Shown: piece by piece, positions 1 to 64,000 of the stretch
Layout: each line of letters opens with the position of its first letter
Position numbering within the stretch: position 1 is the stretch's first letter
Assembly (NCBI RefSeq): GCF_014647455.2
Contig: NZ_BMPF01000002.1
Span: forward strand, 558,001-622,000
Length of the DNA stretch: 64,000 nucleotides
Reading direction: 5' to 3'
Source of the DNA: Halarchaeum grantii
GTDB taxonomy: Archaea > Halobacteriota > Halobacteria > Halobacteriales > Halobacteriaceae
Made by a program: the position numbers and the translations under genes
Notes under the pieces: generated by a model
Told to the model about the DNA's origin: nothing
The model's database searches: none
The model's input: only the letters and a program-made list of their open reading frames with translations

Positions 1-242
1 GCCTCGCAGAAGGACTCGAACTCCGCGTAGGTGCCGACCGAGACTTCGAGGAGCGACGCGAAGAGCGCGTCGCGCGCCGTCTCCACGACGTCGCTCGTCA
101 CGCGCTCGCGGTACTCCTCGCGGTCGAACTCCATCGCCTTCGCCGTTTCTCGAGTGACGGTCTGCGCGGCCGGCCCGAGCTCGCGATACTGGTCGGCCGC
201 CTCCTCGGGCGTCTCCGGCGCGAGGAATCCACGCTCGTCCAT
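1..242 (-). CDS. DUF5809 family protein (partial, N-terminal part)
   Basis: The first 80 or so residues of a protein that runs off the window's left edge. It starts at an ATG (complement of CAT, 240-242) and reads MDERGFLAPETPEEAADQYR with no stop to base 1. The text is acidic and predicted helical, with no membrane segment. I recognise it as the haloarchaeal family DUF5809, which usually sits beside DUF5810, as it does here 23 nt downstream of that gene. Function unknown. The family call is from memory of the conserved pair. Confidence 0.7.
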   Translation of the reverse strand, partial: MDERGFLAPETPEEAADQYRELGPAAQTVTRETAKAMEFDREEYRERVTSDVVETARDALFASLLEVSVGTYAEFESFCE

Positions 243-265
243 GCCCGGCGAAGGCGCGCCACGCC

Positions 266-757
266 CTACTCGGTTTCGCCTTCGGCGTCGTCGGCCGCGT
301 CGCCGTCGTCCGCGGACTCGGCCGGCGACTCCGCCGAGTCGCCGCCCTGCTCGCGCGTCGCGTTCGCTCCCGCTCGCTCTCCCCGCGATGCCTCCGTTCC
401 GTCGGCATCGCGCTGCATCTCCTGAGTCATCTCGGCGGCGTCCTCGAGGATGCGCTGTGCCTCCCCGCCGAGCGCGCCCGCGCCGCTCGTGTCGACGGCG
501 GGCCCGTTCGACCCGTGGCCGTGGTCGTGCGCGTGGCCCTCGACGGGTTCGGTCTCCACCTCGAACTCGACCGTCTCCGCGTGCTCGGTGACGCGCGGCG
601 CGAGGTCGTCGGTGCCGCCTTCCTCCCAGCCGGCGGCGTGCTCGTCCAGCCACGCCTCGTGGTCGCTCGCGCCCGTCACCGCCGCGAACGCGAGGTGGTC
701 CGCGAGGTGCTCGGCGTCGGGGACGTGCTCGTCACAGACCGGACACGCGTAGCCCAT
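266..757 (-). CDS. DUF5810 family C2H2-type zinc-finger protein
   Basis: A 163-residue acidic protein. The N-terminus reads MGYACPVCDEHVPDAEHLAD followed by HLAF, giving a CxxC...H...H pattern typical of a single zinc finger. A region ending with HDHGHG near the middle may bind metal, and the C-terminal third is a low-complexity Glu/Asp/Ala tail. I prefer the ATG at 757 over an in-frame GTG at 766 because the zinc finger conventionally begins right at the start. It is 23 nt upstream of the DUF5809 gene and probably co-transcribed with it. Nucleic-acid or protein binding is plausible, but function is unknown. Confidence 0.8.
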   Translation of the reverse strand: MGYACPVCDEHVPDAEHLADHLAFAAVTGASDHEAWLDEHAAGWEEGGTDDLAPRVTEHAETVEFEVETEPVEGHAHDHGHGSNGPAVDTSGAGALGGEAQRILEDAAEMTQEMQRDADGTEASRGERAGANATREQGGDSAESPAESADDGDAADDAEGETE

Positions 758-797
758 ACCGGGCACCTAGGTGCGGACCAGTAAACGCGTGGCGGTC

Positions 798-1265
798 TCA
801 GAGGCGCGCGATCATCACGAAGGCGTCCTCGCCGTCCGAGTAATAGCGCGGGAGCGTGCGGAGGTACTCGAAGTCGAACGTCCGGTAGAGCGAGATGGCG
901 GGCTCGTTCGAGCGCCGGACTTCGAGTTTCGCGCTCCGGACGCCCTGCGCGTTCAGCACACTGAGCGCGTGCGAGAGGAGCGAGCGCCCGATTCCCTGCC
1001 CGCGAGCGTCCGGGTGGACGGCGATGTCCTTCACGTGGCCGAGCGGGCGGCCGTGGTTCGGGATGGTGTCCGCGACGACGAAGCCCGCGACGCCAGCGCG
1101 CTCCTCCGCGACGAGGAAGCCCGGGTCGCCGAGGTGCTGCTCGAAGGCGGAGAAGGGCCACGGCTGCGCGAACGACTCCTTCTCGATGCGGAAGACGTCC
1201 AAGAGGTCGCCACGCCGCGCCTGTCGGATGCCGGCGTGTTCGACCCGGTCGGCAGCCGTCGTCAC
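798..1265 (-). CDS. rimI: Ribosomal protein S18-alanine N-acetyltransferase (RimI-type GNAT)
   Basis: A 155-residue GNAT acetyltransferase that would acetylate protein N-termini with acetyl-CoA. Conserved features are the N-terminal phrase FRIEKESFAQPWPFSAFEQH, the acetyl-CoA loop VHPDARGQGIGRSLL (motif Q/RxxGxG/A) and the C-terminal NEPAISLYRTFDFEYLRTLPRYY, which is characteristic of RimI/Ard1-type enzymes. The archaeal counterpart acetylates many proteins, not only S18. The start is placed at GTG 1265, matching family length. The open frame extends further upstream but without family-like sequence. The gene lies between the DUF5810 gene and aconitase on the same strand. Confidence 0.85.
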   Translation of the reverse strand: MTTAADRVEHAGIRQARRGDLLDVFRIEKESFAQPWPFSAFEQHLGDPGFLVAEERAGVAGFVVADTIPNHGRPLGHVKDIAVHPDARGQGIGRSLLSHALSVLNAQGVRSAKLEVRRSNEPAISLYRTFDFEYLRTLPRYYSDGEDAFVMIARL

Positions 1266-1342
1266 GAGTGCGCGTAGGGGGCCGGGGGGTATGTACGCTG
1301 TGGCCCGCGACCGGCGCGCGTCGCCGCGGCTGGCCGAGCGAG

Positions 1343-1347
1343 AAAAA
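1343..1347 (-). terminator. Oligo-T terminator after aconitase
   Basis: Five consecutive T residues on the minus strand, about 20 nt beyond the aconitase stop codon, followed by a GC-rich stretch. Archaeal transcription commonly ends at such T-tracts without a hairpin. Confidence 0.45.
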
Positions 1348-1365
1348 CGAAAGGAGAGTGGAGCG

Positions 1366-3354
1366 TTAGTCGTCGGCGGGCGTCGCGCCGGAGTCGCCCT
1401 CGCCGTACTGCTGCTTCGTGAGCGAGAGCTTGCCACCGGCCGCGAGGATACGACGCTCGCGCTCGGAGGCGTCGAGGTAGCCCGTGGCCTCCCAGTCGTC
1501 GTTCACGCGGACCGTGAACTCCTCCTGGCCGGACTTGACGGCCTCCTCGACGTCGTCGACGATCTCGATGTCGTCGCCCTGTTCGATCTTCGCGTAGGTC
1601 TCCTCGTCGATGGTGAGCGGGAGGAGGCCGAAGTTGAACAGGTTCGCCTTGTGAATGCGGGCGAAGGACTGCGCGAGGACGCCCTCGATGCCGAGGTACA
1701 TCGGACAGAGGGCGGCGTGCTCACGCGAGGAGCCCTGACCGTAGTTCTCGCCGGCGACGAGGAAGCCCCCGTCGGACTGCTTCGCGCGCTCGGCGAACGT
1801 GTCGTCGACGCGCGAGAGCGTGAACTCGGAGAGCTTCGGGACGTTGGAGCGGAACTTCAGGATGTCCGACGTCGCCGGGATGATGTGATCGGTGGTGATG
1901 TTGTCCTCCATCTTCAGGAGGGCTTCACCTTCGAGGTGGGCGTCGAGCGGGTCCTTCAGCGGGACGTCGCCGATGTTCGGGCCCTTGATGAGGTCGTCGT
2001 CGATGGCTTCCTCGGGCGCGATGATGTCGGGGTCGTCCTGCCCCATGCCGGGGCTGTAGGAGTCGCCCATCGTGAGGCCGGGCGCCTCGAGGTCGCCGAG
2101 TTCGTCGGCGAGGTCGCGCGGGTCGACGATTTCGCCCTTGATCGCGGCAGCGGCCGCGACCTCCGGGGAGCAGAGGTAGACGGAGTCGTCCTCGATACCG
2201 GAGCGGCCCTCGAAGTTGCGGTTGAACGTCCGGAGGCTGACGGAGTCGGAGGCCGGCACGTGACCGATGCCGATACAGGCACCACAGGTCGCCTCGGAGA
2301 AGTTGACGCCGGCGGCCATCATCTCGGCCGTCCAGCCCTCGCGGGCGAGCATCTCGGAGGCCTGCTTGGAGCCGGGCGCGACGATCATCTCGGTGTGCTT
2401 GGCGACCTCGCGGTCCTCGACCATCTTCGCGGCCGGGAGGATGTCCTCGTAGGCGCCGTTCGTACAGGAGCCGACCATGACCTGCTCGACGTCCTCGCCC
2501 GCGACTTCGCGGACCGGGACGACGTTGTCGGGCATGGAGGGCGTCGCGATGAGCGGCTCGAGGTCGGAGAGGTCGATGGTGACCGTGTCCGCGTAGTCGG
2601 CGTCCTCGTCGGCCTGCAGCTCGACGTACTCGTCCTCGCGACCGATGCGGGAGAGCCAGTCCTTCGTCTTCTCGTCCGTCTCGAAGATGGAGGACGTGGC
2701 GCCGAGTTCGGTGCCGAGGTTCGTGATGGTGGTGCGCTCGGGGATGGTGAGGGATTCCGCGCCCTCGCCCGTGTACTCGAAGATCTTGCCGACGCCGCCC
2801 TTCACGGAGAGGCGACGGAGCATCTCGAGCGCGATGTCCTTCGCGGTGGCCCACTCGGGGAGCTCACCCTCGAGCTGGACGTTGACGATCTCCGGCACCT
2901 CGACGTAGTAGGGGCCGCCGCCCATCGCGACGGCGATGTCGAGGCCACCCGCGCCGATGGCGAGTTCACCGAGGCCGCCGGGCGTCGGCGTGTGGCTGTC
3001 GGACCCGAGGAGGGTCTTGCCGGGCGCGGCGAAGTTCTCCTTGTGGACCTGGTGGCAGATGCCGTTCCCGGGCCGGGAGAAGTACGCCCCGTACGTTCCC
3101 GCCGCGGAGCGGAGGAAGCGGTGGTCGTCCGTGTTCTTGAAGTCGAACTGATAGGTCTGGTGGTCGCAGTACTGCGCGGCGAGCTCTGTCTGCACTTCGT
3201 CGAGCTCGAGCGCCTCGAACTGCAGCCAGACCATCGTCCCCGTGGTGTCCTGCGTGAGGACCTGGTCGATCTCGATCCCGATTTCCTCGCCGGTTTCGAG
3301 TTCACCCTCAACGAGGTGGTCGTCGAGGATTTTCTCCGTCAGCGTTTGTCCCAT
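1366..3354 (-). CDS. acn: Aconitate hydratase
   Basis: A 662-residue aconitase that converts citrate to isocitrate in the TCA cycle. Three cysteines expected to hold the [4Fe-4S] cluster are visible: C297 in GSCTNG, and C357 and C360 in TCGACIG. The order is the catalytic Fe-S domain, a linker, and a C-terminal swivel domain with GENYGQGSSREH, typical of the archaeal/mitochondrial single-chain type. I chose the ATG at 3354 (MGQTLTEKILDDHLVEG). An upstream in-frame extension to 3405 covers the TATA box and is not credible. The gene stands alone and diverges from dut. Confidence 0.95.
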   Translation of the reverse strand: MGQTLTEKILDDHLVEGELETGEEIGIEIDQVLTQDTTGTMVWLQFEALELDEVQTELAAQYCDHQTYQFDFKNTDDHRFLRSAAGTYGAYFSRPGNGICHQVHKENFAAPGKTLLGSDSHTPTPGGLGELAIGAGGLDIAVAMGGGPYYVEVPEIVNVQLEGELPEWATAKDIALEMLRRLSVKGGVGKIFEYTGEGAESLTIPERTTITNLGTELGATSSIFETDEKTKDWLSRIGREDEYVELQADEDADYADTVTIDLSDLEPLIATPSMPDNVVPVREVAGEDVEQVMVGSCTNGAYEDILPAAKMVEDREVAKHTEMIVAPGSKQASEMLAREGWTAEMMAAGVNFSEATCGACIGIGHVPASDSVSLRTFNRNFEGRSGIEDDSVYLCSPEVAAAAAIKGEIVDPRDLADELGDLEAPGLTMGDSYSPGMGQDDPDIIAPEEAIDDDLIKGPNIGDVPLKDPLDAHLEGEALLKMEDNITTDHIIPATSDILKFRSNVPKLSEFTLSRVDDTFAERAKQSDGGFLVAGENYGQGSSREHAALCPMYLGIEGVLAQSFARIHKANLFNFGLLPLTIDEETYAKIEQGDDIEIVDDVEEAVKSGQEEFTVRVNDDWEATGYLDASERERRILAAGGKLSLTKQQYGEGDSGATPADD

Positions 3355-3380
3355 AGCGGACGGAAGTCGGTATGCGACGA

Positions 3381-3388
3381 TTATAAAT
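3381..3388 (-). promoter_or_regulatory. TATA box of aconitase
   Basis: The minus strand reads ATTTATAA with its near end 27 nt upstream of the aconitase ATG at 3354. That spacing predicts transcription starting at or next to the start codon, i.e. a leaderless mRNA, the usual haloarchaeal arrangement. Confidence 0.6.
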
Positions 3389-3568
3389 CCCGCGTGTTTA
3401 TTCATACCGTAGAACGTCCTAATATGGCTTCTATTCCCTTAATTCGCGCGTGGACGGGGTCCGGAGCCGCCGCGTGCGGCCCCGAGATGGCTTCTTCGTG
3501 GTATTTCGTGAACGAGGGGTCGACGCCGAATCGACAGACGGTTGAACCAGCCACCGACAGGAGTCGAT

Positions 3569-4045
3569 ATGTTCGAGAGTGGCGCGTTCGTCGCCGACGC
3601 CCTCGGCGACGTCACCGACGAACAGGTGCAGCCGAACGGCGTCGACCTCACCCTCGGGAGCGTCGAGGCGCAGACCGAACCGGGGCGCATCACGACCGAC
3701 GGGAAGACCGTCGGCGAGCGCGACGCCGTCGAGACGGTCGAACGCGACGGGCGCGAGTGCTACGCGCTCGACCCGGGATACTACGTCGCGCAGTACGCCG
3801 AGACCGTCCGCGTCCCCGAGGGCCACGTCGGCTTCGTCTACCCGCGTTCGAGCCTGATGCGCAACTCCTGTATGCTCCACACGGCCGTCTGGGACGCCGG
3901 CTACGAGGGGAAGGGCGAGGGGTTACTGGAGGTCGGCCGGCCCATCGAGATCGAGGTTGGGGCGCGCTTCGCACAGTTCGTCCTCGCGGAGGCCGAGCAC
4001 GAGGACGCCTACGACGGGAGCTATCAGGGCGAACGCCTCGACTAG
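3569..4045 (+). CDS. dut: dUTP diphosphatase (dCTP deaminase/dUTPase fold)
   Basis: A 158-residue nucleotide hydrolase that should remove dUTP to keep uracil out of DNA. Family motifs are VQPNGVDLTLGSVEAQTEPG at the N-terminus, VGFVYPRSSLMRNSCMLHTA (substrate-binding loop) and WDAGYEGKGEG, then GARFAQFVLAEAE and the C-terminal GSYQGERLD. The sequence matches haloarchaeal proteins annotated as deoxyuridine triphosphatase. A bifunctional dCTP deaminase activity cannot be excluded from sequence alone. The start is ATG 3569, because upstream sequence is not family-like. The stop overlaps by 3 nt the stop codon of the convergent gene at 4042-4512. Confidence 0.85.
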   Translation: MFESGAFVADALGDVTDEQVQPNGVDLTLGSVEAQTEPGRITTDGKTVGERDAVETVERDGRECYALDPGYYVAQYAETVRVPEGHVGFVYPRSSLMRNSCMLHTAVWDAGYEGKGEGLLEVGRPIEIEVGARFAQFVLAEAEHEDAYDGSYQGERLD

Positions 4046-4512
4046 CGCTCGACGGCGTCGAAGAGGGGGGCGAGCGTGTCGACGAGCGCCGCGTCCGCGT
4101 CGGCCGACACTCGGGCGTACGCGCTCCCGCCCGCGTACGTGTGCCCGCGAGTGAGAACGTGCAGGAGGCGGAACGTCCGCTCGGCGCCGAGGGCGTCCGC
4201 GAAGGCGTCGACGGCGTCGACGTACACGGCGGCGTCGGCGCGGTCGTCGAGCCCCGCACGGAGCGCGGCGGCGAGGTCGGCCGGCCCGGACACCGACTCG
4301 ACGGGCGCGGCGCAGTCGGCCGGGACGTCGGCACCGAGCGTGACGATACGGGGCGGTGAGTCGATACCCGACGGCCCCCACCGCTCGAGGAGCGCCTGCG
4401 GCGTCGTGTCGGCGAGGGCGGCGACGGCGCGCGCGTCGCCTGCGTCCGCCGCGAGCGACGAGAGCGCGTCCTCGGTCGTGCCGACGACGAGCACGCTCCG
4501 GCCCGTGTCCAT
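4042..4512 (-). CDS. Haloarchaeal hypothetical protein (DUF7504-like)
   Basis: A 156-residue soluble acidic protein beginning MDTGRSVLVVGTTEDALSSL. The first strand-and-loop resembles the start of a RecA/RAD55-like fold, but a functional Walker A motif is absent. The central VYVDAVDAFADALG and RTFRLLHVLTRGHTYAGG fit haloarchaeal proteins labelled DUF7504, which I take as degenerate RecA-like or regulator-associated proteins. No transmembrane segment. It is convergent with dut (stops overlapping). The family call is from memory. Confidence 0.6.
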   Translation of the reverse strand: MDTGRSVLVVGTTEDALSSLAADAGDARAVAALADTTPQALLERWGPSGIDSPPRIVTLGADVPADCAAPVESVSGPADLAAALRAGLDDRADAAVYVDAVDAFADALGAERTFRLLHVLTRGHTYAGGSAYARVSADADAALVDTLAPLFDAVER

Positions 4513-4619
4513 ACGTGTCCCACCTATCACTCGTCCATAAATGTGTGGATAATCGACAGGTGTGTGAGAAGGGCGTCGCGGGCGGGTTCGTCCGCCGCGC
4601 CGGGGACCCGGGCGGCCGC

Positions 4620-5315
4620 TCAGACGCGGCGGCGGACGAGCGCGAACACGGCGAGGAGCGCGACGACCGCGGCGACCACCGCACCGCCGACTGCGGTCGT
4701 CAGGAGCGGTATCGAGGTGCCCGTCGACCCGCTCGTCGGGGCGTCGGCGGCGCTCGCGGACGACCCGTCGTCGGCGCGCTCGGAATCGCGGACCGTCACG
4801 GTGCCCGCGTCGGTGGCGGGTTCGACGGCCGCCCCGCCGTCCGCGTCGAACTGGCGGGGCTCGACGGAGAGGTTCACCGCGCCGGGCGCGACGCCGGAGA
4901 GTTCGACGGTGGCGAGGACGACGTCGGACGCGCCGGGCTGGACGCGCTCACGCAGGTCCGCGGCCTCGACGGTCACGCGCCGACCGTCGTCACCGATGGC
5001 GGGGTCGGTCGTCAGCCCGAACGTGTCGGGGTAGCTCGCGTTCGAGATGCGGGCGGCGTCGCCCGCGACGCGAACGTCGAGCGCGAACCCCGCGAGGCCC
5101 TCCGGCGCTTCGGTGAGGACGACGTCGGCCGTCGCCGTGCCGTTCGCCGCGAGTTCGGCGTTCGCGACCCGGACGGTCGGTGTGGCGGACGCGTCGGCGG
5201 CCGCGCCGCTCGGCGACGCGGCGCCGGACGGCCCGACGAGCGCGGCGGCGAGGAGCGCGACGACGAACGCGCCGACGAGTGCGACTCGGACGGGGTCGAG
5301 GTCTGACGAGGGCAT
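4620..5315 (-). CDS. Membrane-anchored cohesin-like surface protein
   Basis: A 231-residue exported protein. Residues about 10-33 form a signal peptide or N-terminal membrane segment. Residues about 45-175 form a beta-rich domain that aligns with the cohesin-like domain of the adjacent PhoX-type protein (shared features include ISNASYPD versus ITSASYPD, LATVELSGV versus LATVTLSGV, and a DGxxx spacer before them). A Ser/Thr/Ala/Asp-rich linker follows at 176-205, then a C-terminal hydrophobic helix ending in ALVRRRV, which would anchor it with the positive residues inside. It is 27 nt downstream of the PhoX-type gene and almost certainly in its operon. A surface receptor role is inferred. Confidence 0.8.
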   Translation of the reverse strand: MPSSDLDPVRVALVGAFVVALLAAALVGPSGAASPSGAAADASATPTVRVANAELAANGTATADVVLTEAPEGLAGFALDVRVAGDAARISNASYPDTFGLTTDPAIGDDGRRVTVEAADLRERVQPGASDVVLATVELSGVAPGAVNLSVEPRQFDADGGAAVEPATDAGTVTVRDSERADDGSSASAADAPTSGSTGTSIPLLTTAVGGAVVAAVVALLAVFALVRRRV

Positions 5316-5342
5316 CTGCGTGGGTGGGGTGTGACTAGGGGC

Positions 5343-8057
5343 TCACTGCTCGACGCCGGCCTCCTCGTAGAGGTGGACGATGTCGGCGTAGTCGAGGCGG
5401 TCGTTCTCGTTGAAGTCGAAGCTGCGCGCGTTCGACGCTACGCTCTTCGATTCCATGCGGTCGAAGAGGAGGACGACGTCGTCGTAGTCGACGCGGCCGT
5501 TGCCGTTGACGTCCTCGTAGCGGCCGTCGCCGTCCGGGTCGGACGGCACCGACCCGCTGCCGGCGACGCTGGCGGGGCCGGTGACCGTGACGCCCGAGCG
5601 GGTTTCGACGGCGACGTTCTGCCCCTCGTCGTCGTCGAGGGCGGCGCTCACGTCGAGGTCGGCCGCGCCCCCGCCGACGCCGGAGAGCGTGACCGTCGCG
5701 AGCGTGAACTCGACGCCGTCGGCCTGCATCGCCTCGTTCACGTCCGCGAACTCGAAGGCGGCGGTCGAGCCGTCCTCGGCGATGGACGGCGGCTGGTTGA
5801 GGCCGGCCGCGTCGGGGTAGCTCGCGCTCGTGATCTCGGCGACATCGGTGTCGGAGACGCCCACCGAGAACGTCCCGCCGGAGAGGCCGTCCGGGATGTG
5901 CTTCGCGCGCACCTCGACGGTGACCGACTCGCCCTGTCCGACGGCGGCGGAGCCGACGGCGACCGTCGGGTTCGGCTGGTAGACCCAGAGGCAGTCGTTC
6001 GGGTAGGAGCGCCGGGACTCCGCGAACCCGTCCTCACAGCAGAGGACGCGGCCGTCGTCCATCGCGTAGACGTTGTCGATGTTCCGAACGGCGTCGTTCG
6101 CGGCCTGCGGGCCGTCCGTGAAGTCCGGCCCGACGACGACGGGTTCGAGCGTCGAGACGTCGTAGTTCGCGTCGAGTTCCGCGCGGTAGACGACGCCGCC
6201 GTCGACGCGGTCCATCTGGAGGTCGCCCGTGTCGTCGGCCATGTCGTCGTTGAACTCGGAGATGCCGAAGTAAACGTAGTCGCCGGGGCCGGCGTCGTCG
6301 ACGCTGTCGATGCCCTCGGCCTTGTTGAACTCGATGGACGCGCCGATCTCCTTCGCGGCGGCGCGCGTCTCGAGGAACGGGACGCGGCGCAGGCCCTCGT
6401 CGACGCCGTCGTGGCCGCGCGCCTCGTACTGGCGCGCCCACTCGACGATCTCCTCGTTCGTGATGTAGTTCTGGTTGCCGTTCTCGATGACCGCCTTGTC
6501 GGCCTCCTCGATGGCCGTCGCGCGGTCCTCCGTCCAGTCGGTCTCCGCGTGCGTCTCGAGGTAGTCCGCCTGCGTGACGTCGTCGTACTCGGCGATCCAC
6601 GACTCGATCTCCGCGTTCGAGGCGTGCCCGAGCGGCACCCACTCGACGTCGAGGGCGACGTCCGCCGGGGACGCGCGCGTGCCGGAGTCGGCGGCGCTCG
6701 CGGCGTCGTTCGTGACCTTCGGCGCGTAGAGCGTGCCCGCGAGCTCCATCGGGTCGTCGTAGCTCGGAATCTCCTCGTCCGCGACGAACTTGTAGATGCC
6801 CTTGCTGTCGCCGTCGGACGCGCCGTAGACCGTCCGCAGGTCGTTCTGGAAGTTCGGCGACTCCCACGCCGCCCGCCCGAGGACGTAGTACTTGATGGGC
6901 TCGGGCGTCTCGGCGTGCGGCTCGCGGTAGTCGACGTGGTAGCCGTAGCGGTACGGGTTCGGGTACGCCTCGTCCGTGATGGGCGTGCCCGTGTTCTTCG
7001 CGTCCTCCACGACCTCGGTCTTCGCGTACGCGTCCGCCGTCGAGGTGTCGACCCCGGTCGCGTCACGCGGGAACGCACCGAGCTGGTAGGCGAGGAGTTC
7101 GACGCCCGCGAGCGCCCAGTTGCCCTGCACGGACCACGACTCGTCGCCGTAGTACTCGTCGACCGCGCTCTGGATGCCCGTGGGGTTCGGGCGGTTCCAG
7201 AACTGACAGCCGCCGACGAGCCCCTTCCCGGTGCCGGCCTCGACGATGTCGCCCACCGTCGCCTTGTAGGAGACGCGCGGGTGGGCGTAGTTCTCCTCCG
7301 AGGAGACCATCGTGTCCCACGGCGTGCGGTCGCCGTAGCAGTTGATCATCGTGCCCCCGAGGTCGCGCAGTTCCTCGGTGTTCGCCATGTTGATGGCGTT
7401 CTCGAGGTCGGCCTCCCACTCGCCGGTCGCCGCGTTCTTGCTGAGCGGGATGCGCGAGACGTTCCCCGGCGTGGACTCGAAGTTCGTAAAGAGGTGGCCC
7501 TCCGTTCCCGCCTCGTTCGACGCGATGAACTGGTTGCAGTCAGGCGTGTAGCCCGCCTCCGAGTAGCGCGTCCCCGGGAACTTGTCGATGGGCTCGCCGT
7601 CCGGCGTCTCCGGGACGCCGAGTTGCTCGCTCGCGCCGTTGATCGGTTCCTCCCGCCGGGCGAGCATGACGTAATCGCCGTCGGCGGTCCGCACGGAGTG
7701 CTGTTCGTCCTGCGTCTCGGGGGCGGAGAGCTCCTCGAAGTCGTCGTTGCTCCCGTTCATCGCGAAGGAGAAGCCCTTCACGTAGCCGATGCCCGCGCGG
7801 TCGTAGGGCGCGACGTTGTCGGTGCTCGGGTGCTGGAGGCTGTAGAGGAGCGTCCCGTCGTCGAAGACGAACGGGCCGGTGACCTCCGCGCCGAACGCCG
7901 TGTTCGAGAAGCGCTTGAGCGACCCCTTGACGCTCGGCGCGCCCGGCGTGTCCGATTCCTCGACGTCCGCGCTCGCGATCCCACTGCCGGCCACGCTCGC
8001 GCCGAGTGCGGCGGCGACTGAACTCGCCATCAGTTGTCGACGGCTGATATCGACCAT
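5343..8057 (-). CDS. Secreted PhoX-type (DUF839) protein with cohesin-like and dockerin domains
   Basis: A 904-residue exported protein. A Tat signal is evident at the start (ISRRQLMASS, then a hydrophobic run to about residue 30). Residues about 45-690 match the PhoX/DUF839 family, calcium- and iron-dependent phosphatases, with landmarks GTMINCYGDRTPWDTMVSSE and EENYAHPR. Residues 698-828 form a cohesin-like beta domain, and 840-904 carry two calcium-loop repeats (DVNGNGRVDYDD and DFNENDRLDYAD), which is the layout of a type I dockerin. The start is ATG 8057. Seven upstream in-frame codons are less likely. Phosphatase activity is inferred from the family. The dockerin suggests binding to a cohesin, perhaps the product of the next gene. 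Confidence 0.85.
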   Translation of the reverse strand: MVDISRRQLMASSVAAALGASVAGSGIASADVEESDTPGAPSVKGSLKRFSNTAFGAEVTGPFVFDDGTLLYSLQHPSTDNVAPYDRAGIGYVKGFSFAMNGSNDDFEELSAPETQDEQHSVRTADGDYVMLARREEPINGASEQLGVPETPDGEPIDKFPGTRYSEAGYTPDCNQFIASNEAGTEGHLFTNFESTPGNVSRIPLSKNAATGEWEADLENAINMANTEELRDLGGTMINCYGDRTPWDTMVSSEENYAHPRVSYKATVGDIVEAGTGKGLVGGCQFWNRPNPTGIQSAVDEYYGDESWSVQGNWALAGVELLAYQLGAFPRDATGVDTSTADAYAKTEVVEDAKNTGTPITDEAYPNPYRYGYHVDYREPHAETPEPIKYYVLGRAAWESPNFQNDLRTVYGASDGDSKGIYKFVADEEIPSYDDPMELAGTLYAPKVTNDAASAADSGTRASPADVALDVEWVPLGHASNAEIESWIAEYDDVTQADYLETHAETDWTEDRATAIEEADKAVIENGNQNYITNEEIVEWARQYEARGHDGVDEGLRRVPFLETRAAAKEIGASIEFNKAEGIDSVDDAGPGDYVYFGISEFNDDMADDTGDLQMDRVDGGVVYRAELDANYDVSTLEPVVVGPDFTDGPQAANDAVRNIDNVYAMDDGRVLCCEDGFAESRRSYPNDCLWVYQPNPTVAVGSAAVGQGESVTVEVRAKHIPDGLSGGTFSVGVSDTDVAEITSASYPDAAGLNQPPSIAEDGSTAAFEFADVNEAMQADGVEFTLATVTLSGVGGGAADLDVSAALDDDEGQNVAVETRSGVTVTGPASVAGSGSVPSDPDGDGRYEDVNGNGRVDYDDVVLLFDRMESKSVASNARSFDFNENDRLDYADIVHLYEEAGVEQ

Positions 8058-8092
8058 GCAGCCGGAGACTTCGGGCAAGAGGTGATAGCTTC

Positions 8093-8100
8093 TTATAATA
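8093..8100 (-). promoter_or_regulatory. TATA box of the PhoX-type operon
   Basis: The minus strand reads TATTATAA, 36 nt before the ATG at 8057. The start of transcription would lie roughly 10 nt before the codon. Confidence 0.45.
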
Positions 8101-8303
8101 TCAGTATTGTCGAGAACGAGTGCGTGCAGTCGGGAAATTGGGTATCAGTCACGTACATAGACGTATAGTGACGGAGACACGGTTCCCGACGGGACCGAGA
8201 GCGCGATCGGGTGCGTGTCGTCGGCCACCGGGTCGCGACGGGATGTGCGTATCGGCCGGCGCGACGGCGAGACCGGTGGCTGGGAGGGGCAGTTCCCGGT
8301 CAG

Positions 8304-8308
8304 AAAAA
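8304..8308 (-). terminator. Oligo-T terminator
   Basis: A run of five T on the minus strand, 18 nt after the stop codon of the hypothetical gene at 8327-8752, in a GC-rich context. Confidence 0.4.
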
Positions 8309-8326
8309 GACGGAGAGACGACGTAC

Positions 8327-8752
8327 TCAGGCGACGCCTTCGGCCTCGGCGCCCTCGCGGATGTCGGCCGCCCGGCCCTCGACCCACTCGACGTAGTCGT
8401 GGACGCGGTAGGGCTTCCGACCGAAGAAGGAGGCGACCCACTCGACGTCGTCGTACTGCGTCAGGAGGTACGCGGCCAGCACCGCCCGTCCGGCGCCGAT
8501 GACCTCCAGCGGGACGCCGCGCTCCCCGGTCGCCGCCTCCTCGAAGCCGTTCGTGCAGAAGTAGACGTCCGCGTACAGTTCGGCCGTCTCCGGGTCCGCG
8601 AACGTCCGGCCCCGATGCTCGGGCGCCTCGAAGCGATACTGCGGTCCGTCGGCGTCCGCGCCCGCCCCACACTCGACGATGCGCACGCCGAGGATGTACT
8701 CTCGGTGAATCGACTCCTCCGACCCGCGTCGTCCGTGGTCTGGTTTCGACAT
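8327..8752 (-). CDS. Haloarchaeal hypothetical protein, 141 aa
   Basis: I do not recognise a named family. The protein is soluble and acidic, with the core reading YRFEAPEHRGRTFADPETAE, LYADVYFCTNGFEEAATGERG and YDDVEWVASFFGRKPYRVHDYVEWVEG. One cysteine is present in the middle. Third-position G/C bias and the well-formed C-terminal half support a real gene. The start ATG 8752 (MSKPDHGRRG) is preceded by AT-rich promoter-like sequence at 8812-8842. The gene is isolated: more than 260 bp of non-coding DNA lies on each side. Confidence 0.65.
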   Translation of the reverse strand: MSKPDHGRRGSEESIHREYILGVRIVECGAGADADGPQYRFEAPEHRGRTFADPETAELYADVYFCTNGFEEAATGERGVPLEVIGAGRAVLAAYLLTQYDDVEWVASFFGRKPYRVHDYVEWVEGRAADIREGAEAEGVA

Positions 8753-8811
8753 GGTGGCGTTCGCCGCCGACCCGCGACGTGGCCGACGTACGGACACCGC
8801 TGTCGAGGCGC

Positions 8812-8842
8812 GTATAGTGCGTTTATAATTTCGCTATATAGC
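8812..8842 (-). promoter_or_regulatory. AT-rich promoter region
   Basis: Two or three TATA-like boxes (GCTATATAGC, TTATAAAC, CTATACG on the minus strand) in otherwise GC-rich DNA, 60-90 nt upstream of the ATG at 8752. They would give a leadered transcript for that gene. There is no gene on the plus strand nearby to use them. Confidence 0.35.
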
Positions 8843-9040
8843 ACTCGGCGGCCCTCTACCGGCCACGTGAGGACTACGGCGCGAAGCGGACGACGCATCG
8901 GAGCGACCGGCGTCGGCGTGTCCCGACGGTTCGAGGACAGCGACGCTCGGAGGCCGACCGAATGGCATCCGCGCTCGGGGCCCTCGGGAGGGAGTCCCCA
9001 CCGGTGGGATGTTCGGTGCCGGTGCGCGCTTTCGGAGTCG

Positions 9041-10339
9041 TCAGCGTCGCAACAATAGCGCGACCGGCACCAACAGGAGCGCCCCGGCGACGAACGGCGA
9101 CCAGTAGAGCACGACGTAGGCGGCGGCAGCGAGCGGCGGCCCGACCGTCCGTCCGAGACTCCCCGCCCCCTGCGTGACGCCGAAGGCCGCCCCCTGCGCG
9201 TCCCCGGTGGCACCCTCCGAGACGAGCGCCGCGAGCCCGACCGTCGTCGCGCCGTTTCCGAACGACGCGAGCGCCCCGAACGCCAACAGCACGACGAGCC
9301 CACCGGTCACCCAGTCGGGGCCGCCCCCGAGGAGGGGCGTCGTTCCCGCCAACGGGGACGCCGCGAGCAGGACCAGCGCGAGGAACAGCGCCGCGACGCC
9401 CGCGCGGACGACGTATCGGACACCGACGCGCCGTGAGAGCCAGCCGACGAGCACTCCCTGGTTGACGATTCCGAGCGCGCCGATGTAGGCGAGGAACATC
9501 GCCGCGTCGGTCGCGTCGTATCCGAAGAAGTCGGCCAAGAACGGGACGAACATCACGGTGATGCCGGCGAACGCGAGCGAGGTCAGGAAGAACGCGACGA
9601 CGAGCGGCCGGAGCGTTACGTCGGAGAGGGCGTCCCTGAACTGAGCGACGAACGTGACGCGCCGAGCCGGAACCCGGGGGCGATTCGGCTCCGTCAGGAC
9701 GACCGCCGCCGCGGCGAGCGCGAGAAACGAGAAGCCGGCTGCGGCGAAACTCGGCAACGAGAAGCGAGTCACGGGAACGAGGTCGGGCAGGAGAGCGCGG
9801 GCGGTCGATACCGCCGTCTCGCTGGCCAGCAGACCACCGATCGCGGGACCGAACACGAACCCCAGCCCGAAGGCCGCGCCGACGAGGCCGAGTGCGCCGG
9901 GGCGCTCGGCCGGCGTCGTCACGTCAGCGATGTACGCCTGCGCGGCGGCGATGTTGCCGCCGGCGGCACCGGCGAGCAACCGAGCGCCGAACAGCACGAC
10001 CAGACCCAGTACCGTTCCGAGGGTCGCGCCGATCTCCGCAGCGAACCCGAAGAGAACCCAGGCGACACCGGCGACGCCGACCGAGAGCATGAGCACGGGA
10101 CGCCGTCCACGCTCGTCGGAGATCCGGCCCAGCACCGGGGCAGCCCCGAACTGCGCGAGGGAGTACGACGCCGCGAGTAGCCCGATGAAAACGTCGCTGA
10201 CGCCGAACGAGCGGACGTAGAACGGGAGGATCGGGATGATGATGCCGAACCCGATCAGATCGATGAAGACGATGCCGACGACGACCGCGACGCGGCGACG
10301 TGTCCCTGACGATGAGGGGGGTGCTGCCCGGTCGCTCAT
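9041..10339 (-). CDS. MFS transporter, TetA-like multidrug efflux type
   Basis: A 432-residue integral membrane protein with 12 predicted helices. The motif between helices 2 and 3, GRISDERGRRPVL, is the classic MFS motif A of drug/H+ antiporters. The long helix-rich halves are separated by a cytoplasmic loop around RPRVPARRVTFVAQFRDALSD. Sequence style matches TetA/Bmr-like exporters, but the substrate cannot be told. I use ATG 10339 (MSDRAAPPSSSGTRRR). ATG 10360 is an alternative. It lies downstream of the tRNA gene on the same strand with no obvious operon partner. Confidence 0.85.
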   Translation of the reverse strand: MSDRAAPPSSSGTRRRVAVVVGIVFIDLIGFGIIIPILPFYVRSFGVSDVFIGLLAASYSLAQFGAAPVLGRISDERGRRPVLMLSVGVAGVAWVLFGFAAEIGATLGTVLGLVVLFGARLLAGAAGGNIAAAQAYIADVTTPAERPGALGLVGAAFGLGFVFGPAIGGLLASETAVSTARALLPDLVPVTRFSLPSFAAAGFSFLALAAAAVVLTEPNRPRVPARRVTFVAQFRDALSDVTLRPLVVAFFLTSLAFAGITVMFVPFLADFFGYDATDAAMFLAYIGALGIVNQGVLVGWLSRRVGVRYVVRAGVAALFLALVLLAASPLAGTTPLLGGGPDWVTGGLVVLLAFGALASFGNGATTVGLAALVSEGATGDAQGAAFGVTQGAGSLGRTVGPPLAAAAYVVLYWSPFVAGALLLVPVALLLRR

Positions 10340-10566
10340 CGCCGCCTGACTGGAAGCCACTCGGAATAGCCATCGCTATCGACGGGCATACCGGTACCGG
10401 ATTTCACACCGCCTCGGTGACGGGATGGCCGGACTGCGGCGGGGCGCGTCAGGACACCGGCGTCCATCAGAATAGAGGGCGTGTCGATACGCGAACACTC
10501 CCGAGTCCGAGCCACGGGCGACCCTGCGGACACTTTCGACTGTATCCGAAGCAAGCCGCGGAAGGA

Positions 10567-10639
10567 CGGGCGCGAAGGGATTTGAACCCTCGGCATCTTG
10601 GTCCGGAACCAAGTGCTCTGTCCACTGAGCTACGCGCCC
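10567..10639 (-). tRNA. tRNA-Arg (anticodon CCG)
   Basis: A 73-nt cloverleaf on the minus strand. The acceptor stem GGCGCG(C/T)-type 7-bp helix closes with CGCGCCC, followed by discriminator G. The D arm contains AGCTCAGTGGACAGAGC, the anticodon stem CTTGG/CCAAG encloses the loop TTCCGGA (anticodon CCG), and the T arm contains GGTTCAAATCC. CCA is not encoded. It reads the CGG codon. A TATA-like GTTAAACG about 26-33 nt upstream (near 10665) is the likely promoter. Confidence 0.95.
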
Positions 10640-10690
10640 ACACCATCGTGTAGTGCGAGGGTGCGTTTAACGGTTGTGAAGCGGTCTCGC

Positions 10691-12109
10691 TCAGGGGTCG
10701 GGCGCGCCGGGCGACGGTGTCTCGTCGATGACGGCGTCCTTCCACGTGCCGCGAAGGAACCACGCGGCGGCGGCGATGGCGCCGACGATGTTCCCGAGCG
10801 CCATCCCGAACCAGATACCCTGCGCGCCGAGGCCGACGACGAACGCGAGGACGTAGACGGTGGGGACGCGACCGATCCAGAGCGCGACCATCGAGAAGAC
10901 CATGCTCGTCGTCGTGTTCCCGGAGCCCCGGAAGGCGCCGAGGAGGACCTGGAGGACGCCGATGAACGCGAACTCGACGGTGCGGATGCGGACGTACTCG
11001 GTGCCGTAGGCGGCGATGTCGGCGGCGTTCTCGACGTTCGAGCCGAGGAAGACGGAGACGATGGGGCCCGGGAAGAGGTAGGCGACGACGGCGACGCAGA
11101 GCATGACGCCCGCGCCCGCACCAACGGCGAGGCGGACGGCGCGCTCGGCGCGCTCGGACTTCCCGGCGCCGAGGTTCTGCCCGACCATCGTGTTCGTCGC
11201 GCGCCCGAGGCCCATCGCGGGCAGGAAGACGAGGGAGATGAGCCGGTTCCCGAGGCCGTACGCGCCGACGACCGCCGGCGGGAACGACGCCACCATCGCG
11301 GTGAGCGTGATCATCGCGAGCGATGACGTCGACTGCTCGGCAGCGCTCGGGACGCCGAGGCGGACGATCTTCTTCACGAGGCCGAGGTCCGGCCGGAGGT
11401 CCGGGAGCGAGACGTCCGGGCCGGCGTCCGTGTAGAAGAGGACGTAGAGGCCGATGAGCGTGGCGACGAAGCGCGCGAAGACGGTGGCGACGACGGCGCC
11501 GCGAATCCCGAGTTCGGGGATCGGCCCGTAGCCGAAGATGAGCAGCGGGTCGAGGACGACGTTGATGGCGACGCTCACCAGCATGACGCGCATCGGGACG
11601 TGCGTGTTCCCGTATCCGCGCATCAGCGCGGAGAAGACGAAGAACCCGAAGAGCGCGGGGACGCCGAGGAAGAACCACCGCATGTACTCGGTGGCGAGCG
11701 GGATGACGACGGCCGCCGTCTCCGGGTCGGCGGGCAGGAGCGACAGCAGCGGGTCCGAGAGGAGGAACCCGAGAATCGCGAGGACGACGGCGATGACCGC
11801 GACGAACGAGAGCGTCTGACCCGCGACTTTCCCCGCGGACCCCTCGCTGTCCGCGCCCGTGTACTGCGCGACGAGGATGCTCCCCGCCGTCGTAAACCCG
11901 CCGCTCACCGAGATGAGGAAGAGGATGAGCGGGAACGCGAGCGAGATGGCGGCGAGCGCGTTCCCGGAGTATCGCCCCAGCCAGAACGTGTCCGCGAGGT
12001 TGTACGCCACCTGCAGCAGCTGGATGACGACGATGGGCCACGCCAAGCGGACCATCGGGCGGACGAGGCCGCCCTCGGTGATGCTACTCTCGTGTCCCGA
12101 TTCAGTCAC
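10691..12109 (-). CDS. MATE family efflux transporter
   Basis: A 472-residue protein with 12 predicted helices and the MATE family architecture of two six-helix halves. Recognisable segments are MVRLAWPIVVIQLLQVAYNLADTFWLGR in helix 1, FSALMRGYGNTHVPM, the second-half repeat RLGVPSAAEQS, and QNLGAGKSERAERAV. It exports cationic drugs or metabolites by Na+ or H+ exchange (family knowledge; substrate unknown). The start GTG 12109 (MTESGHESSI) is chosen over more upstream codons because those encode promoter-region text. It precedes tRNA-Arg by 51 nt. Confidence 0.88.
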   Translation of the reverse strand: MTESGHESSITEGGLVRPMVRLAWPIVVIQLLQVAYNLADTFWLGRYSGNALAAISLAFPLILFLISVSGGFTTAGSILVAQYTGADSEGSAGKVAGQTLSFVAVIAVVLAILGFLLSDPLLSLLPADPETAAVVIPLATEYMRWFFLGVPALFGFFVFSALMRGYGNTHVPMRVMLVSVAINVVLDPLLIFGYGPIPELGIRGAVVATVFARFVATLIGLYVLFYTDAGPDVSLPDLRPDLGLVKKIVRLGVPSAAEQSTSSLAMITLTAMVASFPPAVVGAYGLGNRLISLVFLPAMGLGRATNTMVGQNLGAGKSERAERAVRLAVGAGAGVMLCVAVVAYLFPGPIVSVFLGSNVENAADIAAYGTEYVRIRTVEFAFIGVLQVLLGAFRGSGNTTTSMVFSMVALWIGRVPTVYVLAFVVGLGAQGIWFGMALGNIVGAIAAAAWFLRGTWKDAVIDETPSPGAPDP

Positions 12110-12204
12110 TACTAGAACGGCGATTCGTCCCGGTTTCAAGCTCCCGGTTCGGAGTTAAGCGGCAACCCGCCGCAGTTTGCCGGTTCTCGGCGCGAGGGCT
12201 CGTT

Positions 12205-12353
12205 TCACTCGCGTCGAGCGACGTCCTCGCGGCTACCGCCGCTCGGGTAGTGTCCCGCTCACTCCCTGCGCGCAACGTCGTGGCTCGCGGGTCGCTTCGC
12301 TCAGCGCTCGCGTATTGTCCCTCTCGCTCGTGTCACTCGCGTCGAGCGACGTC
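12205..12353. repeat. 21-bp direct repeat pair at the gnd 3' end
   Basis: The 21-nt unit beginning TCACTCGCGTCGAGCGACG occurs identically at 12205-12225 and 12333-12353, 128 bp apart. The second copy contains the last codons and stop of gnd. The first lies in the non-coding gap before the MATE gene. The core CGTCGAGCGACG is itself an inverted repeat. Confidence 0.7.
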
Positions 12354-13229
12354 ATGCCGCCCGAAGCCGTAGCGGAGCCGGTTCGCGAGGCGCCGCGAGA
12401 ACTTCGCGTCGCGCCGGGAGTCGAAGCGCTCGCCGAGCGCCTCGTAGATGAGCGGAATCGCGACCTCCTGCTCGAGGGACTCCTGCACCGTCCACGTGCC
12501 CGTGGAGCCGCCGGCGACGTGGTCCGCGACGTCGCCGAGGTCCGTCCCCTCCTCGCGGAACGCCTCCTCGCAGAGTTCGAGGAGCCACGAGCGGATGACC
12601 GCGCCGTTGTTCCACGTGCGCGCGACGGCTTCGAGATCGAGGTCGTAGCGGCCCTCGTGGAGGAGTTCGAAACCCTCGCCGTACGTCTGCATGAGCGCGT
12701 ACTCGACGCCGTTGTGCACCATCTTCACGTAGTGCCCGCTGCCGGCGGGCCCCATGCGGTCGTGGCCCTGCGGACCGGTGGCGACGGCGTCGAAGACCGG
12801 GACGAGTTCGTCGTACGCCCACTGCGGGCCGCCGACCATCAGCGAGAACCCGAGTTCCGCGCCGGCCGGGCCGCCCGACGTCCCGCAGTCGAGGTAGGCG
12901 GCCTCGGTGGCCTCGGCGCGGCGGGTCGAGTCCTCGAAGTGGCTGTTCCCGCCGTCGACGACGACGTCGTCCGCGTCGAGGTGCGGTTCGAGTTCCTCGA
13001 GCGCGGCGTCGACGGGGTCGCCCGCCGGCACCATCAGCCAGATGCGCTTCTCCGCGCCGAGCTGGTCGGCGACGGCCTCGATGCTGTTCGCGGGCGTCGC
13101 GCCCGCGTCCGCCGCGTCCGCGACGGCGTCCTCGTCGATGTCGAACGCGACCACGTCGTGGCCCGCGTCGAGGACCCTGTCCACCACGATGCGCCCCATG
13201 CGGCCGAGGCCGATGACGCCGAGTTCCAT
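12333..13229 (-). CDS. gnd: 6-phosphogluconate dehydrogenase, decarboxylating (short NAD-type)
   Basis: A 298-residue enzyme of the oxidative pentose phosphate route, making ribulose 5-phosphate and CO2. The Rossmann dinucleotide motif VIGLGRMG sits at residues 5-12. Other landmarks are VDGGNSHFEDSTRR, the substrate loop LDCGTSGGPAGA, and GSGHYVKMVHNGVEYALMQ with the catalytic Lys and the HN pair. The length of about 300 residues places it with the short GndA/YqeC type, common in haloarchaea, rather than the 470-residue type. Start ATG 13229. The open frame upstream is not family-like. The stop lies inside a 21-bp repeat. Confidence 0.92.
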   Translation of the reverse strand: MELGVIGLGRMGRIVVDRVLDAGHDVVAFDIDEDAVADAADAGATPANSIEAVADQLGAEKRIWLMVPAGDPVDAALEELEPHLDADDVVVDGGNSHFEDSTRRAEATEAAYLDCGTSGGPAGAELGFSLMVGGPQWAYDELVPVFDAVATGPQGHDRMGPAGSGHYVKMVHNGVEYALMQTYGEGFELLHEGRYDLDLEAVARTWNNGAVIRSWLLELCEEAFREEGTDLGDVADHVAGGSTGTWTVQESLEQEVAIPLIYEALGERFDSRRDAKFSRRLANRLRYGFGRHDVARRE

Positions 13230-13301
13230 ACGCGGGGAATCAGCGAGCGCCACCGTAGGGGTTGCGGTTCCGCGAGGTGGCGTAGAAGCACGGTGGCTAG
13301 C

Positions 13302-13316
13302 CGCGCCAAAGGCGCG
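13302..13316. other. Short perfect hairpin upstream of gnd
   Basis: CGCGCC-AAA-GGCGCG, a 6-bp stem with 3-nt loop, lies between the ABC exporter stop (13375) and the gnd start (13229). It follows T-rich sequence on the minus strand. It could sit at the exporter's 3' end or in a gnd leader. Role unknown. Confidence 0.35.
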
Positions 13317-13374
13317 TGTCAATTAAGTAAGAACCACGCCGCGAGCACAGCAGCGCCGCGAAGACCGGCGTCGC

Positions 13375-15246
<1,872 letters not shown>

Positions 15247-15316
15247 GATACCGGCGGGACGCTCTACGGTGTCTTAGTACGCGTGGAACCGGACGACTCT
15301 GGGGGGTTCGCGCCCA

Positions 15317-16177
15317 TCAGTCGAGCGCGCGCTTCGGCGTGATGACGGGTTCGGCGCCGTACTCGACGGCGGCGTCGACGCCGAACACCTCCGCGAGCAG
15401 TTCCTCCGTCACGACGTCCTCGGGGCGCCCCCAGTCGTAGATGTCGCCGTCGCGGAGCGCGACGAGGTAGTCCGCGAATCGCGCGGCCTGCGTGAGGTCG
15501 TGGAGGACGATGCAGACGGTGACGCCGCGCTCCTCGTTGAGCGTCCGGATGACCTCCATCACCTGCAGTTGGTGGCGGAGGTCGAGGTACGTCGTGGGTT
15601 CGTCGAGGAGGAGGGTGTCCGTCTCCTGAGCGAGCGCCATCGCGATGCGGACGAGCTGGCGCTGACCGCCGCTGAGGCTCCCGACCTCCGTCGAGCGGAG
15701 GGTCTCGATGCCCGCGAGGTCGATGGCGCGGTCGACGGCCACCTCGTCCTCCTCGGTCTTCCCCTCGAGGAAGCCCTTGTGCGGGTAGCGGCCGTGGTGG
15801 ACGAGTTCCTCGACGGAGAGGTCGCCGGGCGTCGAGCCGTGCTGGGAGAGCATGCCGAGCTCGCGCGCGAACTCCTTCGAGCCGAACTCCGCGATCTGCG
15901 TCCCGTCGAGGAGGATGTCGCCGGTGTCGGCGTCGAGGTGCCGGGCGAGCGCCTTCAGGAGCGTGCTCTTCCCGCTCCCGTTCGGGCCGACGAGCGCCGT
16001 CACCTCGCCCTCGGGGATGACGAGGGTGTCGCAGTCGACGACGGGCTCCTCGAGGCCGGGATAGCCGATCTCGAGGTCGGTGCCGTGGAGTTTCGCGTCG
16101 GATTCGGTCTCCGATGCGGCGTCGCGTTCGGTCTCGGTGCGGCCGTCCGGTTCGGGGGTGTGGTGTGTCTGGGACAT
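15317..16177 (-). CDS. Iron/siderophore-type ABC transporter ATP-binding protein (FecE/BtuD-like)
   Basis: A 286-residue ATPase with an acidic N-terminal extension of about 30 residues. Walker A GPNGSGKST, signature LSGGQRQLVRIAMAL, Walker B DTLLLDEPTTYLDLRHQ and H-loop VLHDLTQAARF are intact. The DEPTTYLDLRHQ phrase is typical of FecE/FepC siderophore and cobalamin importers. It starts 3 nt after the permease stop and forms an operon with permease and binding protein. Confidence 0.9.
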   Translation of the reverse strand: MSQTHHTPEPDGRTETERDAASETESDAKLHGTDLEIGYPGLEEPVVDCDTLVIPEGEVTALVGPNGSGKSTLLKALARHLDADTGDILLDGTQIAEFGSKEFARELGMLSQHGSTPGDLSVEELVHHGRYPHKGFLEGKTEEDEVAVDRAIDLAGIETLRSTEVGSLSGGQRQLVRIAMALAQETDTLLLDEPTTYLDLRHQLQVMEVIRTLNEERGVTVCIVLHDLTQAARFADYLVALRDGDIYDWGRPEDVVTEELLAEVFGVDAAVEYGAEPVITPKRALD

Positions 16178-16180
16178 GGC

Positions 16181-17284
16181 TCAGAACTCGCTGAAGTCGC
16201 CGTGGCGTCGCATGAGGTAGAGGAAGTAGGGGCCGCCGATGAGGCCGGTGACGATGCCGACCGGCACCTGGATGGGCATGAGCGCGAGGCGCGCGATGAC
16301 GTCGGCGGCGAGGACGAGCGCGGGCCCGAGGAAGACCGACCCGACGACGAGGCGCCGGTAGTCGCTTCCGACGACGGTGCGGACGGCGTGCGGGACGACG
16401 AGGCCGACGAACCCGACGAGGCCGGCGACGGCGACGGCGGTCGCGGCGGCGAGGATGGCGAGCGACGAGAGACCGAAGCGGACGTACTCCACGGGCATCC
16501 CGAGCGATTTCGCGGTCTCCTCGCCGAGGAGGAGGACGTTGAGGTGGCGGGAGGCGAGGAGGAGAACGGGGATGACGACGAGGGTGGGGAGGATGGCGAG
16601 GCGGAACTGCGCCCAGCCCACGCCGGTGAGCGACCCGGTCGTCCACGCGATCGCGGTCTTCACGGCGGCCGTGCTGTCGAGGAAGTAGAACAGGCCCGTC
16701 TGGAGGGACTGGAAGACGGTCGCGACGACGACGCCCGCGAGGACGAGCCGAACCGGGGAGGTGCCGCCCTGCCACGCGATGAGGTAGACGAGGCTGAACG
16801 CGAGCGCGCCGCCGAGCGCGGCGGCGAACGGGAGGACGAACGTCGCGCTCGCGAAGAAGACGAGCGTGATGAGGACGGCGAGGCCCGCGCCGCCGCTGAC
16901 GCCGAGGATGTAGGGACTGGCGAGTTCGTTGCGCGTGACGGCCTGGAAGACGGCGCCGGAGACGGCGAGGTTCATGCCGACGAGCGCGGCGACGAAGACG
17001 CGGGGCATCCGCAGACTCCAGATGATGAGGGCGTCCCGGCTCAGGAACTCGGGCAGGTCGCTGCCGGTGAGGATCGAGAGCCAGACGTCCGTGTTGAAGA
17101 GGATGTGTGGGTCGGTGAGGACGTCGAAGGTCACGCCGAGCGACGTCGGATACGACCCCTGGGACACCTGGACGAACGTGGCGACGACGGAGACGACGAG
17201 ACTCCCGACGACGAGCGATGCCAACCGTCGGTCGCGGGAGTCGAATCGTGTGTGGTTCGTCGCCGACCGCAACGATACGTCCAT
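16181..17284 (-). CDS. Iron/siderophore-type ABC transporter permease (FecCD family)
   Basis: A 367-residue membrane protein with about 9-10 helices. FecCD landmarks are SLRMPRVFVAALVGMNLAVSGAVFQAV, NELASPYILGVSGGAG, and the ATPase-contact region LGEETAKSLGMPVEYVRF, followed by VAGLVGFVGLVVPHAVR. It forms the channel of a siderophore/heme/cobalamin importer. I use ATG 17284. The adjacent GTG at 17287 is one codon upstream. A DtxR-like palindrome lies 14-29 nt upstream of the start, between the binding-protein stop and this gene. Confidence 0.9.
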   Translation of the reverse strand: MDVSLRSATNHTRFDSRDRRLASLVVGSLVVSVVATFVQVSQGSYPTSLGVTFDVLTDPHILFNTDVWLSILTGSDLPEFLSRDALIIWSLRMPRVFVAALVGMNLAVSGAVFQAVTRNELASPYILGVSGGAGLAVLITLVFFASATFVLPFAAALGGALAFSLVYLIAWQGGTSPVRLVLAGVVVATVFQSLQTGLFYFLDSTAAVKTAIAWTTGSLTGVGWAQFRLAILPTLVVIPVLLLASRHLNVLLLGEETAKSLGMPVEYVRFGLSSLAILAAATAVAVAGLVGFVGLVVPHAVRTVVGSDYRRLVVGSVFLGPALVLAADVIARLALMPIQVPVGIVTGLIGGPYFLYLMRRHGDFSEF

Positions 17285-17297
17285 CACCCCTATTTCG

Positions 17298-17313
17298 TTT
17301 AGGGATGCCTAAA
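17298..17313. promoter_or_regulatory. Iron-box-like palindrome (intergenic)
   Basis: TTTAGG-GATG-CCTAAA: 6-bp arms around a 4-bp spacer, identical in arms and spacing to the site at 18471-18486. It sits between binding-protein and permease genes. It resembles DtxR/IdeR-family operators, the kind of regulator used for iron control in haloarchaea. Binding is inferred. Confidence 0.6.
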
Positions 17314-17328
17314 TCCGTTGCGGTTGCG

Positions 17329-18465
17329 TTACAGGTCGCCGTTCGCGATGTCGGCGACGCGCTGGCGGTCGAAGAGTTGCTCGTCGACGCCGTAGAGCTG
17401 GGAGGCGGCGCGCTCGGTGAGCACGAGGTTGCTGATCGGGCCCTGATAGAGCGGCCCGCCACGGTAGACGTTCCCGTTCTGGACGGCGGTGAGTTCGCTG
17501 CCCGTCTCGTGGTCCTCCATGAAGGAGACGACGGTGCTCTCGAACTCCTCGGCGGTCTGGGCCTCGTGGCCGCGCAGGAGGAGGTACTCGGGGTCGATCT
17601 TGAGGAGGGTCTCGTAGTCGATGTTCCCGCGCGAGGAGTGGAAGTCCTTCACGCTCGTCTCCGCGAGCGCGTCCCGGACGTTCATGTCGCGCCACTGCTT
17701 GAAGCTCGTCCCCTCGTTGACGAGGTAGGGGAGGAAGGACGTCGGCTCGTTGCCGGACGCCCAGAGGACGGCGACCTGCGGGCGCTCGGCGTCCGACGTG
17801 GGGACGAAGTCGAGGTCCGACTGGAACTCCTCGTGGAGGCTCGCGAACGCCTCGTAGCGCTCGGTGCGCTGGAAGAGCTGCGCGAGCTTCTCGAAGGCCT
17901 CGTAGAGCGTGTAGTACTGGTAGTCCTCGTGCCACGCGTAGCCGCGCGAGAAGATGGAGTTCCCGAAGAACGGCCCGAGGTTCTCCGTTACTTCCGCGAC
18001 GTCGGACTCGCTCCACCCCTTGAAGCGGTTCATGAGGAAGTTCGGGTCCTGCACGTGGACGTGGTTCTCCTCGCCCTCGGCGAGCGCGTAGTAGCGCTCC
18101 TTCGAGACGCCGTCCTGATAGAGCGAGAGCATGTCGCTCTTGTCGGCGGAGACGCCGTCGATGGCGTCGTAGTACCGGGTGTGCCAGCGGCTCGTGAGCC
18201 AGAGCGCCTTCGGCTCCTCGAGGCCGAGCGCGAGGCCCATGTCGGCGTAGCTCCCGTTGTTCGCGACCCACGAGGTCGGAACGGACTCGAAGGTGACGTC
18301 GCCCATCGGCGCCATCGACACCGTGTAGGAGTCGTCGGCCTCGGTTGTCGTCTGCGTCGTGGTCTGCTCGGTCGTGCTCGTCGTGGTGTCGCCCGTTCCA
18401 CCACAGCCCGCGAGGAGTCCGGCGGCGCCCGTGCCGACGGTCCCGATGAAGGTTCGGCGGTCCAT
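17329..18465 (-). CDS. Iron-type ABC transporter substrate-binding lipoprotein
   Basis: A 378-residue Tat-exported lipoprotein: MDRRTFIGTVGTGAAGLLAG followed by the lipobox Cys and a Thr-rich linker to about residue 45. The remaining sequence follows the periplasmic-binding fold of the FecB/BtuF class, with NNGSYADMGLALGLEEP, a long central helix segment, NIDYETLLKIDPEYLLLRGHE and VQNGNVYRGGPLYQGP. Substrate is probably ferric siderophore or another iron chelate, judged from the family and the iron-box-like sites. It is the first gene of the operon. Confidence 0.88.
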   Translation of the reverse strand: MDRRTFIGTVGTGAAGLLAGCGGTGDTTTSTTEQTTTQTTTEADDSYTVSMAPMGDVTFESVPTSWVANNGSYADMGLALGLEEPKALWLTSRWHTRYYDAIDGVSADKSDMLSLYQDGVSKERYYALAEGEENHVHVQDPNFLMNRFKGWSESDVAEVTENLGPFFGNSIFSRGYAWHEDYQYYTLYEAFEKLAQLFQRTERYEAFASLHEEFQSDLDFVPTSDAERPQVAVLWASGNEPTSFLPYLVNEGTSFKQWRDMNVRDALAETSVKDFHSSRGNIDYETLLKIDPEYLLLRGHEAQTAEEFESTVVSFMEDHETGSELTAVQNGNVYRGGPLYQGPISNLVLTERAASQLYGVDEQLFDRQRVADIANGDL

Positions 18466-18470
18466 ATCGG

Positions 18471-18486
18471 TTTAGGCCTGCCTAAA
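18471..18486. promoter_or_regulatory. Iron-box-like palindrome before the iron ABC operon
   Basis: TTTAGG-CCTG-CCTAAA, a perfect 6-4-6 inverted repeat, begins 6 nt upstream of the binding-protein start codon, between the start and a likely TATA region (TTTTTGTTC on the minus strand near 18488-18497). Repressor binding here would block transcription. The arms match the site at 17298-17313. Confidence 0.7.
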
Positions 18487-18505
18487 GAACAAAAACCCTC
18501 CGATG

Positions 18506-18521
18506 TTTCGGTCGTCCTAAA
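18506..18521. promoter_or_regulatory. Imperfect third iron box
   Basis: TTTCGG-TCGT-CCTAAA has the same 6-4-6 layout with one mismatch. It lies 35 bp from the perfect site, about 40 nt upstream of the operon start codon. Confidence 0.4.
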
Positions 18522-18543
18522 CCCAGTCGAGACCGGGACGGGA

Positions 18544-18552
18544 ACCTTTTTA
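18544..18552 (+). promoter_or_regulatory. TATA-like box before the valS leader ORF
   Basis: CCTTTTTAC lies about 28-30 nt upstream of the ATG at 18577, the position expected for a leaderless transcript that begins at that codon. Confidence 0.45.
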
Positions 18553-18576
18553 CGGAGCGCTTTCGTCCGTCGGTGT

Positions 18577-18609
18577 ATGCGCGTCGCTGTCGCCGTAGTA
18601 CGTCGGTGA
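18577..18609 (+). CDS. Candidate valine-rich leader peptide before valS
   Basis: A ten-codon ORF, MRVAVAVVRR then TGA. Four of ten residues are valine, and it is the first ATG after a TATA-like box with leaderless spacing. It is 60 nt upstream of the valyl-tRNA synthetase start and in the same frame, split from it by the TGA. Whether it is translated is unknown. A chance ORF is quite possible. Confidence 0.3.
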   Translation: MRVAVAVVRR

Positions 18610-18669
18610 GTGCCGACCCGTTTCTGGCGCGCGTCGAGATGCTACCCCGACAGCGACGACTTCAGAGAC

Positions 18670-21318
18670 ATGACCCAGGTGCCCGACGACTACGACCCCG
18701 AGGAGTTAGAGCCGCGACTCCAGCAGCGCTGGCTGGACGAGGAGACCTACCGCTTCGACGGCGACGCCAACGACCCCGACACCGCCTACGTCGTCGACAC
18801 GCCGCCACCCTACCCGACCGGTGAGCTCCACATCGGCCACGCGCTCAACTGGTCGTACATGGACTTCGCGGCGCGCTTCCACCGCCTTCAGGGCGACGAC
18901 GTCCTCTTCCCGCAGGGATGGGACTGCCACGGCCTCCCCACGGAAGTGAAGGTCGAGGAGAACGAGGGCATCCAGCGCACGGACGTCCCGCGCGACGAGT
19001 TCCGCGAGATGTGCGTCGAGCACACCCGCCACCAGATCGACTCGATGAAGGAGACGATGCGCGAACTCGGCTTCAGCCAGGACTGGGACGCCGAGTTCCG
19101 AACGATGGACCCCGAGTACTGGGGCAAGACCCAGGAATCCTTCGTCGAGATGGCGAACGACGACCTCGTCTACCGCGACGAGCACCCCGTCAACTGGTGT
19201 CCGCGCTGTGGTACCGCCATCGCCGACGCCGAAGTCGAACCCATCGAGCGCGAGGGGACCCTCCACTACGTCACCTTCCCCGGCGTCGACAACGACGACA
19301 TCGAGATCGCGACGACGCGCCCCGAGCTGATGGCGGCCTGCGTCGCGATGGCCGTCCACCCCGACGACGAGCGCTACGACGGCCGCGAGGACGACACCTT
19401 CGAGGTGCCGCTCTTCGGCCACGAGGTCGAACTCATCGAGGACGAGGACGTCGACCAGGAGTTCGGGAGCGGCGCCGTCATGGTCTGTACGTTCGGCGAC
19501 AAGCAGGACGTGACGTGGTGGGCCGAGCACGACCTCGACCTGCGCGCCGTCTTCACCGAGGACGGCCACCTCACCGGGGACGCGGGGGAGTACGCCGGCC
19601 TCACCATCGAGGAGGCGAAGGAGGCCGTCGCCGAGGACCTCGACGCCGAGGGCTACCTCAACGACACCGAACCCACGGAGCAGTCCGTGGGCGCCTGCTG
19701 GCGCTGTGACACCCCCATCGAGATCCTCTCGAAGGAGCAGTGGTTCGTCGAGGTGGACAAGGACGCCATCCTCGAACGGGCCGAGGAGGTCGAGTGGATC
19801 CCCGAGCACATGCACCAGCGCCTCGTCGAGTGGACGGAGGGGATGGACTGGGACTGGGTCATCAGTCGCCAGCGCGTCTTCGCGACGCCCATCCCCGCGT
19901 GGGAGTGCACCGACTGCGGGCACTGGCACATCGCCGGGGGCGAGGAGACGCCCGTCGACCCCACCGAGGAACCGCCGTCCGTGGGGAGTTGCCCCGAGTG
20001 CGGGAGCGACTCGTGGACCGGCGAGACCGACGTCATGGACACGTGGATGGACTCCTCCATCACGCCCCTGCACGTCTCCGGGTGGCCCGAGAACATCGAC
20101 CTCGAGGAGTTCGAGCCCGTCAGCCTCCGCCCGCAGGGCCACGACATCATCCGCACGTGGGCGTTCTACACGCTGCTGCGCACCGGCGAACTCACCGACG
20201 AGAAGCCGTGGGAGAACATCCTCATCAACGGTATGGTGTTCGGCCCCGACGGCAACAAGATGAGCAAATCGCGGGGCAACACCGTCAGCCCCGAGGAAGC
20301 CGTCGAGGAGTACAGCGCGGACGCCGCGCGACAGGCGCTCGCGCTCGGCGGCCAGCCCGGCAGCGACGTCCAGTTCCAGTGGAAGGAGGTGAAGTCCGCG
20401 AGCCGGTTCCTCACGAAGCTCTGGAACATCGTCAAGTTCGCGAGCGGGCACTTCGACGAGGACACGCCCGACATCGAGGACGCCGCCTACCGCGACGCGG
20501 ACAGTTGGATCCGCTCGAAGGCGACGCGCGTCGCCAGCGACGTCGAGGCCGAGATGGAGGCCTACCGCTTCGACGCCGCGCTCCGCGAGCTCCGGGAGTT
20601 CGCGTGGAACGACCTCGCGGACGACTACGTCGAACTCGCGAAGGGGCGACTGTACAACGGTCGGCCCGGGGAGCGCGACGCCGCTCGTAAGACGCTCTAC
20701 GACGTTGTTTCCGCCGTCACGCGGATGCTCGCGCCGTTCAGCCCGCACCTCGCCGACGAGGTCTGGCGCCACCTCCCCGGCACCGAGGGCAGCGTCCACA
20801 CCGCCGACTGGCCCGCCCTCGACGCCTACGACGAGGACGCCGAGGAGCGCGGCGAGGTCATCGCCGAGGCCACCCGCGAGATCCGCGCGTGGAAGTCCGC
20901 GAACGGCTACCCGCTGAACGCCGACCTCGACGACGTCGAACTCTACTTCGACCCCGGTCTCGCCGTGGAAAACGTCGACACCTACGACCTCTCGGAGACC
21001 GTCAACGCCCCGGTGCGCGTGCGCGACGGCCGCCCGAACGTCGAACTCGTCCCCGTCGACGTTGAGGGCGACGACTCGAAGATCGGGCCCGAGTTCCGCT
21101 CCGAGGCCGGCGTCGTCCTCGGCGCCCTCGACGAGGCCGACCCCGAGGTCATCCAGGCGCAGAAGAACTCCGGCGACACCGTCACCCTCGAGGTCGACGG
21201 CGAGGAGTACGAGCTCGACGGTGACTGGGTGACCGTCGAGGAGGAGTACCGCGCCGAGGGCGGCGCGGAGGTCGCCGTCGTCGAGACCGAGTTCGGCACC
21301 GTCCTCGTCTACCCCTAA
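18670..21318 (+). CDS. valS: Valyl-tRNA synthetase
   Basis: An 882-residue class I synthetase that charges tRNA-Val. The HIGH motif is at residues 54-57 ([11 protein letters not shown]), KMSKS at 530-534, and the editing domain lies between, with the conserved [10 protein letters not shown]. Zinc-binding pairs CPRC, CWRC, CTDC and CPEC are visible in the insertion. The C-terminal half is the anticodon-binding helical domain followed by a short tail domain without the long coiled coil of bacterial enzymes. The start ATG 18670 ([20 protein letters not shown]) matches archaeal ValRS. No Shine-Dalgarno is visible before it. Confidence 0.95.
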
Positions 21319-21521
21319 CCCGGCGCGAGGCGCCCTCACGCAGTCGGTCCCTCGAAGGCGCTACGGCGCGCTCGGCGTGCGGAACACCGCACGCATCTGC
21401 CGCTGGACGCGGTCGGGCGCGAGCGCGGCGGGGGAGGGGAGCGGGACGCGAGGGGGTGACGGGTCGTGGTACCTCGACCCTCGCAAGTGTTATCCGTGGT
21501 TCGTCCCTCTGATTGTTTGTA

Positions 21522-21728
21522 ATGGCATCCGGTAAGGTTGACTTCTTCAACGACACGGGCGGCTACGGTTTCATTTCGACTGACGACGGCGACCTCGACG
21601 ACGACGAGGACGTGTTCTTCCACATGGAGGACGTCGGTGGCGAGGACCTCACGGAAGGTACTGAGGTCGAGTTCGACATCGAGTCCTCCCCCAAGGGGCC
21701 TCGCGCGGCGAACGTCGTCCGGCTGTAA
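21522..21728 (+). CDS. cspA: Cold-shock domain protein
   Basis: A 68-residue single OB-fold protein. RNA-binding motifs are intact: GYGFISTDD (RNP1) and DVFFHMEDV (RNP2). It is likely an RNA chaperone in the cytoplasm. I take ATG 21522 (MASGKVDFFNDTGG), not the in-frame upstream codon three residues earlier. A TATA-like GTGTTATCC near 21487 and the lack of a Shine-Dalgarno suggest a nearly leaderless mRNA. Acidic residues replace many of the basic ones typical of bacterial CspA, as expected for halophiles. Confidence 0.93.
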   Translation: MASGKVDFFNDTGGYGFISTDDGDLDDDEDVFFHMEDVGGEDLTEGTEVEFDIESSPKGPRAANVVRL

Positions 21729-21741
21729 TACCGGAGCACCC

Positions 21742-21760
21742 CTGTCGCTGTTAGCGACAG
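21742..21760 (+). terminator. Stem-loop in the cspA 3' region
   Basis: CTGTCGCT-GTT-AGCGACAG forms a perfect 8-bp stem with a 3-nt loop, 13 nt after the cspA stop codon. No T-tract follows directly. It may stabilise or end the short mRNA. Confidence 0.45.
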
Positions 21761-21945
21761 ACTCGATTCTCACGACGGCCCGTCCGCCAGCGCGACTGCG
21801 CGGGCGTGCCGCGTTTTCACCGACACAACTACCACCCGAGACGCGCGCGTGAACCGAAACGCGTGCGCCGAGCGACGCGTCTCGACCCCCGAGGACCGAC
21901 TGGTGGGCCACGAGATTTAGGTGGGCGGCGCACCCCCTTCCGACC

Positions 21946-22371
21946 ATGGCTCAGAGTCAGTCGCTCCCGGTCGCGGACGTCTCGCGGAGCGTCGTGAGCA
22001 TCCCGGGGACCGCCTCCCTCGATCAGGTCGCGGAGACGATGCACGCCGAGGACGTCGGCTTCCTCGTCGTGAGGCAGGAAGGCGAGCCGGTGGGCGCGCT
22101 CACCGACCGACAGGTCGCGCTGTCGCTGCGGAACGAAGCGGACCCGGCGGCGACGACCGCGAGCGAGCTGATGACGCCCGAGCTCGTGACCATCGGGCGG
22201 GACATGGACGTCCTCCGGATCGTCCAGAAGATGAAGCTCGAGGAGGTCCGACGCGTCGTGGTCGTCGACGACGACGATGACCCGGTGAGCGTCGTCTCCC
22301 TCGACGACGTGCTCGTCCTGCTCGGCGAGGAACTCGGCGACGTAGCGGACCTGCTCGAAGCGCAGGTCTGA
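21946..22371 (+). CDS. CBS-domain pair protein
   Basis: A 141-residue protein made of two CBS modules (residues about 10-65 and 75-135). The first includes VGFLVVRQEGEPVGALTDRQVAL, the second ELMTPELVTIGRDMDVLRIVQKM and VVVVDDDDDPVSVVSLDDVLVLL. CBS pairs bind adenosine nucleotides and serve as energy or redox sensors. Standalone versions have no assigned partner. No membrane segment. It lies upstream of the M29 aminopeptidase on the same strand. Start ATG 21946. Confidence 0.88.
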   Translation: MAQSQSLPVADVSRSVVSIPGTASLDQVAETMHAEDVGFLVVRQEGEPVGALTDRQVALSLRNEADPAATTASELMTPELVTIGRDMDVLRIVQKMKLEEVRRVVVVDDDDDPVSVVSLDDVLVLLGEELGDVADLLEAQV

Positions 22372-22420
22372 ACGGAGACGAGCGGTCGGCTTTTTCTCTC
22401 GGCCGTGCGACGACGCGGGT

Positions 22421-23527
22421 ATGGACGAGCGAGTTCGCGAACACGCACGGACGCTGGTCGAGTGGAGCGCGCGGATCGAGGAGGGCGACGACGTCGTGGT
22501 GCGCGTCGGGCCCGACGCCCACGAGTTGGCGGTGGCGGTCGCCGAAGAACTCGGCGAGCGCGGCGCGAACGTCGTGACGACGTACGCGGACGCGGAGGTG
22601 ACGCGCGCGTACCTGCTCGGACACGACGGCGACTTCGCGGAGGACCCCGCACACGAGCTGGCGCTCTACGAGAACGCGGACGCGGTGCTCTCGCTCGGCG
22701 GCGGCCGGAACACGACGGAGACGGCGGACGTACCATCGGAGAAACGCCAGGCGCACAGCCGAGCGCACGCGGGCGTCCGGGAGGCGCGCATGGAGACGAA
22801 GTGGGTCTCGACCGAGCATCCGACGCGCTCGCTCGCCCAGCAGGCGGGGATGAGCGGCGAGGCGTATCGCGACTTCGTCTACGACGCCGTCTTCCGCGAC
22901 TGGGAGGCGCTCGCGACGAAGCAGGAGAAGGTGAAGGAGCGACTCGACGACGCGAACGAGGTCCGGCTCATCTCCGGGGACGGGACCGACCTGACGATGT
23001 CCGTCGAAGGGCGCGTCGCGGTGAACTCGGCGGCGAGCGTCGCGTACGACTCGCACAACCTCCCGTCGGGCGAGGTGTTCACCGCGCCGTCCGCGACGGA
23101 GGGCGAGGTGGTCTTCGACGTCCCGATGACGATACACGGCCGGCGCGTCCGGGACGTCCGCCTCGAGTTCGCGGACGGCGAAGTCGTTGACTACGCCGCG
23201 GCGCAGGGCGAGGACGCCATCACCGAGGTGCTGGAGACGGACGCGGGCGCGCGCCGCCTCGGCGAGCTCGGCATCGGGATGAATCGCGGGATCGACCGCG
23301 TGACGGACAACATCCTCTTCGACGAGAAGATGGGAGATACGGTGCATCTCGCGCTCGGCCGCGCGTACGCCTCGAACTTCCCCGAGGGTCGCGAGGACGA
23401 GGCGAACGAATCTGCGGTCCACGTCGACCTCATCACGGACGTGAGCGAGGACTCGCGCATCGAGGTCGACGGCGAGGTGATACAGGAGGACGGGGCGTTC
23501 TGGTTCGAAGACGGGTTCGACGGATGA
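22421..23527 (+). CDS. Aminopeptidase, M29 family
   Basis: A 368-residue metallopeptidase of the AmpS/PepT (M29) family, which removes N-terminal amino acids. Family landmarks are the metal-ligand region NLPSGEVFTAPSATEGEVVFD, ELGIGMNRGIDRVTDNILFDEKMGDTVHLALGRAY-type segment near residues 275-310, and the final ESAVHVDLITD. The likely dinuclear metal ligands (Glu, Glu, His, Tyr, His, Asp) occur in these stretches. Start ATG 22421 (MDERVREHARTLVEW). It follows the CBS gene by 49 nt, with a T-rich stretch in the gap that could be a terminator or its own TATA box. Confidence 0.88.
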   Translation: MDERVREHARTLVEWSARIEEGDDVVVRVGPDAHELAVAVAEELGERGANVVTTYADAEVTRAYLLGHDGDFAEDPAHELALYENADAVLSLGGGRNTTETADVPSEKRQAHSRAHAGVREARMETKWVSTEHPTRSLAQQAGMSGEAYRDFVYDAVFRDWEALATKQEKVKERLDDANEVRLISGDGTDLTMSVEGRVAVNSAASVAYDSHNLPSGEVFTAPSATEGEVVFDVPMTIHGRRVRDVRLEFADGEVVDYAAAQGEDAITEVLETDAGARRLGELGIGMNRGIDRVTDNILFDEKMGDTVHLALGRAYASNFPEGREDEANESAVHVDLITDVSEDSRIEVDGEVIQEDGAFWFEDGFDG

Positions 23528-23652
23528 CGCGCCGTTCCGCGACCGGAACGGGGCGTACCGCGCGCTCGGCGAACCGCACGCCCGCGTGAGCGACTCCCCA
23601 CCGGTCGCCACCGGGTTCGCGGTGAGACCGCGCATGCGTTCGGCGACACCCA

Positions 23653-24591
23653 TCAGTCGTCGCCGGGCGCGTAGCAGTCGAAGTCGGCGGTCTCGCAGTC
23701 GCCGGCCTCGGTCTCGACTTGGATGGTGGCGTGGCCGACGCCGTGCTCCGCGCCGAGGGCGTGGCGTGCGCGTTCGAGGACGGCGTCGCGGTCCGCGTCC
23801 GCCTCGACGACGACGTGCGCGCTGCACGCGTACTGCTCGGAGGCGAGCGCCCAGACGTGGACGTCGTGGACGTCCCGGACGCCGTCGATGGCGGCGAGGG
23901 TGCCCGCGACGTCCTCGACGGCGACGTCGCTGGGTGCGCCCTGCAGGAGGATGTTGAGGCTCTCCCGGAGGAGGTCCTTCGCGGAGTAGAGGACGAGCCC
24001 CGCGATGCAGAGCGAGAAGAGCACGTCGAGGACGTAGAGGTCGGTGAAGTAGAGCGCGACGCCGAGCGCGATGGCGGCGACGCTCCCGGCGGCGTCCGCG
24101 AGCAGGTGGAGGTAGGCGCCCTTCACGTTGAGGTTCTCCTGGCCGCCGTGGAGGACGTACGCGCCCGCGAGGTTCGCGGCGAGGCCGAGGGCGCCGACGA
24201 GTATCGTCGGGACGGCCTTCACGGGCTGCGGGTCGCCGTAGCGCGCGAACGCCTCGTAAGCGACGTAGACGACGATGGCGACGAGCGCGACGCCGTTGGC
24301 GAGCGCGCCGAGGATTTCGACGCGCTGATAGCCGTACGTGCGCCGTCGGTCGGCGGCGCGCGTCGCGAGGTAGGCGGCGAGGAGCGCGAGCGCGAGGCTC
24401 CCGCTGTCGGTGAGCATGTGCGCGGCGTCCGCGAGCAGCGTGAGCGAGTTCGCGTAGAGCGCGCCCGCGAGTTCGACGACGAAGAAGACGGTGTTGATGG
24501 CGAGCGCGACGGCGAGCGCGCGCTGGTTCCCGCCGTGGTCGTGTGCGTGGCCGTCGTCGTGTGTGTGGTCGTCGTGCCCGTGCTCGCTCAT
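23653..24591 (-). CDS. Cation diffusion facilitator (zinc/cobalt/cadmium efflux)
   Basis: A 312-residue CDF transporter. The N-terminus is His-rich (HGHDDHTHDDGHAHDHGG), a cytosolic metal-collecting arm. Six helices follow, with the metal sites HMLTDSG in helix 2 and HLLADAAGS in helix 5 (HxxxD in both), then the cytoplasmic C-terminal domain. This is the ZitB/CzcD zinc-type signature. It exchanges Zn2+ or similar ions for H+. It is convergent with the M29 gene. Start ATG 24591. Confidence 0.93.
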   Translation of the reverse strand: MSEHGHDDHTHDDGHAHDHGGNQRALAVALAINTVFFVVELAGALYANSLTLLADAAHMLTDSGSLALALLAAYLATRAADRRRTYGYQRVEILGALANGVALVAIVVYVAYEAFARYGDPQPVKAVPTILVGALGLAANLAGAYVLHGGQENLNVKGAYLHLLADAAGSVAAIALGVALYFTDLYVLDVLFSLCIAGLVLYSAKDLLRESLNILLQGAPSDVAVEDVAGTLAAIDGVRDVHDVHVWALASEQYACSAHVVVEADADRDAVLERARHALGAEHGVGHATIQVETEAGDCETADFDCYAPGDD

Positions 24592-24779
24592 CGGTGGGCG
24601 TGCCTATCCCCCGGCGATATATTAACACCCGTATCAGTAGTCGGGGTCAGATAACTAGAGGTTACTACTGAATCGAGGCTCGGTTAACAACACGCGGCGC
24701 TCGGACGCCGAGTCCAGCGGGGGCGTTCGCGACGAGCGAGACGGGCCCTGCAGGCGCGGAGCGGGCGCTGGAGAGCGTG

Positions 24780-25120
24780 AAGTGAGTTGCGGGGAGTAAG
24801 CCCCCTTCTGTTCTTCCGGCATTCGGCTGAGCGTCCGCGCGGGACGCCGGGCTACCTTCCTGTGCGCGGACTTGCACCGGCGAGGGTGGCCGTTCCATCG
24901 CTCCTCCGTCGTCATTCCTCGGTGGGTTCACTCCCCGCGGCCTTCTCGCCGCGGGTTCGCACACCGCATCGGTCGGACGGAGACGTGTCGTCTCTGTTCC
25001 AGGGCCGACGGTCTCCCGCCCCGGGCTTGTGCCCGGTCGCCTGCCCGACTGGTGGGGGGACTTTCCTCATGTACGCACCCGAGGGCCGCACACGGGGGCC
25101 GGGCTCCCGCTACTCACGCG
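24780..25120 (-). ncRNA. rnpB: RNase P RNA (catalytic RNA, archaeal type A)
   Basis: Processes the 5' ends of tRNA precursors. On the minus strand the universally conserved GAGGAAAGTCC occurs at 25058-25068 and the partner ACAGAAGGGGGCTTA near 24797-24811, together forming P4. The ends pair in a long P1 helix: GTGAGT and AGCGGGAG at the 5' side with CTCCCCGC and ACTCAC at the 3' side (24782-24796). A conserved GAACGG-type element lies in between. Length is about 340 nt. A TTAA box at 25141-25144 is placed right for transcription from about 25118. Exact ends are approximate to a few bases. ORFs over this stretch are not genes. Confidence 0.93.
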
Positions 25121-25335
25121 AGCGTAGTCCGCTGAATGGGTTAAGGGGTTCGGTCGTGCGTGTCATATCCTACCACACACAGGGTAAGTACCTTGTGGCT
25201 CGCGGGATACCGTCTCCTGCCCTCGATGCGTCGGAGAGCCGCCGAGTTCCCCGGGGAGAGCACTTTCGGAGTCCATCACGGTTTCGGGAAACAAGGGAAG
25301 GATTGAAGTTTGAAGTTGCCCTATATGTATGCGTA

Positions 25336-25962
25336 ATGTCCGAGGCCCAGTCGATACACCTTTCCGACGACGACGGCGCTCGGGCCGTCGAGCTCGCGCG
25401 TGACTCCGTCGAGGCGTTCGTACGTAACGGCCAGCGCGAACAGCCGGGGAGCATGCGCGACGCGTTCTACAACCGGACGAGCGCCTTCGTCCGCCTGCAG
25501 TCGACGCGGGGTCGGGGACGACTGCGCGGCTGTGCGGGCGCCCACGAGACGGTCCGAGAGCTCGGAAACGAATCGAAACAGCTCGGGCACGCCATCGTCG
25601 AGGCGGCCATCAACGCGGCGAGCGAATCCTCCTGTGGCTCCGAGGTCGAGCCCGCCGAACTCGACACGATTCGCGTCTCCGTCTGCACCGTCTCGAACCT
25701 CCTCCTCACCGACGACCCGGTCGCCGACATCGAACTCGGCACGCACGGCGTCGCCGTCGACGGCCACGGGAAGCACGGCTGGATGTATCCGACGCTCCCC
25801 ATCGAGAACGACTGGTCCGTCTTCGAGTACCTCGACCGCACCTGCCGAAAGGCCGGCCTCCCGAACGGCGCGTGGGAGGACGACGACGTGATGGTGACGC
25901 TCTTCGAGGGGCAGGTCTTCCAGGAGTCCGAGCCCCACGGCGAGATCGAGATCCTGAGCTAG
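25336..25962 (+). CDS. AMMECR1/TIGR00296 family protein
   Basis: A 208-residue conserved protein of archaea and eukaryotes with an unknown biochemical role. The family core is clear: TSAFVRLQST, RLRGCAGAHETVRELG (the conserved RGC(x)G motif), AINAASESS, IRVSVCTVSNLLLTDDP and the HGKHGWMYPTLPIEND segment. The start is ATG 25336, with no family sequence upstream. RNase P RNA lies divergently upstream. Its stop overlaps by 3 nt the stop of the convergent nicotinate phosphoribosyltransferase gene. Confidence 0.88.
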   Translation: MSEAQSIHLSDDDGARAVELARDSVEAFVRNGQREQPGSMRDAFYNRTSAFVRLQSTRGRGRLRGCAGAHETVRELGNESKQLGHAIVEAAINAASESSCGSEVEPAELDTIRVSVCTVSNLLLTDDPVADIELGTHGVAVDGHGKHGWMYPTLPIENDWSVFEYLDRTCRKAGLPNGAWEDDDVMVTLFEGQVFQESEPHGEIEILS

Positions 25963-27119
25963 AAGTCGACCGCCGCCGCGTCTTCTGCCGCCCGCGTCGC
26001 CGCCGCCTCGATGTCGAACTCCCTGACGAGCTCGCCGTCCCGAATCAGGGGTTCGAGGAGTGCCTCGCCGTCCGACGGGCCCGACCGGTCCGCGAGCCCG
26101 ACGTGATGGCCGCCGTCCGGCGTCCGGTACACCTGTTTCGTCCCGGAGAGCTTCCCGCGTTTCGCGCAGGGCTCGCCGTCGCGCTCGACGATGTCGAGCG
26201 AGAAGTCCACGGGGTCGGCGTTGGAGACGTGGCCGCCAACGCCGAACCCCTCGACGACGTCCCGGAGCTCGCGGAGCTCGTCGGGGCCGAGGCCGCCGCT
26301 GACGAAGATACCGACGTCCTCGAAGCCCCGGAGGTCGAGCTCCCAGCGGACCTCCTCGACGATGCGGCGGAAATCGCCGCGCCGCGAGGACGTCGTGTCG
26401 AGGCGAACGCTGTCGAGGGCGTCGCCGAGCGTCGCGGCCGCCCGGAGCGTCTCGTCCTTCTCGTCGGAGTAGGTGTCGCAGAGCGCGACCCGCGGGACGT
26501 CCGCGTCGACGGCCTCGTCGAACGCGGTCCACGCCTCCTCCTGGTGGCCGTTCCCAAACGCGATGAGGAGGGCGTGGGGCATCGTCCCGCCCGCCTCGAC
26601 GCCGAGGACGTCGCCGGCGGCGACGTGACTGATACCGTCCAAGCCGGCGACGAGCGCGGCGCGTTCGACCATCGCGGCGATGCTCGGGTGGACGTGGCGC
26701 GCGCCGAAACTGAGCACTTGGCTCTCGGGGGCGGCGCGCCTGACGTCGAGCGCGCCGGTCGCGCAGCCGGTCGCGTGCGAGAGGAAGCCGAGGAGGCTCG
26801 TCTCGTAGCGCGCGAAGTCGAGGTAGTCGCCCTCGATGCGCATGACGGGTCCGCCGTCGAAGAGACGCCCCTCGCGCATCGCGTCGACGTCGATGGGGAG
26901 GCCGGCGAGGAGGTGGGCGGCGTCCTTCACGCCCGCGAGCAGTTCGAACTCGCCGGTCGGGAACTGGTCGGCGGTGACTTCGGCGACGACGCGCGGGTTC
27001 TTGCCGGCGTGTTCGAGGGTGGTGACCGTCCGGTCGAAGTAGGCGTCGGTCGCCCGCCCCTCGGCGATGGCCTCGGCGGGCACGATGTCGAAGGGGGCGT
27101 CCGCCGCGTCTCGTGGCAT
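25959..27119 (-). CDS. pncB: Nicotinate phosphoribosyltransferase
   Basis: A 386-residue enzyme of NAD salvage, joining nicotinate and PRPP. Landmarks are AAPESQVLSFGARHVHPSIA, THxxx-like ISHVAAGDVLG, AFGNGHQEEAWTAF, LCDTYSDEKDETLR, VRLDTTSSRRGDF, and the phosphate-binding FEDVGIFVSGGLGPDELR, followed by VGGHVSNADPVDFSLDIV and CAKRGKLSG. This is the short archaeal subfamily. Start ATG 27119 (MPRDAADAPFDIVPAEA). A longer reading would cross the divergent ACT-protein promoter. Quinolinate-type enzyme is excluded by the motif set. Confidence 0.9.
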   Translation of the reverse strand: MPRDAADAPFDIVPAEAIAEGRATDAYFDRTVTTLEHAGKNPRVVAEVTADQFPTGEFELLAGVKDAAHLLAGLPIDVDAMREGRLFDGGPVMRIEGDYLDFARYETSLLGFLSHATGCATGALDVRRAAPESQVLSFGARHVHPSIAAMVERAALVAGLDGISHVAAGDVLGVEAGGTMPHALLIAFGNGHQEEAWTAFDEAVDADVPRVALCDTYSDEKDETLRAAATLGDALDSVRLDTTSSRRGDFRRIVEEVRWELDLRGFEDVGIFVSGGLGPDELRELRDVVEGFGVGGHVSNADPVDFSLDIVERDGEPCAKRGKLSGTKQVYRTPDGGHHVGLADRSGPSDGEALLEPLIRDGELVREFDIEAAATRAAEDAAAVDF

Positions 27120-27237
27120 GCCTCTCGCTACCGACGGCGAGGCGAAAAAGCCTGCCGTCGTCCGGGCGGGGGGGACCGGCCGCGGCGCCGAGCGCGCGAC
27201 CCCACAGCGTTTTACCGCGCACGACGTACCCCCGGGC

Positions 27238-27741
27238 GTGTTCGAGGACATCATGCGGAAGTTCGAGGGGAGTCCCGGCCAGCAGGCCGTCATCCGGCTC
27301 CTCCTCGAGCGCGGGTTCTCCGTGAACGACGAGGGGCGCGTGGTCTCGGGGTCGATCGAGATCGCGAACACCCAACTCGCCCAGGAGGTCGGCGTCGACC
27401 GGCGCGTCGTCGACTCGACGACGGACGCCATCCTCGCCGACGAGGAACTCAGGCGCATCTTCCAGAACATCAGCCAGATCCCGAGCCTGATGGACCTCGC
27501 GCCCGTCCTCGACCTGACGGTCGTGACGGTCGCCGTCCACGACGCCGACGACCCCGGCCTCGTCGCGCAGGTGACCGGCCTCCTCGCCGAGCACGAGATC
27601 AGCATCCGCCAGACGATCAGCGAGGACCCCGAGTTCACGGACGAACCGCGCCTCTACCTCGTCGTCGCGGACGACCTCCCCGGCGACGTCGTCACCGAGT
27701 TGATGGCGCTCCCGTTCGTCCGCTCGGTCGAGCTCTCCTGA
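27238..27741 (+). CDS. ACT-domain regulatory protein
   Basis: A 167-residue protein with an N-terminal helix-turn-helix-like segment (IEIANTQLAQEVGVDRRVVDSTTDAILADEELR) and a C-terminal ACT domain at about residues 95-165 (VVTVAVHDADDPGLVAQVTGLLAEHEISIRQTISED). ACT domains bind amino acids, so this is probably an amino-acid-responsive regulator. The start GTG 27238 is placed by a TTTTAC box at about 27210, giving leaderless spacing, and by the conserved VFEDIMRKFEGSPGQQAVIR opening. ATG 27253 is the alternative. It diverges from pncB. Confidence 0.82.
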   Translation: MFEDIMRKFEGSPGQQAVIRLLLERGFSVNDEGRVVSGSIEIANTQLAQEVGVDRRVVDSTTDAILADEELRRIFQNISQIPSLMDLAPVLDLTVVTVAVHDADDPGLVAQVTGLLAEHEISIRQTISEDPEFTDEPRLYLVVADDLPGDVVTELMALPFVRSVELS

Positions 27742-27751
27742 GGTACCAGAC

Positions 27752-28375
27752 GTGAGCGAGGACGCCTACGAGACGCTCGCCGGGCCGGGGGAAGCGCGCT
27801 TCGAGATTCGGGGCTCCGAGTTCGTCGGCCGCGCGCGGCCCGTGGCCACCGTCGAGGCCGCCGAGGCGTTCGTCGAGGAGGTACAGGACGCCTACGCGGA
27901 CGCGAGCCACAACGTGCCGTGCTACCGGGTGCGAGTAGAGTCCGGGGGGCCCGGCTCGGGCCACCTGCTCCGCGAGTACCAGAGCGACGACGGCGAGCCC
28001 TCCGGGTCGTCCGGGAAGCCCGCCCTGAACGTCCTCCAGCAGCGCGACGTCCAGAACGCCGTCGTGGTCGTCACGCGCTACTTCGGCGGCACCGAACTCG
28101 GCGTGGGCGGCCTCGCGCGGGCGTACTCGCGGGCGGTGAAGGAGGCCGTCGACGACGCCGGGCTCACGACGCAGAAGCCACAGGAGCGCTTCGCGGCGAC
28201 GGTGGCGTACGACGACTCCGGGACGGTGCGGGGCATCCTCGAGTCCGCGGACTGCGCGTTCGATGCCGACTACGCGGAGCGGGTCGCCTTCGAGGTGACG
28301 TGCGACCGCGACGATGCCGACGCGTTGCGAGAGCGGTTGCGCGACGCGACGAGCGGTCGCGTCGAGCTGGAGTGA
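27752..28375 (+). CDS. YigZ/IMPACT family protein (UPF0029)
   Basis: A 207-residue protein with the family signature YFGGTELGVGGLARAYSRAVKEA at the core, preceded by the EPSGSSGKPALNVL and VVVVTRYFGG segments. The C-terminal part (about residues 140-205) is the dimerisation-type domain. Function in translation-related control is known for eukaryotic IMPACT, and the archaeal role is not established. The start is GTG 27752, 10 nt after the ACT-protein stop, so the two genes are likely co-transcribed. Confidence 0.88.
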   Translation: MSEDAYETLAGPGEARFEIRGSEFVGRARPVATVEAAEAFVEEVQDAYADASHNVPCYRVRVESGGPGSGHLLREYQSDDGEPSGSSGKPALNVLQQRDVQNAVVVVTRYFGGTELGVGGLARAYSRAVKEAVDDAGLTTQKPQERFAATVAYDDSGTVRGILESADCAFDADYAERVAFEVTCDRDDADALRERLRDATSGRVELE

Positions 28376-31063
28376 TCAGGCGTCGACGGGCGCGTCGGGG
28401 GTCGGGTCGTGGTCGCCGCTCGCGCCGTCGCGGGTCCGGCGGTTCTTCAGGAGGAGCGCGGCGAAGACGACGAACCCGAGCGCGCGGACCGCGAGGTCGA
28501 AGGCGAGCGGCGGGACGCCGAGCGTGTCGCGGACGACGCCGAAGAAGCCGGGCGCCATGAGCCAGAGCGCCGCGACGGCGAACCCGGCGCGCTCGACCCG
28601 GGAGAGCGGCGAGTAGAGGTAGCCGATGACGGTCGGCCCGAGCGCGTAGACGCCGAGGAAGACCGCGATGACGGGGACGAGGACTTCGGGGACGAAGAAG
28701 CCGACGTCGAGGACGTCCGCCATCGTGAGCGTGCGGACGGTGGCCGGGCCGCCGGTCCCGCGAAGGAGGAGGATGCCGGGCGCGAAGATGAACGCGAACG
28801 GCACGATGGCCTTGTTCAGCGAGAGGGTGAACGCCTCGACGCCGGTCTGGAACTGGTCGGATTTCGCGATCCCGGAGGCCGCGTAGGCGGCGACGGCGAC
28901 CGGCGGCGTGATGTCCGCGATGACGCCGAAGTAGAGGATGAAGAGGTGGGCGGCGAGGATCGGGATGCCGCCGATCTGGGAGATGGCGGGTCCGAGGAGG
29001 CTGACGAGGATGATGTAGGTGACGGTCGTCGGCATCCCCATCCCGAGGATGATCGAGGAGATCGCGGTGATGATGAGGAGGAGGACGAGCGACTCGCCGC
29101 TGACGGCGAGGATGAGGCTCGTGAGATTCGGACCGAGGCCGGTGGAGGCGACGACGCCGGGGATGATGCCGGCGGCGGCGACGGCGACCACGACGGTCGT
29201 CGCGGTGCGCGCGCCGGACTCCATCGCGGACCCGAGGAAGGTCGCGTACTCGAACGGCCGGTTGCCGAGGAGGTCGGGGCGCCCGACGGTCTCGGCGACC
29301 GTCTCGGCGGACTCCGCGACGTGGTCGTCGTAGTCGAGGAGCGGGCTGTCACCGCGCGGGCGGACGAGGAGGACGGCGACGCTGACGAGCGTGACGATCC
29401 AGCCGAGGTTCGGCGCGGCGTAGTCGAAGGCGGCGCGCAGGCCCATCGGCGTGCCCGACGCACCGGTGAGGAACCCGAGGAGGCTGACGCCGGTGGCGGC
29501 AAAGGACGCCATTTCGGCGAGGAAGAGCGCGCTGATCGCGCCGATGAGCGGGAGGCGCGTGCGCTCGTTGTACGCGGCGAGGAGCGCGACGAGCGCGATG
29601 AGCGCGACGATGGTGAACCACGCGGAGCGGGCGGGCGTGTAGCGGATGCCGACGAGGTAGACGAGGAGGAGGACGAGCGGGAGGAGGTAGAACCAGCCCC
29701 GGCGGAGGTGGGGGATGGCGTCGACGAGTTCGGAGGGGTCGACGCCGCCGATGCCCGTCCGGGAGGCCTCGAGGTGGACCATCACCCAGACGCCGAAGAA
29801 GAAGACGACGGCGGGGATGGCGGCGGCGACGACGACCTCGTTGAACGGCGTCCCCGTGTAGGAGACGATGAGGAACGCGGCCGCGCCCATGACGGGCGGG
29901 AGGATCTGCCCGCCCGAGGACGCGGAGGCCTCGACGGCGCCCGCGAACTCGGCGCGGTAGCCCGAGCGCTTCATCAACGGGATGGTGAACGCGCCCGTCG
30001 TGACGGTGTTCGCGATGGAGGAGCCGCTGATGGTGCCCATGAAGCCGCTCGCGAGGATGCTCGCCTTCGCGGGGCCGCCCTTCCGCGAGCCGGTGAGCGA
30101 GTAGGCGAAGTCGATGAACCAGCGGCCCGCGCCGGACATCTCGAGGAACGCCCCGAAGAGCACGAAGATGTAGATGTACTGCACGCTGACGCTCACCGGG
30201 AGGCCGAAGACGCCGTTCTCGGTGTTGAACCAGAGGTTCTGGACGATGGTGTACCAGTCGATCTGCGTCGTCCCGAAGACGCCGACGAGCGGCGCGCTGC
30301 TCGGGATGAGGTAGCCGAAGCGCGCGTAGACGAGGAAGGAGCCGACGAGCACCATCAGCGGGAAGCCGAGCGCGCGCCGCGTCGCCTCGAGGACGAGGAG
30401 CGTCCCCGCGACGCCCGCGAGGAACGCGTAGGACGTGGCGTCGAGCGGGATGCCGAGCGCGGCGACGACGTCGACGACGCCGTGCAGGACGGGGAAGACC
30501 TCCTGTATCGGGCGCCCGGATTCGAGGCCGAAGACGCGGAGGCGCTGGATCTCGTCGAACTCCGTGACGACGTAGCCGCCGGCGAGCACCGCGAGCGCCA
30601 TGCAGACGAGGTCGGCGGGCGTGACGCGCTCGCCGTCGTCGTCGAGCATGAACCACGCGAGGGCGGCGGCGACGGCGTCTGTGACGCGGACGACGGCGCC
30701 GTCGAAGCGGTCGTGGATCGCCGCGCGCACGGCCGAGAGGCGCCGCGCGAGGAAGCCCTCGCCCTGCGTCGGCGGGAAGAGCAGGAAGGCCAACAGGAGC
30801 GCGAACGTCACGTGGATGGCGTTCACCTGGAGCTGCTGGAAGGCAGCGACCTGCACGCGCCCGACGACGGGGAGCGAGAGCGTGAGGGAGAAGCCGCGGG
30901 CGGCGAGCCAGAGCTGGAAGACGGAGAAGGCGATGCCGATGACGGCGGCGGCGACGGCGGCCCAGCCGCGAAGGGAGCGTTTGCGTTCCAGTTCCTGAAC
31001 GATCTCGTCGGCCTCCTCGGGGAGCGCGTCCGATTCGGCCTCGGTGGGTGGTCTATCACTCAT
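28376..31063 (-). CDS. TRAP transporter fused permease (TAXI type, DctQM fusion)
   Basis: An 895-residue membrane protein with about 18-20 helices, the fused small and large membrane subunits of a TAXI-TRAP transporter. Landmarks are GGPAKASILASGFMGTISGSSIANTVTTGAFTIPL and the GQILPPVMGAAAF motif of the DctM part, with the second-repeat GMGMPTTVTYIILVSLLGPA. It carries organic acids or similar solutes by a secondary ion gradient, with the substrate undefined. It overlaps the DUF1850 gene by 8 nt and follows the binding-protein gene. Start ATG 31063, and the N-terminal 30 residues are acidic and cytosolic. Confidence 0.93.
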   Translation of the reverse strand: MSDRPPTEAESDALPEEADEIVQELERKRSLRGWAAVAAAVIGIAFSVFQLWLAARGFSLTLSLPVVGRVQVAAFQQLQVNAIHVTFALLLAFLLFPPTQGEGFLARRLSAVRAAIHDRFDGAVVRVTDAVAAALAWFMLDDDGERVTPADLVCMALAVLAGGYVVTEFDEIQRLRVFGLESGRPIQEVFPVLHGVVDVVAALGIPLDATSYAFLAGVAGTLLVLEATRRALGFPLMVLVGSFLVYARFGYLIPSSAPLVGVFGTTQIDWYTIVQNLWFNTENGVFGLPVSVSVQYIYIFVLFGAFLEMSGAGRWFIDFAYSLTGSRKGGPAKASILASGFMGTISGSSIANTVTTGAFTIPLMKRSGYRAEFAGAVEASASSGGQILPPVMGAAAFLIVSYTGTPFNEVVVAAAIPAVVFFFGVWVMVHLEASRTGIGGVDPSELVDAIPHLRRGWFYLLPLVLLLVYLVGIRYTPARSAWFTIVALIALVALLAAYNERTRLPLIGAISALFLAEMASFAATGVSLLGFLTGASGTPMGLRAAFDYAAPNLGWIVTLVSVAVLLVRPRGDSPLLDYDDHVAESAETVAETVGRPDLLGNRPFEYATFLGSAMESGARTATTVVVAVAAAGIIPGVVASTGLGPNLTSLILAVSGESLVLLLIITAISSIILGMGMPTTVTYIILVSLLGPAISQIGGIPILAAHLFILYFGVIADITPPVAVAAYAASGIAKSDQFQTGVEAFTLSLNKAIVPFAFIFAPGILLLRGTGGPATVRTLTMADVLDVGFFVPEVLVPVIAVFLGVYALGPTVIGYLYSPLSRVERAGFAVAALWLMAPGFFGVVRDTLGVPPLAFDLAVRALGFVVFAALLLKNRRTRDGASGDHDPTPDAPVDA

Positions 31064-31598
31064 TGGTGGTGGTGTCGAGTGCGGCCTCGAGGAGGGAGCG
31101 GTCGGTCACGCGGATGGTGACGGCGCGCGCGTCCGAGCGGTTGACGAGGTCGTAGGTCCGGCCGTCGACGACGAGTTCGTGGTCGGCGACGCGGCCGGGC
31201 TTCACGTTGAGTTCGCGGCCCTGCCAGTCGGGGTCTTCGAGGACGAACGTCCCGTTGACTTCGCGGACGGCCGAGCGGCTCGGGAGCCCCCAGCCGTAGG
31301 ACTCGAACTCCATGCGCGTGTAGACGAGCGTGTGCCCGCGGACGGCGTACTGGTCGAGGACGCGGGACTTCTGGACGCTGTGCATGTAGACGAGCGCGAC
31401 CGTGGAGTTCTCGTGAACGGGCGTGACGATGAGTTCGTCGCCCGTCTGTTGGTCGGTGACGACGAGCTGCTCGCCGACGGGGACGGCCGAGGCGGTCGCG
31501 GTCGCGGAGACGAGAAGGAGGGCGAAGAGGAACGCGAGGGCGACGCGACGCGTCGAGCGCTCGCGGGAGCCGCCGGTGAGTCGGTCGAGTGCGGACAT
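31056..31598 (-). CDS. DUF1850 protein of the TAXI-TRAP operon
   Basis: A 180-residue protein with an N-terminal membrane or signal segment (VALAFLFALLLVSATATASA) and an extracellular beta-rich part. Conserved phrases are VTPVHENSTVALVYMHSVQKSRVLDQYAV and TLVYTRMEFESYGWGLPS. DUF1850 genes regularly accompany TAXI binding protein and fused permease, as here, so a role in assembling or stabilising the transporter is inferred. Start ATG 31598, 36 nt after the binding-protein gene, and it overlaps the permease gene by 8 nt. Confidence 0.85.
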   Translation of the reverse strand: MSALDRLTGGSRERSTRRVALAFLFALLLVSATATASAVPVGEQLVVTDQQTGDELIVTPVHENSTVALVYMHSVQKSRVLDQYAVRGHTLVYTRMEFESYGWGLPSRSAVREVNGTFVLEDPDWQGRELNVKPGRVADHELVVDGRTYDLVNRSDARAVTIRVTDRSLLEAALDTTTNE

Positions 31599-31634
31599 GA
31601 GTCGAGAGAGCGGAGGAGACGGTGTCCGGGTTAG

Positions 31635-32636
31635 TTAGCCGAAGTAGGCCTGTGCGCCCTCGTGGAGGTCGATGGACATGCCGTCCTGGGCGCTCGCCTT
31701 CGAGATGAAGTCGGTCTTGATGGTGAGTTCGTCGACGTTGTCGAAGACGGCGGCGGTGACGTTCTCGACGACGTCGGCGGACGCCTCGGCGTTCGTCGCG
31801 ATCATCGCCTGCACGGCGACGGTGGGGACGGCCTCGTCGATGCCGCTGTAGGTGCCGGCGGGGATCTGGTCGTCCGCGAAGAAGGACGCGGCGTCCTTGA
31901 CCTGCTCGCGGGCGTCGCCGTCGATGGGGACGATGCGGACGTCCTCGGTGGTGGCGAGGTCGCTGATCGCGCCGACGGGCCAGCCGCCGACGGTGAACGT
32001 CGCGTCGACGTCGCCGTTACGGAGCTGCTCGGACGCCTGACTGAAGCTCGTGTTCTGCTCCTCGAAGTCGTCCTGCGTGATGCCGACGGCGTTGAGGATC
32101 TGGAGCGCGTCGACCTGCGTACCGGAGCCGAGGTCGCCGGTGTTCACGCGCTTGCCCTTGAGGTCCTGAAGGGTCTCGATGCCGGATTCGGCGAGCGTGA
32201 CGACGTGGATGGTCTCCGGGTAGAGCGTCGCGACGCCACGGAGGTTCTCGATGGGGTTGTCCTGGAAGGCGTCGATGCCGGTGCCGTTCTTCGCGAAGTA
32301 CGCGATGTCGTTCTGAATGAGCGCGAAGTCGGCGTCGCCGGAGTAGAGGCTGCCGACGTTCTCGACGCTCGCGCCCGTGGACTGGACCTGCACGCCGTAG
32401 TCGGTGTGGCCCTCGATGACGCTCTTGAACTCGTTGGAGAGCGGGTAGTAGGTCCCGCCGGTACCGCCGGCGTGCCAGGAGAGGCGCGTCTCGCCGCCGC
32501 TCGACGTCGTGGAGGACGTGGAAGTCGTGGTCTCGCCGTCGCCGTCACCGCCGCCGCTCTGCGAACAGCCCGCGAGAGCCGCGATGCCAGCGACGCCGGT
32601 CGTCTTCAGGAACGTCCGTCGGTCGAAAGAGGACAT
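31635..32636 (-). CDS. TAXI family TRAP transporter solute-binding lipoprotein
   Basis: A 333-residue exported solute receptor. The start MSSFDRRTFLKTTGVAGIAA has a twin-arginine signal, followed by ALAGC (lipobox). The mature part has the TAXI fold: LSWHAGGTGGTYYPLSNEFKS near residue 50, VQSTGASVENVGSLYSGDADFALIQNDIAY, and LKGKRVNTGDLGSGTQVDALQILNAVGI. The GTGGTYYPL motif contacts ligand in this family. TAXI proteins often bind glutamate or similar acids. It is the first gene of the three-gene operon, with a TATA box 26 nt upstream. Confidence 0.93.
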   Translation of the reverse strand: MSSFDRRTFLKTTGVAGIAALAGCSQSGGGDGDGETTTSTSSTTSSGGETRLSWHAGGTGGTYYPLSNEFKSVIEGHTDYGVQVQSTGASVENVGSLYSGDADFALIQNDIAYFAKNGTGIDAFQDNPIENLRGVATLYPETIHVVTLAESGIETLQDLKGKRVNTGDLGSGTQVDALQILNAVGITQDDFEEQNTSFSQASEQLRNGDVDATFTVGGWPVGAISDLATTEDVRIVPIDGDAREQVKDAASFFADDQIPAGTYSGIDEAVPTVAVQAMIATNAEASADVVENVTAAVFDNVDELTIKTDFISKASAQDGMSIDLHEGAQAYFG

Positions 32637-32661
32637 ACTACCAATTAGGGTCGGGGAGAAG

Positions 32662-32668
32662 TATATAA
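32662..32668 (-). promoter_or_regulatory. TATA box of the TAXI-TRAP operon
   Basis: The minus strand reads TTATATA about 26-32 nt before the ATG at 32636, giving a leaderless mRNA. Confidence 0.6.
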
Positions 32669-32683
32669 CCGATGGTTTTCGCC

Positions 32684-32709
32684 GTATCTGTTTTCAGATA
32701 CCGTATCTG
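32684..32709. promoter_or_regulatory. Palindromic candidate operator before the TAXI-TRAP operon
   Basis: GTATCTG-TTTT-CAGATAC (32684-32701) is a perfect 7-bp inverted repeat with a 4-nt loop, and GTATCTG recurs directly at 32703-32709. It lies about 16 nt upstream of the TATA box, a usual spot for an archaeal regulator. Confidence 0.5.
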
Positions 32710-32801
32710 TATTCGGATTCACAATCACGTTCCCCGAGTCTGCAGAGAGAAAGGGACAAGTTCGGTCCGACTCCGCCGGCGGGCGTCGAGGGGGACGGGC
32801 G

Positions 32802-33479
32802 TCAGTTCGTGCGGAACGCCCGGTCGCCCGCGTCGCCGAGGCCGGGGATGATGTAGCCGTTCTCGTCGAGGTGGTCGTCGATGGAGACGGTGAGGAGGTC
32901 GGCCTCGGGGAACTGCTCGCTGACGCGGAGCAGCCCATCGGGAGCGGAGACGGCGGAGAGCACGAAGAGGTTCTCCGGGTCGGGCTGGTCCTCGAGGACG
33001 GCGTCGAGGACGGTGCACATCGTCGACCCCGTCGCGAGCATCGGGTCGGCGACGATGACGGTGTCCTCCTCGCGGATGTCGGGGAGTTTGACGTAGTCGA
33101 CGGTGATGGGGAACTCGCCGTTCTCGTTCATCCCGGCTTCCTCGTCGCGACCGGCGGAGATGACGCCCTGTTTCGCGCGCGGGAAGGCCTTCAGCAGGCC
33201 CTCGACGAACGGCGTCGCGGCGCGCAGGACGTTGATGATGACGACGTCGTCGAGGCCCTTCACGCGCTCGCCCGTCGTCTCGGTGAGCGGGGTCTCGATG
33301 GAGACGTACTCGGTCTCCATCGCGCCGTCGATGACCTCGTAGCCGGCGATGCGGCCGAGTTTCACGAGGCCCTTCCGGAAGGCGACCTGCTCGGTGTGCT
33401 TGTCGCGGAGTTTCGAGAGCGTGTCCTTCGCGAGCGCGTGCGTGATGACGTGCGCGTCGTCTCGGTCCTCGATGGGCAT
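32802..33479 (-). CDS. upp: Uracil phosphoribosyltransferase
   Basis: A 225-residue salvage enzyme converting uracil plus PRPP to UMP. PRPP-binding motif is [21 protein letters not shown]. The N-terminal phrase [22 protein letters not shown] and the flexible loop [22 protein letters not shown] match the family. The C-terminal [20 protein letters not shown] is the uracil-binding region and the usual ending. The start ATG 33479 ([19 protein letters not shown]) is clear, and upstream frame is promoter DNA. It is transcribed away from the hypothetical at 33634. Confidence 0.95.
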
Positions 33480-33633
33480 ACCGGGAGTGCGGACCGCTGG
33501 CGGGGTTAACGTATCGGTCCGGCGCGAGCGCGGCAGTCGATGCCACCCGTGAGAGCCGTCGACGGACGCGATGGCGGCGGCACGGAGCGGGCGTCCCGGC
33601 GGCCTTAAACCGTCACGGTTCCACACACCACCC

Positions 33634-33927
33634 ATGACCATACACGAGCAGTTCGCTCGGCTCCGCGAGCAGGCCGAGGAGGTCCTCCACGGCCTCTATC
33701 ACGGGATGATCGAGCACCCGGCGTTCGAGCAGATCGAGGACGAGGCGATGGACCAAGAGGACGCGTTCTTCTTCGCCTGCTTCGCGGACGCCTTCGGCAT
33801 TCCGAGTCCCGTCTCCTACTACACCGCCGAGCTCCTCCCCTACCTCGCGGAGGACTTCGAGGCGTGGGAGCGGCGCATGTGGGACCGCCAGAGCGTCCTC
33901 GACTGGAAGGGGCACTTCCACTTCTGA
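33634..33927 (+). CDS. Haloarchaeal conserved hypothetical, 97 aa
   Basis: A small soluble helical acidic protein: [40 protein letters not shown] and a tryptophan-rich tail ending in DWKGHFHF. I recognise no named family, but the composition and position next to the ArsA gene look conserved in haloarchaea. Start ATG 33634, with CCTTAAACC near 33603 as a TATA-like box for leaderless initiation. The stop TGA shares its A with the ATG of the ArsA gene (TGATG), so they are translationally coupled. Confidence 0.75.
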
Positions 33928-34904
33928 TGGCGTCGTTCACCTTCTTCGGCGGGAAGGGCGGCGTCGGGAAGACGACGGTCTCGGCGGCGTTCGGCCTGCG
34001 CTGTGCCGATGCAGGTCAGGAGACGCTGCTCGTCTCCACCGACCCCGCGCACAGCACCTCCGACCTCTTCGAGCAGGCCTTCGACGACGAGCCGCGACCG
34101 GTCGAGGGGTACGAGAACCTCGACGCGATGGAGATCGACCCGGAGGCGGAGGTCGAGGAGCACTTATCGAGCATTCGCCGCGAGATGGCCGAGCAGGTGA
34201 GTCAGGTCGTCGTCAACGAGATCGACGCACAGATCGAGATGGCGCACAACACGCCGGGCGCCCACGAGGCCGCGCTCTTCGACCGGCTGATCCGCGTGAT
34301 GCGCGAGGAGGCCGAGGCGTACGACCGCGTCGTCGTCGACACCGCGCCGACCGGCAACACCCTGCGGTTGCTCTCGCTCCCGACGTTCCTCGGCGACTGG
34401 ATCGACCGCCTCATCGAGAAGCGCGAGAAGAGCCTCGACCTCTACGAGATGGCGGCGCTCGGCGGCGAGGAGCCACACAAGTCGGCGGCGGACGACCCCA
34501 TCGTGAAGCGCCTCCGCGAGCGCAAGGAGAAGTTCGAGTTCGCCGGCAAGACGCTCCGCGAGGACGCCGAGTTCTACCTCGTGTTGAACCCGGACGACCT
34601 CTCCGTCGCGGAGACCCGGCGCGCGCTCGAACGCCTCGGGGGGCACGACCTCGACGTTCGCGGCGTCGTCGTGAACAAGGTGACGCCCGAACCCGACCCC
34701 GGTGAGGACGGGCGCGGGGCGCGCTACCTCCGCGAGCGGTGTGCGCGCGAGCGCGAGCGCATCGCGGAAATCGAGGGGTCGTTCCCGGTGCCGGTCGTCG
34801 CGCGCATCGAGTCCCGGACGGGCGAGGTGAAGGGCGACGTCCTGCGCGACGTCGCTGCCGAACTCGCCATCGACGTCGGGGCCTCGGCGTCGCGGGCACG
34901 CTGA
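33927..34904 (+). CDS. ArsA/GET3 family ATPase
   Basis: A 325-residue P-loop ATPase of the SIMIBI class. The deviant Walker A GGKGGVGKTT is at residues 8-17. Switch elements are LLVSTDPAHSTSDLF and VVVDTAPTGNTLRLLSLP, with the ArsA signature present. A single ATPase domain and no Cys-rich arsenite motif favour a GET3-type role (tail-anchored membrane protein targeting) over arsenite pumping, but this is not certain. It is coupled (1-nt overlap) to the upstream hypothetical gene. Confidence 0.9.
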   Translation: MASFTFFGGKGGVGKTTVSAAFGLRCADAGQETLLVSTDPAHSTSDLFEQAFDDEPRPVEGYENLDAMEIDPEAEVEEHLSSIRREMAEQVSQVVVNEIDAQIEMAHNTPGAHEAALFDRLIRVMREEAEAYDRVVVDTAPTGNTLRLLSLPTFLGDWIDRLIEKREKSLDLYEMAALGGEEPHKSAADDPIVKRLRERKEKFEFAGKTLREDAEFYLVLNPDDLSVAETRRALERLGGHDLDVRGVVVNKVTPEPDPGEDGRGARYLRERCARERERIAEIEGSFPVPVVARIESRTGEVKGDVLRDVAAELAIDVGASASRAR

Positions 34905-35002
34905 ACGCGGCGTCACGCGACGCCCGAGCCACGGCGTGTGTCGTGTTCGCAGGAAGTAACAATTATGTACATTCGTGAGTTTCCCGGTGGTGGGCAGAAA
35001 CT

Positions 35003-36733
35003 ATGGTAGCGATTCTCTGGCTGGTGGTCGGAATCCTCGCCCTGTTCAGCGTCGGATACTTGGGGTACTCCCGGTATCTCGCGCAGTTCGTCGGCCTCGA
35101 CGAGGACGCCGAAACACCGGCTCACAAGTACGAAGACGGACAGGAGTACGTCCCGGCGAAGAAGCCGGTACTCCTCGGGCACCACTATTCGAGCATCGCC
35201 GGCGGGGCACCGATCGTCGGCCCCATCACCGCCGGCCTCCTGTGGGGGTGGCTCCCCGCGGTCCTCTGGATCGCCATCGGGAACCCCCTGATGGGCGCCG
35301 TCCACGACTTCGTCTCGCTGAGCGCCAGCCTCCGCCACGAGGGGCGTTCGATCGGATACATCATCGGCGAATACATCGGCGACGACGGGAAGAACCTCCT
35401 GCTGTGGTTCGCGTTCCTCACCATCATCCTCGTCGTCGCCGTCTTCGCGTTCGTCGTCGGCCTCGTCTTCGCGCAGTATCCGAGCGCCGCGACGGCGAGC
35501 ATCCTCTACATCATGCTCGCGCTCGTCTTCGGCGTCTACCTCTACCAGCTCGACCTCCCGTTCATCCCAGGGACGGTCGTCTTCGTCGCGCTCGTCTTCG
35601 CGAGCGTCTTCGTCGGGATGCGCTTCCCCATCGAGCTCACCCAACAGCAGTGGATCCCCATCGTGTTGCTCTACTCGCTGATCGCGAGCGTCCTCCCCGT
35701 CTGGACGCTCCTCCAGCCGCGCGACTACCTCTCCTCGTTCCTCCTCTACGCGGGCGTCGGTGGCGCGCTCGTCGCCGTCGTCGTCGGCACGCTCTTCGCG
35801 ACGTCGAACGCGCCGCTCGTGACGAACATCCCGGCGTTCACCGGCTTCGGCGGGAACTCGACGCTCGGCGCGTTCAGCCCGCTCTTCCCGATGCTGTTCG
35901 TCACCATCGCCTGCGGGACGATCAGCGGCTTCCACTCGCTCGTCTCCTCGGGCACCACCGCGAAACAGCTCAACAAGGAGACGGACGCCCGCCTCATCGG
36001 CTACGGTGGGATGCTCGGCGAAGGCCTCCTCGCCACGATCTCGCTCTGCGCGGTCGCCGTCGTCGGCGTCACGGCGAGCGACGCCACCGGCGGCGTCGGC
36101 CTCGCGCTCCCGAAGTTCGCGAAGGGCGGCGGCATCTTCCTCAGTAGCCTCGGCATCCCCGTCGAATTCGGCGCGCCGTTCATGGCGCTCGTCATGGTGA
36201 GCTTCCTCCTCACCTCCACGGACACCGCGCTCCGCCTCGGGCGCTACCTCTTCGAGGAGATCGTCGGTCAGCCCGAGACGCAGGTCGAAGAGGTCGCCTC
36301 GAACCGCTACGCGAACAGCCTCTTCCAGTGCGTCGTCGCGTACGTCCTCATCGCCTCCGGGACGTGGACGCCGCTCTGGCAGCTCTTCGGGAGCGCGAAC
36401 CAGCTGCTCGCCGCGCTCGCGCTCCTCACCGCCACCGTCTGGCTCGCGAACTGGGACGAGAGCAAGCAGCTCATCAGCACGGGCGTCCCGATGGTGCTGA
36501 TGGCCGGTATCACCGTCTGCGCGCTCGTCTACCTCGAGTACTACCAGAACCTCTATCAGGGGCTGCTGCTCGGGAACACCGAGAGCGCGGCGTGGTCGCT
36601 CGCCCTTCAGGTCATCATCGGGACGGTGCTCATCGGCCTCGCGCTCTCCCTCCTCCAGAAGGGCATCGCGAACGTCCGGAAGGCGCGTTCGCGCGGCGGC
36701 CAACCCGCGACCGACGGCGGCACCGAACAGTAG
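35003..36733 (+). CDS. cstA: Carbon starvation protein CstA family transporter
   Basis: A 576-residue membrane protein with about 14-16 helices. Landmarks are VPAKKPVLLGHHYSSIAGGAPIVGP at residues about 50-75 and SLSASLRHEGRSIGYI, then CGTISGFHSLVSSGTTAKQL and the C-terminal RYANSLFQCVVAYVL. CstA-type proteins take up peptides or pyruvate in other organisms, and here substrate is inferred only. Start ATG 35003 after an AT-rich stretch (34945-34975). It is preceded by 98 nt of non-coding sequence and convergent with the 36752 gene. Confidence 0.9.
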   Translation: MVAILWLVVGILALFSVGYLGYSRYLAQFVGLDEDAETPAHKYEDGQEYVPAKKPVLLGHHYSSIAGGAPIVGPITAGLLWGWLPAVLWIAIGNPLMGAVHDFVSLSASLRHEGRSIGYIIGEYIGDDGKNLLLWFAFLTIILVVAVFAFVVGLVFAQYPSAATASILYIMLALVFGVYLYQLDLPFIPGTVVFVALVFASVFVGMRFPIELTQQQWIPIVLLYSLIASVLPVWTLLQPRDYLSSFLLYAGVGGALVAVVVGTLFATSNAPLVTNIPAFTGFGGNSTLGAFSPLFPMLFVTIACGTISGFHSLVSSGTTAKQLNKETDARLIGYGGMLGEGLLATISLCAVAVVGVTASDATGGVGLALPKFAKGGGIFLSSLGIPVEFGAPFMALVMVSFLLTSTDTALRLGRYLFEEIVGQPETQVEEVASNRYANSLFQCVVAYVLIASGTWTPLWQLFGSANQLLAALALLTATVWLANWDESKQLISTGVPMVLMAGITVCALVYLEYYQNLYQGLLLGNTESAAWSLALQVIIGTVLIGLALSLLQKGIANVRKARSRGGQPATDGGTEQ

Positions 36734-36751
36734 CCGCGCTTCCCGTTTCTT

Positions 36752-37363
36752 TCAGCCGAATATGGCGTCGGCGACGCGGCCGAAGAGACCGCGCTCGCGC
36801 TCCTCGGGCGCGCGCCACGTCCGGAAGGCGTCCGCGACGTCGGCCTCCTCGCTCGCGACGAGCGCCTCGCGCTCGGGCGCGACGGCGACGAGGTTCACCT
36901 CGTAGTGGCCGAAGTAGCCGTACTTGAGGAGGGTGCGCTCGCGGAACCCGGAGACGAACGCCCGAACGTCGTCGGGTATCTCGGGGGCGGCGAGGACGAA
37001 CGTGAACTCGGTGCTGTAGTGTCGTTCGTTCGCCTCGATCCACTCGTCGGCGAGGCGGTGACCGCGCTCGACGAGCGCCTCCAAGTCGGCGACGGACACG
37101 GCGTCGGCACGCCGCACGAAGAGGTGTTCGTCGGAGTCGTGGCGGCCGTAGGAGATGGCGGGGTGGAGGAAGTACTTCTGGCGTTCGAGGTTCAGCTCGC
37201 CGTAGAGGTCCCAGACGCCGCCGTCGAGCGCGAACTCGCGTTCGAGGTCGAAGGAGTACTGGAGGCGCTCGGCCACCTCGTCGAGGTAGTCGTCCTCCCA
37301 CTCGGGCCGCGCGGGGACGTCCGCGTCCGCGACTCCCTCGGGCGCATCGCGTCCCTCAGGCAT
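36752..37363 (-). CDS. Haloarchaeal conserved hypothetical, 203 aa
   Basis: An acidic soluble protein I cannot place in a named family. Notable parts are EWEDDYLDEVAERLQYSFDLEREF near the N-terminus, YGELNLERQKYFLHPAISYG, and RHYSTEFTFVLAAPEIPDDVRAFVSGF. Probable alpha/beta fold. Start ATG 37363 (MPEGRDAPEGVADADVPA) is inside the 3' end of the upstream cupin gene (8-nt overlap), so the two are likely translated together. Upstream open frame is not gene-like. Confidence 0.7.
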   Translation of the reverse strand: MPEGRDAPEGVADADVPARPEWEDDYLDEVAERLQYSFDLEREFALDGGVWDLYGELNLERQKYFLHPAISYGRHDSDEHLFVRRADAVSVADLEALVERGHRLADEWIEANERHYSTEFTFVLAAPEIPDDVRAFVSGFRERTLLKYGYFGHYEVNLVAVAPEREALVASEEADVADAFRTWRAPEERERGLFGRVADAIFG

Positions 37364-37727
37364 CCTCGTAGGGATGGGCGTCGTCGACGGCCGGCGCGCC
37401 GACGGCGACGACCCGCGCGGCCGAGGGGGCGTCTGCGGGGACGTGCGCGCGGTGCGGGCTCCCGGGTTCCGCGACGAACGTCTCGCCCGCCTCGACGGCG
37501 TAGTCGAGCTCCGGCGTTTCGACGGTGAGCGTGCCATCGAGGACGACGAACGCCTCCTCCTGTTCGTCGTGATAGTGGTAGGCGAGCGGGACCTCCTCGC
37601 CCGGTTGGGCGGTGTAGACGTTCAGCGCGAAGTTCTCGAGGCCGGCGGCCTCGCCGACGGGGCGGCGGTCGCAGGGGCGGTCGGGAGTAGCCGCTAGCTC
37701 CTCGGGGTCGATGACGTGGTAGCTCAC
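37356..37727 (-). CDS. Cupin-domain protein
   Basis: A 123-residue single-cupin protein. Metal-binding motifs: motif 1 with YHYHDEQEEAFVVLDGTL (two His and a Glu), motif 2 with AGETFVAEPGSPHRAHV (His). It is likely a metal-dependent enzyme or sugar/phosphate-binding protein of unknown substrate. The start GTG 37727 is supported by TATTTA (minus strand, about 37750-37757) 25 nt upstream, giving a leaderless mRNA. A longer reading to 37778 covers that promoter. Operon with the 36752 gene. Confidence 0.83.
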   Translation of the reverse strand: MSYHVIDPEELAATPDRPCDRRPVGEAAGLENFALNVYTAQPGEEVPLAYHYHDEQEEAFVVLDGTLTVETPELDYAVEAGETFVAEPGSPHRAHVPADAPSAARVVAVGAPAVDDAHPYEDA

Positions 37728-37817
37728 GGGTGTGGTGAGGCCGGCGGCCCCTAAATAGTCGTTGTCCCGTGTTGGCACGCCGAAACAGATAGGTGACGGA
37801 CGACCCTATCCGGGGAT

Positions 37818-38027
37818 ATGAGCGACGGGAGTGACGTCGAACGCTGCGGGCGCTGTGCGACCAGCACCGTCGTCGACGCCGCCGGCGTCGACGCCGACCC
37901 CTACGCTGGCGGGCATATCGAGGTCGAGGAGGACGACGTCCGTGCCGTCTCCGCGCACGTCGTCGCGGCCGGCCGCGTGAAATCGTGGCTCGACGCCATC
38001 GGCAGACGCCTCACCTACGGCCGCTAA
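37818..38027 (+). CDS. Small hypothetical protein with a CxxC pair, 69 aa
   Basis: A 69-residue ORF whose first part contains CGRC and whose C-terminal half ends AAGRVKSWLDAIGRRLTYGR. Only one cysteine pair is visible, so a zinc site would need dimerisation or none. Coding quality (G/C third-position bias) is acceptable. Start ATG 37818, preceded by CCTATCC-type AT-poor sequence. It lies between divergent and downstream genes and could be spurious. Confidence 0.45.
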   Translation: MSDGSDVERCGRCATSTVVDAAGVDADPYAGGHIEVEEDDVRAVSAHVVAAGRVKSWLDAIGRRLTYGR

Positions 38028-38094
38028 CACGCGGTGTGTCAGCGGGTGGCCGGCAACACGTAAAGGGATCGACGCCGTAGGCGAGTGCGAAGCG

Positions 38095-38784
38095 ATGGAG
38101 GAGAACATCTCCGGGTTCCGCGAGCGCGGGTCGTGGGGCGACGTCGTCGAGCACGGCGAGCGCATCACGTCCGCGCTCCGGGAGGTCGAGGCCGACGAGC
38201 CCTATCGCGACGAGTACGAGGAGTGGGACGAGTGGCGACCGAAGACCCACGAACGCCTCACCACCGACGTCAACGAGAAGACGGCGGAGCAGGCCAGCGT
38301 CGCCGAGGGCGAGGGCGAGCGCGAGGGCGAGGACGTCGACGACGACCTCCAGACCGCCGGCGAGCGCCTCACCGAGTCCTACGAGAAACTCGAGGACGAC
38401 GACACCGAGGGCGCCGTCGAGAAGTGGGGCGAGTCCATCGGCCACGTCGCGCGCGCCGCCGACACCGCCGGCCGGCGGGCGCTCCGGAAGGTCGAGAACA
38501 CCGTCTACAAGCGCGTGATGACGCAGGTCGCGCCCTACTACTTCGACAACGACCTCGTCTCCGCGAACGTCCAGCGCGTCCGCGGCGAGGCCGACGAGTT
38601 CGCCTTCGAGGTGCAGGTGAACGACGACGACCTCCGCGACGAGGTCCGAGAGGTGCTCCACGAGTACGAGGACGACGTCGAGCGCTGGCACGTCGACACG
38701 GAGAAGGAGACGGACGCCGCGTCGGCCGCCGAGGGAGTCGAAGCACCCGAGGAAGCCGAGGAAGCGAAACACACCACGAACTGA
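38095..38784 (+). CDS. DUF5828 family protein
   Basis: A 229-residue very acidic protein. The opening MEENISGFRERGSWGDVVEH and the central AADTAGRRALRKVENTVYKRVMTQVAPYYFDNDLVSANVQR match my memory of the haloarchaeal DUF5828 family. The middle (residues about 65-95) is Glu/Asp-rich and the C-terminal tail is Ala/Glu low complexity. No membrane segment or motif of known function. Start ATG 38095. The phosphate permease gene begins 41 nt downstream. Confidence 0.75.
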   Translation: MEENISGFRERGSWGDVVEHGERITSALREVEADEPYRDEYEEWDEWRPKTHERLTTDVNEKTAEQASVAEGEGEREGEDVDDDLQTAGERLTESYEKLEDDDTEGAVEKWGESIGHVARAADTAGRRALRKVENTVYKRVMTQVAPYYFDNDLVSANVQRVRGEADEFAFEVQVNDDDLRDEVREVLHEYEDDVERWHVDTEKETDAASAAEGVEAPEEAEEAKHTTN

Positions 38785-38825
38785 CCGACAGCCCTTTCTC
38801 CCCGCCACCTGTCGAGCCAACAGTA

Positions 38826-40019
38826 ATGGTCACCGTCGCCGCGGCCGCGACGCTAGTCGTCGCGGCGTTCGCCAGCATGTTCATGGCGTGGACGATCGGC
38901 GCCGGCTCCAGCGGGTCGACGCCGTTCGCGCCGGCCGTCGGCGCGAACGCCATCCCCGTGATGCGCGCGGGTTTCTACGTCGGTATCCTCGGGTTCGCGG
39001 GCGCCGTCCTCCAAGGGGCGAACGTCTCGCAGACCGTCGGCGCGGGGCTCGTCGCGGGCGCGACGCTCACCTCCGTCGCCGTCATCGTCGCGCTCCTCAC
39101 CGCCGCGACGCTCGTCGCCGTCGGCGTCTTCACGGGCTATCCGATCGCCACCGCGTTCACCGTCACGGGCGCGGTGGTCGGGACGGGGCTCGCGATGGGC
39201 GGCGACCCCGCGTGGGGGAAGTACACCCAGATCGCGGTGCTCTGGGTGCTCGTCCCGTTCGTCGGCGGGTTCACCTCCTTCGGCACCGCGTACGCGCTTC
39301 GCGAGATCGACCGGGACGCCGTCCTCGTGCCCGCGCTCGCCGCGCTCGTCGGCGCGCTCGTCGCGAACGTGAACTTCGTCCTGCTCGGCCCGCCCGGCGT
39401 CGGCCAGTCGCTCGCGACCACGCTCGCGAGGACGCTGCCGTCGCTCCCGCGCACGGCCGCGACGGTGGGCGCGACCGCGCTCGTCGCGCTCGGCGTCGCT
39501 GCCGTCGTCCGCTGGGACGTCACGCGGAACAACGACGCGGGCAACCGCCACTTCCTCCTCGCGCTCGGCGCCCTCGTCGCGTTCAGCGCGGGCGGCAGTC
39601 AAGTGGGGTTGGCGGTCGGCCCGCTCCTCCCGCTCGTCGGCGACAGCGTCCCGACGACGTACGTCCTCGTCGGCGGCGGCCTCGGCCTCCTCGTGGGGTC
39701 TTGGACGGGCGCGCCGCGCATGATCAAGGCGCTCGCGCAGGACTACTCGAGTCTCGGTCCCCGCAGGTCGATCGCCGCGCTCATCCCGAGCTTCGCCATC
39801 GCGCAGGCCGCCGTCTTCTTCGGCGTCCCCGTCTCCTTCAACGAGATCATCGTCTCCGCCATCGTCGGGGGCGGCTACGCGGGCGGGACGGGCGCGGGCG
39901 GCGTCAGCCGCGAGAAGATGCTGAAGACCGTCGCCGCGTGGGTGGGGTCGCTCGCCGTCGCGCTCGCCGCGAGCTACGCCGTCTTCCACGCGGCCGACGT
40001 CGCCCTCGGCCTCACGTAG
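38826..40019 (+). CDS. PiT family inorganic phosphate permease-like protein
   Basis: A 397-residue membrane protein with about 11 helices in two homologous halves. The first half shows WTIGAGSSGSTPFAPAVGANA and the second FSAGGSQVGLAVGPLLPL. These correspond to the family's GAND(V)AN motifs, but the Asp that binds the cation is absent in both (GAGS and GGSQ). Typical 'PiT' assignment stands by overall sequence, though transport mechanism may differ. Start ATG 38826. The stop overlaps the stop of the convergent CBS/HlyC gene by 8 nt. Confidence 0.85.
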   Translation: MVTVAAAATLVVAAFASMFMAWTIGAGSSGSTPFAPAVGANAIPVMRAGFYVGILGFAGAVLQGANVSQTVGAGLVAGATLTSVAVIVALLTAATLVAVGVFTGYPIATAFTVTGAVVGTGLAMGGDPAWGKYTQIAVLWVLVPFVGGFTSFGTAYALREIDRDAVLVPALAALVGALVANVNFVLLGPPGVGQSLATTLARTLPSLPRTAATVGATALVALGVAAVVRWDVTRNNDAGNRHFLLALGALVAFSAGGSQVGLAVGPLLPLVGDSVPTTYVLVGGGLGLLVGSWTGAPRMIKALAQDYSSLGPRRSIAALIPSFAIAQAAVFFGVPVSFNEIIVSAIVGGGYAGGTGAGGVSREKMLKTVAAWVGSLAVALAASYAVFHAADVALGLT

Positions 40020-41367
40020 ACTCGAGCGTCTCGTCGACCTCGTCGGCTTCGGGCTCCTCGTCGAGTTTCGTCACGCGCGCCTTCATGATGCGCGTGTTCT
40101 CCACTTGCTCGGCGCGCAACTCGACGTTCTCGTACCGGAACGTCTCGCCGACCTCGACGAGGCGGCCGGCGCGATTGAAGATGAAGCCCGCGATGGTCTC
40201 GAACTCCTCGCCCTCCGGGAGTTCGATGTCGAGCGCCTCGTTCACCTCGTCGACGTTCACCTCGCCGCGCACGATGAGGGTATCGTCGTCGACGAACGTC
40301 ACGGGGCGTTCCTCCTCGCCCTCGAGTATCTCGCCGACAATCTCCTCGATGAGGTCCTCGGTCGTGATGAGCCCCTCAGTCGTGCCGAACTCGTCGAGGA
40401 CGACGACCATCCCGACGCGCTCCTCCTGCATCTCCTGGAGGAGTTCGTCGACGTTCTTCGACTCGGGGACGTGCAGCGTCGGCTCCATCAGATCGTCGAG
40501 GTCGACGCCCTCGCTCTCGCCGTAGTTGGACTGGCGGACGAGGTCCCGCAGACTGACGATGCCGACGACGTTGTCGAGACTCCCCTCGTAGACGGGGAGG
40601 AGTTCGTGGCCGGACTGGACGCAGGCCTCGATGGCCTCCTCGAGGCTCGCCTCCGTGGAGACGGCGTCGACGTCGAGGCGCGGCGTCATCACCTCCTTCG
40701 CGATGGTGTTGTTGAACCGGAAGATGCGCTGGAGCATCTCGCGCTCGTCCTCCTCGATGACGCCCTCGCGCTCGCCGGTGCGGATCATCTCCTGAATCTC
40801 GTCGCGCGAGACGTAGGAGGACTCGATGGCGGCGCGCCCGCCGGTGATGCTGTTCACGACCCGCGTGAGGTAGTCGAAGAGCACGACGAGCGGGAGGAGG
40901 AAGCGCTCGGACCACTGGAGCGGGCGCGCGACCCGGAGCGACCACGACTCCGTGTGCTCGACGGCGTAGGACTTCGGGCCGGACTCGCCGAAGAGGAGGA
41001 CGACGGCGGTGATGCCGAGCGTCGCCGCGACGACGGCCTGCCCGCGCGAGAGGTAGAGGCCGGCGAGGCCGGTCGCGATGGAGGACATCGCGATGTTCAC
41101 GAGGTTGTTCCCGACGAGGATGGTCACGAGGAGGCGATGCGGGTCGCTCTTCAGCTCCATCACCGCGTCGGCACCGGGAACGCCCTCCTCCGCGAGCGAC
41201 TCGACGCGGTGGCGGGCGAGCGAGAACATCGCGATCTCGGCGGACGAGAAGAACGCCGAGAGGCCGATCAGGACGGCGAGCGCGGCCAACCCAATCGCGG
41301 TTATGGTCGGCGTGTCGAGACCCAGCACTGCCGGCGACACCGCGAGCAGGAAGTCGGATAAGCCCAT
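40012..41367 (-). CDS. CNNM/HlyC-CorC family membrane protein (DUF21, CBS pair, CorC_HlyC)
   Basis: A 451-residue protein of the family often called hemolysin, more likely a magnesium/divalent-ion transporter or regulator. The DUF21 membrane part (residues about 15-190, three to four helices) opens with SAFFSSAEIAMFSLARHRVE. A CBS pair follows (about 205-335) with VMTPRLDVDAV and LHVPESKNVDELL, then the CorC_HlyC domain with VDDDTLIVRGEVNVDEVNEAL and FETIAGFIFNRAGRL. Start ATG 41367, the minus-strand CTTAATCC about 35 nt upstream is a TATA candidate. Confidence 0.92.
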   Translation of the reverse strand: MGLSDFLLAVSPAVLGLDTPTITAIGLAALAVLIGLSAFFSSAEIAMFSLARHRVESLAEEGVPGADAVMELKSDPHRLLVTILVGNNLVNIAMSSIATGLAGLYLSRGQAVVAATLGITAVVLLFGESGPKSYAVEHTESWSLRVARPLQWSERFLLPLVVLFDYLTRVVNSITGGRAAIESSYVSRDEIQEMIRTGEREGVIEEDEREMLQRIFRFNNTIAKEVMTPRLDVDAVSTEASLEEAIEACVQSGHELLPVYEGSLDNVVGIVSLRDLVRQSNYGESEGVDLDDLMEPTLHVPESKNVDELLQEMQEERVGMVVVLDEFGTTEGLITTEDLIEEIVGEILEGEEERPVTFVDDDTLIVRGEVNVDEVNEALDIELPEGEEFETIAGFIFNRAGRLVEVGETFRYENVELRAEQVENTRIMKARVTKLDEEPEADEVDETLEST

Positions 41368-41515
41368 TCAGTACCGTGGGGTTCCGTCCCACGGGGATTA
41401 AGCGTTTCTCCATCGGGAAGCGAGACGGTGCGTTCCGGCACCGTGGGACGCCCCACTCCCGTACGGTCGCGCCGGGGGCGAAGCGTTTACCCCGAGTTCG
41501 ACCCAATCCCGACGC

Positions 41516-41812
41516 ATGAGCGCGACGAGTGCCCCACCGAACCCGGAGAGTCAGGACGCGCCCATCACGCTGTATCGCCTGCAGGCGTGCCCGTTCTGCG
41601 AGCGCGTCGTCCGAGTGCTCGAGGAACTCGGACTCGACTATCACTCGCGCTTCGTCGAACCGCTCCACTCGGAGCGCGACGTCGTGAAGCGCCTCGTCGG
41701 CGCGCGCACGGTGCCCGCGATCGTCGACGAGGAGACCGGCGTCGCGATGGCGGAGTCCGCGAACATCGTCGAGTACCTCGAGACCACCTACGGCGACGGG
41801 GGTGAGGCGTGA
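41516..41812 (+). CDS. Glutaredoxin-like/GST N-terminal domain protein
   Basis: A 98-residue thioredoxin-fold protein with the redox centre CPFC at residues 25-28 (LYRLQACPFCERVVRVLEELG), the cis-Pro region ARTVPAIVDEETGVAMAESANIVEYLE, and no C-terminal GST helical domain. It should perform thiol-disulfide exchange. A TATA-like GCGTTTACC near 41483-41490 gives leaderless spacing to ATG 41516. The stop overlaps the start of the next gene (TGATG), indicating coupled translation with the redoxin-like gene. Confidence 0.88.
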   Translation: MSATSAPPNPESQDAPITLYRLQACPFCERVVRVLEELGLDYHSRFVEPLHSERDVVKRLVGARTVPAIVDEETGVAMAESANIVEYLETTYGDGGEA

Positions 41813-42321
41813 TGGAGTTCGACGTCGTCGACCTCCCCGAGGCGGACTACCCGGACGTGGGCGAGACGGCGCCGGACTTCACGCGCCCGCTCGTGAACGG
41901 CGAGTTCTGGGAGGACGCGGCGCTCTCGGACCTCACGGACGAGGGGCCGGTGCTCCTCGTCTTCCACCCGATGGACGGCGCGTTCCCGACGACGTACGTC
42001 TGGCAGGAGCTCATGGAGCGCGACCTCGGCGACGTGAGCGTCGTCGGCCTCTCGATCTCGACGCCGTACGAGCACAAGACCACGGTCGAGGAGCGCGGAC
42101 TGGACGACGCGGGCTATCGCCTCTTCAGCGACCCGCAGAACGGCGTCGCCGAGGCGTACGGCATCAGTCACGACCTCGACGGGATGACGGGCGTGAGCGA
42201 GCCCCGGCCCGCGCTCTTCCTCCTCGACTCGGACCGCACCGTCGCGTACGCGTGGGTCGCCGACGAGTGGCCGGCGTTCCCGGAGTACGACGACGTCGAG
42301 CGGGCGGTCGCCGAACTGTGA
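41812..42321 (+). CDS. Peroxiredoxin-like redoxin-domain protein lacking cysteine
   Basis: A 169-residue thioredoxin-fold protein with the order of a peroxiredoxin: GETAPDFTRPLVNGEFW, VLLVFHPMDGAFPTTYVWQELMERD, VVGLSISTPYEH and RLFSDPQNGVAEAYGISHD. In a true peroxiredoxin the FxPMDxxPxCT region carries the peroxidatic cysteine; here the matching text is GAFPTTY and no cysteine occurs anywhere in the protein. It therefore cannot be a thiol peroxidase. Start ATG 41812. It is coupled to the CPFC protein upstream (1-nt overlap) and overlaps the downstream Sua5 gene by 4 nt. Confidence 0.87.
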   Translation: MEFDVVDLPEADYPDVGETAPDFTRPLVNGEFWEDAALSDLTDEGPVLLVFHPMDGAFPTTYVWQELMERDLGDVSVVGLSISTPYEHKTTVEERGLDDAGYRLFSDPQNGVAEAYGISHDLDGMTGVSEPRPALFLLDSDRTVAYAWVADEWPAFPEYDDVERAVAEL

Positions 42322-42911
42322 GCGTCACCGACGCCACCCTCGCGGCGGCCGCTGCGGCCATCGAGCGCGGCGACCTCGTCGTCTACCCGACGGAGACGGT
42401 GTACGGCCTCGGCGCGGACGCGCTCGACCCGGACGCGGTCGAGCGCGCCTACGCGGCGAAGGGGCGCGCCCGCGAGAAGCCGATGAGTCTCGGCGTCCCG
42501 TCCGTCGAGGCCGCGAGCGAGTACGTGCACGCGAGCGAGCGCGAGGAGCGATTCATGCGCGAGTTCCTCCCGGGGCCCGTCACCGTGGTCTGCGAGAAGC
42601 GCGATGTCGTCCCGGACGTCCTGACAGGCGGTCGCGAGCGCGTCGGCGTGCGCGTGCCCGACCACGAGGCGGCGCTCGCGCTCCTCGAGCGAACCGCGCC
42701 GGTGACGGCGACGTCCGCGAACCGGAGCGGGACGGGGAGCGTGCGGCGCGTCGCGGACCTCGACCCGTCGTTTCGCGAGGCGGTCGCGGTCGTCCTCGAC
42801 AGCGGCGAGACGGGCGGCGAGGAGAGCACCGTCGTGGACGTCGCGGCGAACGAGGTCCTGCGCCGTGGCGCGGACGCCGAGGCCATCGAGGACTGGCTGG
42901 CGAGCACTTAG
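42318..42911 (+). CDS. Threonylcarbamoyl-AMP synthase (Sua5/YrdC family)
   Basis: A 197-residue YrdC-fold protein for t6A modification of tRNA, making threonylcarbamoyl-AMP. Landmarks: GDLVVYPTETVYGLGADAL, KGRAREKPMSLGVPS, LPGPVTVVCEKRD, RVGVRVPDHEAALALL, TATSANRSGTG, and the C-terminal ETGGEESTVVDVAANEVLRRG. It lacks the extra Sua5 C-terminal domain. Start GTG 42318, overlapping the upstream gene (GTGA). It overlaps the convergent Cas4-like gene by 4 nt at its stop. Confidence 0.92.
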   Translation: MSVTDATLAAAAAAIERGDLVVYPTETVYGLGADALDPDAVERAYAAKGRAREKPMSLGVPSVEAASEYVHASEREERFMREFLPGPVTVVCEKRDVVPDVLTGGRERVGVRVPDHEAALALLERTAPVTATSANRSGTGSVRRVADLDPSFREAVAVVLDSGETGGEESTVVDVAANEVLRRGADAEAIEDWLAST

Positions 42912-43555
42912 AGGAGCGAGGAGAGCGTCCGCGTGCGGACGCCGCACTCGCTGCGGTAGTCGCAGTTCCGACAGCGCGCGTCGTCACCGAGGCGCGAGGG
43001 CGGCCCGTCCATGGTTCGGACGGTTCGGAGGACGCGCCGATAGGCGGCTTTCGCGCGCGTCGTGATCGACACGGCGCGGACGACGCCGTGGCGCGGGTAC
43101 TCGACGTACGCGCGCTCGACCGGCGCCTGTTCGCGCCACGCGAGCGCTTTCGCGGCGGCGACCGCGCGGACTTTCTGTGGCTCCCAGACGCCCTGCTCCG
43201 GCGGGTCACCGGGCGAGACGAGCGTCGGCGCGAGCGGGTCGGCGAGGACCTTGGCGACCCGGCCCCGGCAGTCTTTCCCGGTGAGGAGGACGTCCGTCTC
43301 GGCGGGCGCGGCGAGGCCGGGCCACCGCGCGAGGGCGGCGCCGAGGCGCGCGCGGTACTCGGCCGGGTCGGGGGCAACGATGCTCTCGAGGGCGGTGTCG
43401 CTCGCCTCGACGAGCGTCGGGTACTCGGCGGCGAGGTCGCGGACGCGCTCGACGGAGTCGGGGAGGCCGCGAGCGTCCTCCCGTCGCCGGTAGTAGAGTT
43501 GGCGCGGGCAGTAGGCGGCGGTCGCGAGGTCGGAGAACGTGACGTAGTCGGGCAC
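42908..43555 (-). CDS. Cas4/Dna2-like domain protein (standalone, probably nuclease-degenerate)
   Basis: A 215-residue protein with the four-cysteine pattern of Cas4-like Fe-S nucleases: C16 (AAYCPRQ) and C195, C198, C204 (CRNCDYRSEC). The central RecB-type region reads GRVAKVLADP, where active nucleases have GxxD, then VSPGDPPEQGVWEPQKVRAVA and ERAYVEYPRHGVV. The Asp of the metal site is replaced, so catalytic activity is doubtful. No cas gene or CRISPR lies nearby. Start GTG 43555 (V read as Met, then PDYVTFSDL). Convergent with Sua5, overlapping by 4 nt. Confidence 0.78.
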   Translation of the reverse strand: MPDYVTFSDLATAAYCPRQLYYRRREDARGLPDSVERVRDLAAEYPTLVEASDTALESIVAPDPAEYRARLGAALARWPGLAAPAETDVLLTGKDCRGRVAKVLADPLAPTLVSPGDPPEQGVWEPQKVRAVAAAKALAWREQAPVERAYVEYPRHGVVRAVSITTRAKAAYRRVLRTVRTMDGPPSRLGDDARCRNCDYRSECGVRTRTLSSLL

Positions 43556-43630
43556 GCACCGGGGTGGGCCCGCGCTCCTAGATGAAGGCTCGCGTAAAGG
43601 ACTATGGCGGGTGCCCACGGACGTGTGCGT

Positions 43631-43837
43631 ATGAACGGAACGGTGCGGACGGTCGTCTGCGTCGTCGTCGGCCTGTTCGCGGGCGCGGCGCTCGGGCCGC
43701 TGTTCGCCCCGGACCCGACCGGGCTGCTCGCTGCGGGCCTCGCGGGCGCCGTCGCACTGCTCGTCGGCGGCGGTCTCTACGCGACGTGGAGGCGGGCGGC
43801 GGCCGACGAGGACGGGAGCGGAGGACCGGGGTCGTGA
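43631..43837 (+). CDS. Small two-helix membrane protein, 68 aa
   Basis: A 68-residue hydrophobic protein: helix 1 TVVCVVVGLFAGAALGPLFA, short loop, helix 2 LLAAGLAGAVALLVGGGLYA, then a cationic and acidic tail (TWRRAAADEDG). Unknown function. Start ATG 43631, chosen because the extra N-terminal residues to 43604 are not hydrophobic-consistent. It lies divergently upstream of the Cas4-like gene and downstream promoter sequence is weak. Confidence 0.6.
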   Translation: MNGTVRTVVCVVVGLFAGAALGPLFAPDPTGLLAAGLAGAVALLVGGGLYATWRRAAADEDGSGGPGS

Positions 43838-43901
43838 TTCGGTCGGGCGGCACGGTCGACCGGTAGAAGGCGAAGCGCGAGCGACCGGCTGACGCGAGGG
43901 C

Positions 43902-44501
43902 TTAGAGGTTGGTGTTCGTCTCCTGGCCCTCGGTGGCGTCTTCGAGGCCGTCCTCTCGGGCGGCGGTGGTGAGTCGTTCGGCGAGTTCGCGGTCTTGGAG
44001 GACGGCCTCGAACTCGCTGCGGTACTGGTCGTTGACGGCGCGGATCTCGGACTGCACGCGCGCGACGCGGCGGTAGTCGGCGACGGTGTCGGGGTCGGCG
44101 TCGAGTTCGTCGGCGAGGTCGGCGTCGCTCGGGTCGCCGGTCTCGATCGCGCGCCGGAGGGCGTCGAGGTCGAGGGGGGCGTCCTCGACGTCGGCCTGCA
44201 CGAGGTGGAGGTCGCGGCGGGCCTCGGTGACGGCCTCGGTGGGGCGGTCGAGGTCGGCGGCGATTTCGGCGTCGGTGTCGCCGGCGTAAAACCCGCGAAC
44301 GACGCGGACGAGCGTCTCCGTGTCGAGGTCGCTCTCGAAGTCGAGCTTCTCGCGCATCGTCGCGACGACGTCGTGGAGTCGCTCGTCGATCTCGGCGTCG
44401 GTGGCGAGCGACCCGTGGCCGGCCTCTTGGGTCTCGGTCACGGTGTCGCCGTCCGTGACGTCGATGAATATATCCCGGAGTTCTTGGGTCTTCTCGTCCA
44501 T
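43902..44501 (-). CDS. cmi4: Conditioned medium-induced protein 4 (Cmi4) family
   Basis: A 199-residue soluble acidic protein opening MDEKTQELRDIFIDVTDGDT. It matches the haloarchaeal 'conditioned medium-induced protein 4' family from memory. Repeating short alpha-helical segments with spacing like helix-turn-helix units are seen (VVRGFYAGDTDAEIAADLDRPTEAV and IETGDPSDADLADELDADPDTVADYRRVAR), so DNA binding or protein-protein regulation is possible. Start ATG 44501. A TATA box is not clear. It diverges from bioY. Confidence 0.78.
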   Translation of the reverse strand: MDEKTQELRDIFIDVTDGDTVTETQEAGHGSLATDAEIDERLHDVVATMREKLDFESDLDTETLVRVVRGFYAGDTDAEIAADLDRPTEAVTEARRDLHLVQADVEDAPLDLDALRRAIETGDPSDADLADELDADPDTVADYRRVARVQSEIRAVNDQYRSEFEAVLQDRELAERLTTAAREDGLEDATEGQETNTNL

Positions 44502-44602
44502 ATTGTCCCGCCATGGCCCCCCGACGCATATAGGCTTGTTGGGAAGATTGACACGCTCGTAAACCACTAGTCTTGAAGGTGGTTGACGGGAGAGGGCAGA
44601 AC

Positions 44603-45184
44603 ATGAGCACGGACACGGAATCCGTCGCCCTCGTGGGCGACGAGGTCGTGACGAACGTCGCCCGCTCGGCGCTCTTCGCCGCGCTGACCGGTGCGCTCGC
44701 GTACGTGAGCTTCCAACTACCCCTCTCGCCCGTCCCCTACACCCTGCAGGTGCTCGGCGTCTTCCTCGCGGGCGTCTTCCTCGGGCCGACGTGGGGGTTC
44801 GCGGCGATGGCGCTCTACGTCGTCGCGGGCGCGGTCGGCGCGCCCGTCTACGCGTACGGCGCGAGCGGCGTCGGGTCGCTCGTCAGCCCCTTCGGAGGCT
44901 ATCTCTGGTCGTACCCGATCGCCGCCGGCCTCCTCGGCTACGTCGCGCACGGGAGAGGCGGTCTGACGCCGACGGATGAGATACCGCTCTCGCGGCTCGC
45001 CGTCGGCCTCGCCGCGGCGACGCTCGTCATCTACGCCTTCGGCACCGTCGGCTACGCCGTCTTCGGCGGCGTCGGCCTCGTCGCGGCCGTCACGGCGGCC
45101 GCCGTCCCGTTCGTTCCCGGCGAGATACTGAAGGGCGTCGTCGCCGTGCTCGCCGCGCGCAGCGACCGGCTCCGGGCGGCCTGA
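44603..45184 (+). CDS. bioY: ECF transporter biotin-binding subunit BioY
   Basis: A 193-residue membrane protein with six helices and the BioY sequence pattern: LFAALTGALAYVSFQLPLSPVPYTLQVLGVFLAG, GPTWGFAAMALYVVAGAVGAPVYA and SPFGGYLWSYPIAAGLLGY. It is the substrate-binding component (biotin) of an energy-coupling-factor transporter. Start ATG 44603 (MSTDTESVALV). It is 12 nt upstream of the ATPase gene, and the three genes 44603-46599 form an operon. Confidence 0.93.
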   Translation: MSTDTESVALVGDEVVTNVARSALFAALTGALAYVSFQLPLSPVPYTLQVLGVFLAGVFLGPTWGFAAMALYVVAGAVGAPVYAYGASGVGSLVSPFGGYLWSYPIAAGLLGYVAHGRGGLTPTDEIPLSRLAVGLAAATLVIYAFGTVGYAVFGGVGLVAAVTAAAVPFVPGEILKGVVAVLAARSDRLRAA

Positions 45185-45196
45185 GGTGGCGCGTCG

Positions 45197-45898
45197 ATGA
45201 TCGAGACCCGCGGCCTCGTCCACCGCTACGGCGACGTGCGGGTGCTCGACGAGGTCGACCTCGACGTCGCGGACGGCGAGTTCGTCGTGCTCGCGGGCGC
45301 GAACGGATCCGGGAAGACGACGCTCGTCCGCCACTGGAACGGCCTCCTCGACGCCGACGACGGCGAGGTGCGCGTGAACGGCACGCGGGTGCAGGCGGAC
45401 CTCGTCGCGGCGCGGACGGCGGTCGGGATGGTCTTTCAGGAGCCACGCGACGGCTTCGTCGCGGCGACGGTCGGCGAGGACGTCGCGTTCGGCCCGGAGA
45501 ACCTCGGCCTCGAACGCGAGGATATCGACGCCCGCGTCCGCGACGCGCTCGCCGCCGTGAACCTCGCGGGCCGGGAGAGCGAGCGCATCGACGAGCTCTC
45601 CGGTGGCGAGCGCGAGCGCGTCGCCATCGCGGGCGCGCTCGCGATGCGCCCCGACCACCTCGTGCTCGACGAACCGTTCACCGGCCTCGATCAGCCCGCT
45701 CGCGAGAGCGTCCTCGACAGGCTGGACGCGCTCCACGAGTCGGGGACGAGCGTCGTCGTCGTGACGCACGACCTGCGCGACCTGCTCGCGCGCGCCGACC
45801 GCCTCTGCGTGCTCGCGGACGGCGACGTGATCGTGGACGATACCCCCACGCGCGCCGTCGAGCGACTCGATGGCGTTCCGGTTCGGCGGCCGTGCTGA
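45197..45898 (+). CDS. bioM: ECF transporter ATP-binding protein (BioM-like)
   Basis: A 233-residue ABC ATPase. Walker A GANGSGKTTLVRHWN, Q-loop VFQEPRDGFVAATVGEDVAFG (typical of ECF A-subunits), signature ELSGGERERVAIAGALAM, Walker B HLVLDEPFTGLDQP, H-loop VVTHDLRDL are intact. A single A-subunit is present, implying a homodimer. It starts 12 nt after bioY and overlaps the T-subunit start by 7 nt. Confidence 0.92.
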   Translation: MIETRGLVHRYGDVRVLDEVDLDVADGEFVVLAGANGSGKTTLVRHWNGLLDADDGEVRVNGTRVQADLVAARTAVGMVFQEPRDGFVAATVGEDVAFGPENLGLEREDIDARVRDALAAVNLAGRESERIDELSGGERERVAIAGALAMRPDHLVLDEPFTGLDQPARESVLDRLDALHESGTSVVVVTHDLRDLLARADRLCVLADGDVIVDDTPTRAVERLDGVPVRRPC

Positions 45899-46599
45899 GC
45901 TATTCGCCGGGCGAGTCGCTCGGTCATCGCCTCGACCCCCGGACGAAGCTCGCGTTTCAGGCGGTCGTCGCGGGCGTCGCGCTCGCGCACACGACGCCGG
46001 CGTGGCTCCTCGCGCTCACCGCCGTCTGCTGGGCCGCGCTCGCCGGCTGTCGGCTCGCCGCGCGCGAGACGCTGGCGGAGTATCGCGGCGTCCTCCCGTT
46101 CCTCGTCGTCGCGCCGCTCCTCGAAGCGCTCCGCGTCGGCCCGCCGTGGCTCGAGCTCGGGGCCGCCGTCGACCCGGCGCTCGCGCTCTATCGGAGCCTC
46201 CTCCTGCTCGCGCTCGCGGCGGCGTACGTGAAGACGACGTCGCCACGGGAGTCGCGCGCGGCCGTCGTTTCGGTGGTGCCCGGGAAGCCCGGGCGCTATC
46301 TCGGGCTCGGGGTGGCACTCGTCTTCCGCTATCTGCCCCTCTTACAGGCGGACGTCCGGCGGCTCCGCGAGGCGGCGTGGGCGCGACTCGGCGACGAGCG
46401 CCGCGTGGACGAGCGCGTCGCGCACCTCGCGGTCGGGAGTCTCGAGCGCGCGTTCGACCGGGCGGACGCGCTCTCGCTCGCGATGCGGGCGCGCTGTCTC
46501 TCGTGGAACGCGACGGCGCCCGCACTCGCGTTCGCTCGGGGCGATTACGGCGTCCTCTGTGTCGCGGGCGCGCTCGTCGCGGCGGGCGTCGTCTGGTGA
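45892..46599 (+). CDS. bioN: ECF transporter transmembrane coupling protein (BioN-like)
   Basis: A 235-residue membrane protein with about 5-6 helices. ECF T-subunit landmarks: HRLDPRTKLAFQAVVAGVAL at residues 12-31, and the coupling helices marked by ESRAAVVSVVPGKPGRYL and AWARLGDERRVDERVAHL near the C-terminus. It links the ATPase to BioY. Start GTG 45892, overlapping the ATPase stop by 7 nt. The gene ends 10 nt before a 60-bp tandem repeat. Confidence 0.9.
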   Translation: MLSYSPGESLGHRLDPRTKLAFQAVVAGVALAHTTPAWLLALTAVCWAALAGCRLAARETLAEYRGVLPFLVVAPLLEALRVGPPWLELGAAVDPALALYRSLLLLALAAAYVKTTSPRESRAAVVSVVPGKPGRYLGLGVALVFRYLPLLQADVRRLREAAWARLGDERRVDERVAHLAVGSLERAFDRADALSLAMRARCLSWNATAPALAFARGDYGVLCVAGALVAAGVVW

Positions 46600-46608
46600 G
46601 GTCGTTCG

Positions 46609-46763
46609 GTCGCGGCGCCTCGCTGTCGCTCGTTGCCGCGGTTGTTCGCGGCTGACGCCGCTCGCGTCGTCGCGGCGCCTCGCTGTCGCTCGTTGCCGCG
46701 GTTGTTCGCGGCTGACGCCGCTCGCGTCGTCGCGGCGCCTCGCTGTCGCTCGTTGCCGCGGTT
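46609..46763. repeat. 60-bp tandem repeat, about 2.6 copies
   Basis: A perfect 60-nt unit: the stretch 46621-46680 is identical to 46681-46740, flanked by partial units (12 nt at the left from 46609, 23 nt at the right to 46763). Each unit contains two inverted pairs, CGCGGC...GCCGCG around the CTCGCTGTCGCTCGTT segment, and GCGGC-TGAC-GCCGC. It lies between bioN and the convergent MFS gene, and its right end reaches the MFS stop codon. The perfect match suggests a recent expansion. Confidence 0.9.
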
Positions 46764-48024
46764 ACCACTCCGCGAGCGCCCCGCGACCGTGGGCGCGCAC
46801 GAGGATGGCGACGAAGGTGAGGACGCCGGAGACGGCGGCGGCCCCGCCGAGGTAGAAGACGGCGTCCATCCCGTAGGCGCCCATGAGCCAGCCGCCGACG
46901 ACGGGCGCGAGGACGCTTCCGGGACGCCAGACGAGGTCCCGGATGCCGAAGCTCGAGGCCACGCCACCCGAATCGTCGCTGCTGCCCTCGTCGGCGAAGA
47001 GCGCCATGCTCGCGGGCTCTCGGAAGGCGTCCGCGACGCCGAGCAGGCCGTTCAGGAGGACGAGCGGGACGAACGCGGCGGACACGTAGCCGACGTAGGG
47101 GATCGTCTCGGGGAGGCCGAGCGCGGCGCCGACACCGGGCGTGAACGGGACGGCGAGCGCGACGAGGCCGTAGACGCCGCCGCCGACGAAGACGAAGCGC
47201 GCGCGACCGTGTGCGTCGGAGAGCCGACCGGTGTAGGGCTGGAAGACGAGGTTCGCGAGTTTCTCCGCGATGAGGACGAAGCTGACCGCGAGCGTCGCCA
47301 TCCCGAGACCACCCTGTGCGGCGGTGACGCCGGCGAACAGCGGCACCCACGAGCGGACGAGGGTGACGGCGACGGCGTACTGGGCGCGAAAGGAGGTGAG
47401 CGTGAGGATGCGTCGATTGAGCGCGAGTCCGGAGAACGGGAAGCCCCGGACGACGGTGGTGTCGGGGGTGAGGACGAGCGCGACGGCGAGGAAGGTGACG
47501 GCGTAGAGCGCGACGAGCAGCCAGAAGACGGGCTCGAAGCCGAAGAGCTGGTAGAGGCCGCCGGCGCTGAGGTAGGCGGCGATGGCGGCGGCGAAGCGCG
47601 CGGCGTTCGACTTCCCGATGAGGGAGGCACGTGTCTCGGGCGTCGCGAGTTCGCCGACGAGCGAGAGCGTCAGGAGGCCGATGCCGGTGGCGGCGACGCC
47701 TTGGAGGGCGCGGACGCCGACAAGGGCGGGAGGCGTCGCGACCAGTGTGAAGAGCGCGTAGACGGCGACGCCGAGTCCGAGGCAGCCGAGGAGGACGAGG
47801 CGTTTGTCGTAGCGGTCGCCCGCCCACGCGAGCGGGACGACGGCGACGAACTGGGCGGCGGTGAACCCCGTGTAGAAGAGGCCGGTCATCAGCCCGGATG
47901 GGTTCAGTTGGTTGACGTACTGCGGGAGGAGGATCGCGAGCGTCGCGAGGCCGAAACTCCCCGCGAACCGAACGAGGTAGAGCGCGAGGAACTGGTCGCG
48001 TCGCTCCGTGGTGGGGTCGGTCAC
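46762..48024 (-). CDS. MFS transporter
   Basis: A 420-residue membrane protein with 12 predicted helices. The first loop has GDRYDKRLVLLG (motif A form), with repeated helix-rich halves separated by a short cytosolic loop around NRRILTLTSF. No specific substrate can be assigned; the sequence resembles uncharacterised haloarchaeal MFS exporters. Start GTG 48024 (MTDPTTERRDQFLALYLVR). The stop codon adjoins the 60-bp repeat array. Confidence 0.85.
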   Translation of the reverse strand: MTDPTTERRDQFLALYLVRFAGSFGLATLAILLPQYVNQLNPSGLMTGLFYTGFTAAQFVAVVPLAWAGDRYDKRLVLLGCLGLGVAVYALFTLVATPPALVGVRALQGVAATGIGLLTLSLVGELATPETRASLIGKSNAARFAAAIAAYLSAGGLYQLFGFEPVFWLLVALYAVTFLAVALVLTPDTTVVRGFPFSGLALNRRILTLTSFRAQYAVAVTLVRSWVPLFAGVTAAQGGLGMATLAVSFVLIAEKLANLVFQPYTGRLSDAHGRARFVFVGGGVYGLVALAVPFTPGVGAALGLPETIPYVGYVSAAFVPLVLLNGLLGVADAFREPASMALFADEGSSDDSGGVASSFGIRDLVWRPGSVLAPVVGGWLMGAYGMDAVFYLGGAAAVSGVLTFVAILVRAHGRGALAEW

Positions 48025-48086
48025 GTCTCACTCCCATCACGAGCGGGGTAAAACGGGTTTCGCCTCCCCCCGTGGGCTACCGCGAC

Positions 48087-48461
48087 CTAGTCGCGGAGCT
48101 CGACGGCGTGCCCTTCTTCGCGAGCGAACTCGCAGACGGCGAGGGGACCGGTCTCGACGTCGAAGGCGTCCCCGTCGGGGGCGGCCGCGCGGAGGTCGGC
48201 CGCGAGGTCGTCGAGGGCGTCGCCGGTGACGGTGCCGTCGTACGCGTCGAGGCAGGCGTCGACACACGCGGGGACGAGCGCCTCGACGTACGGGCGCTCC
48301 CCGAGGTACTCGAGGGCGAGGAGGAAGCCCGGTGTGGCCGCGGGGTCACGCCACTCCTCGTCGGGGCGCAGACGCCGTTTCTTCTCCTGCTGGCTCGCGT
48401 AGTACGCGTGCAGGAGGCCCTCACCCCAGTCGCCCGTGACGTCGAGCGCGATGGCGGTCAT
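48087..48461 (-). CDS. Haloarchaeal conserved hypothetical, 124 aa
   Basis: A soluble acidic helical protein with MTAIALDVTGDWGEGLLHAY at the start, then ASQQEKKRRLRPDEEW and GFLLALEYLGERPYVEALV; two close cysteines occur (ACVDACLDAY). Unknown family. The ATG 48461 is supported by a TATATG box (minus strand 48484-48492) with leaderless spacing. It diverges from hemB across a 130-bp promoter region. Confidence 0.75.
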   Translation of the reverse strand: MTAIALDVTGDWGEGLLHAYYASQQEKKRRLRPDEEWRDPAATPGFLLALEYLGERPYVEALVPACVDACLDAYDGTVTGDALDDLAADLRAAAPDGDAFDVETGPLAVCEFAREEGHAVELRD

Positions 48462-48593
48462 CACGAATGCGTGTGAGTCTGTAGCATATAAGGTTGCCCG
48501 CTCGACGCGGCAACATAAATCGAATATCGCGATATAGAACCGGCTCGTGCCGCCTCCGGGAGTCCTAAGCGAGCGGCCGCCCAAGCCGTGCGT

Positions 48594-49625
48594 ATGGAGC
48601 AGACGCGACGGCCCCGGCGACTCCGCCGGGACGGTGTGCGGGGACTCGTGAGCGAGACGTCGCTGGACCCGTCGGACCTCATCGCGCCCGTCTTCGTGGA
48701 CGCGACGGCGGAGGAGCGCGTGGCCATCGAGTCGATGCCCGGCCACGAGCGCGTGCCGCTCTCGGAGGCGGTGGCGCGCGTCGAGGAAGTACTCGCGACG
48801 GGCGTCGAAGCGGTGATGGTGTTCGGGATTCCCGAGTCGAAGGACGAGCGCGGGTCCCGCGCGTGGGCGAGCGACGGCGTCGTACAGGAGGCCGTCCGGC
48901 GGATCACGGCGGAGACGGACGCCTACGTCATCACGGACGTCTGTCTCTGCGAGTACACCGAGCACGGCCACTGCGGGGTGCTCACGAGCGACGCGCGGGA
49001 GCGCTGGGAGGCGCTGGGCTCCGACCCGAGTCCCGAGGGCGACGCGGGCGCGGGCGAGGGGCTGACGGTGCAGAACGACGAGACGCTCGAACTGCTCGCG
49101 CGCACGGCGGTCTCGCACGCGGAGGCGGGCGCCGACATGGTGGCGCCGTCGGCGATGGCGGACGGGCAGGTCGGCGCGATTCGCGGGGCGCTCGACGACG
49201 CGGGATACGGGGACCTCCCGGTCATGGCGTACGCGGTGAAGTACGAGTCGGCGTTCTACGGGCCGTTCAGGGACGCCGCGGACGGCGCGCCGTCGTTCGG
49301 CGACCGGCGGCACTACCAGATGGACCCGGCGAACCGACGGGAGGCGATGACGGAGGCGGGTCTCGACGTCGAGGAGGGCGCGGACGTGCTGATGGTGAAG
49401 CCGGCGCTCCCCTACCTCGACGTCGTGGCCGACGTCCGCCGGGAGTTCGACCTGCCGGTGGCGGCGTACAACGTCTCCGGGGAGTACGCGATGCTCCACG
49501 CGGCGGACGAGAAGGGATGGCTCGACGTCGAGGCGGCCGCCCACGAGTCGCTGCTCTCGATCAAGCGCGCGGGCGCCGACCTGATCCTCACTTACTTCGC
49601 GGAGGATCTGGCGCCGCGCCTCTAG
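48594..49625 (+). CDS. hemB: Delta-aminolevulinic acid dehydratase (porphobilinogen synthase)
   Basis: A 343-residue tetrapyrrole enzyme joining two 5-aminolevulinates into porphobilinogen. The zinc-site cysteines are in [15 protein letters not shown], the Schiff-base lysines in [14 protein letters not shown] and [11 protein letters not shown], and the substrate loop [14 protein letters not shown] is intact. The active-site phrase SGEYAML is present. Start ATG 48594 ([18 protein letters not shown]). It is the first of the hem genes here, separated from hemL by the two Amt genes. Confidence 0.95.
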
Positions 49626-49695
49626 GGACCGCCCCACGCGATACGTCGCGCGCCCTCGAACCGGCAGTAGTGGCGGTTTCCCGACACTACATCCG

Positions 49696-49726
49696 GACGG
49701 TTTGGTGGAAATATTCACCAACCGTC
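49696..49726. promoter_or_regulatory. Inverted repeat upstream of the first Amt gene
   Basis: GACGGTTTGGTG pairs with CACCAACCGTC across GAAATATT, allowing one bulged T. It is 70 nt after hemB. It could be the hemB terminator or an operator for the Amt gene. The similar partial palindrome upstream of the second Amt gene favours the operator reading. Confidence 0.4.
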
Positions 49727-49733
49727 TGGGCAT

Positions 49734-49750
49734 ATTACGACCTTAAACAC
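49734..49750 (+). promoter_or_regulatory. 17-nt element shared by both Amt promoters (copy 1)
   Basis: ATTACGACCTTAAACAC, matching ATTACGTCCTTATACAC at 52194-52210 at 15 of 17 bases. In both places it directly precedes a TATA-like sequence. It is likely a common activator/BRE-proximal element. Confidence 0.5.
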
Positions 49751-49864
49751 GTAGTATACGAATGTATAGTGGCCATACGACCAACTAAACACACAGTATT
49801 AGACTTTTGTAAACCAAAGGATTATGTATAGCCGTTGCATGCACTTCTCTCGTAGATCACCACG

Positions 49865-49939
49865 ATGGTTTCACGCAATCCAGCAATTTCGGTAAACGAA
49901 CGTCTAATTGAGTGCGGTTCCGAGGTGGAGGTGTCGTAA
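49865..49939 (+). CDS. Candidate 24-aa leader ORF before the first Amt gene
   Basis: An ATG at 49865 opens 24 codons (starts MVSRNPAISVNERL) and ends in TAA at 49937-49939, directly abutting the Amt ATG at 49940. A strong SD (GGAGGTG, 49927-49933) inside it serves the Amt start. No known family. Whether translated is unknown; it may only be the mRNA leader. Confidence 0.3.
   Translation: MVSRNPAISVNERLIECGSEVEVS
49927..49933 (+). promoter_or_regulatory. Shine-Dalgarno of the first Amt gene
   Basis: GGAGGTG matches the haloarchaeal 16S 3' end (CACCTCC) and lies 6 nt before the ATG at 49940. Such SD sites are uncommon before first genes in this window, so it supports a leadered mRNA. Confidence 0.65.
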
Positions 49940-51757
49940 ATGGCCAGCATCATCGACCTCGTCAACAGCGTCAACACGGTCTGGACGCTCGTCGTCTGCT
50001 TCCTGATCTTCTTCATGCAGCCGGGCTTCGCGCTCCTCGAAGCCGGACAGGTCCGCGCGAAGAACGCCGGGAACGTCGTAATGAAGAACATGATGGACTG
50101 GGCGCTCGGCGTCTTCGTGTTCTTCGTCGTCGGGCAGGGCGTCTACGCCATCGCCGGCCAGCTGACGAACGCGAGCACGCCCCTCAGCATCGCCGACGCG
50201 TTCGCGTACATCGGTGACCCGGGGAGCGCGGTCGGCTGGCTCTTCGGCGCCGTCTTCGCCATGACGGCGGCGACCATCGTCTCCGGCGCCGTCGCGGAGC
50301 GCATCAAGTTCTCCGCGTACGTCTTCCTCGCCATCTGCCTGACCGCGGTCATCTACCCGGTCATCGGCGGGTTCGCGTGGAGCGGCGGCCTGCTCTCCGC
50401 GGGCGGGTTCCTCGGACAGCTCATCGGCGCCGGCTACGAGGACTTCGCGGGCGCGACCGTCGTCCACATGCTCGGCGGCGTCGCCGGCCTCGTCGCGGCG
50501 TACATGGTCGGCCCGCGTCGCGGGCGCTTCGACAGCGAGGGCAACCCGCGCCCGATACCCGGACACTCGGTCGTCTTCGCCGTCATCGGGACGTTCATCC
50601 TCGCGTTCGGCTGGTACGGCTTCAACGTCGGGACGCAGGGCATCCTCTCGGTGTCCGCGAACGCGACGACGCTCGAGGGCGTGACGTTCAACAGCGCCGC
50701 ACTCGGCCGCGTCGCGCTGAACACGACGCTCGCGATGGGCGTCGGCGCGATCGGGTCGACCATCGTCACGACCCTCCGCGAAGGCAAGCCGGACCCGCTG
50801 TTCGCGGCGAACGGCCTGCTCGCCGGCCTCGTCGCCATCACGGGCGCCTGCGCGCACGTCACCTGGTGGGGTGCGGTCATCATCGGCCTGCTCGGCGGCA
50901 TTCAGGCGCCGCTCGTCTACCACTGGATCGTCGAGAACCTCAAGATCGACGACGTCTGTGGCGTCTTCGCGGTCCACGGGAGCGCGGGTGCGCTCGGCAC
51001 CATCCTCATCCCCGTGTTCGCCGCTGACGGCTTCGGCGCCAGCCAACTCGTCATGCAGATCGCCGGCGTCCTCGTCATCACCGTCTGGACGGTCGTGACG
51101 ACCTACGTCGCGCTGAAGATCGCGGACGGCATCTGGGGCCTCCGCGTCGACGAGGACGAGGAGGAACTCGGCCTCGACCGCGGCGAGCACGGCATCGAAG
51201 CCTACCCCGAGTTCGTCGACGAGGGCGTCGTCGCGGACGGCGGGCGGGACCAGACCTACGGCGTCCGCACGGACGGCGGCGAGGACCGCGAGGTCCGCAC
51301 CGACGGCGGCGTCGACGTCGACGACCACGAGGTTCGCACGGACGGTGGCGAGGACATGGACACGCACGAGATTCGCACGGACGGTGGCGAAGAGGGGCTG
51401 GAAATCGAGGACGGCGACATCAAGATGGTCATGGCGGTCATCCGCCCGGACCGCCTCGGTGAGGTGAAGCAGACGCTCGCCGAGGTCGGCGCGCCCTCGC
51501 TCACCGTCACGAACGTCTCGGGGCGCGGCAGTCAGCCCTCGACGACGGAGCAGTGGCGCGGCGAGGAGTACGTCGTCGACCTCCACCAGAAGGTGAAGAT
51601 CGAGTGCGTCGTCGCCGACATCGACGCGCACGACGTCGCGGAAGCCATCCAAGAGGGCGCACAGACCGGCGAGCCCGGTGACGGGAAGGTGTTCATCATC
51701 GACGTCGAGGACGCCCTCCAGATCCGCACCGGCAAGACCGGCCCGGAGGCGGTCTGA
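49940..51757 (+). CDS. Ammonium transporter fused to a C-terminal PII (GlnK) domain, copy 1
   Basis: A 605-residue fusion. Residues 1 to about 395 are an Amt channel: [23 protein letters not shown] (Asp and the first pore His), WYGFNVG, and [13 protein letters not shown] (second pore His), with about 11 helices. A linker follows with four RTDGG repeats (442-483). Residues 494-605 are a full PII domain: [32 protein letters not shown] (T-loop, with the Tyr equivalent to Tyr51 at residue 544), GDGKVFI and IRTGKTG. The PII T-loop could plug the pore of its own trimer in response to ATP/ADP/2-oxoglutarate. Start ATG 49940 with a good SD. No frameshift is seen between the two parts. Confidence 0.93.
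51263..51388 (+). repeat. RTDGG peptide repeats in the Amt-PII linker
   Basis: Four imperfect copies of [VI]RTDGG separated by acidic spacers (residues 442-483 of the fusion protein). They would form a flexible acidic hinge between the channel and PII. The second fusion protein lacks them and has only a PDGG pair. Confidence 0.75.
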
Positions 51758-52142
51758 GGACCGTGCGCGTACGGACGCATCGGCCGGTGACCGTCCGACG
51801 GGGTCTGAGCGTGACCCCCGACGTCGCGGTGGCGACCGACCGCTCGACCGGCGCCCGGAGCGCGACCGCCGCGAGCGTCGCCGACCGCCGCGGTGTCGGT
51901 ACGGGCCACGGCCAGACGACGCGGACCCGAGCGGATGTCGGGGCCGCGGAGACGCGAGCGCCCGCCGCGCGGCGGCGCGAGCGAGCGCGTGCCCGGGGGG
52001 TGGTAGTCGCGTCCTGAGTCGTTCGTGGTTCCGGCCGGCGACCACCGTCCGTCGTACTCAGTCACTACCGCTGGCCATCCGTGTGGTGCGTGGCGCGCGC
52101 CCGGCGCGCGCCGCGTTTCGGTTCGCTGTGGCGCCCGAGACC

Positions 52143-52160
52143 GGTAGACGTTCGTCAACC
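52143..52160. promoter_or_regulatory. Palindrome upstream of the second Amt gene
   Basis: GGTAGACG-TT-CGTCAACC, a near-perfect inverted repeat (7 of 8 positions), flanked by further complementary bases. It stands in the same relative place as the inverted repeat before the first Amt gene. Confidence 0.4.
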
Positions 52161-52193
52161 GATCGGGCAACGCTTGCGCTCTCTTCTCGACGA

Positions 52194-52210
52194 ATTACGT
52201 CCTTATACAC
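52194..52210 (+). promoter_or_regulatory. 17-nt element shared by both Amt promoters (copy 2)
   Basis: ATTACGTCCTTATACAC, directly followed by a TATATATC box (52213-52220). See copy 1 at 49734-49750. Confidence 0.5.
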
Positions 52211-52310
52211 ACTATATATCCTGTCGTATCGGACGTTCGTACAACAGATTCGAGTATGGAGGGGGACTTTTAAGCTAGGGCTTTTATCGGAGGATTCCTT
52301 GCCACCTGTC

Positions 52311-52361
52311 GTGACTGAGTACGAACCGACCGGGAACACCGACACGGAGGGAGGCGTATGA
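52311..52361 (+). CDS. Candidate 16-aa leader ORF before the second Amt gene
   Basis: GTG 52311 opens [16 protein letters not shown] and a TGA that overlaps the Amt ATG (ATGA at 52358-52361). A TATA-like CTTTTATCG at about 52281 is 29 nt upstream, the spacing of a leaderless start, so it could be the first codon of the mRNA. Translation unproven. Confidence 0.3.
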
Positions 52362-54016
52362 GCGAACTGACCACCATCGCCACCGGGGTCAACCTCGTCT
52401 GGTTGCTCCTCGTGACGTTCCTCATCTTCTTCATGAAGGCCGGCTTCGCCATGCTCGAAGCCGGGCAGGTCCGCGCGAAGAACGTCGCGAACCAGCTCAC
52501 GCAGACGATCATCACGCTCGTCGTCGGCATCCTCGTCTACTTCGCCGTCGGCGCCGCCGTCGCCACCGTCGTCGGCGAACTCACCGGCGCCGGGGGGCTC
52601 GACGTCGGCGGGGCGTTCGCGAGCGTCTACGCGCCGAGCGACCCGAACGCGTGGGTGAACTGGCTCTTCGGCGGCGTCTTCGCCATCGCCGCCGCGAACG
52701 TCGTTTCCGGCGCCGTCGCCGGCCGCACCCGCCCCCGGATGTACGTCCTCTACACCGCCGTCATCGCGGGCCTCGTCTACCCGGTCGCCGACGGCCTCGT
52801 CTGGTCGGGCGGCTGGCTCGCCGGTATGGGCTTTCACGACTTCGCGGGCGGCGCCGTCATCCACGCGCTCGGCGGCATCTCCGCGCTCGTCGGCGCCTAC
52901 CTCATCGGCCCGCGCCGCGACCGCTACGGCCCGGACGGCACGCCGAACGTGATGCCCGGCCACTCCATCACGCTCGCCGTCCTCGGCACGCTCATCCTCT
53001 GCTTCGGCTGGTACGGCTTCAATGTCGGCACCGCCGTGAAGGTGTTCGCGGTGCAGGACGGCCAGCTCGTGCTCGCGAACTTCGCGACCGTCGGGCGCGT
53101 CGCGCTCAACACCACGCTCGGCATGGCGCTCGGCGGCGTCGGCGCCGGCCTCGTCGCGTGGTACCGGACGGAGAAGCTCGACACACTCTTCCTCGCGAAC
53201 GGCCTGCTCGCCGGCCTCGTCGGCGTCACGCCCATCGCGGACGCCGCAACGTGGCCGGGCGCCGTGCTCGTCGGCCTCGTCGCCGGTGCACAGCTCCCCG
53301 TCGTCTTCTCGTTCGTCGAGCACCGCCTCAAGGTCGACGACGTCTGCGCGGTCTTCCCCGTCCACGGCACCGCCGGGATGCTCGGGACGGTCGCGTTCGG
53401 CCTGCCGTTCGTCACGGTGAACGCGTTCTCGCTTCGCACGCTCGGCGTGCAGGTCTTCGGCGTCGCCGTCATCGTCGCCGTGAGCGCCGCCATCACCGCC
53501 GCGCTCTTCACGGTCGCAAAGGCCGTGAACTGGGCGCGCGTCGACGCGGACACCGAGCGGACCGGCCTCGACGTCGCCGCGCACGGCGTCGAGACCTACC
53601 CCGAGTTCGGCGACAGCGACCGCGCGAGCCTCCCCGACGGCGGCACCGTCCCGGACGGCGGACGCCCGGCGAGCGACATCGAGCTCGTGATGGCGTACAT
53701 CCGCCCGGACCGTCTCGGCGAGGTGAAGCAGGAGCTCGCCGAGGTCGGCGCGCCGTCGCTCACCGTCACGGACGTCTCCGGACGGGGGAGTCAGCCCTCG
53801 ACGACCGGCCAGTGGCGCGGCGAGGAGTACGTCGTCGACCTCCACCAGAAGGTGAAGGTCGAGTGCGTCGTCGCGGACACGCCCACGCGGGACGTCATTG
53901 ACGCCATCCGTCACGGCGCGAAGACCGGCAAGAAGGGCGACGGGAAGGTGTTCGTCCTCCCGGTCTCCGAGGCCACGCAGATCCGCACCGGGAAGACCGG
54001 CACCGAGGCCGTCTAG
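52358..54016 (+). CDS. Ammonium transporter fused to a C-terminal PII (GlnK) domain, copy 2
   Basis: A 552-residue fusion like its upstream neighbour but with a shorter linker. Residues 1 to about 390 are the Amt channel ([52 protein letters not shown]; both pore histidines present). Residues 441-552 are a PII domain with [20 protein letters not shown] (T-loop; Tyr51 equivalent at residue 491), GDGKVFV and IRTGKTG. A 48-nt block of the T-loop coding region is identical to copy 1, including silent positions. Start ATG 52358, SD GGAGGGAGG just before it. Hence two sensors/transporters probably with different affinities. Confidence 0.92.
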
Positions 54017-54093
54017 ACGGCGATCCGTCCGCCGTCTGCCACCGATACGCCGGCTCAGTAACTACTTTCCCGCTGGCGGCGGGAACTCGGAGT

Positions 54094-55368
54094 ATGAACC
54101 GCGACACCTCGCGTGACCTCTACGACCGGGCGCTCGGCGTGCTCCCGGGCGGCGTGAACTCCTCCGTCCGGGCGGCCCCACAGCCGTATCCGACGTTCGT
54201 GCGGAAGGGCGACGCGGGCCGAGTCGTCGACGCGGACGGGAACAAGTACGTGGACTGGGTGATGGGGCTCGGCCCGCTCCTCCTCGGCCACGACCTCCCG
54301 GAGCCCGTCGAGTCCGCCGTCCAGCGACGCGTGAGCGAGGGCCCGATGTACGGGATGCCGACCGAAGTCGAGGTCGAGCACGCCGAGTTCATCGCGCGCC
54401 ACGTCCCGAGCGTCGAGATGGTGCGCTTCGTCAACTCCGGCACCGAAGCCACCGTCTCGGCGGTGCGCCTCGCGCGCGGCTACACGGGCCGCGACAAGGT
54501 CGTCGTCATGCAGGGCGGCTACCACGGCGCACAGGAGTCCACGCTCGTCGAGGGCGACGCCGACGACGCCTCGCCGTCCTCGCCGGGCATCCCCGCGTCG
54601 TTCGCCGAGCACACCATCCCCGTGCCGTTCAACGACGAGGCGGCGGTCACGGAGGTCTTCGAGGAGCACGGCGACGAGATCGCGGCGGTGCTCGTCGAGC
54701 CCATCCTCGCGAACAAGGGCATCGTCGAACCGCGCGAGGGCTACCACGAGACGCTGCGCGACCTCACGGAGGACCACGGCGCCCTCCTCGTCTTCGACGA
54801 GGTCATCACGGGCTTCCGGGTCGGCGGGCTCTCCTGCGCGCAGGGGAAGTACGGCATCGACCCCGACCTGACGACGTTCGGGAAGGTCGTCGGCGGCGGC
54901 TTCCCCGTCGGCGCCATCGGCGGGAGGACCGAGATCATGGAGGAGCTCACGCCCGCCGGGGACGTCTTCCAATCCGGGACGTTCTCCGGGCATCCGGTCA
55001 CGATGGCGGCCGGCCTCGAGACGCTCACCTACGCCGCCGAGAACGACGTCTACGAGCACGTGAACGACCTTGGCGAGCGGTTGCGCGACGGCCTGCGCGA
55101 CGTCGTCGCCGAGCGCGCGCCCGAGTACAGCGTCGTCGGGACGGACTCGCTGTTCAAGGTCGTCTTCACGCGCGACGGCCGGAAACCGCGCAACGGCGCG
55201 GACGTCGGGCGCGCGAACGTCGCGCGCTGGAACCGCGTCTTCCGCCCGCAGATGCTCGAGGCGGGCGTCATGCTCTCGCAGAACCAGTTCGAGTCCCAGT
55301 TCGTCTCCCACGCGCACACGACGGCCGACGTCGAGGAGACCATCGAGGCCTACCGCGACGCCCTCTAG
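54094..55368 (+). CDS. hemL: Glutamate-1-semialdehyde 2,1-aminomutase
   Basis: A 424-residue PLP enzyme making 5-aminolevulinate from glutamate-1-semialdehyde. The catalytic lysine is K264 in [15 protein letters not shown]. Other landmarks are [60 protein letters not shown] and [20 protein letters not shown]. It begins the second part of the hem cluster. Start ATG 54094, 77 nt after the second Amt gene. Confidence 0.95.
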
Positions 55369-55413
55369 ACTGGGTCCGAAGGGGGTTTCAAGTCGCGATA
55401 CCGAGGGTACGGT

Positions 55414-56526
55414 ATGCGAGACGAGTCCATCAGGCTGGCGACGCGGGGGTCGTCGCTGGCCCTTCGGCAGGCGGGCGAGATCCAGGCCGCGCTCGAGGAA
55501 CGCCGCCACGACGTCGACCTCGTGGAGGTCGAAACCGAGGGCGACCGCATCACCGACGAGCGCATCGCCGACCTCGGGAAGACCGGTGCGTTCGTCCGCG
55601 CGCTCGACGAGCGCGTGCTCGAGGGCGACGTCGACGCCGCCGTCCACTCGATGAAGGACGTCCCGACGGAGATGCCCGACGACCTCGTGGTCGCCGCCGT
55701 GCCTCGGCGCGCGAGCGCGGGCGACGTCCTCGTGACGCCCGAGGGGACGACCCTCGACGAGCTCGAGGCGGGTGCGGTCGTCGGCACGTCGAGTCTGCGC
55801 CGGCGCGCGCAGGTGAAGTCGCGTCGCCCCGACCTCGAGGTGGCCGACCTCCGCGGGAACGTCGACACCCGCATCGAGAAACTGCTCGCCGTCCACCTGC
55901 AGGCCGAGCACGAGGCGCGCACCGAGGCCGAGGAGGCCTACCAGGAGCAGCGCGCGCGCTACGAGAACCAGCCGGACGCGGACCCCGACGAGGCGACCCG
56001 CGAGTACGAGCGCACCGTCGAGGAGTGGTTCGCGGACCGCTCCGAACTCGAGAAGCAGGCGATGGGTCGCGAGGCCGAGACGGCGTACGACGCGATCGTG
56101 CTCGCGCGCGCCGGCCTCGAGCGCTCCGGGCTCGCGCACAGCGTCGACCTCGTCGACCTCGCGACGAACGAGCACGTCCCCGCGCCCGGGCAGGGCGCGC
56201 TCGCGGTGACGGCGCGCGAGGGGACCGAGGTGGCCGAGCGCATCCAGAAGGCGCTCGACCACCCGCGCTCGCGCGTCGAGACGACGGCCGAGCGCATCGT
56301 CCTCGAGGAACTCGGCGGCGGCTGCATCGCGCCGATCGGCGTCCACGCCTTCCTGAAGGGCGAGGTCGTCCGCACGGACGTCCAAGTCTACTCGGCGGAC
56401 GGGTCGGAGGCCGTGACGGAGACGCGCGAACTCGGCCTCGACGACTACGCGCGCGAGGCGCGGACGTTCGCCGACGACCTCGCGGAGGCGGGCGCCGCCG
56501 ACCTCATCGCGGAGGCGAAGCGATGA
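55414..56526 (+). CDS. hemC: Hydroxymethylbilane synthase (porphobilinogen deaminase)
   Basis: A 370-residue enzyme that joins four porphobilinogens. The dipyrromethane-cofactor cysteine is C304 in GGGCIAPIGVHAFL. Other features: RLATRGSSLALRQAG, DERVLEGDVDAAVHSMKDVPTEMPD, GTSSLRRRAQVKSRRPDL, ADLRGNVDTRIEKL. Compared with about 310 residues for bacterial enzymes it carries a charged helical insert at roughly residues 160-225 (EEAYQEQRARYENQ and following). Start ATG 55414. Its stop overlaps the sumT start (ATGA). Confidence 0.93.
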   Translation: MRDESIRLATRGSSLALRQAGEIQAALEERRHDVDLVEVETEGDRITDERIADLGKTGAFVRALDERVLEGDVDAAVHSMKDVPTEMPDDLVVAAVPRRASAGDVLVTPEGTTLDELEAGAVVGTSSLRRRAQVKSRRPDLEVADLRGNVDTRIEKLLAVHLQAEHEARTEAEEAYQEQRARYENQPDADPDEATREYERTVEEWFADRSELEKQAMGREAETAYDAIVLARAGLERSGLAHSVDLVDLATNEHVPAPGQGALAVTAREGTEVAERIQKALDHPRSRVETTAERIVLEELGGGCIAPIGVHAFLKGEVVRTDVQVYSADGSEAVTETRELGLDDYAREARTFADDLAEAGAADLIAEAKR

Positions 56527-57278
56527 CGGACGCCGAGCCCGGGACGGTCTACCTCGTCGGGAGCGGCCCCGGCGACCCCGACCTCCTCACCGTGAAGGCC
56601 CGCGACCTCTTGGAGAGCGCGGACGTCGTCCTCCACGACAAGCTCCCCGGCCCGGAGATACTCGAGCGCATCCCGGAGGAGCGCGGCGAGGACGTCGGGA
56701 AGCGCGCGGGCGGCGAGCGCACCTCGCAAGCCGAGATCAACGAGCGGCTCGTCGCGTACGCGGAGGCGGGGAAGAGCGTGGTGCGACTGAAGGGCGGCGA
56801 CCCGTTCGTCTTCGGACGCGGCGGCGAGGAAGCCGAGTACCTCGCCGAGCACGGCGTCCCCTTCGAGGTGGTGCCGGGCGTGACGTCGCCGGTCGCCGCG
56901 CCGGGCGTCGCCGGCATCCCCGTCACACACCGCGAACACGCCTCCTCCGTGACGTTCGTCACCGGCCACGAGGACCCGACGAAGGCGGAGTCGAGCGTCG
57001 ACTGGGGCGCGCTCGCCGAGACCGGCGGGACCATCGTCGTCCTGATGGGCGTCGGCAAACTCCCGGACTACACGCGCGAGCTCCGCGAGGCCGGCATGGC
57101 CCCCGAGACGCCGGTCGCGCTCATCGAGAAGGGGACGCGGCCCGGCCAGCGCGTCGCGGCCGGCACCCTCGACACCATCGTCGACGTCCGCGACGAGGTC
57201 GGCATCGAGCCGCCGGCGATAACCGTCATCGGCGACGTCGCGGCCGTCCGCGACCGGCTGGAGGCGTACCTCCGATGA
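56523..57278 (+). CDS. sumT: Uroporphyrinogen-III C-methyltransferase
   Basis: A 251-residue SAM-dependent methyltransferase that makes precorrin-2, the branch point for siroheme, cobalamin and, in archaea, heme by the siroheme route. Motifs: VYLVGSGPGDPDLLTVKA, SADVVLHDKL, RLKGGDPFVFGRGGEEAEYL, VPGVTSPVAAPGVAGIPVTHRE, GTRPGQRVAAGTL, PPAITVIGDV. It lacks an oxidase/ferrochelatase domain. Overlaps hemC at its start and hemD at its stop by 4 nt each. Confidence 0.94.
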   Translation: MTDAEPGTVYLVGSGPGDPDLLTVKARDLLESADVVLHDKLPGPEILERIPEERGEDVGKRAGGERTSQAEINERLVAYAEAGKSVVRLKGGDPFVFGRGGEEAEYLAEHGVPFEVVPGVTSPVAAPGVAGIPVTHREHASSVTFVTGHEDPTKAESSVDWGALAETGGTIVVLMGVGKLPDYTRELREAGMAPETPVALIEKGTRPGQRVAAGTLDTIVDVRDEVGIEPPAITVIGDVAAVRDRLEAYLR

Positions 57279-58021
57279 GCCAGCGTGTCCGGGCGGCCGT
57301 CTTCCGGCCGGACGACGGGCGGCTCGCGGACGCCGCCGAGTTGCTCGAATCGCTCGGCGCCGAACCGGTGCCGGACGCGATGCTGGCCGTCGAACCCACC
57401 GACAGAACGCCCCGTGAGGACGCCGACTACGCGGTTCTGACGAGCAAGACCGGCGTCGAACTCGCGGCGGACGCCGGATGGGACGCGGGCGGGACGGCCG
57501 TCTGCGCCATCGGCGAGAGCACCGCCGAGGCGCTGCGCGAGGCGGGTTACGCCGTTGACCGCGTCCCCGAGGAGTACTCGAGCGCGGGCCTCGTGGACGC
57601 GCTCGAAGCCGACGTCGACGGCGCGCGCGTCGAGGTAGCGCGCTCCGACCACGGCTCCGACGTGCTCACCGACGGCCTCGAGGACGCGGGCGCGTACGTC
57701 CACGAGACGGTGCTGTATCGGCTCGTCCGCCCGAACGCGGCGGGCGCGTCGACGGAGCGGGCGGCCGCCGGCGAACTGGAGGCCGCGCTGTTCACGTCCT
57801 CGCTCACCGTCGAGCACTTCCTCGAGGCGGCGACGGCGCGCGGCGTCCGCGAGGCCGCCATCGCGGGACTGAACGACGCCGTCGTGGGCTGTATCGGCGA
57901 CCCGACGCGCCGGACGGCCGAGCGCCACGGCATCGAGGTGGACATCGTCCCCGCAGAGGCCTCCTTCGACGCGCTCGCGACCGCTGTCGTCGAGGACGCC
58001 GCGCCGAGCTATCACGAGTAG
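57275..58021 (+). CDS. hemD: Uroporphyrinogen-III synthase
   Basis: A 248-residue enzyme that closes hydroxymethylbilane to uroporphyrinogen III. As usual for HemD, sequence is divergent, but the two-domain alternation, VLTSKTGVELAADAG, ICAIGESTAEALREAGYAVD and LFTSSLTVEHFLEAATARG are characteristic. Assignment is strengthened by its position right after sumT with a 4-nt overlap (ATGA). Start ATG 57275. Confidence 0.88.
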   Translation: MSQRVRAAVFRPDDGRLADAAELLESLGAEPVPDAMLAVEPTDRTPREDADYAVLTSKTGVELAADAGWDAGGTAVCAIGESTAEALREAGYAVDRVPEEYSSAGLVDALEADVDGARVEVARSDHGSDVLTDGLEDAGAYVHETVLYRLVRPNAAGASTERAAAGELEAALFTSSLTVEHFLEAATARGVREAAIAGLNDAVVGCIGDPTRRTAERHGIEVDIVPAEASFDALATAVVEDAAPSYHE

Positions 58022-58071
58022 GTCGTCGCGAGTACGGGAGTTTATCCGCGCGAGCGGCCTACTTCGGGGTG

Positions 58072-59508
58072 ATGAACGCGCCCGTCCCCGAACTCGAAGC
58101 GCGGGCCGCGCGGTGCGCCGCGCGCCTCCGCGAGGCCGACGACCTCCTCCTCACGTCGCACATCGACGCGGACGGCCTGACGAGCGCCGGCGTCGCCACC
58201 ACCGCTTTAGAACGCGCCGGCATCGCACACGACGTCGCCTTCGAGAAGCAACTCGACCGGAGCGCCATCGAGCGCTACGCAGAGGCGGGGTACGACACGG
58301 TCTTCTTCACGGACTACGGGAGCGGCCAGCTGGACGTCATCACCGAGTACGACGCCTTCGACCCCGTCGTCGCCGACCACCACCAGCCGGCGGACGCCGA
58401 GACCGAGTACCACGTGAACCCCCTCTTGGAGGGGCTCGACGGCGGGAGCGAGCTCTCCGGGGCGGGCGCGGCCTACTGCGTCGCGCGCGCGCTCGGCGCC
58501 GAGGACGAGCGCGTGGACAACCGCGACCTGGCGGCGCTCGCCGTCGTCGGCGCGGTGGGCGACATGCAGACCGTCGAAGGAGAGCTCGTCGGCGCGAACG
58601 CCGGCATCGTCGAGGAGGGCGTCGACGCGGGTGTGCTGGCGGTCGGGAAGGACCTCGCGGTGTTCGGGACGCAGACGCGCGCGCTCCCGAAGCTCCTCGC
58701 GTACGCGAGCGACGTGCCCATCCCCGGCATCACGGGCGACCGGAACGGCGCGCTGCGCTTCCTCGACGGCCTCGACGCCGACTGCAGGGAGGACGGCGAG
58801 TGGAAGACGTGGGCGGAGTTGACGGTCGAGGACCGCCGGACGGTGGTGAGCGCGCTCGTCCAGCGCGCGATACGGACGGGCGTCGACCCCGAGGAGGTGG
58901 AGTCGCTCGTCGGAACGACGTACACGCTCACCGAGGAGGAACCCGGGACGGAGCTGCGCGACGCGAGCGAGTTCTCGACGCTGTTGAACGCGACGGCGCG
59001 CTACGAGCGCGCGGACGTCGGTCTCGCGGTCTGTACGGGCGACCGGGGGGAGGCGCTCCGGGAGGCGCACGAACTGCTCCGCGAGCACCGGCGGACGCTC
59101 GCGACGGGCGTGAACGTCGTCCGCGAGGTCGGCGTCACGAGGGCGGAGCACGTCCAGTGGTTCCACGTCGGTGATCGGCTCCCGGAGACGGTCGTGGGAA
59201 TCGTCGCGGGAATGGCGATGGGCGAGGACGACGTGGACGCGGGCGTGCCGGTCATCGCGTTCGCGAACAAGGAGGCGGCCGACGCGGAGGACGTGGAGGG
59301 CGAGGCGGTGAAGGTGTCGATGCGCGGGACGCCACGCCTCGTGGAACGCGGCCTCGACCTCTCTGCGGTGGCGCGGGAGGCGTCGCGCGCGGTCGGCGGC
59401 GACGGGGGCGGACACGAGGTCGCCGCGGGCGCGACGGTGCCGAAGGGCCGGGAGGAGGCGTTCGTCGCGGCGGCGGACGCCGCCGTCGGCGACCAACTCG
59501 AAACGTAA
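58072..59508 (+). CDS. DHH-family phosphoesterase (RecJ-like)
   Basis: A 478-residue metal-dependent phosphoesterase with conserved motifs LLTSHIDADGLTSAG (motif I), VFFTDYGSGQ (II), VVADHHQPAD (III, the DHH), AALAVVGAVGDMQ (IV), and DHHA1-type GGGHEVAAGA at the C-terminus. RecJ-like proteins act as exonucleases or in replisome complexes (GAN-like); the haloarchaeal copies are unassigned. Start ATG 58072 (or the adjacent GTG 58069) with GTTTATC near 58041 as TATA for leaderless initiation. Confidence 0.86.
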   Translation: MNAPVPELEARAARCAARLREADDLLLTSHIDADGLTSAGVATTALERAGIAHDVAFEKQLDRSAIERYAEAGYDTVFFTDYGSGQLDVITEYDAFDPVVADHHQPADAETEYHVNPLLEGLDGGSELSGAGAAYCVARALGAEDERVDNRDLAALAVVGAVGDMQTVEGELVGANAGIVEEGVDAGVLAVGKDLAVFGTQTRALPKLLAYASDVPIPGITGDRNGALRFLDGLDADCREDGEWKTWAELTVEDRRTVVSALVQRAIRTGVDPEEVESLVGTTYTLTEEEPGTELRDASEFSTLLNATARYERADVGLAVCTGDRGEALREAHELLREHRRTLATGVNVVREVGVTRAEHVQWFHVGDRLPETVVGIVAGMAMGEDDVDAGVPVIAFANKEAADAEDVEGEAVKVSMRGTPRLVERGLDLSAVAREASRAVGGDGGGHEVAAGATVPKGREEAFVAAADAAVGDQLET

Positions 59509-59518
59509 TTAAAGACCG

Positions 59519-59524
59519 TTATAG
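59519..59524 (+). promoter_or_regulatory. TATA-like box before the GNAT gene pair
   Basis: TTATAG, 30 nt before the ATG at 59554, consistent with leaderless transcription from that codon. Confidence 0.4.
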
Positions 59525-59553
59525 TTTTGTGGCGGTAGTTCGTTGGCGCGAGT

Positions 59554-59655
59554 ATGGCAGCACCAGCAGTAGGAGCACACGACGCGACCCACACCCGAAG
59601 CCAGCGCCGCCGCCGCGACCAGCGACCCCCGGACCCGAGCACGCCACCCACATGA
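59554..59655 (+). CDS. Candidate 33-aa upstream ORF coupled to the GNAT gene
   Basis: Opens ATG 59554 (MAAPAVGAHDATHTR), a basic Arg/Pro-rich product of 33 residues, and its TGA overlaps the GNAT ATG (ATGA at 59652-59655). It is the first ATG after a TATA-like box. No family known; composition is unlike acidic haloarchaeal proteins, so it may be only leader RNA. Confidence 0.3.
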   Translation: MAAPAVGAHDATHTRSQRRRRDQRPPDPSTPPT

Positions 59656-60170
59656 CCCAGAGCACGACACGGACAACGACGCCCGACGAACGACTCCGCG
59701 AACCGTCCCACAGTTTCCTCGACGCCGACGGCGAGCGCGTCACCATCGACACCGCCACGGCGAGCGACGCCGCCGCGCTCCGCGCGATGTACGGCCGCTT
59801 CGACCCGACGGACCGAGCGCAGGGCCTCCCACCCGCGCGCCGCGAGGAGCGCAACGAGTGGGTCGACACGCTCCTCGCGGGACGGAGCGTCGTCGCCCGA
59901 CGCGACGGCCGAACGGTCGGCCACGCCGCACTCCTCGAAAGCGGCGACGGCCACGAGCTCGCCGTCTTCGTCGCCCCGGACGCGCGCGGCGTCGGCGTCG
60001 GTACCGGCCTCCTCCGTGGGCTGCTCGGTGCGCACCGGAGCGCGGGCGGCGGTCGGGTCTGGCTGGCCGTCGAGCCGTCGAATCGGTGTGCGCGCGCGCT
60101 CTACCGGCGCTTCGGCTTCGACGTCGCCGAGCGCGGGCGCTTCGAAATCACCATGACGAGGCAGGTTTGA
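59652..60170 (+). CDS. GNAT family N-acetyltransferase
   Basis: A 172-residue acetyltransferase with the acetyl-CoA loop VAPDARGVGVGTGLLRGLLGA and VEPSNRCARALYRRFGFDVAERGRFEI. An N-terminal phrase VTIDTATASDAAALRAMYGRFDP is typical of GNAT domains. Substrate unknown. Start ATG 59652 (MTQSTTRTTTPDERL); no Shine-Dalgarno is visible, so it may rely on coupling to the upstream micro-ORF. Confidence 0.8.
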   Translation: MTQSTTRTTTPDERLREPSHSFLDADGERVTIDTATASDAAALRAMYGRFDPTDRAQGLPPARREERNEWVDTLLAGRSVVARRDGRTVGHAALLESGDGHELAVFVAPDARGVGVGTGLLRGLLGAHRSAGGGRVWLAVEPSNRCARALYRRFGFDVAERGRFEITMTRQV

Positions 60171-60238
60171 TATAGCGTAGTGGAGTTTATCGGCGGTGGA
60201 CCGTCCGGCTTTTATCGCCACGGGCGGAAGACCCGGTT

Positions 60239-60565
60239 ATGGCCGAGTTCACGCCCGAGGAGTTCGAGGAGAAGAAGTACACCGACTACTTCCCGCAGCT
60301 CCAGACCGCATACAAGCGCGCGTTCAACGACCTGAACGCCGAGTACGACAGCACGCTCGTCCACGCGCTCGACCAGCAGGTGCTCAACGAGAGCGAGCCC
60401 CACTACGAGGGCGACGGCGAGTTCAGCGTCGAGCTCCCAGAGAACCCCATCACACGCCTCAAGGACGTCGTCGCGAGCGAGGAGAAGGCGAGCGAGCTCC
60501 TCGACCTCTACGTCGACGGCATCAAACACCAGCTCCGCGTCGTCTTCGACTTCGAGGCGGAGTAG
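60239..60565 (+). CDS. DUF5783 family protein
   Basis: A 108-residue acidic helical protein: MAEFTPEEFEEKKYTDYFPQ, YKRAFNDLNAEYDSTLVHALDQQVLNES and ELPENPITRLKDVV match the haloarchaeal family I know as DUF5783. Function unknown. CTTTTATCG at 60209-60217 precedes the ATG 60239 by about 26-30 nt, giving a leaderless mRNA. Confidence 0.82.
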   Translation: MAEFTPEEFEEKKYTDYFPQLQTAYKRAFNDLNAEYDSTLVHALDQQVLNESEPHYEGDGEFSVELPENPITRLKDVVASEEKASELLDLYVDGIKHQLRVVFDFEAE

Positions 60566-60619
60566 GCCGGAACGGCAACCAACCAAAAGCATAAGGCCGC
60601 GAATCACCTACTCGCACAC

Positions 60620-60979
60620 ATGAGCACCGAGGGCCAGTCCGGGGACGACCTAGAGGACCGCGTCACGAGTTTCCTCCGACGGAACTTCCCGCAGATCCAG
60701 ATGCACGGTGGGAGCGCCTCCATCACGAACATCGACCGCGAGACCGGTGAGGTCGACATCCAGCTCAGCGGTGCGTGTTCCGGATGCGGGATCTCCCCGA
60801 TGACGATTCAGGCCATCAAGGCCCGGATGACGCAGGAGATTCCCGAAGTCGAGAAGGTCAACGCCGACACCGGCATGGGCGGCGACGGCGGCCACGGCGG
60901 CGGCATGAGCCCCTCCTTCCCCGGCGAGACCACCGACGAGGACGCCGAGGGTGACGAAGGCCCGCAGGCCCCCTTCTAA
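60620..60979 (+). CDS. NifU C-terminal domain protein (Fe-S scaffold)
   Basis: A 119-residue protein with an N-terminal NifU-C domain: LRRNFPQIQMHGGSASITNID and CSGC at residues 53-56, which is the Fe-S/persulfide site. The tail from about residue 80 is Gly/Asp/Glu-rich and flexible. It would carry Fe-S clusters to apo-proteins. Start ATG 60620. A T6 tract 30 nt after the stop is the likely terminator. Confidence 0.92.
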   Translation: MSTEGQSGDDLEDRVTSFLRRNFPQIQMHGGSASITNIDRETGEVDIQLSGACSGCGISPMTIQAIKARMTQEIPEVEKVNADTGMGGDGGHGGGMSPSFPGETTDEDAEGDEGPQAPF

Positions 60980-61008
60980 GGCGCGCTTCTCGCGGCGATT
61001 CGAGTTCG

Positions 61009-61014
61009 TTTTTT
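61009..61014 (+). terminator. Oligo-T terminator after the NifU gene
   Basis: Six T on the plus strand, 29 nt after the stop codon, between the convergent NifU gene (60620-60979) and the DUF7130 gene (61040-61327). Confidence 0.5.
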
Positions 61015-61039
61015 CGAGCGCCGACGAGCGTCGCGTCCG

Positions 61040-61327
61040 TCAGTCCTCCGTCCAGTAGTAGAGGTGTTCCTTCGGGGCGTCGCAGGACGGACAGGACTCG
61101 GGGAGCTCCTCGATGTCGCCGACCTCCCCGCAGTCCGAACAGCGCCAGAGGAGCTCGGCCTCGCCGAGATCGTGGGGCGTGTGCTCGTGTTCGACGCTGA
61201 AGGACGCCGCGCCCTCGCGGGTCGTCACGAAGAAGCCGTCCTCGTTGAAGCCGCGAACGACGCCGATCTCGTCGCCGTCCTCGTCGTAGACCGCAGTACC
61301 GAGTTTGACCGGGTTCTCCTCACTCAT
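61040..61327 (-). CDS. DUF7130 family rubredoxin-like zinc-ribbon protein
   Basis: A 95-residue protein with an N-terminal PRC-barrel-like part (GTAVYDEDGDEIGVVRGFNE) and a C-terminal four-cysteine zinc ribbon (WRCSDCGEVGD, ESCPSCDAPKEHL). Similar to rubredoxin-like proteins of haloarchaea that may bind Fe or Zn. Start ATG 61327. Lies between the NifU gene and another small zinc protein. Confidence 0.8.
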   Translation of the reverse strand: MSEENPVKLGTAVYDEDGDEIGVVRGFNEDGFFVTTREGAASFSVEHEHTPHDLGEAELLWRCSDCGEVGDIEELPESCPSCDAPKEHLYYWTED

Positions 61328-61391
61328 ACGCCGGTGGTTCGCCGGCCCGGGAGTTAAAAGCAACCGCCGGCGAGGGGGGTCGCGCGCCCGC

Positions 61392-61661
61392 TCAGAGCCG
61401 GGCGGGCTCGCGGTTCCAGCCGGGGTCGTGGCCGGTCCGCTCGATGAGGTCCGCACGGCACGCCGGACAGTAGTCGGGCGTCGCCGTCTCGCTCCGGGGA
61501 ACGTAGACCGCACCGCCGCACTCCACGCACGCATCAGCGACCACGGTCGCACAGTCCGCACAGACGTTGAAATCGTCGACCGTGAGGTCTCGCAAGCCGT
61601 CGAGATGTTTGTCCAGGACGTACTCGTCGATGACCGACTGACAGTTCTGACACGGTTGCAT
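61392..61661 (-). CDS. Small zinc-ribbon protein, 89 aa
   Basis: An 89-residue protein with four cysteine pairs: CQNC (start), CADC, CVEC and CPAC, consistent with two zinc ribbons. The tail is RTGHDPGWNREPARL. Start ATG 61661, TATA-like CTATATG (minus strand, about 61691-61700) is 30 nt upstream. Function unknown; perhaps nucleic-acid binding. Confidence 0.75.
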   Translation of the reverse strand: MQPCQNCQSVIDEYVLDKHLDGLRDLTVDDFNVCADCATVVADACVECGGAVYVPRSETATPDYCPACRADLIERTGHDPGWNREPARL

Positions 61662-61938
61662 AGCGGTACGTACTGGGGTGTGTGACCGATGCACATATAG
61701 ATACCGCCCGACGGCGTCGCGGTCGTGAACCCGACGGGCGAGACGGCGGGACGGTCGCCGACGCCGGCTCGGAGCGCCCCGACGGTGTAGAACGGGACGG
61801 AGACCGTCGAGAGGTTGACCGGCGGTACACGGCGCGACCGAGCGCGACCACCGCGACGGCGACGGCGCTCGCGGCCATTTTAGTGGAGGTCTTTGCCGTT
61901 CGGGTCGCGCTCCGCGCGACCGCTCACGGCAAAAAGTC

Positions 61939-64000
61939 CTACATGAAGTCCGCGATGCCGGACTGCTTGTTGTGGTCGTCCTCGAAGACGGATTCGAGGG
62001 AGGCCTCGAGGACTTCGAGGCGCTGTTTCGTGTACTCGCGACAGTCGTACTCCTCGGCGACCTGAATCGCGGTGTCCATGTACTTGTTCACGGAGCCCTC
62101 GTGGACGGTGAGGTTGACGCGGCCGCCGCACTCCCGGCAGTCACCAGAGAGAGGCATTCGGCGATACTTCTCCCCGCAGTCGAGACAGCGCGTCTCCTGC
62201 CGGCTGAACGCTCGGAGGTTCCCGATGAGGTCCGGGAGGAAGTGGCCCTCGATGACGCGCTCGGCGACGTCCGTCTCGTCGACGGCGCGGAGCTTTCTGG
62301 CTAACTCGAGTTGGGCGTCCATCTTCTCCATCATCGACCCGAGCGTCTTGTACGCCGAGAGGTCGGGCCCGAGCGCGATGTCGGTCGTGTCGTGCGTGTG
62401 CGCGAAACCCGTGTACTCCTCGTCCGTGCCGAGCGACTCCTCGGCGATGGTGATGTCGACGTCCTCGGGGTCCGCCATCTCGCGGGTCGCCTCGTAGAAC
62501 TCGAGGGGGTAGCGCTCGACGACGTCCATGTTGTGCGCCTCGTCGTCGATCTCCGTCGGGTCGATGCGCGAGGACATCACGAGCGGCGCGTCCATCTGCC
62601 CGCCGCGCTTGTCGGGCAAGTAGGACTTCGAGAAGTTGAGGAGGCCGTCCATGAGGAGCATCACGCAGTCCTCGTCACCGTCGCAGTTGCGGCGCTTCGC
62701 GGCGTGAAAGTACGGATGCGCGTAGCCGACAGCCGCAGACGTGAAGCCGACGACGCGGCCGACGACGGCGGCCGACGTGTGGGGCGCCATCCCGAAGACG
62801 AGTTCGCCGACGAGGTCCTGGCGCTCCGCGACGTCGTAGAAGGGCTCGAGGCCGTAGTAGTCCTCCAAGAGCTCGTCGACGAAGTCCGCGGTCTTGAGCA
62901 TGTGCTCGGCGGCGCCGTCGGGGAGGACGATGTCCTGCACCCGTAACTCGACGAGTTGGTCGTCGTGCTGGAGGGGGTCGCCGTTGACGTCCGCCGTGTA
63001 GCCGAGTTCGCGGAAGTCCTCGACGGTGACGTCGAGTTCGGCGGGCCGCACCGAGGTGACGGGGAGGTCCGTCATGTCGTAGCGGACGGTGCCGTCCTTG
63101 AACGTGGTGACGCCGTGTTTCGCGCGGAGGACGCCCTTCTCGATGGGCTCGGGGACCTTCTCCGTGGAGGTGAGCCCCTTCACGCCCTTCAGGATGTCGT
63201 AGGCGCTCTCGCGCTCGCCGACGGCCTGCAGCGCCTCGCGGTAGGCGTCGCGAACGTCCACCGTTTGGCGCTCGACGTTGTCGAGTTCGCGCTCGCAGCG
63301 CGGGCACTCGACGCGGCCGGACTCGTCGGGTTCGGCGACGATGCCGCAGTCCTCGCACTCGTAGTGGGGGTCGGTCCACGCGCCACAGGACTCACAGCGG
63401 GGCTTGTAGGTGTGCTCCCCGCAGTCCGGGCACGCGCGCTCGCCGAGTTGGACGTCGACGAGGCCCTGCTCGGCGCGCATGTCGGGCGCGTAGTCGGCGG
63501 CCTCGCGGAAGGAGCGCTGACTGCCGCCGGCGTCGCCGATGGGGAAGAGCGTGTGGACGGCGGGCGAGAGGTCGCGCGATTCGGATTTCTCCGGGCGACC
63601 CATCCGGTTCCCGATGCGCGTCGGGGCGCGCTCCCGGACGGCGAAGGGCGCGACGGCCTCGACGGCCCGCATCGCGTTCGGCCACTCGCGGGCCGCCTCG
63701 GGGAGGTCGTCGGGCGCCCACTCGCGCTCGAGGTCGTCGTCGAAGCCCATCGTGCGGACGAGCGGGCGCCAGTCCGCGACGGTGAGCGTCGCGTCGCTCT
63801 GCGAGTGCTCGACGAGGAGGCGTTCGAGGGCGTCGCGCGCGCCCTCGGTGTTCGGGACCCGGAGGGTGTCGGCCTGCACGGCGGCGCCGTCGACGGCGTC
63901 CGCGAGCGCGAGGAAGTCCTCAAGCGTGAGGTCGTGCCAGCAGTAGGTGTACTGGGGGTGGAGCGGCGTGTCGTAGTCGGCAGCCCACGACAGGGCCTGT
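61939..64000 (-). CDS. polC: DNA polymerase D large subunit (DP2), C-terminal part
   Basis: The C-terminal ~687 residues of the catalytic subunit of archaeal family D DNA polymerase; the frame is open to the right window edge, so the 5' part is missing. The catalytic metal motif NCDGDED is at 62668-62688, followed by LNFSKSYLPDKRGGQMDAPLV. Two zinc modules are visible (CPDCGEHTYKPRCESCG with CEDCG/CPRCE, and CLDCGEKYRR with GDCRECGG). The insertion site often used by inteins at NCDGDED is uninterrupted. Confidence 0.94.
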   Translation of the reverse strand, partial: QALSWAADYDTPLHPQYTYCWHDLTLEDFLALADAVDGAAVQADTLRVPNTEGARDALERLLVEHSQSDATLTVADWRPLVRTMGFDDDLEREWAPDDLPEAAREWPNAMRAVEAVAPFAVRERAPTRIGNRMGRPEKSESRDLSPAVHTLFPIGDAGGSQRSFREAADYAPDMRAEQGLVDVQLGERACPDCGEHTYKPRCESCGAWTDPHYECEDCGIVAEPDESGRVECPRCERELDNVERQTVDVRDAYREALQAVGERESAYDILKGVKGLTSTEKVPEPIEKGVLRAKHGVTTFKDGTVRYDMTDLPVTSVRPAELDVTVEDFRELGYTADVNGDPLQHDDQLVELRVQDIVLPDGAAEHMLKTADFVDELLEDYYGLEPFYDVAERQDLVGELVFGMAPHTSAAVVGRVVGFTSAAVGYAHPYFHAAKRRNCDGDEDCVMLLMDGLLNFSKSYLPDKRGGQMDAPLVMSSRIDPTEIDDEAHNMDVVERYPLEFYEATREMADPEDVDITIAEESLGTDEEYTGFAHTHDTTDIALGPDLSAYKTLGSMMEKMDAQLELARKLRAVDETDVAERVIEGHFLPDLIGNLRAFSRQETRCLDCGEKYRRMPLSGDCRECGGRVNLTVHEGSVNKYMDTAIQVAEEYDCREYTKQRLEVLEASLESVFEDDHNKQSGIADFM

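Follow-up and report, generated by a model that had tools for sequence, protein, structure and literature searches.

The closest described counterpart of the locus analysed here is found in Archaeoglobus fulgidus, where the dockerin of ORF2375 binds the cohesin of ORF2376 strongly and specifically (PMC9705933). Further archaeal versions of the cohesin-dockerin pair have been verified by others, as cited in PMC9012536. The dockerin and cohesin proteins of ANME archaea described in that paper are likewise non-cellulosomal and are borne on secreted proteins, their common dockerin cargos being ABC substrate-binding proteins and multi-cohesin proteins being present, unlike what we describe below. 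For haloarchaea, recent papers describe dockerins as substrate-binding (PMC10963439, PMC13260240) and make no mention of a haloarchaeal cohesin, probably because the Pfam cohesin model misses the family. A conserved partner cohesin would give haloarchaeal dockerins a job.

The window, a stretch of 64,000 nucleotides from Halarchaeum grantii, contains an arrangement resembling the consecutive A. fulgidus ORFs, with a dockerin on one gene product and a cohesin on the next. The upstream gene encodes a putative PhoX-type phosphatase that ends in a predicted cohesin domain (Coh1) and a dockerin, and the downstream gene encodes a predicted membrane-anchored cohesin protein, which we refer to as Coh-TM herein. 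The coordinates given for both ORFs by the initial annotation, 8057-5343 and 5315-4620 on the minus strand, proved to be exact. The features are as follows.

8327..8719, minus strand: conserved 130-aa protein without a Pfam family, same-strand neighbour of PhoX
5343..8057, minus strand: putative PhoX-type phosphatase gene, 904 aa, with Tat signal, PhoX domain, Coh1 and dockerin
7968..8057, minus strand: Tat signal region (MVDISRRQLMAS...), from the sequence and a Pfam TAT_signal match with E 0.11
5988..7967, minus strand: PhoX catalytic domain, residues 31-690, with the NC...PW.T....EEN motif kept
5604..5972, minus strand: Coh1, predicted cohesin domain of PhoX, residues 696-818, from identity to the Coh-TM cohesin and the predicted fold
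5346..5546, minus strand: dockerin domain of PhoX, residues 838-904, from Pfam and the calcium loops
5478..5513, minus strand: dockerin calcium loop 1, DVNGNGRVDYDD, residues 849-860, canonical
5484..5486, minus strand: Tyr858, putative repeat-1 recognition site, Tyr in 68/68 dockerins with Coh-TM and 1/10 without
5382..5417, minus strand: dockerin calcium loop 2, DFNENDRLDYAD, residues 881-892, canonical
4620..5315, minus strand: Coh-TM gene, 231 aa, with signal peptide, a single cohesin and a membrane helix at the C-terminus followed by RRRV
4821..5183, minus strand: predicted Coh-TM cohesin domain, residues 45-165, from identity to Coh1 and the predicted fold
4632..4700, minus strand: hydrophobic anchor at the C-terminus of Coh-TM (residues 206-228), with a hydropathy of 2.8 over 19 residues

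The PhoX domain matches Pfam PF05787 with an E-value of 4e-19 and 69.5 bits, above the curated cut-off of 24. The protein shares with PhoX alkaline phosphatases of the 3zwu/4amf type its PhoX domain, its Cys motif and its Tat signal; it is very divergent from the solved PhoX chains (profile E 4.5e-12), carries inserts, and has a C-terminal Coh-Doc region that is absent from those chains. Cys240, invariant in 32 relatives, corresponds in the alignment to residue 179 of the 3zwu chain in the PDB, which we take to be the iron ligand. Judged by its sequence, the product of 8057-5343 (minus strand) is a Tat-exported PhoX-type protein and a putative phosphatase, in keeping with the Tat export and Cys-bound iron described for PhoX (PMC4223295).

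At its C-terminus the dockerin was slightly below the cut-off in a protein scan (PF00404, E 0.0018) and above it in a genome scan with the same model (24.6 bits). Both calcium loops are canonical and are conserved in 26 diverse dockerins, a conservation on which the initial annotation had made its docking proposal depend. Coh1 gave a sub-threshold Pfam cohesin match (E 0.038), and its predicted model adopts a cohesin fold (Z 15.9), with nearly all of the top-ranked fold matches being cohesins. The ending first described for this protein, a cohesin-like domain and a two-loop dockerin, is borne out by these matches.

The Coh-TM ATG lies 27 nt beyond the PhoX stop, on the same strand. No match was found when the Coh-TM protein was scanned with Pfam; its cohesin region is 41% identical to Coh1 over 108 aa (E 3e-17). 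AlphaFold models of cohesins built from the window DNA and from the DNA of relatives gave confident beta-sandwiches, and a Foldseek search with the Coh-TM model (E 1e-6) listed solved cohesins first. By VIA, the Z-scores were 14.1 for 5nrm and 13.9 for the A. fulgidus cohesin 2xdh, a top structural match, and the top matches were nearly all cohesins. A profile search of PDB sequences that started from the cohesin alignment returned no cohesin, and the fold search alone found them. On these models, Coh-TM and Coh1 are cohesin folds. A hydrophobic C-terminal helix is present in 44 of 47 Coh-TM ORFs. The window protein has a plain helix and RRRV, with no PGF-CTERM signal matched in the scan, and two Halorientalis orthologs score above the curated cut-off for PGF-CTERM. 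The downstream gene thus fits its first description as a C-terminally anchored protein with a cohesin domain related to that of PhoX.

A scan of the whole Halarchaeum genome revealed one dockerin, that of PhoX, and two cohesins, Coh1 and Coh-TM; the check for other dockerin proteins proposed at the outset therefore yielded none besides PhoX. Like the type I cellulosome, the window pair has duplicated calcium loops, a predicted cohesin fold and a recognition site at loop position 10. Unlike the cellulosome, the window genome has no scaffoldin with several cohesins, only two single-cohesin proteins, and no carbohydrate-active dockerin enzymes: there is one enzyme and one anchor. Among the marks of an archaeal non-cellulosomal pair, two canonical loops, a cohesin-fold partner and linked, co-inherited genes are found here, and calcium-dependent binding is predicted. 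The haloarchaeal pair differs from that of A. fulgidus in that the dockerin protein belongs to an identified enzyme family, PhoX, and is predicted to be Tat-exported, and in that its partner, conserved across many genera, appears to be a dedicated membrane anchor. In an Archaeoglobaceae MAG, too, a cohesin gene comes after one that encodes a Coh-Doc protein. The initial annotation had held that a phosphatase version in a haloarchaeon would be notable. Archaeal non-cellulosomal pairs as such were already known; new in the literature searched are the phosphatase cargo in a haloarchaeon, the Pfam-invisible anchored cohesin beside its cargo, the haloarchaeal breadth and the residue evidence.

PhoX loci were gathered across the haloarchaeal class and annotated with profiles built in this analysis. 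Coh-TM lies directly downstream of 46/53 PhoX-Coh-Doc genes, and of a further two in which a second PhoX-Coh-Doc gene comes first (48/53 with tandem copies), leaving 5/53 without a following Coh-TM. PhoX genes lacking a dockerin served as a natural negative control, and Coh-TM followed 0/22 of these. The arrangement is not due to chance, as dozens of haloarchaea have the same pair in their genomes. A single clade holds the PhoX-borne cohesins (57 rows, support 99/98), and a second one the PhoX-linked Coh-TM cohesins (46 rows, support 100/93), which argues that the two lineages are co-inherited; a single origin of the two-cohesin arrangement followed by co-inheritance is most likely. Over both locus sets, ten PhoX-Coh-Doc genes have no neighbouring Coh-TM, and most of the corresponding genomes whose cohesins were counted have none beyond those borne on PhoX, the exception being one genome with four cohesins. 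The dockerin can thus be retained in the absence of the anchor.

Each repeat of the Clostridium thermocellum dockerins touches the cohesin through a Ser-Thr pair at positions 11-12 (PMC4728124). Ser11 of that dockerin corresponds to loop position 10, which is occupied here by Tyr858 in repeat 1. Taking dockerins with no adjacent Coh-TM gene as being without Coh-TM, we found Tyr at 858 in all dockerins adjoining Coh-TM and in 0/5 without it in the first locus set, and in 19/19 versus 1/5 among loci taken independently from GTDB. The combined counts, 68/68 versus 1/10, come from related sequences and are not independent; they are the strongest of all Coh1-Doc columns, Tyr858 having been spotted in part of the data before all columns were scanned. 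Halogranum, which keeps Tyr at 858 without Coh-TM, is a real exception. Naive Fisher tests (p about 1e-10) were rejected as inflated by kinship, and a tree-length rate test was used instead. The PhoX-domain tree implies only about three losses of Coh-TM, and two of three independent pairs agree (sign test p 0.5, a test made powerless by so few losses). By tree length, Tyr858 did not change on the 12.2 units that have Coh-TM (93% of the tree length) and changed at least 6 times, to D, H, R and G, on the 0.97 units that lack it (7%), ranking first of all columns (p 1.6e-7, uncorrected for the 205 columns). The top seven columns also include N853, N851 and R855 of repeat 1. Repeat 1 is more relaxed than repeat 2 (31/126 versus 18/142 changes, p 0.017), and even in the absence of Coh-TM repeat 2 has Tyr/Phe at its position 10. 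Two sequences in the clade without Coh-TM have an Asp-Glu pair at the recognition site, and the same change served to knock out a binding mode in PMC4728124. These substitution patterns support a dockerin orientation in which repeat 1 would face Coh-TM.

We propose, with a probability of about 0.7, that the two genes form a minimal system dedicated to anchoring an extracellular phosphatase at the surface by cohesin and dockerin. The predicted docking of the PhoX dockerin on the anchored cohesin, put forward by the initial annotation, gains support from the linkage of the genes and its negative control, the single clades of both cohesin lineages, the constraint on repeat-1 residues only where the anchor gene exists, the PGF-CTERM sorting signals on orthologous anchors, and the analogy with the adjacent A. 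fulgidus pair of proven binding. Structure prediction, the check suggested at the time, bore out the cohesin fold but not the complex: a single chain comprising the dockerin, the stop read as Gly, the 9-residue gap and Coh-TM gave no docked complex (pTM 0.56), the cohesin being sound and the dockerin itself poorly modelled (pLDDT 55-72), a result that neither supports nor refutes docking. From what is known of the family, PhoX would fold, together with its metal cofactor, inside the cell before Tat export and, if exported without an anchor, could diffuse away. Coh-TM would leave the cytoplasm on its own through its signal peptide, and its C-terminal helix would hold it in the membrane with the cohesin facing outwards. 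The calcium-loaded dockerin could then dock on this cohesin, with repeat 1 and Tyr858 as the main contact face, while Coh1 may be a stabilising module packed beside the dockerin or a second docking site. Plug and socket would probably hold the enzyme on the cell surface, and phosphate would be set free beside the cell. Sequence or structure prediction shows the domain make-up, the two unlike export signals, the anchor and the gene linkage; from these we infer calcium-dependent binding, enzyme retention at the surface and a gain in phosphate supply. The product of a cell-bound phosphatase would stay near its producer, which is important where phosphate is scarce; the predicted calcium-dependent pair should function in saturated salt, and the plug-and-socket principle would extend from plant-fibre digestion to phosphorus scavenging.

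The same domains could also be read as a rigid C-terminal module packed in cis, similar to an X-module, in which Coh1 and the dockerin serve PhoX stability or dimerisation and Coh-TM is a minor or different partner. AlphaFold modelled the Coh1-Doc unit confidently (pLDDT 88, pTM 0.72) and better than the dockerin-linker-Coh2 construct, so cis packing is possible, with docking still compatible; the comparison of pTM values is unfair, however, since the constructs differ in linker length and alignment. Every PhoX dockerin protein, like several of the other cargos, has Coh1 beside the dockerin; the Coh1-Doc unit is also kept by lineages that lack Coh-TM, and Coh1 has long branches where the dockerin is gone (the L059 copy and L098). 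As such a module leaves the 46/53 versus 0/22 linkage of Coh-TM unexplained, and gives no account of why Tyr858 varies exactly where Coh-TM is missing, we consider it unlikely.

Because each enzyme carries both halves of the pair, the dockerin of one PhoX might instead bind Coh1 of the next, with Coh-TM merely starting the chain. The single Coh-TM common to tandem PhoX-Coh-Doc copies at two loci would suit such a chain, as would the Tyr/Phe that repeat 2 retains, but the Coh1 and Coh-TM cohesins fall in separate, strongly diverged clades, so that equal specificity is not given, and we regard chain formation as improbable. Still less credible, and in our estimate very improbable, is that the haloarchaeal dockerin binds a substrate such as polysaccharide or the envelope, as in the two descriptions cited above, and that the cohesin-like domains are an unrelated beta-sandwich decoration. 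Consistent with that reading, dockerin proteins occur in genomes without a detected cohesin (19/173 haloarchaeal dockerin genomes). Against it, solved cohesins score well ahead of other folds as matches to both domains, and among 391 genomes cohesin and dockerin occur together in 154 and only one of them in 14 and 19, by models trained on linked loci. An independent Pfam dockerin model also shows co-occurrence in these genomes (both in 129, one only in 39 and 43; odds ratio 14).

Dedicated anchoring of PhoX may be part of a wider arrangement. The best GTDB matches to Coh-Doc include PhoD (E down to 1e-112), GDPD, 5'-nucleotidase, SNase and choice-of-anchor-I proteins, and the tail on PhoD, GDPD and 5'-nucleotidase suggests a surface complex for phosphorus scavenging. 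None of the PhoD loci with Coh-Doc that were seen has its own Coh-TM, and the dockerins there keep Tyr at the repeat-1 site; 7/8 PhoD proteins with Coh-Doc occur in a genome with the PhoX/Coh-TM pair, versus 1/7 of PhoD proteins without Coh-Doc (p 0.01, in a small sample with kinship uncontrolled). This points to a shared anchor for several phosphorus-releasing enzymes. We tentatively envisage a 'phosphatasome', the odds of which we put somewhat below even, in which PhoX, PhoD, GDPD, 5'-nucleotidase and possibly SNase proteins share the membrane cohesin of the PhoX operon. One anchor would then gather different phosphorus-scavenging activities on one cell surface, and the window, in whose own genome PhoX is the only Coh-Doc cargo, would represent the minimal one-enzyme form.

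Regarding the surroundings of the pair, the PhoX and Coh-TM genes share a reading frame in the window and at 13 other PhoX loci; read-through of the stop codon to fuse the two proteins was considered, but the stops are of three kinds and nothing else points to it, and the shared frame was treated as chance. Phosphate-transport genes were rejected as general neighbours, being found in one lineage only. The 130-aa protein encoded at 8327..8719 adjoins PhoX on the same strand in 69/70 PhoX loci.

Two further genes flank the pair formed by the secreted PhoX-type phosphatase gene and the gene for a membrane-anchored single cohesin (Coh-TM):

Window 8327-8719, minus strand: 130-aa protein with no Pfam family, same-strand neighbour of PhoX
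Window 4042-4530, minus strand: DUF7504 protein, adjoining Coh-TM

Of the 70 PhoX loci from haloarchaea, 69 carry the gene for the 130-aa protein beside PhoX on the same strand, whether a dockerin is present or absent, and the protein retains ~60% identity across the order; we regard it as a candidate PhoX maturation or metal-insertion factor. For the DUF7504 protein, no link to the PhoX/Coh-TM pair was seen. At locus L065 (genome G266), where the cohesin-dockerin-tailed PhoX gene occurs without Coh-TM, a small conserved protein of the 130-aa type and a PstS-like phosphate-binding protein lie 3' of it (about 503-1573).

The cohesin-dockerin tail found on PhoX was also present on PhoD phosphatases (L164, L166, L168, L171, L173 and L174; L198, L201-L203, L205-L207, L213 and L215), none of which had its own Coh-TM at these loci. 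In the uncultured archaeon A07HB70 (L156:3155-4627, plus strand), the tail is carried by a glycerophosphodiesterase and followed by a cohesin gene. A diverged second line of dockerin/cohesin gene pairs (L046, L050, L047, L055, L053 and L209-L212), divergently oriented in some cases, has BNR-like, LRR-adjacent or unknown cargo. Orphan dockerin genes occur in G022 (L054:4333-6084, plus strand; subtilase cargo), G015 and G025, with no cohesin detectable in these three genomes.

One scaffoldin-like haloarchaeal protein (L048:4626-6275, plus strand, and L049; genome G081) combines three cohesins with a dockerin. Its gene is clustered with at least six dockerin enzymes, including GSDH, malectin, ThuA, 3-keto-disaccharide hydrolase and multicopper oxidase proteins, and this cluster is predicted to encode a multi-enzyme complex outside the plant-fibre cellulosomes. 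Haladaptatus sp. DYF46 encodes a second protein of this three-cohesin plus dockerin architecture (L183:2876-4582, plus strand), its gene adjoining that of a malectin/xylose-isomerase-like dockerin enzyme.
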